NCBI GenBank assembly: GCA_937884085.1
Contig: CAKZYD010000215.1
Location: forward strand, 1-32,713
Reading direction: 5' to 3'
Source: an uncultured Sphingomonadales bacterium
GTDB taxonomy: Bacteria > Pseudomonadota > Alphaproteobacteria > Sphingomonadales > CAKZYD01
Length of the DNA stretch: 32,713 nucleotides
Positions 1-32,713 of the stretch are shown piece by piece. The notes below the pieces were generated by a model. That model searched no databases. It was not told the origin of the DNA and saw nothing but the letters and a program-made list of their open reading frames with translations. A program made the position numbers and the translations under genes. Position 1 is the stretch's first letter; each line of letters opens with the position of its first letter.

Positions 1-393
1 GCGCTCGATCAATTCCACTGTGGCCCCAGCTGCGCGCAGATCGTGTGGGCTTGGCCGGGTTGGGATAACCACCAAGTCTGCGATCGACACAACGGCCTGA
101 ATTGCAACAGTGATGGCAGGCGGCGTGTCGATCACCGCCAACTTGAAGCCTTGTTCGCGTAACGCCTCTAGATCTTGCGCCAAGCGGTTAATGCTCGTCC
201 GGGCAAAAGCTGGGGTGTCGCTCTGGCGCTCATTCCACCAATCAGACAACGAGCCTTGTGGGTCCGTATCAATCAGAACAACCGGTCCAAAGCCCGCCTT
301 TTCAGCCGCGACCGCCATATGGCCTGACAATGTAGTCTTTCCTGAGCCGCCTTTCTGTGAGGCGAATGCGATAACGCGCATAACCTTGCCCAT
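1..393 (-). CDS. ParA/MinD-family ATPase, 3' end truncated by window edge
   Basis: Minus-strand reading from about 381 or 393 gives M(GKVM)RVIAFASQKGGSGKTTLSGHMAVAAEKAGFGPVVLIDTDPQGSLSDWWNER..., with a deviant Walker A (KGGSGKTT) and DTDPQGS motif. Open to base 1. Confidence 0.9.
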   Translation of the reverse strand, partial: MGKVMRVIAFASQKGGSGKTTLSGHMAVAAEKAGFGPVVLIDTDPQGSLSDWWNERQSDTPAFARTSINRLAQDLEALREQGFKLAVIDTPPAITVAIQAVVSIADLVVIPTRPSPHDLRAAGATVELIER

Positions 394-637
394 CCTTCAC
401 TCTAAACGCAGTGCCCCGTGTCAAAACGAGCCGCTGCAATACCTTGCAAAAAGTGTCCGCGCCCGCTTAAGAAGCCCTTAAGAACTATTTCAAATTCAAT
501 GAAAAACTGGCGTGCGTTGTTGCGGTGATCGGCGTATCTCAGCACACCACATAGATTTGCGTTTGTTAACGAATTGGTTAAGGTTAATGGCTCATAAATT
601 GCGCCACACACAGCAACCGCTTTGGGACAGAAATACG

Positions 638-1831
638 ATGGTGCGGAACATTAAGCTTAACTTCAAAGCGTCATGCCTTGGCATGGTTTTGGCTGCAAGC
701 ACAGCTTTTGCTGGTCAAGCGCTGGCCGACGTGCAAGCGGGCGTGGTAAAATATGAAGCAGGCGACTATGCAGGCGCCATTCAAGATTGGTTGCCTCTCG
801 CTTCTGAAAATGATCCCAATGCGCTGTTTAACCTTGGCCAAGTTTATCGCTTAGGCCGGGGCGTAGAGAAGGATATGGCCGCTGCTCGCAACTATTATGA
901 GCGGGCCGCCCGGCTTGGCCATGTTTCTGCACAAGGTAACCTAGGAACGCTTTACTTCTTTGCTGAAGATACAGCTCTCAAGGATCAGGAAAAAGCAGTC
1001 TCTTGGTGGCAGGAAGCCGCCACCAATGGAGATGCTCGCTCGCAATATATGCTCGGCGTGTTGTTTTTTAATGGAGATGTTGTTGGCCGCGATTGGACGC
1101 GTGCATATGCCTGGATGAGCCTTGCCGCCTCCGCTGGTCTTCCTGAGGCAAGCCAAGCAGAAACATCCATGCTGAAACATATGACGGCTGCGCAAGTTGC
1201 AGATGCGCGGGAGATTTCCTCCACCCTGGTAAATCCAACGGGTGCGTTTCCAAACTCAATGCCGGTTCAATTTGAGCGGTCTAGCACACCAATCAATCCT
1301 GCAACTGCCAAGACGGCCTCTGTCACAAGCGTACAGCCTTTAGCCTCGCTTTCTCCTGAGCCTGTGGATGATACACCGACCGACCCGGCGCTTACTCAAG
1401 AGGGTGTTGAGCCTGCAGTTGCGCAGGTTGAGGCGCAAGCGCCTGGGGCGCCGACCGAGACAGCGGCAGCGGCGGGGTCAACCGTCCAAACGGCAGCTGT
1501 CGAGACCGCGACTCCAGAGCCCGACTATAGTGCGCCGGATGTCGATTTTGCATCTGAGCCTGTTGCAGATGCGGCTGCCTACGCATTTAAGCTTCAGCTC
1601 GCCTCGTTTTCTTCTGAAAGTAAGGCCCGCTCCGCTTGGGATCAGGTGGCGAGCAAACACAGCGATGTTCTGGCATCCTTATCTGCCGATGTGGTCCAAG
1701 CTGATTTAGGTGAGCGCGGCATTTTCTACAGGCTTTACGCCAACGGCTTCGTGACAAAGTCAGAAGCACGCGAAGCGTGTAAAGCCCTGAAAGCGGCCGG
1801 GCAAGGTTGTTTCATCGTATCCAATAAATAG
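638..1831 (+). CDS. Sel1-like (TPR) repeat protein with C-terminal SPOR domain, signal peptide
   Basis: ORF 512..1831; ATG at 638 precedes a signal-like segment (MVRNIKLNFKASCLGMVLAASTAFAGQALA). Sel1 repeats (NALFNLGQVYRLGRGVEKDMAAARNYYERAARLGH) and SPOR-like C-terminus (YAFKLQLASFSSESKARSAWDQV...GIFYRLYANGFVTKSEAREACKALKAAGQGCFIV). Confidence 0.88.
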   Translation: MVRNIKLNFKASCLGMVLAASTAFAGQALADVQAGVVKYEAGDYAGAIQDWLPLASENDPNALFNLGQVYRLGRGVEKDMAAARNYYERAARLGHVSAQGNLGTLYFFAEDTALKDQEKAVSWWQEAATNGDARSQYMLGVLFFNGDVVGRDWTRAYAWMSLAASAGLPEASQAETSMLKHMTAAQVADAREISSTLVNPTGAFPNSMPVQFERSSTPINPATAKTASVTSVQPLASLSPEPVDDTPTDPALTQEGVEPAVAQVEAQAPGAPTETAAAAGSTVQTAAVETATPEPDYSAPDVDFASEPVADAAAYAFKLQLASFSSESKARSAWDQVASKHSDVLASLSADVVQADLGERGIFYRLYANGFVTKSEAREACKALKAAGQGCFIVSNK

Positions 1832-1872
1832 TTGCCGACAAAAGCGGAAAACGCTTGAAAAACGTCGGGCCT

Positions 1873-2544
1873 CTAGCTGGCGCTATCTATGTTGGTCGTA
1901 AGCCATTGAGCTAGCGCCGTGGCCACGCGCGTTAGCGATGTGTTCAAATTCTCTGCCACCAAGGCCGGGTCTGCGATGCTCAGCATTGACCGATCCCTAA
2001 AACTCTCACTGGCTATAAGCTTACCGGAGCTGTCGATCAAATACACAGTAATGGCCACATAGCTTAATGCTGCCGCGCCGGTGCCATCCACTTCAAAGCC
2101 TTGCAAATTGACTTTTAGCCGATAGTCGCTTGGAATATCCAAGGCACCGCGTCCTACGGCTGTTAATCTATCCACTTGCCCTAATGTCTGCTGCAGCGCG
2201 AGCCGGATCATTCTGGTTGGCCGCGTTGACCAACGCGCACCGGGCAAATACTTGACCTCGCCACCGTCCATGCGGATAACCATGCGATCTGTATCAAGGA
2301 CGGCGTTGGCTACAGGCTCTTCTACATAGACGATCACCTGTTTGATTAGCTGAAGGCGCGTGCTGTCGCCTGTTGCAGTGCCCAAATCAAAAATACGGGC
2401 GGGTGGGCCATTTTCGCCGCCAAGATCAACAAGGGGTCCGCATCCCGCAATTGCCAGGGCGAGACCACTTACAGCAGCAAACGCCTTATTCATCGACGCC
2501 ATATTCTGGAACCTGTTTTGCAAAAAGTGCGTCGCCGATACCAT
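1873..2544 (-). CDS. ABC-type transport auxiliary lipoprotein (Mla/Pqi-type outer lipoprotein component)
   Basis: 223-aa ORF; lipobox-like LALAIAGCG; downstream of MCE gene on the same strand; shape of the PqiC-like auxiliary family. The annotated start may be too long; MASMNKAFAAVSGLALAIAGC is a more likely N-terminus. Confidence 0.75.
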   Translation of the reverse strand: MVSATHFLQNRFQNMASMNKAFAAVSGLALAIAGCGPLVDLGGENGPPARIFDLGTATGDSTRLQLIKQVIVYVEEPVANAVLDTDRMVIRMDGGEVKYLPGARWSTRPTRMIRLALQQTLGQVDRLTAVGRGALDIPSDYRLKVNLQGFEVDGTGAAALSYVAITVYLIDSSGKLIASESFRDRSMLSIADPALVAENLNTSLTRVATALAQWLTTNIDSAS

Positions 2545-3433
2545 TTTGCAGGCGCTCTGCCACCCCTTGAAGCGATGCGGTGAGGCGCCTGATATCTGCC
2601 ATCAGCTTGGTTGCTTCTGGCAAGGCGGAGTTGGTGAACTGCTTGATGTTAGATCTATTCTCTGCAACCGCCTGGGTTAACTCCGCCATCAATTCCCGGG
2701 CCCGCGCCACGGCACCTTCGGCGCGGTCGATGAGCAGTTGAGCATCCTCAGTGAGAACCTGTTCGGCGCTAGAAGACAGATTGTTGATGGCGCGGGCGGC
2801 GCTGCGGAAATCTTCAATCGTTTCATCCATGTTTTTGATGATGTTTTGGATTTCGTCGGTGCTGCTTGCCATCCCGGCCGTGAAGGTGTTGACGTTCTCC
2901 AAAATGCCAGCGATTTCCGCCTGGTTCTTTTCATCTAATAAGGCGCTGCCTCGCTGCACGGCCACTGTTGCTTCTCTTAAAAGGTCTGGCGCACCGCGGA
3001 AGACCTCTTGCAGCGCCGATTTGCCCGCTGGGATGATAGGATAGTCATCGTCCGGAGCTTTCAGGATTGGAGCACTGGTGGAATCCCCGCCCGTCAATTC
3101 GACATAGGCAACACCGGTTAAGCCAACCGCGCCAAGTTCTGCCTGGATACCCTGGTTTATGGGAACGGTTTCGTCAATTTGAACCAAGACGCGGACCTTG
3201 GTGGGGTCGTCTCGGTTGAGTTGAATGGATGTCACACTTCCGACAGGCACGCCATTATAGCGCGCGGATGCGCCGTTGCTGAGACCCACAACGGAGTCGG
3301 TGAAAAAGATCTTATAGGTTTGGTATTCCCGGTTCACATCAAGCCGCGCCAGGTAGATGATAAAGCCCAGCGCGCCGCCGATGCCTAGCAGCGTTATAAA
3401 CCCAATCAACAGATGGTGCGCTCGCGTCTCCAT
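2486..3433 (-). CDS. mlaD: MlaD/MCE-domain family protein
   Basis: METRAHHLLIGFITLLGIGGALGFIIYLARLD N-terminal TM anchor then MCE domain (FFTDSVVGLSNGASARYNGVPVGSVTSIQLNRDDPTKVRVLVQID). ORF track extends upstream to 3523; 3433 is the preferred start. Confidence 0.88.
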   Translation of the reverse strand: METRAHHLLIGFITLLGIGGALGFIIYLARLDVNREYQTYKIFFTDSVVGLSNGASARYNGVPVGSVTSIQLNRDDPTKVRVLVQIDETVPINQGIQAELGAVGLTGVAYVELTGGDSTSAPILKAPDDDYPIIPAGKSALQEVFRGAPDLLREATVAVQRGSALLDEKNQAEIAGILENVNTFTAGMASSTDEIQNIIKNMDETIEDFRSAARAINNLSSSAEQVLTEDAQLLIDRAEGAVARARELMAELTQAVAENRSNIKQFTNSALPEATKLMADIRRLTASLQGVAERLQNGIGDALFAKQVPEYGVDE

Positions 3434-3461
3434 GCTTCCCCGCTCTTGACCACTCCGGCGC

Positions 3462-4229
3462 TTATGGCATTGCAGCGCGTGCGCGTGGGCCGTGGAAATA
3501 TTCCCAAACCCACGGGTGGTCAAATGATATCATTTCTTTCATCGTTCCAAGGACTAATACCTTTTTTTCCGCAAGCACAGCGATTCTATCGCACGTGGCG
3601 TGCAGCGTATCGAGATCGTGTGTGACCAGAAATACGGTGAGCCCCAAGGTATGATTCAGCCGAACAACCAGCTCATCAAAGGCGGCCGCTCCAATCGGGT
3701 CGAGCCCCGCTGTTGGCTCATCTAAAAATAGGATTTTAGGATCAAGCGCGAGGGCGCGCGCGAGGCCTGCCCGCTTGCGCATCCCGCCTGAAAGGTCTGA
3801 GGGAAATTTAGGGCCTGCATCCGGCGGCAGACCGGCCATGGATATCTTGTAAGAGGCGATCTCATCCATAAGGTCCTGCGGCATGTTGAAGTATTCCCGC
3901 AGTGGCACTTGGACGTTTTGGGCCACGGTTAGGGAGGTGAAAAGCGCTCCATCTTGGAAGAGCACGCCCCAATTCTGCCGTAGCCGCTGATATTCCTCGC
4001 CGGAATAGCCTTCCGTCTCCTGGCCGAAGACCTTGATCGTGCCGGCCGCAGGCTTATTGAGTCCGATGATGGTGCGCAGGAGAACGCTTTTCCCAGTGCC
4101 GGAGCCGCCAACAACGCCCAAGATTTCACCCTGCTTGACCGTCAAATCCAGTCCGTCATGCACCACGAAGTCATCAAACTGAGTGCGCAGGCCTTTCACG
4201 TCTATGGCAAAGTCTTCTTGGCCCATCAC
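3462..4229 (-). CDS. mlaF: ABC transporter ATP-binding protein, MlaF type
   Basis: Walker A GGSGTGKS, signature LSGGMRKRAGLARAL, Walker B ILFLDEPTAGLDP; adjacent to MlaE and MlaD. Confidence 0.92.
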   Translation of the reverse strand: MMGQEDFAIDVKGLRTQFDDFVVHDGLDLTVKQGEILGVVGGSGTGKSVLLRTIIGLNKPAAGTIKVFGQETEGYSGEEYQRLRQNWGVLFQDGALFTSLTVAQNVQVPLREYFNMPQDLMDEIASYKISMAGLPPDAGPKFPSDLSGGMRKRAGLARALALDPKILFLDEPTAGLDPIGAAAFDELVVRLNHTLGLTVFLVTHDLDTLHATCDRIAVLAEKKVLVLGTMKEMISFDHPWVWEYFHGPRARAAMP

Positions 4230-5437
4230 CAGCCTATATATGTGAAGAAGATGGCGAACATGGCATCGACAACGATGACGAGAAAGATCGCCTCAACCAC
4301 AGCCCGCGTTGTATTATTCCCAACACTCTCCGCATCACCGCCAACCGACATCCCATTAAAGCAGCCAGAAACAGCGATGATTATGGCAAATACGGGCGCT
4401 TTTAAGATGCCGACAAGAAAGTCAGTCACCAGAACCGCTTCTTTCAACTGGCTGAGAAAAGCGCTTGGTGAAATATTTAAGGAAATCCAAGACAGCAGTG
4501 CGCCGCCGAACAGCACCATGATGTCGGCAAAGAAAGTCAGGATGGGCAGCATGATGAACAGTGCCAGAAGCCGAGGAATAACCAGCGTATCGATCGGGTC
4601 GAGGCCAATGGTTCGCATGGCATCTAGTTCTTCATTCAGCTTCATACTGCCGATTTGCGCAGTGAAGGCGGAGCCTGACCGTCCGGCTACCATAATTGCC
4701 GTGAGCAGAACGCCCAGCTCTCTAAGGCCGGCAATGCCAATCAAGTTTACGACAAACACCTCAGCACCAAATTGGCGCAGCTGGTAGGCGCCCTGCTGCA
4801 CCATCACGACCCCGATCAACAGGCAGATCAACCCAACAATAGGCACAGCGCGCAGGCCAACCATTTCCATATGATGAAACAGTGAGGTTATGCGCATGCG
4901 TGGTTTGCGCTGCTTTGCCAGGCCGAGCCGCGCTGGGATTGCCGTTAAAAACCATCTCGCCAGGTCAACCAGTTCTTGACCAAGGCGCATAAGCACAAGG
5001 CCCAGGAAGGAGAGAAAGCTGCCAAGATTCTCGGCAATGACAACTGTCGCTTCGCCAACATCCTCCACTTGGGCCAGCAAAGAGTTGCGCACAGGCGGTG
5101 ATACGGCGCAGGGTGCATCATTGATCAGCGCCTGCTCAATCAGTGTCTCTTGTTCGTTGGTTGCACCGGTGTAGGAAACCTTGCCTCCTTCAAAGCGCAA
5201 ATCTCGCATGGTCTTATAAATCAACCATGCTCCTGCGGTATCGAAACGCCGAACATCTGTGAGATTCAGGCAAATGCTCTCTTGCTGCCCGCAATCGATG
5301 GTATCCATCGCGCTATCTGCTTCTGAACTCGTGGCAATTGTCAAATCGCCCCTGAAAAAGACATTGCGACCGCCAGATTTCGGGCAGGGGTCAATGTTGA
5401 TATCTAGCCGGTGCGGCTCGAGCGCGGATATCTGCAC
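4226..5437 (-). CDS. mlaE: MlaE-family lipid ABC permease with N-terminal STAS-like domain
   Basis: MlaE core (HHMEMVGLRAVPIVGLICLLIGVVMVQQGAYQLRQFGAEVFVVNLIGIAGLRELGVLLTAIMVAGRSGSAFTAQIGSMKLNEELDAMRTIGLDP); N-terminal about 120 aa STAS-like (ICLNLTDVRRFDTAGAWLIYKTMRDL). Overlaps mlaF by 4 bp. Confidence 0.92.
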   Translation of the reverse strand: MQISALEPHRLDINIDPCPKSGGRNVFFRGDLTIATSSEADSAMDTIDCGQQESICLNLTDVRRFDTAGAWLIYKTMRDLRFEGGKVSYTGATNEQETLIEQALINDAPCAVSPPVRNSLLAQVEDVGEATVVIAENLGSFLSFLGLVLMRLGQELVDLARWFLTAIPARLGLAKQRKPRMRITSLFHHMEMVGLRAVPIVGLICLLIGVVMVQQGAYQLRQFGAEVFVVNLIGIAGLRELGVLLTAIMVAGRSGSAFTAQIGSMKLNEELDAMRTIGLDPIDTLVIPRLLALFIMLPILTFFADIMVLFGGALLSWISLNISPSAFLSQLKEAVLVTDFLVGILKAPVFAIIIAVSGCFNGMSVGGDAESVGNNTTRAVVEAIFLVIVVDAMFAIFFTYIGW

Positions 5438-5628
5438 AGCTCTGCTGGCTCCTTTTCCAAGACCGTAAACCCCTTTCTATTGCTTTATGCGCCTCCTTTG
5501 TGTTGTTCAAGTGTCACAGAACGCCTTGAGACTATTGGGTTTTTATTTCCTTCTTGTGCGCGACTCGGCAGATTCCTATGGTTCGCGCATGAAACGATCC
5601 AGTTTTGTGCCAAAATGGAACGGGCGAT

Positions 5629-6801
5629 ATGACCTATCAAGCGCCGCTATTTAATGGCCTATCGAACACAGTTGGGGCGCCGGTCTGCGCACTGGTGCAG
5701 ACTTTTGGGACGGAAGAGACGGCACATCTGCAGTTGACTGAAAATCTTGCGCGCATCCGGCGGCAGCTGGATGCCTTGCGCATTAAGGAGGTTTTTGGCC
5801 TCGGCGATATTCCAGCGGGGTCGAGTTTGTTGCTCTTGCGCGCGGATGTTCTGTTTGAGTTTTCTGGCCTCACGGCACTTGCAGCTTTCCCAGGCCAAGG
5901 CGCTTATTTTGGAGGTTGCGTGGCAGCCCTTCATGTTGAAGGTGGAGATGCCGCGGCAGCCCTTGCAAAGTTCCGTCGGCAAGAAACAGCTGGCTGGCAG
6001 CCTTTTCAAATTCAGTTTTGGCGCTTAGGCGCTTTCAATGCTCCTTTCGGCCGTTCGTTCTGGCCCTTTGGTCGCGGCAAGGCCCAGACCATTGCCAAGG
6101 CAGCCTATTTGGACCCTGCTGTTGGGCTCGATAAGGAAGACCAAATGGACCAAGATGTTTGGCAGTCCTTGCCTGGCCTGGATCGGTTTGTTCGGTCCAA
6201 CCGTGTTACGGAAGTGCAACGTCTCCTCAACCATGCCCTCAATCTGAAGCCCAGCGGCTGGCAAGGTATCGGCTTTTTATTGCTGCTCGTCATGCTGAGT
6301 TTTGGCACCTTTGGATGGGTTTGGCTTGGCGCAGCAATCGGTCTATTCGCGGCGGGTGCCTTTGATTTGGGTCATCGCTTGCACATGCTGCAGGATTTGC
6401 GGCTCACCCATCGTTCGCAAGACCTCTGTCTTCAGGCGCTTGTCGTCTCTTGTCTTTGGTTATTTGCCGTGTTTTCAGCTGGCTACGGGGCAACAGCGCA
6501 AATGCCAGCGCTCGTCTTGATTGCCCTGCCTTTTGCATTCATCGCGGCCTTAGCCAATCGCCGCGTTGGCAAATCAACCGCGCTCGATAGCGTGGCCTTT
6601 GGCGTATTCGGTCAGGGATTGCTTGTTTGCGGTGTAGTATCCACTCTGCCGATTCCACTCTTATCCCTGTTTTTGTCGGCCTTTGGGCTCATCCTCATGA
6701 CGGCTGTCGCCATTGCTGCGGCGTTGCAGCTTACGGTGTTTGGTCTAACCCGCCGCAAAAGACTGGGCCCGCCGATCAGCATGAGCCAACCGGCGGAGTA
6801 A
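5629..6801 (+). CDS. Uncharacterised multi-TM membrane protein
   Basis: Long ORF 5605..6801; likely start MTYQAPLFNGLSNTVGAPVC at 5629. Soluble N-terminal half, then several hydrophobic helices. No family recognised. Confidence 0.65.
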   Translation: MTYQAPLFNGLSNTVGAPVCALVQTFGTEETAHLQLTENLARIRRQLDALRIKEVFGLGDIPAGSSLLLLRADVLFEFSGLTALAAFPGQGAYFGGCVAALHVEGGDAAAALAKFRRQETAGWQPFQIQFWRLGAFNAPFGRSFWPFGRGKAQTIAKAAYLDPAVGLDKEDQMDQDVWQSLPGLDRFVRSNRVTEVQRLLNHALNLKPSGWQGIGFLLLLVMLSFGTFGWVWLGAAIGLFAAGAFDLGHRLHMLQDLRLTHRSQDLCLQALVVSCLWLFAVFSAGYGATAQMPALVLIALPFAFIAALANRRVGKSTALDSVAFGVFGQGLLVCGVVSTLPIPLLSLFLSAFGLILMTAVAIAAALQLTVFGLTRRKRLGPPISMSQPAE

Positions 6802-6830
6802 TCTGAAAAAGGGACGTTCGCCGGTAGATC

Positions 6831-8507
6831 TTAGTTTCGGCCGACTGTGAGCAAGCGGCTTGCGATCACATTGGCTTGGATTTCACCAGCGCCTTCAAAC
6901 ACATTCAAAATCCGCGCGTCGCATAAGACACGGGAAATGGGATATTCCAGCGCATAGCCATTGCCACCATGGACCTGCACGGCATTATCCGCGGTCGCCC
7001 AAGCCACTCTGGCTGCAAGAAGCTTGGCCATACCAGCTTCCAAGTCACAGCGTTTTTCAGAGTCTTTTTGGCGCGCTGAGAAATAGGTGAGCTGGCGCGC
7101 CATCATAATTTCCACAGCGGCCCATGCCAATTTGTCGGCCACGCGGGGGAAGCCATAAATAGACTTGCCGAACTGGTTACGGTCCAAGGCATAACGCAGG
7201 CCGAGCTCAAGGGCATTTTGCGCGACGCCGACGGCGCGCGCTGCCGTCTGGATGCGGGCGCTTTCAAAGGTCGCCATCAGCTGCTTAAAGCCCTGGCCCT
7301 CCTCGCCGCCCAGTAGGTTTTCAGACTTTACTTCGAAGTCATCAAAGCCGAGCTCATATTCCTTCATGCCGCGATAGCCGAGCACTTCAATCTCGCCGCC
7401 AGTCATGCCTTGGGCGGGGAAGGGGTGCTCACAGTTTCCGCGTGGTTTTTCGGCGAGGAACATGGACAAGCCTTTATAGCCTGCCTGGTCTGAATTCGTG
7501 CGGGCGAGCAGCGTCATAACATCGGTGCGTGCTGCGTGGGTAATCCATGTCTTGTTCCCAGTGATGCGATAGGTATCGCCGTCTTTCACAGCGCGCGTCT
7601 TGAGGGACCCAAGATCGGACCCGGTATTTGGCTCTGTGAAAACCGCTGTTGGTAAAATCTCTGCGCTGGCCAGTTTTGGGAGCCATTGTTCTTTCTGCGT
7701 CTGCGTTCCGCCGCACAGGATGAGTTCTGCAGCGATTTCAGAGAGGGTACCGAGAGAGCCGACCCCAATATAGCCGCGGCTCAGCTCTTCAGAGACCACA
7801 CACATGGCCATCTTGCCTAGGCCAGAACCGCCAAATTCCTCTGGGATCGTCAGACCGAAAACGCCCATCTCGGCCATTTCCGAAATAATCTCATCTGGAA
7901 TGAGCTCGTCTTTGAGATGCCATTCATGGGCATCTGCCGTCACTTTATCTTCGACAAAACGGCGGAACTGATCCGCGATCATCTCCATCGTTTCGTCAAG
8001 ACCGAGCGACCCGAAGCTATTGTTGTCGAGAGCGCCCTCGATCAAGGAGGCTAGTTCAGCCCGTATAGCTGGATTGGCGGCCTTTAGCTGGAGGTGATGC
8101 ACGTCCTCGGTGATGAAGTCTTTCACGGTTTCCCATGACAAGAAGAGATCAACGGGCCGGACGATCTCCCCTTGGCTCATGGGCACACCGCCTTCGAGTT
8201 GGGACAAATATTCGCCGAACCCAATCTCTAAAATGAGTTCTTCAAGGCGCCCAAATTTGTCCTCTGCCGCTAAGGCTTCTGCCCAGGCCAGCGTCTGTTT
8301 TAACGCCTCTGCATAAGTGGCGTACCATGCATAGCCATGCGCGGCGCGTTGATGCGTTTCCAGCGCTGACCGATCCACCTTTCCCTCTTTCAGCACTTTC
8401 GCAGAAATGGCTACCCGAGCCGCGTCCACGAGTTTTTCCGCAGCTGAGCAGGCTGCTGCGCAGGTTGCGAATAGGTCAGGCGTTAGATCTTTTGCTTGTG
8501 TCGCCAT
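6831..8507 (-). CDS. mcd: Acyl-CoA dehydrogenase, likely (2S)-methylsuccinyl-CoA dehydrogenase of the ethylmalonyl-CoA pathway
   Basis: 558-aa ACAD with an N-terminal extension of about 150 aa, core motifs (TEPNTGSDLGSLKTRA, WITHAARTDVMTLLART, QVHGGNGYALEYPISRVLCDARILNVFEGAGEIQ). Directly downstream of ccr on the same strand. Confidence 0.87.
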   Translation of the reverse strand: MATQAKDLTPDLFATCAAACSAAEKLVDAARVAISAKVLKEGKVDRSALETHQRAAHGYAWYATYAEALKQTLAWAEALAAEDKFGRLEELILEIGFGEYLSQLEGGVPMSQGEIVRPVDLFLSWETVKDFITEDVHHLQLKAANPAIRAELASLIEGALDNNSFGSLGLDETMEMIADQFRRFVEDKVTADAHEWHLKDELIPDEIISEMAEMGVFGLTIPEEFGGSGLGKMAMCVVSEELSRGYIGVGSLGTLSEIAAELILCGGTQTQKEQWLPKLASAEILPTAVFTEPNTGSDLGSLKTRAVKDGDTYRITGNKTWITHAARTDVMTLLARTNSDQAGYKGLSMFLAEKPRGNCEHPFPAQGMTGGEIEVLGYRGMKEYELGFDDFEVKSENLLGGEEGQGFKQLMATFESARIQTAARAVGVAQNALELGLRYALDRNQFGKSIYGFPRVADKLAWAAVEIMMARQLTYFSARQKDSEKRCDLEAGMAKLLAARVAWATADNAVQVHGGNGYALEYPISRVLCDARILNVFEGAGEIQANVIASRLLTVGRN

Positions 8508-8529
8508 GATGTGGGGCCTTCCTCTACAA

Positions 8530-9837
8530 TTACTGATTACCGGCTTCGATAGCGTCTTCGACAGTCCGAAGGCCGGGCACTTTGGCGCTCACCAGAACAG
8601 CCATATTGCCTGGCTTATGCTCATTGTTGAGCATTTTGTTGTGCGCTCTAGGAATATCGCGCCACCCAAACACTTCTGACATACTTGGGTCAATGCGGCG
8701 TTCTATCACAAGCTGGTTGGCTTGGCTGGCTTGTTTCAGGTTGGCGAAATGGCTGCCTTGGATCCGCTTTTGCCGCATCCAAACGAACCGGGCATCAAAG
8801 GTGATATTGTAGCCGGTCGTGCCCGCGCAGAACACAACCATGCCGCCGCGTTTCACAACGAAGGCTGATACAGGGAACGTGGCTTCGCCTGGATGCTCGA
8901 ACACAACGTCAACGTCATTGCCTTTGCCAGTAATATCCCAAATGGCTTTGCCGAACTTGCGCACACGCTTCATATAGTCGCCATAGACTTCCGGGTCGCT
9001 GACAGGCGGTAACTGGCCCCAGCAATCAAAATCTTTGCGGTTGATGACGCCTTTTGCGCCAAGCGACATGACAAAGTCTCGCTTGGTTTCGTCGGAGATC
9101 ACACCGATGGCATTTGCCCCAGCCGCTGCGCAAATTTGCACGGCCATGGAGCCAATGCCTCCAGAGGCGCCCCAAACAAGCACATTATGGCCAGGCCGCA
9201 GAATATGCGGGCGATGACCAAACAGCATGCGATAGGCGGTGGCCAGGGTGAGGACGTAACAGGCTGATTCTTCCCACGTCAGGTGCTTTGGCCGTGGCAT
9301 CAGCTGGCGCGCTTGGACTTTTGCAAATTGCGCGAAAGAGCCATGCGCGGTTTCATAGCCCCAAATGCGCTGGCTGGGCGAATTCATCGGATCGCCGCCA
9401 TTGCACTCTTCATCATCGCCATCGTCTTGATTGCAGTGAACGACGACTTCATCGCCTACTTTAAAGCGCTTTACGCGGCTGCCGACTTTCCAAACGATGC
9501 CTGCCGCATCGGAGCCTAAGATGGCATAGTCCGCCTTGTGGCCGTCGAAAACCGACACCGGCGTTCCTAAGCATGCCCAGACGCCATTGTAATTGACGCC
9601 GGCGGCCATGACCAAGATGAGCACCTCATCGGGGTCGATTTCGGGCGTATCAACCACTTCAACTTGCATGGCTTTATCGGGCGCGCCATGACGCTCACGC
9701 CGCAACACCCAGCCATACATTTGCTTTGGCACATGTCCGAGAGGTGGGATTTCACCAACCTCGTAGAGATCTTTCTCAACACCGTCCCAGCCTATAGGGG
9801 CCGGATCTACCAACGTCGCTGCTGCGGTTGGGCGCAT
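8530..9837 (-). CDS. ccr: Crotonyl-CoA carboxylase/reductase
   Basis: MDR-superfamily protein with Ccr-typical sequence (YEVGEIPPLGHVPKQMYGWVLRRERHGAPDKAMQVEVVDTPEIDPDEVLILVMAAGVNYNGVWACLG; HPGEATFPVSAFVVKRGGMVVFCAGTTGYNITFDARFVWMRQKRIQGSHFANL). ATG at 9837 preceded by GAGGGAGATACAAT; the ORF-track start 9867 is less likely. Confidence 0.95.
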   Translation of the reverse strand: MRPTAAATLVDPAPIGWDGVEKDLYEVGEIPPLGHVPKQMYGWVLRRERHGAPDKAMQVEVVDTPEIDPDEVLILVMAAGVNYNGVWACLGTPVSVFDGHKADYAILGSDAAGIVWKVGSRVKRFKVGDEVVVHCNQDDGDDEECNGGDPMNSPSQRIWGYETAHGSFAQFAKVQARQLMPRPKHLTWEESACYVLTLATAYRMLFGHRPHILRPGHNVLVWGASGGIGSMAVQICAAAGANAIGVISDETKRDFVMSLGAKGVINRKDFDCWGQLPPVSDPEVYGDYMKRVRKFGKAIWDITGKGNDVDVVFEHPGEATFPVSAFVVKRGGMVVFCAGTTGYNITFDARFVWMRQKRIQGSHFANLKQASQANQLVIERRIDPSMSEVFGWRDIPRAHNKMLNNEHKPGNMAVLVSAKVPGLRTVEDAIEAGNQ

Positions 9838-9900
9838 ATTGTATCTCCCTCGGCGCGCTGGCCCCACGAATGCGTGCGCATCGCCCGTTGCCGCTTGCCT

Positions 9901-9943
9901 TATGTTGCTCTTTAGGCGCTTAAGACTATGCTATAGCAACATA
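9901..9943. promoter_or_regulatory. Inverted repeat upstream of ccr
   Basis: TATGTTGCT (9901-9909) / AGCAACATA (9935-9943), perfect 9-bp arms; the right arm overlaps the palindrome TGCTATAGCA (9929-9938). Confidence 0.5.
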
Positions 9944-10033
9944 GGGTTAGAGTCGACCTTATGCTGCGGTGCGCAATGTCTGTTGCAATGCAATGTGGGA
10001 TATATTATTTCTCCAATGTCGTCTAGTGTGAAA

Positions 10034-10087
10034 TTTAAGTATAAAACTTTCTTTTAACCATTAATAAAAACACTTTAAGTTTAAAGT
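10034..10087. promoter_or_regulatory. Paired repeats upstream of ecm
   Basis: TTTAAGTATAAA (10034-10045) and TTTAAGTTTAAA (10074-10085), start spacing exactly 40 bp; second copy lies in palindrome ACTTTAAGTTTAAAGT (10072-10087). Confidence 0.5.
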
Positions 10088-10109
10088 ATCTGGGAGAAGG
10101 GAGCGCGAT

Positions 10110-12104
10110 ATGAGCGACGCTGTCAAAAAACAGGATCGAGATCGGCCATGGCTCATCCGGACATATTCCGGCCATTCCTCCGCCGCTGCGTCCAATGCAC
10201 TTTATCGGACAAATTTGTCGCGTGGGCAAACCGGCCTGTCTGTCGCTTTCGATTTGCCAACCCAAACTGGCTATGATTCCGATCATGTGCTGAGCCGGGG
10301 TGAAGTGGGGAAAGTGGGCGTGCCCATTTGCCATATGGGCGATATGCGCACGCTGTTTGATCAAATTCCGCTTGAGCAAATGAACACGTCGATGACGATT
10401 AACGCGACAGCGCCTTGGCTGCTCGCGCTCTATGTCGCGACGGCTGAAGAGCAAGGGGCTGATCGCACGAAGCTGAAAGGCACAGTCCAAAACGATATCA
10501 TCAAAGAGTATCTTTCGCGCGGAACGTATATCTTTCCGCCGGGCCCATCCATGCGGCTCATCAGCGACGTTGTGGGCTTTACCGTTAAGGAAATCCCCAG
10601 CTGGAACCCCACCAATGTGTGTAGCTATCACCTGCAGGAGGCCGGTGCCACGCCGGTTCAAGAGCTTGCCTTTGCGTTGGCCACAGCGTTCGCCGTCTTA
10701 GATACCGTCAAAGCCAGTGGCCAAATCGCGGAGGATGAATTCCAGAAAGTGGTGGGGCGCATCTCCTTCTTCGTGAATGCCGGCATTCGTTTCATTACCG
10801 AAATGTGCAAGATGCGCGCCTTTACTGAGCTTTGGTATGACATCACCAAAGAGCGCTATGGCGTCACGGAAGACAAATACCGCCGGTTCCGCTACGGCGT
10901 TCAGGTGAATTCTCTGGGCCTTACCGAGCAGCAGCCTGAAAACAACGTCTACCGTATCTTGGTCGAAATGCTTGCGGTTGTTCTATCGAAGAATGCGCGG
11001 GCGCGGGCCGTGCAGCTGCCCGCTTGGAATGAAGCGCTTGGTTTGCCACGCCCGTGGGACCAGCAATGGTCTCTGAGGCTACAACAGGTGGTCGCCTATG
11101 AAACAGACCTGCTGGAGTATGGCGATCTCTTCGATGGCAGTCCGGTGGTGCAAGCCAAAGTCGATGCATTGAAGGAAGAAGCGCTGGCTGAACTGGCGCG
11201 CATTGATGAGATGGGCGGCGCCATCGCTGCGATCGAATCGAGCTACATGAAATCAGCTCTCGTCCAATCCAATACGGCACGGCTTGCGGATATCGAATCG
11301 GGTGAGCAAACCGTCATCGGGGTCAATAGATTCACCGACAGTGCGCCAAGTCCGCTCACATCAAGTGATGATGGCGGTATTATGGTTGTCGATGAGAAGG
11401 CTGAGATTGAACAAATTGAGCGCCTACAGGCATGGCGAGAGACCCGCGATGAGGCAGCTGTCCAGACCGCGCTAGAAACGCTTGAAGCGGCGGCCCGATC
11501 GGATGCAAACATCATGGAAGCCTCCATCGCTTTGGCCAAGGCGGGCGGAACCACAGGGGAGTGGGGTGGCACGCTTCGCCGTATCTTTGGAGAGTATCGC
11601 GCGCCCACAGGCGTCGGCGCGGCCAGCAGTGGCGGCGGTGTAGACACGCGCATCGACGATGTCGTGGCGCGGGTGGAAACCGTCTCGGGCAAACTTGGCA
11701 GACGTCTTAAATTCTTGGTCGGCAAGCCGGGGCTTGACGGGCACTCCAATGGCGCAGAGCAAATCGCCGTGCGCGCCCGCGATTGCGGCATGGACGTGGT
11801 CTATGAGGGCATTCGCCTTACACCGGAAGAAATTGTCAACGCCGCTTTAGAAGAAAGCGTTCATGTCGTTGGCCTCAGCATTCTCTCCGGCAGCCATGTA
11901 CCGCTGGTACAGGATGTTATGCAACGCATGCGCACGCTGGGCCTCACGCACATCCCTGTCATCATTGGGGGCATCATCCCTAAAGAAGATGAAGACACAT
12001 TGCGCGCTGCTGGGGTTGCTGCCATTTACACGCCTAAGGATTTCGACCTGACGCAGATTATGGCGGATATCGTCGAGATTGTTGACCGGCAAGAAGCGGC
12101 CTAA
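10110..12104 (+). CDS. ecm: Ethylmalonyl-CoA mutase (B12-dependent, methylmalonyl-CoA mutase superfamily)
   Basis: N-terminal mutase domain (RPWLIRTYSGHSSAAASNALYRTNLSRGQTGLSVAFDLPTQTGYDSDH) and C-terminal B12-binding DxHxxG (GKPGLDGHSNGAEQIA). Divergent from ccr, which favours Ecm over Mcm. GGGAGAAGGGAG ribosome-binding region upstream. Confidence 0.9.
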   Translation: MSDAVKKQDRDRPWLIRTYSGHSSAAASNALYRTNLSRGQTGLSVAFDLPTQTGYDSDHVLSRGEVGKVGVPICHMGDMRTLFDQIPLEQMNTSMTINATAPWLLALYVATAEEQGADRTKLKGTVQNDIIKEYLSRGTYIFPPGPSMRLISDVVGFTVKEIPSWNPTNVCSYHLQEAGATPVQELAFALATAFAVLDTVKASGQIAEDEFQKVVGRISFFVNAGIRFITEMCKMRAFTELWYDITKERYGVTEDKYRRFRYGVQVNSLGLTEQQPENNVYRILVEMLAVVLSKNARARAVQLPAWNEALGLPRPWDQQWSLRLQQVVAYETDLLEYGDLFDGSPVVQAKVDALKEEALAELARIDEMGGAIAAIESSYMKSALVQSNTARLADIESGEQTVIGVNRFTDSAPSPLTSSDDGGIMVVDEKAEIEQIERLQAWRETRDEAAVQTALETLEAAARSDANIMEASIALAKAGGTTGEWGGTLRRIFGEYRAPTGVGAASSGGGVDTRIDDVVARVETVSGKLGRRLKFLVGKPGLDGHSNGAEQIAVRARDCGMDVVYEGIRLTPEEIVNAALEESVHVVGLSILSGSHVPLVQDVMQRMRTLGLTHIPVIIGGIIPKEDEDTLRAAGVAAIYTPKDFDLTQIMADIVEIVDRQEAA

Positions 12105-12862
12105 AGCATAACGGTTCCGCCATCGACTGCGATGGTTTGGCCGGTGATGAATTTGGCTTCGTCGCTGGCAAGATAGAGGACGGTTCCAGCCACGTCGTCC
12201 TGGCCGACTTGGCGCTTGATGGATTGGCCTTGTACCACGGCGCTTGTCATGCGCTCTTCCATATCGTTTAAAAACGCTTTCGTGCCTGGCGTGTCGATGA
12301 GCGACGGCGCCACTGCATTGACCCTTATTTCGGTCTTGGCGATTTCCCGTGCCATAGCCCGTGTCATGCTGATGACGGCGCCTTTAGAGGCGGAATAATG
12401 CACTCCATAGGGCATGCCGAAGGTTGCGGCGAGGGACGCCACATTGACGATACTGCCGCCCCCTTCCCCTTCTTTCATGAGCGGCACTGCGGCTTTACAC
12501 ATCTGCCAGATGCCTTTTACGTTGATGCTCATGCAGGCATCCCACTCGGCCTCGTCAATACCCGAGAAGGGGCCAAAGCTGAGCCCGCCATAAAGCGCGG
12601 CGTTGTTGATGAGGACGTCTAGCCGCCCAAACTCCGTGCGCACGGCATCGATAAAAGCCTCGCAGTCCGCTGCGCTCGTCACATCGCAATGTGCGCCAAG
12701 TGCCTCGGCCCCGCCAGCTTGTAGGGAGTTGACCGTCGCGTCGCAGCTGTTGATATCGCACACGGCAATGCGGGCGCCTTCAGCCGCAAAGCGGGCAGCA
12801 TAATGCGCACCAAGGCCCTGGGCGCCGCCGGTGATCGCGACTACTTTCCCTGCAAAGCGCAT
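12101..12862 (-). CDS. SDR-family NAD(P)-dependent oxidoreductase
   Basis: TGGAQGLGAHYAARFA, NNAALYGG, YSASKGAVISMTRAMA, VNAVAPSLIDTPG motifs. Confidence 0.92.
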   Translation of the reverse strand: MRFAGKVVAITGGAQGLGAHYAARFAAEGARIAVCDINSCDATVNSLQAGGAEALGAHCDVTSAADCEAFIDAVRTEFGRLDVLINNAALYGGLSFGPFSGIDEAEWDACMSINVKGIWQMCKAAVPLMKEGEGGGSIVNVASLAATFGMPYGVHYSASKGAVISMTRAMAREIAKTEIRVNAVAPSLIDTPGTKAFLNDMEERMTSAVVQGQSIKRQVGQDDVAGTVLYLASDEAKFITGQTIAVDGGTVML

Positions 12863-12944
12863 CTCGGTCGCTCCTTTAACGTGCTAGATGCCCGACGTTG
12901 GCAAGGTAATGGCGTTGCTGGCAAGGGCGAAAACTACCAGGCTC

Positions 12945-13757
12945 TTATGAAAACCCCAGCCGTGCGCGAACCTCGGCAGCGCTTTGCCCCTCCGCCCGCA
13001 AATCCCGCAACGATTTGCTGCCCTTGGACTTAGAGAGCTTTTGTTGGTTGGCATCCGTCAACAGGGGGTGATGAACATAGACGGGTGTCGGGAGGTCCAA
13101 GATGTGTTGCAGGAGCACCTGTGTCGCTGTCATAGCTTGGATATCTTGGCCGCGAATGACATGGGTGATGCCCTGCGCCGCATCGTCGACACCGCAGCTT
13201 AAGATATAACTTCCGCCGATATCCCGCCGTGCAAGGATGATGTCCTCCAGGGGCTGATCGCCGCAGCTGACCATCCGGCCGCTGTCCATGTATCGCGCTG
13301 GCTTTGGAAGCGTCGCCAAGGCGCGTGCCGCATTCAGCCGGATGGCGGGCTTCTTGCCTTCGTTTAGGTGCTGTGTCTGCACCGCTGCATCCAGGGTGCG
13401 GCACGTCCCGGCATAATGCCCATACTCATCGGTTTTCAAATCCCGCCGCGTACAAAAGCAGGGGTATGTGAGGCCTTTCTCCGTCAAGGCCTGCAAGGCG
13501 GCCCGATATGCCTTTAGATGGTCCGACTGTTTACGCACTGGCTGCGGCCAACTCAGGCCAAGCCAATGCAAATCGGCAAAGATGGCCTCCTCAAATTCAT
13601 CCCGCGCGCGGCTCTGGTCGATATCATCAATGCGCAGCAGTGCGGTGCCGCCGGCATCGTAGGCCGCGCGCCAGACAGTCAAAGCACTCAAAGCATGGCC
13701 CAGATGGAGATAGCCGTTAGGCGATGGCGCAAAGCGGGTTTTGAACGTGGAAGACAT
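12945..13757 (-). CDS. gluQ: Glutamyl-Q tRNA(Asp) synthetase
   Basis: TRFAPSPNGYLHLGHALSAL (HIGH-like), truncated GluRS-like 270 aa, Cys-containing insertion (CFCTRRDLKTDEYGHYAGTC), KLSKSKGSKSL motif. Confidence 0.92.
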   Translation of the reverse strand: MSSTFKTRFAPSPNGYLHLGHALSALTVWRAAYDAGGTALLRIDDIDQSRARDEFEEAIFADLHWLGLSWPQPVRKQSDHLKAYRAALQALTEKGLTYPCFCTRRDLKTDEYGHYAGTCRTLDAAVQTQHLNEGKKPAIRLNAARALATLPKPARYMDSGRMVSCGDQPLEDIILARRDIGGSYILSCGVDDAAQGITHVIRGQDIQAMTATQVLLQHILDLPTPVYVHHPLLTDANQQKLSKSKGSKSLRDLRAEGQSAAEVRARLGFS

Positions 13758-13864
13758 CTAAAAGTGCGCTGTCATGAACAAGAAATAGTATTGTCATCAT
13801 CGTGAAACCCCGTATCTTGTATAGAGCCATTCAAGTTGAGGCACTGCAAAGCAGAAAGGGCTTT

Positions 13865-14434
13865 ATGGCTGACGCAGACACTCCTCTTCCTTCGCCGGAT
13901 AGTTGCCCGGCGCTCGTGCTGAATGCGGACTATAGACCGCTAAGTTATTTCCCGCTTTCGCTGTGGTCTTGGCAGTCCTCTGTCAAGGCCGTTTTTTTAG
14001 ATCGGGTCAATATCCTGAGTGAATATGACCGAGTCATTCGCTCCCCGTCCTTTGAGATGCAGCTGCCCAGCGTGATCTCGCTGCGCGATTATATTCACCC
14101 GTCAAAATACCCCGCTTTCACGCGGTTTAACCTGTTCCTGCGCGACCGCTTTGCGTGCACTTATTGTGGGGCGAAACAGGATTTGACTTTCGATCATGTG
14201 GTACCCCGCGCTTATGGCGGGCGGACCACTTGGGAAAATGTGACAACGGCCTGTGCGCCCTGCAACGTGCGAAAAGGCGGCCGGACACCGGCCCAGGCGC
14301 ATATGTTCCCAAGCATACAGCCCTATCGGCCCACCAGCCATCAACTGATGGAAAACGGTCGGGCTTTTCCCCCAAATCACTTGCACGAAAGTTGGCTCGA
14401 CTACCTCTATTGGGACACTGAACTCGAAGCCTGA
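13865..14434 (+). CDS. HNH endonuclease
   Basis: MADADTPLPSPDSCPALVLNADYRPLSYFPLSLWSWQSSVKAVF...CTYCGAKQDLTFDHVVPRAYGGRTTWENVTTACAPCNVRKGGRTP. ATG at 13865 preferred over the ORF-track start 13802. Confidence 0.92.
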   Translation: MADADTPLPSPDSCPALVLNADYRPLSYFPLSLWSWQSSVKAVFLDRVNILSEYDRVIRSPSFEMQLPSVISLRDYIHPSKYPAFTRFNLFLRDRFACTYCGAKQDLTFDHVVPRAYGGRTTWENVTTACAPCNVRKGGRTPAQAHMFPSIQPYRPTSHQLMENGRAFPPNHLHESWLDYLYWDTELEA

Positions 14435-14457
14435 CACCTGCAAAGAAGGATGGTCCC

Positions 14458-15486
14458 ATGGACACAATCAGCTTTGGGACCTTCAATCTCTACAATCTGA
14501 ATGAGCCTGGCCTTCCCATGTACCGCGACCGCGATGGCTGGTCTCAGGCGCAGTATTATTCAAAAGTCTCTTATACCTCCGCAGCGCCTTGATGCGGATG
14601 TCTGGGGCTTTCAGGAGCTTTGGCATGGCAAATCCCTAAAGAACGCTTTTGTCTGCGCTGATTTAGATGATGATTATGATCTGCTGGTCCCGGAGGAGCA
14701 AGACGGGCAGGGCATTGTCTGTGCTGCGGCGGTGCGCAAGAGCTTGCTGTTTGGTGAACCCGAATGGATTGGGCGCTTTCCCGAAAGCGTCCGCTTGGAA
14801 AGTCAGGGCGATGACCCGCAAGCGCCGGATATCGCCGTCAGCATTGATGCTTTTTCCCGCCCTGTTTTGAAGTTTCAAGTGAAGCCGCGCGATGATGAGC
14901 AGGCGATCACCGTGTTTGTATGCCATTTCAAGTCTAAAGCCCCGACCCAGATCTTTCGAGAAGACTGGTATGAGGCCAATCCTGATGACTTCAAAGACCA
15001 TCGTGAGGCCTTGGGGAGCGCCATTTCCACCATCCGCAGAACAGCGGAAGCAGCAGCGCTGCGGGTCTATTTAACGCAGGAAATGAAAGGCACAGATACC
15101 CCTGTCATTGTGCTTGGGATGTAAATGACGGGCAGCATTCCAACACGCTCAACATTCTCACCGGGCAGCCGAATTTTCTTTTGTCCGGGCTGCAGACCGG
15201 TGGCAGCGATAGCGACCTCTATTCAGCGCAAGCCCTGCAGCAATATCGCAGCTTGCGAGACGTCTATTATACGCACGTCTTCAAAAATGTGCGCCAATCT
15301 CTCGACCACATCCTATTCAGCCAAGAGTTTTACGACAACAGTCGGCGTAGACGCTGGGCATTTGATGGCTTGATTGTGGACAATGATCATCTTCATCATG
15401 ACGATCCCAAGGAGCGCGGCGCGAATGACCATGGCCTTGTGAAAGTGAGCTTCAAATACCGCCCGGTTCGCTCAGCGGCTGTGTGA
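14458..15486 (+). pseudogene. Endonuclease/exonuclease/phosphatase-family protein with two frame disruptions
   Basis: Frame of 14458: MDTISFGTFNLYNLNEPGLPMYRDRDGWSQAQYYSK..., stop at 14590; frame of 14501: LDADVWGFQELWHGKSL...TPVIVLG; original frame again from about 15120: DGQHSNTLNILTGQPNFLLSGLQTGG...NVRQSLDHILFSQEFYD. Combined product looks like one EEP-family protein. Confidence 0.8.
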
Positions 15487-15957
15487 TGGCCTTAAGACGA
15501 GGGTGAGCAGTCCAAGGCTCACCCCGATTGAGATGAGCGCGTTGTAGTTTGCCATGGAGAGGCCAAAGAGGCTCCACGGGATATCACTGCAGTTCACCAC
15601 GGCGGCTTCCGTGATCTGCTTTAAATAGTCCTCTGGGCTCAATGACGGATCAACGCTGGCAGCGCATCCTGGCCCTGGCCACCATTTGCGTTCAACACCG
15701 CTGTGGAACACGGCAATGCCACCGCTGGTGCCCATCGCAAGGGCGCTGAGAACAAGGCTACCCTTTGCTAGCCCTTGATTTCGGGGCAGCGCCAACACGC
15801 CAAGAAGCGCCAAACCGGCAGCAATTGCATGCGGCCAGCGTTGGTAGACACAGAGCTCGCACGGCGCCAAACCGCCTAAGACTTGAAAGCCCAGTGCACC
15901 AAGCAACAGAGCCAACGGTATTAGTATGGCGCCAAATAAAAGGGTACGAAGGGTCAT
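15472..15957 (-). CDS. dsbB: Disulfide bond formation protein B
   Basis: APCELCVYQRWPHAIAAGLAL (CxxC plus YQRWP) and a second Cys pair loop (PGPGCAASVDPS...AAVVNCSDIPW). Confidence 0.9.
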   Translation of the reverse strand: MTLRTLLFGAILIPLALLLGALGFQVLGGLAPCELCVYQRWPHAIAAGLALLGVLALPRNQGLAKGSLVLSALAMGTSGGIAVFHSGVERKWWPGPGCAASVDPSLSPEDYLKQITEAAVVNCSDIPWSLFGLSMANYNALISIGVSLGLLTLVLRPSHSR

Positions 15958-16535
15958 AGGACAAAGGCTATCGCGACAAAACCACCTACCAATAAGAGCG
16001 TGAACACGCTCACCAATAGACTAAAGCGTTTTTCGATGAATGAGGCGATTCGTGCGCCAAATGCCCACAAGAGAGCAGCGATGAGGAAAAAGCGAACCCC
16101 GCGAGAGCCGATCGAAGCCAGGAGAAACGGCAGCAGAGGCAAGCCCGCAAGCCCGCTGGCAATCGTGATGACCTTGAAGGGCAGAAAGGTGAGTCCAAAC
16201 ACAGCAACCATGAGCCAGCCATGCTCAGCAAAGATGGCCTGAAATTCCAAGAATTTCTCTTCATAGCCGTAAAAGGCCAGTATGGGCCCGCCAATAGTGT
16301 CATAAAACACCGCGCCGATCGCATAGCCGAGCAGGGCGCCTGCCACAGATGCCAAGGTGCATATTGCGGCATAGCTCAACGCGCTTTTGGGCTGCGCCAG
16401 GCACATGGGCAGCAACATCACATCTGGCGGAATGGGAAAGAACGAGCTCTCAATGAAGGAAATACCGGCCAGCCAATGCGGCGCACGCTTATGCTGCGCA
16501 AGGGACAGCGTCCAATCATAAAGCCGTTTGAGCAT
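15954..16535 (-). CDS. YqaA/DedA-like VTT-domain membrane protein
   Basis: LAGISFIESSFFPIPPDVMLLPMCLAQPKSALSYAAICTLASVAGALLGYAIG; FLPFKVITIASGLAGLPLLPF. Confidence 0.88.
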   Translation of the reverse strand: MLKRLYDWTLSLAQHKRAPHWLAGISFIESSFFPIPPDVMLLPMCLAQPKSALSYAAICTLASVAGALLGYAIGAVFYDTIGGPILAFYGYEEKFLEFQAIFAEHGWLMVAVFGLTFLPFKVITIASGLAGLPLLPFLLASIGSRGVRFFLIAALLWAFGARIASFIEKRFSLLVSVFTLLLVGGFVAIAFVL

Positions 16536-16585
16536 AGTACGCGTGTTGTGGAGGACCCTAATGGCGCTTGAATGTCAGGTGAATC

Positions 16586-16671
16586 TGGTACGGATGGTGG
16601 GACTCGAACCCACAAGCTCAAAGAGCACCGGATTTTGAATCCGGCGTGTCTACCAATTCCACCACATCCGC
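16586..16671 (-). tRNA. tRNA-Leu (anticodon CAA), CCA encoded
   Basis: Minus strand GCGGATGTGGTGGAATTGGTAGACACGCCGGATTCAAAATCCGGTGCTCTTTGAGCTTGTGGGTTCGAGTCCCACCATCCGTACCA; cloverleaf with long variable arm, TTCAAAA anticodon loop, GGTTCGAGTCC T-arm. Confidence 0.95.
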
Positions 16672-16784
16672 ATACTGGCGCTGCATATCAGGTGCCGCCC
16701 CCGCCCGTCTAGGTGCTGCGCGCTTCGAACCTAGAAAAAGACCCAGATATTAATCTGAGCCTTCCATTTAAGGCCTGGGCAGCT

Positions 16785-18164
16785 TTAGCGAGACCCATAT
16801 GGCTTCAGATTGTACTTTCGCCGGTCGTTGTAGCGTCGCTGTTCAGCATCTACAAAGGCCAGCCAACCGTTGATCTGCTTTCGGTCTTTCTCTTTCTTGG
16901 CCAACTTGCGGGCAGCTGCGAAGGTTTTGCGCGCTGCGCTGAATTTGCTGGAATATGCCAGCGACATCCCTTCATAGACCTTAGCACGGTATGGATTGCT
17001 GAGGCCGCCAGCCCTTTGCGCTGCATTCAAGGCATCAGCCGCTTTGCTCCATTGTTCGCTAACAATATAGAGCTGCGCGACGCGCTCCCACAGCTTGCCG
17101 GCGTCCTTGCGCACTTTGCTGTCCTTGGAATCTGCCGCTTTCTTGGCTGCTTGTGCTAGCGGTCCCTTTGCATCATCAGATTCCCGTGCCAGCTGATAGC
17201 TGCTGCCCAGCAACTCCATGATCTCCTTATTTTCTTTCAAGACGCCGTCCTTCAAGCCCTTTTGAATAACGGCAACAGCTTGGATTGGGACACCATGGAA
17301 TTGATAAAGCTGCGCCATGCGCTTCACTTCAGATTCTGTATCGAGAAAGCCCTGCAGATAGGCGAGCTCAAACGAAGCAAGCTCGTCTTTGTCCAGACCC
17401 CGCTGTGAATACATGCCGGATAGCTGTTTCCAGTACTGCTCCTTCGGATGATTTACCAACAGCCATTTCAGAAGATCTGTTGCAGGCTCAAATTTATTAT
17501 TTTGTTGGTTGGCGACGACATTGGCGACGACCCAATTTTCGCGCCATTCCAAAGTTTCTGCGGTCGCTTTCTCTAATGTTGCGCTGCATGGCGTTAAAGC
17601 TTTCTGGAACTTCTCCGTTTGCAAATAGGCCTGGCAAAACAGAAACTCTTGGTTCGCACGCACAACTTCTGCCGTCTTGCGCCAATTCTCCAAGATACCC
17701 AGAGCGCGGTCATATTGACCTTCCACCATATAGACCTGCGCTAAGTTAAAGCGGACGGCGTCTGCATCTGATGGCGATACATCTGGCTCGCGGATCATCG
17801 CTTCCCAATCCTGGATTGCTTGGGGATAGCGGTCGAGTTGGGCGTGTAACTGACCGCGGAACTGGTAGAGTTTCGCGCGCTCATAGCTGGTGAGTTCAGC
17901 GCCCGCTGGTGCCCGCTGCAACTGCGCGAATGCACCCGGAATGTCGTCCTCATTCAACTTCTCAAGCGCGGCGTTCATCGCCTTGATGAGCTTGTCGTTG
18001 CGAATGATTTGTGAGCGCTTCTTTTTCTTTGCTTCCTGCTGCGCAAAGGCTTCGCTGACAAGCGATGTTCCAGGGACGTCCACAATGGCCGCGCCGAGGG
18101 TGAGCGCGCTGCCCAGCGCCATGGCGCTGATTGCGGTTTTCAGTTTCGAAACAGAGATTTTCAT
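16785..18164 (-). CDS. Tetratricopeptide-repeat periplasmic protein at the end of the Ton-type operon
   Basis: 459 aa, signal-like N-terminus, repeats such as RYPQAIQDWEAMIREPDVSPSDADAVRFNLAQVYMVEGQYDRALGILENW. Confidence 0.82.
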   Translation of the reverse strand: MKISVSKLKTAISAMALGSALTLGAAIVDVPGTSLVSEAFAQQEAKKKKRSQIIRNDKLIKAMNAALEKLNEDDIPGAFAQLQRAPAGAELTSYERAKLYQFRGQLHAQLDRYPQAIQDWEAMIREPDVSPSDADAVRFNLAQVYMVEGQYDRALGILENWRKTAEVVRANQEFLFCQAYLQTEKFQKALTPCSATLEKATAETLEWRENWVVANVVANQQNNKFEPATDLLKWLLVNHPKEQYWKQLSGMYSQRGLDKDELASFELAYLQGFLDTESEVKRMAQLYQFHGVPIQAVAVIQKGLKDGVLKENKEIMELLGSSYQLARESDDAKGPLAQAAKKAADSKDSKVRKDAGKLWERVAQLYIVSEQWSKAADALNAAQRAGGLSNPYRAKVYEGMSLAYSSKFSAARKTFAAARKLAKKEKDRKQINGWLAFVDAEQRRYNDRRKYNLKPYGSR

Positions 18165-18221
18165 CTTCTACCCTTTGGTTTTACAAAACGTCTTATTCGT
18201 TAGAGCGAAGCAAAAGCAGCG

Positions 18222-18809
18222 TCACTCAGGGGCTGCAATTTTAAAGGCGACGCGAATGCCGCGCTGCCAAACAGCCTCTCCATTGACCAGCTTGCTGCGG
18301 TATTTCCATTTACGCACGGCTTGCGCAGCAGGTCGCTCCAGCTTTGAAGAGGTGGCTTGCAGGATTTCAATCGAATTGCGGTCAACAGACCCATCTGGGC
18401 GGACATCGAACTGCAGCGTGATGTATTCCGCCTGCGTGATATTCCTGAAATTTGGTTCTTGGCGGAAGATCGGCTGCGCGTCCCGATCCCGCTCCTTCCA
18501 GGCGGGGCGTCCGTCGTCGTCGCCTTTGGGCAGATCAATTGGTTTATCGATGGGTGGGCCTGGGCGATCAATCGTTGGGCCTGTAAAGTCAATGATTGGG
18601 GGCGGTACAGGCTTAGCTGGGCGAACTGGCGGGCGTTCGTGGATCGGTTTTTCTGGTTCTTTATACTCATGGATCGTTGGAATAATGCGCGGTGGGGCTT
18701 CGGTGAACACAGGTGTCCCGCCGGTGTCGATGAGAAGGTTCAAGCTGTAATATAAGATCGCTGTCAGCAGAGCTGCAACGGTTACACTTCCCGATAATCT
18801 CATCAGCAT
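18222..18809 (-). CDS. Energy transducer TonB-like protein (copy 2)
   Basis: N-terminal TM, proline-rich middle (YKEPEKPIHERPPVRPAKPVPPPI), TonB C-terminal pattern (ITLQFDVRPDGSVDRNSIEILQATSSKLERPAAQAVRKWKYR). Confidence 0.87.
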   Translation of the reverse strand: MLMRLSGSVTVAALLTAILYYSLNLLIDTGGTPVFTEAPPRIIPTIHEYKEPEKPIHERPPVRPAKPVPPPIIDFTGPTIDRPGPPIDKPIDLPKGDDDGRPAWKERDRDAQPIFRQEPNFRNITQAEYITLQFDVRPDGSVDRNSIEILQATSSKLERPAAQAVRKWKYRSKLVNGEAVWQRGIRVAFKIAAPE

Positions 18810-18891
18810 GGCTCTCTCCTATTCCCTACTGCTGCTGTTTCCCTCCAAATGAAATCACGAGATTGCGTTGTCTTACCTGCGTGTTGGCGCG

Positions 18892-19488
18892 CTATTCAGG
18901 CGGTTGGATCGTGAATTGAACGCGTACGCCATATTGCCAGACATTCTCGCCGATGATCACTTTACCTTGATATTTCCACTTCTTCACCGCGCGGATAGCT
19001 GGCCGTTGAAGGCGTGTTGAGCTCGTTTGCAGCACTTGAATGGTGTCTTCGGCAACAGAGCCGTCTGGGCGCACATCAAACTCAAGCACGATAAATTCAG
19101 GCTTGCGGATGTTTTGGAATTCTGGCTCTTGGCGATAGATGGGCTGAGCATCGCGATCAACAGCGTTGAAATTGATGCCGCCGCCAACGTCCACGCCGCC
19201 GCTAAATTTAAAGTCCATATTCACGCCAGAGCCATTGGAAACGCTGGAGCGGGCGATATCGATCTTTGGTGGTTCGGGGGCTTCGATTTTCTCGGGGCGT
19301 TCGATTTGCTGCTCTTTGCGCTGCACTTCCGTTTCGCGTGGCGGGATCCGCGTATCAACGATCTTGAAGGAGAGATCTTCAGTCTGGGCGCTTTCGCCAG
19401 ACAGAATGAGGAGCTGCATGCCAAAATAAAGGCCAAAGGTCAGGAGGCCCGCGATAAATATAGAAATCGGAAGACGCACTAGCATCAA
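18892..19488 (-). CDS. Energy transducer TonB-like protein (copy 1)
   Basis: N-terminal TM, charged/proline linker, TonB C-terminus (IVLEFDVRPDGSVAEDTIQVLQTSSTRLQRPAIRAVKKWKYQGKV); clearly similar to the neighbouring 18222..18809 product. Confidence 0.88.
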   Translation of the reverse strand: MMLVRLPISIFIAGLLTFGLYFGMQLLILSGESAQTEDLSFKIVDTRIPPRETEVQRKEQQIERPEKIEAPEPPKIDIARSSVSNGSGVNMDFKFSGGVDVGGGINFNAVDRDAQPIYRQEPEFQNIRKPEFIVLEFDVRPDGSVAEDTIQVLQTSSTRLQRPAIRAVKKWKYQGKVIIGENVWQYGVRVQFTIQPPE

Positions 19489-19535
19489 TTGAGGTTCCTT
19501 CTTAAGCCCATATGATCCCCACTATGGGGAGAATA

Positions 19536-19943
19536 CTATTTTTCGGTCGCCATGACCACACTGGCAACGCCCGCCTGCAGGGCTGCTTCATGGATCAAGG
19601 TATATGTCTCGATATTGGCACCCTCGGAGGAGGATACGACCACTGCCGCTTCCGGACGGTCTGCCAGCAATTGTTTCAAGCGTGGGAGTACCGATCCACG
19701 GTCGACCCGCAAGCGGTCAATAGAGATTGTTTGTGTCTGGTCAATGGTGACGAGAATATTCTTGTTCTCTTCGTCATCGTCCTCATTTTGATCGTTGTTT
19801 TGAGGCCGGATCACATCAAGACCGCTCTCTTTCACGAATGAGGCGGTAACGATGAAAAAGATGAGCATGATGAACACGACGTCCAACATGGGCGTCAGGT
19901 CGATGGCCGTTTCTTCTTCTTGGCTGCCGTATTTTCTACGCAT
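19536..19943 (-). CDS. exbD: ExbD/TolR-family biopolymer transport protein (copy 2)
   Basis: IDLTPMLDVVFIMLIFFIVTASFVKESGLDVIRP. Confidence 0.93.
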   Translation of the reverse strand: MRRKYGSQEEETAIDLTPMLDVVFIMLIFFIVTASFVKESGLDVIRPQNNDQNEDDDEENKNILVTIDQTQTISIDRLRVDRGSVLPRLKQLLADRPEAAVVVSSSEGANIETYTLIHEAALQAGVASVVMATEK

Positions 19944-20054
19944 AGGTCAAATCGCTTCCTAAGCTTTTGTATCTTAGTCTCACTTTCTGCCGAAAATGAG
20001 GCCGTTCAAGATGTTAGCAGCGGCGCTACTGGCCGCTACCGCAGCAACTGGTTT

Positions 20055-20462
20055 TTAGCCCTTGTCCGTGGCCATCACCACGCGCTCAGCTCCGACGCGG
20101 GCAATGGCGTCCTGAACCTTGGCGTATACCGTTACATCCGACTCTTTATCCGGCTGGATGACGATCCAACCTTTTGGATTTTCAGCCAAAAGCCGCTCAA
20201 TCACCGGACCAACAGCATCCACATCATAGGCTTGCTGCTGAATATAGATCTCATTATCCGCGTTAATTGCGACAAGCACGCTGGCCTTATCGGCGAGCTG
20301 CAAAATCGTTTCATCCACCGCCGGCTTAAAGACATCGATGCCCGATTCTTTGACGAATGTGGCCGTCACGATGAAGAAGATCAGCATAATGAACACGACG
20401 TCTAGCATCGGCGTTAAGTCAATCGTGGCTTCTTCGGCTTGCTTTCTACTATGGGATCGCAT
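20055..20462 (-). CDS. exbD: ExbD/TolR-family biopolymer transport protein (copy 1)
   Basis: IDLTPMLDVVFIMLIFFIVTATFVKESGIDVFKP. Confidence 0.93.
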   Translation of the reverse strand: MRSHSRKQAEEATIDLTPMLDVVFIMLIFFIVTATFVKESGIDVFKPAVDETILQLADKASVLVAINADNEIYIQQQAYDVDAVGPVIERLLAENPKGWIVIQPDKESDVTVYAKVQDAIARVGAERVVMATDKG

Positions 20463-20476
20463 TGGCTCGTCTCCGC

Positions 20477-20998
20477 CTAGTGGTCCATGGTCAAGGAGTC
20501 TTCAAGCTCCTCAGCCCGTTTGTCAGCGGCCCCTTCCACATAGCTGGACGCAAAGACGCCAACGAGTGCGCCGACCATGCCAGCCATCGTGGGAATGGTT
20601 GCCTTCGAGACGCCAGACGCCATGGCCCGCGCATTGCCGTTACCAAGGGCTGCCATCACGTCAAACACCTCGATCATTCCCGTCACGGTGCCGAGCAGTC
20701 CGCAAAGCGGGCAGACGGCAACAAGTGTTTTGATGAGACCGACATTCGAGGAGAGGTCTAGCTTCACCTGACTGATCATAGCTGTCCGAATTTTGTGGGC
20801 GTACCAAGACTTGCGCTCCAGGCGTGCTTCCCAACGATCAATGACGTCCTGACGCTGCGTGCGGTAGGCGGTGTAGAAATACACCACCCGTTCCAGTACC
20901 AGTCCGATCATCAATGAAATCACAAGGAAGATCAGAACGAGGACGTCACCACCACGCTCTATGAAGGTGAAAACAGCGTATGAAACGCTATCAAACAC
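20477..20998 (-). CDS. exbB: MotA/TolQ/ExbB proton-channel family protein (short)
   Basis: FIERGGDVLVLIFLVISLMIGLVLERVVYF...LIKTLVAVCPLCGLLGTVTGMIEVFDVMAALGNGNARAMASGVSKATIPTMAGMVGALVGVFASSYVEG. Probable GTG start at 20998 (AAGGAGAACACGAGTG), overlapping the upstream stop; track start is 21028. Confidence 0.9.
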   Translation of the reverse strand: MFDSVSYAVFTFIERGGDVLVLIFLVISLMIGLVLERVVYFYTAYRTQRQDVIDRWEARLERKSWYAHKIRTAMISQVKLDLSSNVGLIKTLVAVCPLCGLLGTVTGMIEVFDVMAALGNGNARAMASGVSKATIPTMAGMVGALVGVFASSYVEGAADKRAEELEDSLTMDH

Positions 20999-22364
20999 TC
21001 GTGTTCTCCTTCTCAGCATGCACCGCAATAATGCCGGCAGCTTGCTCTTCCAAAATATGGATCAGAGATTTAGTCCGGCCAGCTAAGAAAGCGTGCAGCA
21101 GCACCGTCGGGATAGCAACCGTCAGACCAAGCACCGTGGTCACGAGAGCTTGAGAGATACCGCCGGCCATCACTTTCGGATCGCCCGTTCCAAACAAGGT
21201 GATCGCCTGGAAGGTGTTGATCATGCCGGTCACCGTTCCGAACAGACCGAGAAGAGGTGCAACGACGGAAACGATTTTGACAAAACCATTGCCGAACTCG
21301 AGTTTCGGAGTTTCTTTCAGGATGGCTTCATCCATTTTCAGCTCAAGCGTTTCCACATCCACAGTTTTATTGTCGTGGTAAGTCTGAAGCACCCGGCCAA
21401 GTGGGTTTCCACTACGTGGCTCTGTTGCCTTCATCTGTGCTTTCATCTTGCCGCCGACAATGACGAGATAGATCAGCTTGATAATGGTCACGATGATGGC
21501 AATCGCACCAAGGCTCAAAATGATGTAGCCAATGACACCGCCTTGACCGACACGCTCTTGAAGGTTTGGCGACTGACCAAGCAGCTTGAAGAGCTGGCCA
21601 CGAAGCGGATCAACGGCAAAGTCCACGTTGCCCGAGCCAGTTGCGAGGTTGTTGGCCGATGCTGCGATAGCTCCGTCAGGCTGCTGGGCAAAGGCGACAA
21701 GTTGGCCTTCATCAGCACCTGCGGGAAGGTTGTATTCCAAGAAATGTCCTTCGGAAACGGCGCCGAAGGTGCCAATCCGGATGACTTCCTGGTCGACTGT
21801 GTTTTCACCGTCAACAACGCTGGCTGTGTACCGGTCTGTATCACCCGACTCGATGGCCTGCTGCAGCATAGTTGACCACAAGAAGCGAATTTCTGAGATG
21901 TTTGGTAAGACAGAGCCTTCCGCGGTTTTCTCAATGAGCGTGTCAAGCTTTTCAGCCCGGCCTGGGAACTGAGATGAAATGAGGGACAGGCGCAATTGGT
22001 TGCGGAAGTCCCCCGCATATTGCTGTAAAACGCCAAAAAGCTCATTGAGGTTAGCGGCTTTTTCGCGCTGCTCGGCCCGCAATTCAGCAATTTTGCGTTC
22101 ATTGGCTTGGAAGGTTTCTTCCAGCTGTTCTGCTTTTCTCTCTTCCGCAGTCAGCGCGCCACGGGCGCGGCTGAGAAGCTGTGCTTGCTGGTTGCGCGCG
22201 GCTTGGAATTCGCGCTCACGCGCTTTGTTGGCTGCGCTGTCCGCCGAACGGCCTTTTTGAACGTCTTGAAGAAGCTGGTCCAAGCTTTTGGCGTCTTGCG
22301 CAATCGCAGGCGCGGAGAATGCCATCGTTGCGGCGGCAAGGGCCGATAGAATTATTTTTTTCAT
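20991..22364 (-). CDS. MotA/TolQ/ExbB family protein with N-terminal periplasmic coiled-coil extension (TtpC-like)
   Basis: Signal peptide plus coiled coil (AEERKAEQLEETFQANERKIAELRAEQREKAANLNELFGVLQQYAGDFRNQ) followed by ExbB core (KIVSVVAPLLGLFGTVTGMINTFQAITLFGTGDPKVMAGGISQALVTTVLGLTVAIPTVLLHAFL). Confidence 0.9.
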   Translation of the reverse strand: MKKIILSALAAATMAFSAPAIAQDAKSLDQLLQDVQKGRSADSAANKAREREFQAARNQQAQLLSRARGALTAEERKAEQLEETFQANERKIAELRAEQREKAANLNELFGVLQQYAGDFRNQLRLSLISSQFPGRAEKLDTLIEKTAEGSVLPNISEIRFLWSTMLQQAIESGDTDRYTASVVDGENTVDQEVIRIGTFGAVSEGHFLEYNLPAGADEGQLVAFAQQPDGAIAASANNLATGSGNVDFAVDPLRGQLFKLLGQSPNLQERVGQGGVIGYIILSLGAIAIIVTIIKLIYLVIVGGKMKAQMKATEPRSGNPLGRVLQTYHDNKTVDVETLELKMDEAILKETPKLEFGNGFVKIVSVVAPLLGLFGTVTGMINTFQAITLFGTGDPKVMAGGISQALVTTVLGLTVAIPTVLLHAFLAGRTKSLIHILEEQAAGIIAVHAEKENTSV

Positions 22365-22367
22365 GAT

Positions 22368-23159
22368 TTAGCGGCCCTCTGGAGCAGGAACTGGGAGCAT
22401 CAGCAGCTCAGCATTTGCCGTCTTGTTGGCGAATGCGATGCCGGCTGCGATGGTATTGACATAAGACTTGTCGAGCGTGGCAAAGCTATCAGTTGTTTTG
22501 TCGTAGAGGCCAACGACTGATGTATTGGTGCCGAGTGCCTTATAATATAGCCCAACGCGACCAAGCCTTAGGAATTGGACATTATCATACTGTTCGCCGT
22601 TGTGTGTCACTGGCCCGGAATAAGTCTCGACTGAACGACCGTATTCGACTTCCTGCGTAAAGGCATCGAGGATGAGGCGGAAACGCTCTGCTTCCGTAAT
22701 GCCGCCATCTTGTAGGTATTCACGCAAATCTGCGACGCGTTCCAGGCGCTCGGTGCGACGGAAGGGAATATCGCCTTGAACGAATTTCTCAAGGGCATCC
22801 ACCATGGCAACCATTTCAGGGGTGATCTGCCGCCGGATGGTGGCGATGTCGTCAATGGATTGCTCAAGCTGACCGATTGTCTTCACCTGTCCATCGATTT
22901 GCGCCTGCAATTGCGCATTAAAGATTCGTAAGTCGTCAATCGACTGAGACACCGTCTGGAAATCAGACAGCAGGTTTTGTGTCTCCTCATCAATGCGGTC
23001 AATGCGCGCTTGAGATTTGCGGCCCTGTTCGGCTGCCTGTTTTTCAACGCTTAACACACTGTCCACAGTCTGCTGCGCGCTTGCCGGGAGCGTAGCAAGC
23101 CCAAGGGCCGCCGCTGCGGCACTCAGAAGCACCGACTTTTGGAGTTTTCTGATTAGCAT
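22368..23159 (-). CDS. DUF3450-type periplasmic protein, first gene of the Ton-type operon
   Basis: Signal peptide (LLSAAAAALGLATLPASAQQ), coiled coil, GDIPFRRTERLERVADLREYLQDGGITEAERFRLILDAFTQEVEYGRSVETYSG, LRLGRVGLYYKALG. Confidence 0.85.
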   Translation of the reverse strand: MLIRKLQKSVLLSAAAAALGLATLPASAQQTVDSVLSVEKQAAEQGRKSQARIDRIDEETQNLLSDFQTVSQSIDDLRIFNAQLQAQIDGQVKTIGQLEQSIDDIATIRRQITPEMVAMVDALEKFVQGDIPFRRTERLERVADLREYLQDGGITEAERFRLILDAFTQEVEYGRSVETYSGPVTHNGEQYDNVQFLRLGRVGLYYKALGTNTSVVGLYDKTTDSFATLDKSYVNTIAAGIAFANKTANAELLMLPVPAPEGR

Positions 23160-23215
23160 TCGTCTTCCTAAAACGGTTCATGTTCAAAAGGGATGAGGTC
23201 GCATAACGCATTTAT

Positions 23216-23256
23216 GGACTGCGCTGGCAATTAAGGAGAATTGCACCAGCCAGTCC
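23216..23256 (-). promoter_or_regulatory. Leader hairpin upstream of the DUF3450/Ton operon
   Basis: GGACTG-cg-CTGG-CAATT-aaggag-AATTG-ca-CCAG-c-CAGTCC on + strand: 15 paired positions with small bulges; minus-strand loop is CTCCTT; about 57 nt upstream of the DUF3450 ATG. Confidence 0.5.
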
Positions 23257-23598
23257 GTACTGCGAAATGACAGAAGAGTTCACCGCTAGATGGTGCTTTT
23301 GGCAGAATTGATCCCGCCACACCGTCGTCAAATTGCGATGTCCGCTCCCAACATCCCCTCGCCTCAAAACGTGTTTATCTTTCTTTCACGCTCAGACAGC
23401 GCGCATCTTCCAAGAAATCGTCTGTAATGAAAGGAAAAATTTTAGATGGCTGGAGAAAATATGAGAGGAGCGGAACGAACGCGGACAAATCAGGCCTATG
23501 TCAGCCATATTGGACGGCTGTCAGCGTACGCTTTCCAGCGCGTGTCTAATTTTACAGCAACGATGAGTGTTTGCTGCGAATCTTTTCTGTGGAAAAGA

Positions 23599-23796
23599 CT
23601 AATTCAATCGGTCGATGGCGGAGAGGACGCCGCTCCAATGATTATCCAGGCATGTGCGACGTGCGCCTGATTCGCCCAAGTGGCGAACGAGTTGGCGGGC
23701 AAGCGCTTGGATGTGATCCAGCTGCTCATCGGGCTTGATCCAGCTGCTTGTATCATCGACCGACGTGCTGTTGGTTGGGGCGTATGATTGGGCCAT
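23599..23796 (-). CDS. Small 65-aa protein of unknown function, immediately downstream of the riboswitch-like RNA
   Basis: MAQSYAPTNSTSVDDTSSWIKPDEQLDHIQALARQLVRHLGESGARRTCLDNHWSGVLSAIDRLN; ATG 15 nt beyond the RNA 3' edge with an AGGATC-like SD. Position relative to the RNA is the main support. Confidence 0.6.
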   Translation of the reverse strand: MAQSYAPTNSTSVDDTSSWIKPDEQLDHIQALARQLVRHLGESGARRTCLDNHWSGVLSAIDRLN

Positions 23797-23810
23797 AATA
23801 TTTGATCCTG

Positions 23811-23898
23811 TTCGGCAGCCCCGCTATCCGTGCACGCAAATGCTGCGTTTGGGACCGGAAGCTTTGCGTCCCGTCGTTTCCAACGGTTTGCCTCTATC
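23811..23898 (-). ncRNA. Cyclic di-GMP-I (GEMM-I) riboswitch-like RNA
   Basis: Minus strand GATAGAGGCAAACCGTTGGAAACGACGGGACGCAAAGCTTCCGGTCCCAAACGCAGCATTTGCGTGCACGGATAGCGGGGCTGCCGAA. Contains GEMM-I landmarks GGCAAACC, hairpin CCGTTG-GAAA-CGACGG (GNRA tetraloop), GGGACGCAAAGC, second arm GCT/AGC + TCCG/CGGA + ACGCA/TGCGT, then ATAGCGGGGCTGCCG; closely parallels Vibrio Vc2 as recalled. Confidence 0.92.
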
Positions 23899-23973
23899 GT
23901 AGGACCGCAAAACTGACTGCGGCCTTAACAGTGCACTCTATCTGGATAATCTGAAGAAAGCGTTGCCAAGCGG

Positions 23974-25773
23974 TCACAATAGCTGGACTGGGACCAGCCC
24001 GCGCAAAGCATTCCCAGCGAAAACGCGCTTGGCATTGTAAAGGTCATTTTGCGTCAAATGCGCTTCCTTTGCGTCGCCGCTGCGCAGCAGGTGCTCTCTT
24101 AAGATACCGGGTAAGAATTTATTGTTCGCTTTCGGCGTCAGAAGCTCCGCGCCTGACTCTAAGAAGATATTGGTAAAACTGCCTTCCGTCAGCAGGCCAT
24201 CTTCATCGACAAGGAAAACCTCATCGCAAGGTCCTTGCCTCTTGGCGTGCGTTAGGGCCTGCGCGTAAAACCAACGCATGCTTGTTTTGTGCCTTAGGAA
24301 GCGATCGGGAATCGTTTCTTGTGTCAATTCACCTAAGCGCACGCGCAGGGGCTTGGCAGCGTCGGCTGGCCGCGTCGAGAGGCTCACAGATCCATTGCGG
24401 CCATAGACGAGCCTAAGCCTGTGTAGCTTTTGCGGTAAATGGTCCGCAAAATCTCGTACCTGCTGCGTTAGGGCCTGGCGCGACGGTGCGGTAAACCCAA
24501 GTGCGGCTGAGCTCCTCTCAAGCCTATCCAGATGAAGCTCCCAAAGTTTTGGGAGCGGGGCTTCCCCTGGATTGACCGCCGCCGTTTCTATAAGCGCAAA
24601 GTCTTCAAATGAATCCGTGAGAAAATCCGCTTTAGCAAGGCATTCCGCATATTCATCAGCTGCATTGCTATCGGCGACGATACCGCTTCCGACGTTGAGA
24701 ACAGTCTTATCTCCTTCCGAGATCAGCGTGCGTATTGGCACTGAGAAGCTGGCGTCTCCGCTAGGCAACACGATGCCTATAGCGCCGCAATAGAGACCCC
24801 TTGGCGCTGCTTCCTGCGCAGCGATGATATCCATGGCGCGTATTTTTGGGGCTCCCGTGATTGAGCCGCAGGGGAATAGCGCGGTAAAGATATCGCTGAG
24901 GCTTGTGCCATCTTGCAATTCAGCTTCAATCCGCGATGTCATTTGAAACACGCTTGGCAAGGACTGCACGTCAAACAAGGCGGGAACTTCGACGCTGCCA
25001 GTCTTGGCCACGCGGCTCATATCATTTCGTAGTAGGTCCACGATCATGAGATTCTCTGCTCGATTCTTCGGGTCGGTCCTCAGGTCGTCTTGTGTGTGGC
25101 CTTCCGCGTTTCGAAGTGTCCCTTTCATCGGTTCAGCATAGAGGCGCTTTCCTTTGCGGCTAAAAAACCGTTCTGGAGAGAGGCTTAGGACAGTGCCATT
25201 CTCGGTGGATAGAAAAGCACTGAACATGGAGGGCTGTTGGCGGCGAAGACGCGCATAGAGCGTAGCGGCATGCCTACTTGCGTTAACAGAGAGCGGAAAT
25301 GTGAAATTGGCTTGATAAATGTCCCCTTTTTCCAAATGGGTTTTTATCTGAGCCACGCGCGCTTCATAGACGTCTGCAGAAATATCTGCCTCTAGTATGG
25401 ACGTGGACGCGTTTGGGTACGTCAATGCATATTGGCGCCAAAAGTCGTTCAACTCGCTGGCACTCAGTGTCTGCGCATCCTTGAACAACTGAAATTTAAG
25501 AAGGGGCCCGGCGCTCGGGGCGACTTGAACCGCCATTTTGGCATCGAAAGCGGGCGCTCCCTCATAGCTGATGCAACCGGCAACATAATAGCCGTCAGCG
25601 GCTGCGGTCTCTACAGCGGTCAAAGATGGGATAACGTCGGCGAGATCTTTGGCTATGATTGAGCGAATTGGATTTTGTAACAAGAGGCCCGCTGAGCCAA
25701 AGACGTTTTGTTTTGGGCCAGCCCGGCTGTCTTCAAAAAGGCAGAACGGACTGGCCGGCGCAATCAGCGTCAC
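23974..25773 (-). CDS. pabB: Aminodeoxychorismate synthase component I fused to class-IV aminotransferase (PabB-PabC)
   Basis: Chorismate-binding core (KGDIYQANFTFPLSVNA, SPERFFSRKGKRLYAEPMKGT, LFPCGSITGAPKIRAMDII) followed by PabC-like domain (TSMRWFYAQALTHAKRQGPCDEVFLVDEDGLLTEGSFTNIFLE). Confidence 0.92.
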   Translation of the reverse strand: MTLIAPASPFCLFEDSRAGPKQNVFGSAGLLLQNPIRSIIAKDLADVIPSLTAVETAAADGYYVAGCISYEGAPAFDAKMAVQVAPSAGPLLKFQLFKDAQTLSASELNDFWRQYALTYPNASTSILEADISADVYEARVAQIKTHLEKGDIYQANFTFPLSVNASRHAATLYARLRRQQPSMFSAFLSTENGTVLSLSPERFFSRKGKRLYAEPMKGTLRNAEGHTQDDLRTDPKNRAENLMIVDLLRNDMSRVAKTGSVEVPALFDVQSLPSVFQMTSRIEAELQDGTSLSDIFTALFPCGSITGAPKIRAMDIIAAQEAAPRGLYCGAIGIVLPSGDASFSVPIRTLISEGDKTVLNVGSGIVADSNAADEYAECLAKADFLTDSFEDFALIETAAVNPGEAPLPKLWELHLDRLERSSAALGFTAPSRQALTQQVRDFADHLPQKLHRLRLVYGRNGSVSLSTRPADAAKPLRVRLGELTQETIPDRFLRHKTSMRWFYAQALTHAKRQGPCDEVFLVDEDGLLTEGSFTNIFLESGAELLTPKANNKFLPGILREHLLRSGDAKEAHLTQNDLYNAKRVFAGNALRGLVPVQLL

Positions 25774-26321
25774 GCTTTTAAATGCAACCGAATGTTGCCA
25801 ATACGGCTTTTGTAATTGCGCTTGTCTAGATCTGGCCCGGTTGCCTCCCCAAGACCGTTCGGGTCTTCTTGTAAATTCGCGTTGGTTTCCGAACTTAATA
25901 AGACCACCAGGTCCATGTCTTCATCCACAGCATAGGGAAATTCATGCCAGACATCGCGCTTCATCATGAAGCCGGAGCTGCCATCAAAATAGAAAGCACG
26001 CAAAGCATCTGGCTGCGGCATGGACTCTGAAGGCGGTGCAAAAACGGCAATAAACGGTTTGCCGCCAAGAGGCAGAAAGCTCTGCGTGTGTTTGGGATGG
26101 CGCTCCATATAATCGATGACCAGCGGGCGCGGTTTAACCCGGCAGACCGTGAGCTGCGGCGGTGCTTCGCTTTGAAACGTCCCTGGTTGGCGCACTTCCA
26201 CATGGCCATCATAAAAGGTGATTGGCAGCTTCGGAATTGAGGGGTCAGTGCCAATAATCGTGCCAAATGGCGCCAGGGCCTCGGCTGTTGCGTGTTCAAT
26301 CTCAATAGTGGTCATAGCCAA
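25770..26321 (-). CDS. allA: Ureidoglycolate lyase (AllA) family protein
   Basis: EALAPFGTIIGTDPSIPK, ERHPKHTQSFLPLGGKPFIAVFAPPSESMPQPDALRAFYFDGSSGFMMKRDVWHEFPY. Confidence 0.85.
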   Translation of the reverse strand: MAMTTIEIEHATAEALAPFGTIIGTDPSIPKLPITFYDGHVEVRQPGTFQSEAPPQLTVCRVKPRPLVIDYMERHPKHTQSFLPLGGKPFIAVFAPPSESMPQPDALRAFYFDGSSGFMMKRDVWHEFPYAVDEDMDLVVLLSSETNANLQEDPNGLGEATGPDLDKRNYKSRIGNIRLHLKA

Positions 26322-26698
26322 GTCATATAGAGCGCATAGATCGCGCCGACCACAAACACAGCGGTCGTCATGACGACGCCGGCTACGCGGGGCACATTCG
26401 GTGGCTGCTTGGTCATTCCCAATGGATGCAGCAAACGGGCGACGACAAAGGCAGCTGCGAGCGCACCCACTAAGACTTGCGGCGCACCGGAAAACTCCAG
26501 AAGCCCAACGAGAATGATAGCAATAGGCGCATTTTCAGTAAAATTGCCATGACTGCGAATGGCAATTTGCAAATCTGGTTTGTCCGCATCGCCCATGGAG
26601 GCCTGATATTTGGTCCGCATGCCGATGGTGCGAAACTTCAGCCAGCACAGGATAAGCGCACAGACTGCCACAAGCGTCATGGTAATGGGTAATTGCAT
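26312..26698 (-). CDS. MAPEG-family membrane protein
   Basis: 128 aa, four hydrophobic segments, QIAIRSHGNFTENAPIAIILVGLLEFSGAP motif. Confidence 0.88.
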   Translation of the reverse strand: MQLPITMTLVAVCALILCWLKFRTIGMRTKYQASMGDADKPDLQIAIRSHGNFTENAPIAIILVGLLEFSGAPQVLVGALAAAFVVARLLHPLGMTKQPPNVPRVAGVVMTTAVFVVGAIYALYMTWL

Positions 26699-26780
26699 GG
26701 GCTGTATCCGCGCCTATTCATCAACATCCCCATGGAACAGCAGACCAGTTCGCAGTGTCAATGGAGCTTTAAGCGTAAGC

Positions 26781-27917
26781 TTAAAGTGATCTGCCGATGA
26801 GTTCCTTCATGATTTCCGATGTGCCGCCGTAGATGCGCTGTACCCGGGCATCGCGCCACAAACGGGCGATCTCATATTCATTCATATAGCCAGCGCCGCC
26901 GTGCAGTTGCAGGCAGGCGTCAAGCACTTCCCATTGCAGCTCGGTATGCCAGAGTTTAGCGGATGCACCCTCAAAGGCGTCGAGTTCGCCGGCCAGGTGC
27001 TTTTGAATGCAATGATCTAGATGCGCCCAGCCAACCTGCAGCTTGGTCTTCAAGTCGGCCAATAGAAAACGTGTGTTTTGAAAATCCAATACGGATTTGC
27101 CAAACGCCTTTCTATCGCGAACATAGTCTAACGTGATGTCAAAGGCCCGTTGCGCACCAGCTTGTGCGCTTACGGCAATAGAGAGGCGCTCTTGGGGAAG
27201 CTGGCTCATCAAATAGATAAAGCCCTGATTTTCCTGACCTAAGCAGTTTGTGATCGGAACGCGCACATTATCGAAAAACAGCTCGGAGGTGTCAGCCGTA
27301 TGTTGGCCGATTTTGTCTAGGTTACGGCCCCGGGCAAAACCTTCACGATCAGCCTCGACAAGAATCAGTGACGTTCCCTTAGCGCCCATAGATGGGTCTG
27401 TTTTCGCTACAACAATGACGACATCAGCGTGTTGACCGTTGGTGATGTAGGTTTTCTGCCCACTAATGACATAATGGTTGCCATCGCGCTTTGCGGTCGT
27501 GCGGATGCCTTGCAGATCGGACCCAGCCCCGGGCTCTGTCATGGCAATCGCAGCGACCGCTTCGCCAGACACCATTTTAGGAAGCCACTTGGTTTGTTGT
27601 TCAGGGCTGCCATAAGCAACCAGATAATCCGCGCAGATGTCGGACTGTAGCGTCAGGCCAGCTGATGAACCTGCATAGCCTAATTCTTCGGCAACCACGC
27701 TGTTGAAGCGAAAATCCAGGCCTGGACCGCCGAATTCTTCCGGGACTGTAGGGCATAGCAAACCTGCCTCGCCGGACTTGTTCCAAAAGTCGCGATCCAC
27801 CTTGCCTTGTTCTTCCCATTTTTCGACATTGGGGTGTAGCTCTCTATCGAAGAACTTTCTGACCGAGTCGCGAAACATCTCATGGTCACTATTATATATT
27901 GAGCGGCTTTTGAGCAT
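26781..27917 (-). CDS. Acyl-CoA dehydrogenase
   Basis: TEPGAGSDLQGIRTTAKRDGNHYVISGQKTYITNGQHADVVIVVAKT, QLHGGAGYMNEYEIARLWRDARVQRIYGGTSEIMKELIGRSL. Start at 27917 (MLKSRSIYNSDHEMFRDSVRKFFDREL) preferred over 28034. Confidence 0.92.
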   Translation of the reverse strand: MLKSRSIYNSDHEMFRDSVRKFFDRELHPNVEKWEEQGKVDRDFWNKSGEAGLLCPTVPEEFGGPGLDFRFNSVVAEELGYAGSSAGLTLQSDICADYLVAYGSPEQQTKWLPKMVSGEAVAAIAMTEPGAGSDLQGIRTTAKRDGNHYVISGQKTYITNGQHADVVIVVAKTDPSMGAKGTSLILVEADREGFARGRNLDKIGQHTADTSELFFDNVRVPITNCLGQENQGFIYLMSQLPQERLSIAVSAQAGAQRAFDITLDYVRDRKAFGKSVLDFQNTRFLLADLKTKLQVGWAHLDHCIQKHLAGELDAFEGASAKLWHTELQWEVLDACLQLHGGAGYMNEYEIARLWRDARVQRIYGGTSEIMKELIGRSL

Positions 27918-28023
27918 GCCGGTCTTTCCTTCTTTGAAATACTCTTGTTGCTTCCGGTTGTTGGGCAAACCGCGTCTTTGCGTCAACACAGCAAAGTGAT
28001 GGGGCGACAAAATGGTGCGGGGA

Positions 28024-28593
28024 CTAACGCTCAAACCGCCTAATAAGACAAACTGCCCGCGCCGCCCAGTTAATTTGTCCTAGGCTATGCATCGCTGCGG
28101 CTGGTGGCGGCGTGCACATTCGCATCGGTTGATCGCCGATTTCCGGAAACAGACTACCAAACACCAAAAGACCGTCGGTGGTTTCCACCAACGCTTCATC
28201 GATAACAATATCTGTTTGCACCCCTTGGCGGTCAAACACGAGAATATCTCCTGGCCCGTAGGTGCCGCGCTGACTCTCAAATTCGATTGCGACCGGATCA
28301 GCTGCCAAGACGGATAAATCAATTTCAGGCGGCGTTTTAAGGGGTTTTATCGCAGTTAGACCAGATACCCCAATAATCGGACTGCTTGGCCCTTGTGATA
28401 GCGTCAACAAATCCTGCGGGCTGACGTCGAACGCCGCGGCGATCTTTTCAAGCCAAGGCAGCGACAAGGTGCGCGTGCCGGTCTCTAAGCGGGCAATCGT
28501 CTGCGCGGTTGGCGGGGTCGGTTTTATCCGGGCGGCCAGGTCGCTCAGCGTCCAGCCACGCTCTTTGCGCAATGCGCGAATACGGTTTTGCAT
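28024..28593 (-). CDS. XRE-family HTH regulator with C-terminal S24/LexA-like domain (possibly degenerate)
   Basis: MQNRIRALRKERGWTLSDLAARIKPTPPTAQTIARLETGTRTLSLPWLEKIAAAFDVSPQDLLTL; C-terminal GTYGPGDILVFDRQG resembles the S24 fold. Confidence 0.85.
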   Translation of the reverse strand: MQNRIRALRKERGWTLSDLAARIKPTPPTAQTIARLETGTRTLSLPWLEKIAAAFDVSPQDLLTLSQGPSSPIIGVSGLTAIKPLKTPPEIDLSVLAADPVAIEFESQRGTYGPGDILVFDRQGVQTDIVIDEALVETTDGLLVFGSLFPEIGDQPMRMCTPPPAAAMHSLGQINWAARAVCLIRRFER

Positions 28594-28622
28594 AAGTCAC
28601 CTCCAGCTTCATGTTCCAGATA

Positions 28623-28657
28623 GGCAAAAAAAATCTTTCCTACAAGATATTTTTGCC
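28623..28657. promoter_or_regulatory. 35-bp operator-like inverted repeat in divergent intergenic region
   Basis: GGCAAAAAAAATCTT-TCCTAC-AAGATATTTTTGCC: GGCAAAAA (28623-28630) and TTTTTGCC (28650-28657) exact, AATCTT/AAGATA inner arms nearly complementary. Confidence 0.6.
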
Positions 28658-28697
28658 ATTTAGTGGCGATCACAGACTCTGAAGAGGAGATTTTCAC

Positions 28698-29693
28698 ATG
28701 CCGAATACCACGCCGAGCCAAGCGGCTTATCCTTTCACGTCCTTTGAAAAACGCGTCGTTCTTCGTTTGGCGAAAGGCGCGAGCATCCGCCTTGATAGGA
28801 GCGGTCATGGAAAGCTGGGTCCGCTTACAGTGCCCGCGTCAGTCTTAGAAAAATTTGGCGCTGCGGAGCTTTTGGAGATCAATGCAGACCGTGCTCATCT
28901 GTCTTTGGTCGGACAGTCCTTTGCGAAACGCCTTAGGGCCCAAAGTGAAAGTGGCGCTGTCGGCGAGAGTTTTGCAGCGCAGCACCAGGTGCGCCGCAAC
29001 GAAGTGCGAGAGGTCTCCGGGAAAAAACAGACCGTGACCGTAAACAAGGCCGAATCGCCGCTTTGGTGGTTGCGGGCGCGCAAGGACAAATCCGGTGCAC
29101 CATTGATTAGCGATATGCAATTTGCAGCCGGTGAACGGCTCCGGCAGGACTGGGAAATGGCCCAACTCGGGCCCCGTGTATGTATGTCATGGTCGGATTC
29201 CCCGCCTGAACGGGGCCGCCGCGGCGCGCCTGCTGGTCCCGATTTGCCACCAGGCGCTCTGCGGGCCAAAGAACGGCTGACCGCAGCCATTGATCATTGT
29301 GGGTCTGGGTTAAGCGATATCCTTATCCGCGTATGCTGCAAACAAGAAGGGTTGAGCGAAGCAGAGGCTCAGCTGTGTTGGCCAAGGCGATCTGCAAAAC
29401 TCATTCTTGGATTTGGCCTAGACCGTCTGGTTGACTTTTATGGTCTGCGCGCTGGACGGCTCTTACTAAAGTCAAAAAAAAGAGGAGCGCCAAAGCGCTC
29501 CTCAGGTTGGGCAAGAATCTCAAAAAGTGAACTGATCAGCGCGCCATCACGCAGCTACCGCTGCAGGTCTTTTGCAGCGCTGCAAATACCGCTAAAACTG
29601 CATCTCCTGATAAACCGGTACTCGCGGCATCGCTTGCTTGCCGCGAAACAAACTTGTCATATGCTACACGCTTGCTTTGCGCCTTTGCATTGA
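28698..29693 (+). CDS. DUF6456-like protein; C-terminal portion beyond about 29450 is doubtful
   Basis: Core SGAPLISDMQFAAGERLRQDWEMAQLGPRVCMSWS ... ALRAKERLTAAIDHCGSGLSDILIRVCCKQEGLSEAEAQLCWPRRSAKLILGFGLDRLVDFYGL; the final ~75 codons run through a terminator and antisense to the next gene. Confidence 0.75.
   Translation: MPNTTPSQAAYPFTSFEKRVVLRLAKGASIRLDRSGHGKLGPLTVPASVLEKFGAAELLEINADRAHLSLVGQSFAKRLRAQSESGAVGESFAAQHQVRRNEVREVSGKKQTVTVNKAESPLWWLRARKDKSGAPLISDMQFAAGERLRQDWEMAQLGPRVCMSWSDSPPERGRRGAPAGPDLPPGALRAKERLTAAIDHCGSGLSDILIRVCCKQEGLSEAEAQLCWPRRSAKLILGFGLDRLVDFYGLRAGRLLLKSKKRGAPKRSSGWARISKSELISAPSRSYRCRSFAALQIPLKLHLLINRYSRHRLLAAKQTCHMLHACFAPLH
29474..29503 (-). terminator. Rho-independent terminator for 29536..29808
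   Basis: Minus strand GAGGAGCGC-TTTG-GCGCTCCTC followed by TTTTTTTT: perfect 9-bp GC-rich stem plus 8-T tract. Confidence 0.92.
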
Positions 29694-29808
29694 TGCCGAT
29701 AACGGTATCTGCCTCTGTAAAGGTCGCATTCACTGGTGTTGCAAAGGCAACGGCAGCGCTGGCGAAAAACAGTGTTGCAAGAATAAAGTTCGAACGATCA
29801 GAAGACAT
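29536..29808 (-). CDS. Small secreted/periplasmic hypothetical protein
   Basis: 90 aa with signal peptide (NFILATLFFASAAVAFATPVNA); terminator directly downstream; C-terminal CSGSC. Confidence 0.72.
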   Translation of the reverse strand: MSSDRSNFILATLFFASAAVAFATPVNATFTEADTVIGINAKAQSKRVAYDKFVSRQASDAASTGLSGDAVLAVFAALQKTCSGSCVMAR

Positions 29809-29969
29809 TTAGTTCCCTCCACGTCAAAACGGCATCGACCGCATTTGGTAACAACACCTTTGTTTTGATGCACGCAGTGTGCCTAAGTCGGCGGGCTGGC
29901 TCAAATTCACTTTCATTCAAATGCAGCATAAATTATTCGCTCTAAATATCCTATTTGGATAAATTATGA

Positions 29970-29998
29970 TTGACAATCGTCACTATGTGCCGTATAAC
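29970..29998 (+). promoter_or_regulatory. Sigma-70-like promoter upstream of the packaging module
   Basis: TTGACA (29970-29975) - 17 bp - TATAAC (29993-29998). Palindrome GATTGACAATC (29968-29978) overlaps the -35. Confidence 0.65.
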
Positions 29999-30031
29999 TT
30001 TGTTCAAGGTCGACGAATCGGCCAATGAGCA

Positions 30032-30523
30032 GTGACTTCCAAAAACCCAACTAGCGAAATGCCAATCCAAAAACGCTTCACCCGGCAAAACCGGGCGGCT
30101 TTTTTGGCAGCCTTGTCTGAGACCGCGAACGTGTCTGCCAGCTGTCAGCTCGCCGGGGTATCTCGGTCGGCGGCGTATGCCACCAAACGCAGAGACGCGG
30201 TATTTGCCGCAGCGTGGGAGGAGGCCATTCAGTCGGCGCTGGATGCGTTGGAGGTGGAATTGATCCGCCGGGCCATCGAGGGGACGGAGCATGTTCAGTA
30301 TTATCACGGAAAGCCAATTGGCTCAGTCAGACACTATTCGGATGCCCTTGCTATGTTTTTACTAAAGTCGCGCCGCCCAGCCACCTATGGCGATCTTAAG
30401 ACGGTGGTTGAGGCGCCGGACAAAGCAGATCAGGATGCCCGCGCTGCCGCGCTGGATCGTCTTTTACAGGCTTTGGAGAAGGTTGAAGCAAATACCGCAC
30501 TGGTCGATCGCGTCATCAATTGA
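30032..30523 (+). CDS. HTH small-terminase-like / GTA gp1-type protein
   Basis: RQNRAAFLAALSETANVSASCQLAGVSRSAAYATKRRDAVFAAAWEEAIQSALDALEVELIRRAIEGTE; immediately upstream of and overlapping TerL. Start is GTG 30032 or ATG 30059. Confidence 0.78.
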   Translation: MTSKNPTSEMPIQKRFTRQNRAAFLAALSETANVSASCQLAGVSRSAAYATKRRDAVFAAAWEEAIQSALDALEVELIRRAIEGTEHVQYYHGKPIGSVRHYSDALAMFLLKSRRPATYGDLKTVVEAPDKADQDARAAALDRLLQALEKVEANTALVDRVIN

Positions 30524-31890
30524 CGGCGCCAAAGCCTGGCAGCACCATAGCTGCGGCAGAGGGCGAGGGCTTGAGACAGCCGGATGATCGCTCCATAGCC
30601 GAACGCGTTGCCGATCTTGGTGCAGAGCGCCGAACGGCCTTGTTGCAGGCCCTTCCGCCGCAAGACTGTGCGTTGCTTGAGCATGATTGGCGCTTTTGGG
30701 CCCGGCCATCACAACTGGCCCCGCTTGGTGATTGGCAATGCTGGCTTGTTTTGGCGGGACGCGGCTTCGGTAAAACACGCATGGGCGCAGAATGGGTCCG
30801 CGACAAGGCCCGCGATTGTGATGCGCGGATAGCCCTCGCTGGCGCCAGTTTTGCGGAAACGCGTGCAATTATGGTGGAGGGTCCATCCGGGATCCTCAAC
30901 ATCTCGGCCGATCATGAACGTCCGGTCTTTGAGCCGTCCAAACATATGCTGCGGTGGCCCAACGGAGCGATTGGTTATCTGTATTCTGGAGATCAGCCTG
31001 ATAGTTTGCGCGGCCCGCAGCATAGTGCTGCTTGGATCGATGAATTGGCAAAGTTTTTTGATCCAGCGTCTTTTTGGGACATGCTGTCAATGGGCTTGCG
31101 ACTCGGCAGCCCGCCACAAGCGATGGTAACAACGACGCCGCGGCCGTTGCCGTTCCTGAAAGACCTTTTAGCGCAGGAAGCAACCGTCACGACAAGTGGC
31201 TCAACCTGGGCAAACGCCCGCAACTTGGCGCCCAGTTTTATTGCGCATATGCACAAGCACTACGGAGGCACGCGGCTCGGCGCGCAGGAGCTTGACGGGG
31301 CCATCTTAGAGGACGTGGCCGGCGCGTTATGGACCCATGCGCTTATTGAGCACTACAGAGCGCCGATGGTTCCGACCGATTTTGTACGTATTGTCGTTGC
31401 GATTGATCCGCCCGTCACGGCCCATGCCGCGTCAGATGCGTGCGGCATCATTGTCGCCGCTCGGGATGATGCCGGGCATGGCTACGTTTTGGCCGATGAG
31501 AGCGTGGAGCAAGCAAGTCCGGCGCAGTGGTCTGCAGCAGCTTTGGATGCCCTGCAAACATATGGCGCTGACCGCCTCGTCGCCGAAGTCAATCAGGGCG
31601 GCGATTTGGTGGAAACACTTTTGAGAACCCAAGTGCCCAATGTTCCCTACCGCGCTGTTCGTGCGGTACGAGGCAAGTGGCTGCGGGCGGAACCAATCGC
31701 AGCGCTTTATGAGCAAGGCCGGATCCATCACTGTGGCCGATTTACAAGACTAGAAGATGAGATGACAAATTATGTCCCAGGCCAGTCGCACAGCCCAGAT
31801 CGACTAGATGCACTGGTTTGGGCCTTCACCGATTTGCTTTTGGGTGCGGATCAAGTGCCCAGCATTCGCCAACTAAAAAACGACCCCTAA
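30520..31890 (+). CDS. Large terminase subunit / GTA-type DNA-packaging protein
   Basis: LVLAGRGFGKTRMGAEWVRDKARDCDARIALAGASFAETRAIMVEGPSGIL (Walker A), SAAWIDELAKF (Walker B), nuclease-side VVAIDPPVTAHAASDACGIIVAARD. Track start is TTG at 30520 overlapping the upstream stop. Confidence 0.92.
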   Translation: MTAPKPGSTIAAAEGEGLRQPDDRSIAERVADLGAERRTALLQALPPQDCALLEHDWRFWARPSQLAPLGDWQCWLVLAGRGFGKTRMGAEWVRDKARDCDARIALAGASFAETRAIMVEGPSGILNISADHERPVFEPSKHMLRWPNGAIGYLYSGDQPDSLRGPQHSAAWIDELAKFFDPASFWDMLSMGLRLGSPPQAMVTTTPRPLPFLKDLLAQEATVTTSGSTWANARNLAPSFIAHMHKHYGGTRLGAQELDGAILEDVAGALWTHALIEHYRAPMVPTDFVRIVVAIDPPVTAHAASDACGIIVAARDDAGHGYVLADESVEQASPAQWSAAALDALQTYGADRLVAEVNQGGDLVETLLRTQVPNVPYRAVRAVRGKWLRAEPIAALYEQGRIHHCGRFTRLEDEMTNYVPGQSHSPDRLDALVWAFTDLLLGADQVPSIRQLKNDP

Positions 31891-31904
31891 AACTGACTGA
31901 CTTC

Positions 31905-31950
31905 TGACCGTCCGGTCACGCGTTGCCGCATGACGTATCCGGACGTGTCA
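31905..31950. repeat. Imperfect inverted repeat in the TerL-portal gap
   Basis: TGACcGTCCGG (31905-31915) ... CCGGACgtGTCA (31939-31950). Confidence 0.55.
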
Positions 31951-31953
31951 GGG

Positions 31954-32010
31954 AAAGGGCGCGCTTTCGCTCCGCCTCCCCCAGCGCTCCTGGGAGCGAG
32001 CGCGCCCTTT
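31954..32010. repeat. Long inverted repeat / hairpin in the TerL-portal gap, terminator-like on + strand
   Basis: AAAGGGCGCGCT (31954-31965) and AGCGCGCCCTTT (31999-32010) perfect 12-bp arms; inner CGCTCC/GGAGCG (31968-31973/31993-31998) extends the stem across a TT bulge; followed by T. Confidence 0.85.
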
Positions 32011-32020
32011 TCAAACCTCG

Positions 32021-32072
32021 TGGCCAAGTCCCTTGGCCAAACCTTCTGGCCAAAAACTTGAGCCAAACCCGT
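32021..32072. repeat. Four-unit 13-bp-period degenerate repeat
   Basis: TGGCCAAGTCCCT / TGGCCAAACCTTC / TGGCCAAAAACTT / GAGCCAAACCCGT; unit starts 32021, 32034, 32047, 32060. Confidence 0.8.
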
Positions 32073-32102
32073 TAGATTGAGACATAGAAAGAGGATGCCT
32101 TT

Positions 32103-32713
32103 ATGCCCTTTTGGTCAAAGGCTGGACGAAAACCGGTCGCCGCGCCTGAGCTAAAGGCAAGTGCTGCCGCCACGGGCCACGCTATGTGGCGAACTTCTGC
32201 TGATCCATGGCCGCGTTGGAGCTATAAGAGCGCTGCAGAGCGCGCTCTATGTCGTAATCCTGTGGCACAGCGATGTCTCAGGCTCATAACCGACAGCGCC
32301 GCTGCTGTCGCCTGGAAGCTCCATGATCGCCACGCTGTTTTGGAGGACGATCCGCTCTTAGCGATTATACAACGTCCCAATCCGCTTTGCAGCCGATCTG
32401 GATTGATCGAAGCCGTTATTAGTCACCTTTTGCTGCACGGCAACGCCTATATAGAAAAAGTGGTGGCCGAAGATGGCGTGCGGCCGCTGGAACTCTACGC
32501 TCTGCGTCCTGATCGAATGAGCATCAAGCCGGGTGTGCATGGGTGGCCTCAGCGTTATGAGTATACAAGCGGTGATCAAAAGGTTTCCTTCCCCGTTGAC
32601 ACGGTCAGCGGCGAAAGCCGCATCTTGCACCTTAAGACGCATAATCCGCTTGATGACTATTATGGCCAATCGGCTTTGCAAGCCGCGCTCAGTGCTTTGG
32701 ATCTTCATGGCGC
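32103..32713 (+). CDS. HK97-type portal protein (GTA/phage), truncated by window end
   Basis: My translation from ATG 32103: MPFWSKAGRKPVAAPELKAS...RNPVAQRCLRLITDSAAAVAWKLHDRHAVLEDDPLLAIIQRPNPLCSRSGLIEAVISHLLLHGNAYIEKVVAEDGVRPLELYALRPDRMSIKPG...ILHLKTHNPLDDYYGQSALQAALSALDLHGA; open to the end, therefore absent from the ORF track. Confidence 0.9.
   Translation, partial: MPFWSKAGRKPVAAPELKASAAATGHAMWRTSADPWPRWSYKSAAERALCRNPVAQRCLRLITDSAAAVAWKLHDRHAVLEDDPLLAIIQRPNPLCSRSGLIEAVISHLLLHGNAYIEKVVAEDGVRPLELYALRPDRMSIKPGVHGWPQRYEYTSGDQKVSFPVDTVSGESRILHLKTHNPLDDYYGQSALQAALSALDLHG

Follow-up and report, generated by a model that had tools for sequence, protein, structure and literature searches.

Analysis of the window, the whole 32,713-nucleotide stretch of DNA presented here, showed a pabB-pabC fusion gene, a c-di-GMP-I class aptamer, a mini-gene of 65 codons and a TonB2-type operon, all on the minus strand. 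The coordinates of these features are given in Table 1. A tRNA gene (16589-16671, minus strand) was located just downstream of the TonB2-type operon.

Table 1. Features of the aptamer, the mini-gene and the neighbouring genes in the window
Feature	Position	Strand	Basis
pabB-pabC fusion, conserved upstream neighbour	23974..25773	-	PF00425, PF01063; synteny
Putative anti-SD strand GGUCCU, 5' strand of extended P1	23901..23906	-	Inferred from complementarity to AGGAUC
c-di-GMP-I class aptamer	23810..23901 (RF01051 span 23811-23902)	-	RF03167 67.3 bits, RF01051 69.5 bits
Pocket base equivalent to Vc2 G20, here G	23892	-	Rfam model alignment; numbering PMC4744006
P2 hairpin CCGTTG-GAAA-CGACGG, GNRA tetraloop	23871..23886	-	Pairs kept via two-sided changes in relatives
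Pocket base equivalent to Vc2 A47, here A	23865	-	Rfam model alignment; RF03167 model has conserved G
Pocket base equivalent to Vc2 C92, here C	23815	-	Rfam alignment
AGGAUC with Shine-Dalgarno (SD) AGGA, 9 nt before ATG	23804..23809	-	Sequence
65-aa mini-protein gene, predicted three-helix C-terminal domain	23599..23796	-	ORF, homologues, AlphaFold2, dN/dS
ttpB-like (DUF3450), first gene of operon, 440 nt downstream of mini-gene	22368..23159	-	PF11932 6.1e-67; operon type PMC6957404
ttpC-like MotA/TolQ/ExbB protein, long N-terminus	20991..22364	-	PF01618 2.3e-30
exbB	20477..21028	-	PF01618
exbD, first copy	20055..20462	-	PF02472
exbD, second copy	19536..19943	-	PF02472
tonB-like, first copy	18892..19488	-	PF03544
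tonB-like, second copy	18222..18809	-	PF03544
TPR protein, ttpD-like, operon end	16785..18164	-	TPR matches; position as in PMC6957404

The aptamer exceeded the gathering scores of two Rfam models: that of RF01051 (c-di-GMP-I, or GEMM-I; 35 bits), with 69.5 bits and an E-value of 2.1e-13 in a whole-genome search, and that of RF03167 (c-di-GMP-I-GGC; 59 bits), with 67.3 bits and an E-value of 4.9e-14 on Rfam cmscan. Its score was among the best in the order (401 genomes), and no second copy was found in its own genome (3.8-Mb assembly). The initial annotation had proposed a c-di-GMP-I riboswitch RNA, and this was confirmed by the significant RF01051 match and the presence of all three contact bases. 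The elements it had named were all found, namely GGCAAACC, the 6-bp stem of P2 with its GAAA cap, GGGACGCAAAGC, the second arm and ATAGCGGGGCTGCCG, while the upstream boundary, placed at 23898, was corrected to 23901/23902, or to 23906 with the putative anti-SD strand included. The RNA stood directly before the 65-codon ORF, as had been described, with a gap of 13 nt from the aptamer end to the ATG and AGGATC lying in it. Given the E-values, and given that relatives have kept the RNA as well as the ORF, a chance match is excluded.

Examples of c-di-GMP-I riboswitches are Vc1 and Vc2 of Vibrio cholerae and Cd1 of Clostridioides difficile. In Vc2, c-di-GMP is contacted by G20, A47 and C92, and the window shares with this class the fold, the GNRA tetraloop, the three contact bases and the position in a 5' leader (PMC4744006). 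It differs from the class in that it precedes, and putatively controls, the gene of an uncharacterised mini-protein, and in that the SD abuts the 3' strand of the aptamer, P1 amounting to merely two to three pairs in Rfam. At position 47 the consensus is a conserved G in RF03167 and a conserved A in RF01051, and the window has A. Since it passes the RF03167 cut-off yet does not carry the characteristic G47, the aptamer is, as judged from its pocket bases (G20/A47/C92), an ordinary c-di-GMP-I; the GGC-variant label, which is the top label in Rfam, was rejected. Of the 13 GGDEF domains in the genome itself, several have an intact motif, from which c-di-GMP synthesis is predicted.

Aptamers were detected in 32-33 of the 401 genomes of the order, and 34 aptamer places were examined with their flanks. 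The mini-gene was the first gene downstream at 22 of the 34, the window included (families f1, f3, f7 and f8, the last being Emcibacteraceae and relatives according to named contigs), with an SD (GGAG/AGGA) directly after the aptamer. Conservation of the ORF downstream of the RNA was thus found in relatives, the pair occurring in 22 genomes from at least four families. The linked homologues measured 52-72 aa as read. At one locus (L106, genome G115), the ATG frame of the mini-gene was broken after a few codons and the conserved frame restarted at a GTG, which was taken as the start. The remaining 12 aptamers preceded, by eye, large adhesin- or autotransporter-like, secreted peptidase-like, flagellar-rod-like or unassigned ORFs; the majority belonged to the adhesin, autotransporter and flagellar types, which are the usual outputs of c-di-GMP. 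Genome G054 carried a second aptamer (L098, G054:C4:27173-27252) directly before a FlgC-like flagellar rod gene (by eye), and a weaker aptamer (L123, G007:C1:437622-437695; 40.3 bits with RF03167, 46.2 bits with RF01051) preceded an unrelated 65-aa ORF (MVDIAGISNSAAQQQ...).

Aptamer presence was patchy among relatives, and many genomes had the mini-gene but no riboswitch. A mini-protein tree labelled by riboswitch presence showed six changes; the tree was unresolved and compatible with one origin. The RNA-gene pair places a known riboswitch class before a conserved mini-protein family so far without a name, and no reports of a riboswitch/mini-protein association were found in a literature search of partial coverage.

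The mini-gene-linked aptamers showed a GNRA tetraloop in 22 of 22 cases, two-sided changes at P2 pairs 2, 3 and 4 and at the P2 closing pair, and A at position 47 throughout. Base 20 was G in 12 of them, A in 8 (L109, L110, L111, L114, L116, L118, L119 and L120) and C in 2 (L117 and L121), with pairing and GNRA loops kept in the A20 and C20 copies. All 12 aptamers before other genes had G at this base when read by eye, and the comparison of linked with other aptamers gave a Fisher p of 0.006, which is only indicative because the sequences are related. Genomes G009 (A20) and G016 (G20) hold near-identical sister loci that yet differ at this base, from which base 20 must have changed on at least two occasions.

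Mutation of G20 in Vc2 carries an affinity cost of about 30,000-fold (PMC4744006), and A20 confers cGAMP selectivity in Geobacter (PMC6456294). The Geobacter GEMM-Ib 3',3'-cGAMP riboswitches have the same scaffold as the window aptamer, and their A20 recurs in the eight relatives; unlike them, the window has G20, and cGAMP sensing by its aptamer was rejected on this base. From 58 GGDEF matches, degenerate ones included, 38 domains were read in the window genome and in relatives with G20, A20 or C20. Those read in the window genome carried the canonical Asp, and none of the 38 had a Hypr-type Ser, which leaves cGAMP sensing unsupported in the A20 and C20 relatives as well.

The description of the ORF as an orphan in the initial annotation did not hold, given homologues in 71 of the 401 genomes of the order; a class-wide sample of 290 genomes, the window's own not counted, had more distant homologues in 13. 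That the 65-aa product has no known domain was upheld, with no significant match in Pfam, NCBIfam or PHROG and no match among PDB sequences and PDB folds. A contig search with the window protein alone gave no match, and a search with the f8 sequence alignment gave 26 named contigs. From these homologues, the protein is assigned to an alphaproteobacterial mini-protein family so far without a name. The invariant residues in 21 sequences were L32, A33, G41, A45, C49, W54 and L58, and AlphaFold2 predicted a disordered N-terminus followed by helices at 22-40, 42-52 and 55-64, with high confidence over the last 35 residues. Within genus g23, the C-terminal domain had a median dN of 0.021 and a median dS of 1.46, with 9, 3 and 40 variable sites at the first, second and third codon positions. 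The dN/dS values and the codon-position pattern indicate that the mini-gene is real and constrained, and its product is under strong purifying selection by this measure. At five loci (L233, L235, L236, L240 and L245), a paralogue without an aptamer had an L-serine dehydratase gene on one side and an Lrp/AsnC regulator on the other. Emcibacter-type mini-genes also occurred on contigs labelled Desulfobulbaceae and Crocinitomix (L175 and L177), which are probably mis-binned MAG contigs.

Downstream of the window mini-gene, ttpB(DUF3450)-ttpC-exbB-exbD-tonB-TPR were found in this order. The Vibrio TonB2 operon consists of the same types of gene, arranged likewise (ttpB2-ttpC2-exbB2-exbD2-tonB2-ttpD2; PMC6957404), and the window differs from it by two copies of exbD, two copies of tonB and the extra mini-gene upstream. 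Of 31 informative primary loci, the window included, 29 had the mini-gene some 0.4-0.9 kb before ttpB. This order was kept also where no riboswitch was present (f2, f6 and part of f7 and f8; aptamer absence checked in named contigs too), and the arrangement pabB - mini-gene - ttpB - ttpC was found in four f4 genomes as well. The two exceptions were G009 and G016, in which the riboswitch and mini-gene are away from ttpB and MotA/ExbB-type and TonB-like genes lie about 3-4 kb off. The gap of 440-920 nt between mini-gene and ttpB held no evident conserved gene (window 23160-23598; L094, L103, L115 and others). G054 has a strong terminator behind the mini-gene, so the mini-gene is probably a transcription unit of its own. 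With this gap and the terminator in one relative, the functional link between mini-protein and TonB operon is drawn from synteny.

The element before the mini-gene is probably a class I c-di-GMP riboswitch acting on the translation of this conserved protein, which is about 60 aa long. That c-di-GMP regulates at the level of translation is the best reading and a natural one, since the SD lies immediately next to the aptamer and a search of the minus strand at the window aptamer gave no terminator-like site. Binding of c-di-GMP would close P1. As GGUCCU on the 5' side of the aptamer and AGGAUC on its 3' side are complementary, a longer, ligand-stabilised P1 in which these two strands pair could mask the SD, and high c-di-GMP would then switch the mini-protein OFF. 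A pyrimidine-rich strand complementary to the SD was found before the aptamer in several lineages, although the combined p of about 0.02 over seven lineages is weak. In ensemble folding with a 10-nt leader and the bound-fold constraint, the window SD paired mainly with positions -2 to 1, and with a 25-nt leader the P1 extension competed with an upstream hairpin. SD accessibility showed no consistent difference in sign between the free and bound modelled folds, and MFE folding of the whole leader gave an uninformative z of -1.1. The OFF direction is given a slightly better than even chance, the ON direction is a serious but clearly less probable possibility, and what is left falls to other modes.

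For translational ON, the SD would, in the ligand-free RNA, pair with GGUCC, the 5' strand of P3; the strand with which GGUCC normally pairs, GGAUA, is similar to the SD, and c-di-GMP would fold P3 and free the SD. Class I riboswitches of both ON and OFF type are known (PMC9262584). In three f8 members (L109, L110 and L111), aptamer positions 48-52 were the pairing partner of the SD in the free ensemble, and SD accessibility rose by more than 0.1 once the bound constraint was applied; among 21 sites modelled with a 25-nt leader, 6 shifted toward ON and none in the opposite direction. In the window, however, the free ensemble did not use the pairing of SD and P3, and with a 10-nt leader the bound fold hid the SD more.

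Control of the entire TonB2-type operon by transcriptional read-through, with the mini-gene merely as first cistron, would fit the shared strand and the conserved order of mini-gene and ttpB. It is nevertheless improbable, because 440-920 nt without a conserved gene separate the two, a strong terminator stands behind the mini-gene in G054, the minus strand at the window aptamer has no terminator-like site, many loci of the same order are without an aptamer, and in G009 and G016 the riboswitch and mini-gene are distant from ttpB. That the aptamer is a decaying relic and has little regulatory effect left is more improbable still; its patchy presence and the drift at base 20, seen in 10 of the 22 linked aptamers, would agree with this, but the aptamer of the window has all its pocket bases and one of the order's best scores, and even the copies with a drifted base 20 retain P2 pairing and GNRA loops. 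Least probable of all is a c-di-GMP-I-GGC variant with a different, as yet unnamed ligand; the first rank by E-value that RF03167 takes over RF01051 in the Rfam clan competition speaks for it, and against it stand the higher bit score of RF01051 (69.5 vs 67.3) and the A that replaces the model's conserved G47 in the window and in all 22 linked aptamers.

Under translational control by c-di-GMP, the mini-protein may be a small accessory or regulator of the adjacent TonB-energised uptake system, a weaker suggestion that comes from synteny, and some lineages would couple envelope energisation to the motile/sessile switch. A further proposal, which we regard as rather unlikely, is that the mini-protein is a dedicated c-di-GMP output tuning a TonB-type uptake machine, with the orthologous riboswitches retuned in affinity or ligand by repeated change of base 20 from G to A or C before one and the same gene. 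A narrow full-text search found no papers on a link between c-di-GMP and TonB energisation.

For the uncharacterised family, c-di-GMP is now a concrete putative input and TonB2-type energisation a concrete neighbourhood, which together make the role of the mini-protein directly testable. The G20, A20 and C20 aptamers before one gene provide a natural series for studying the evolution of riboswitch specificity. If the link of the mini-protein to the TonB system is true, the signal for motile or sessile life would be coupled to the energy supply for outer-membrane uptake.
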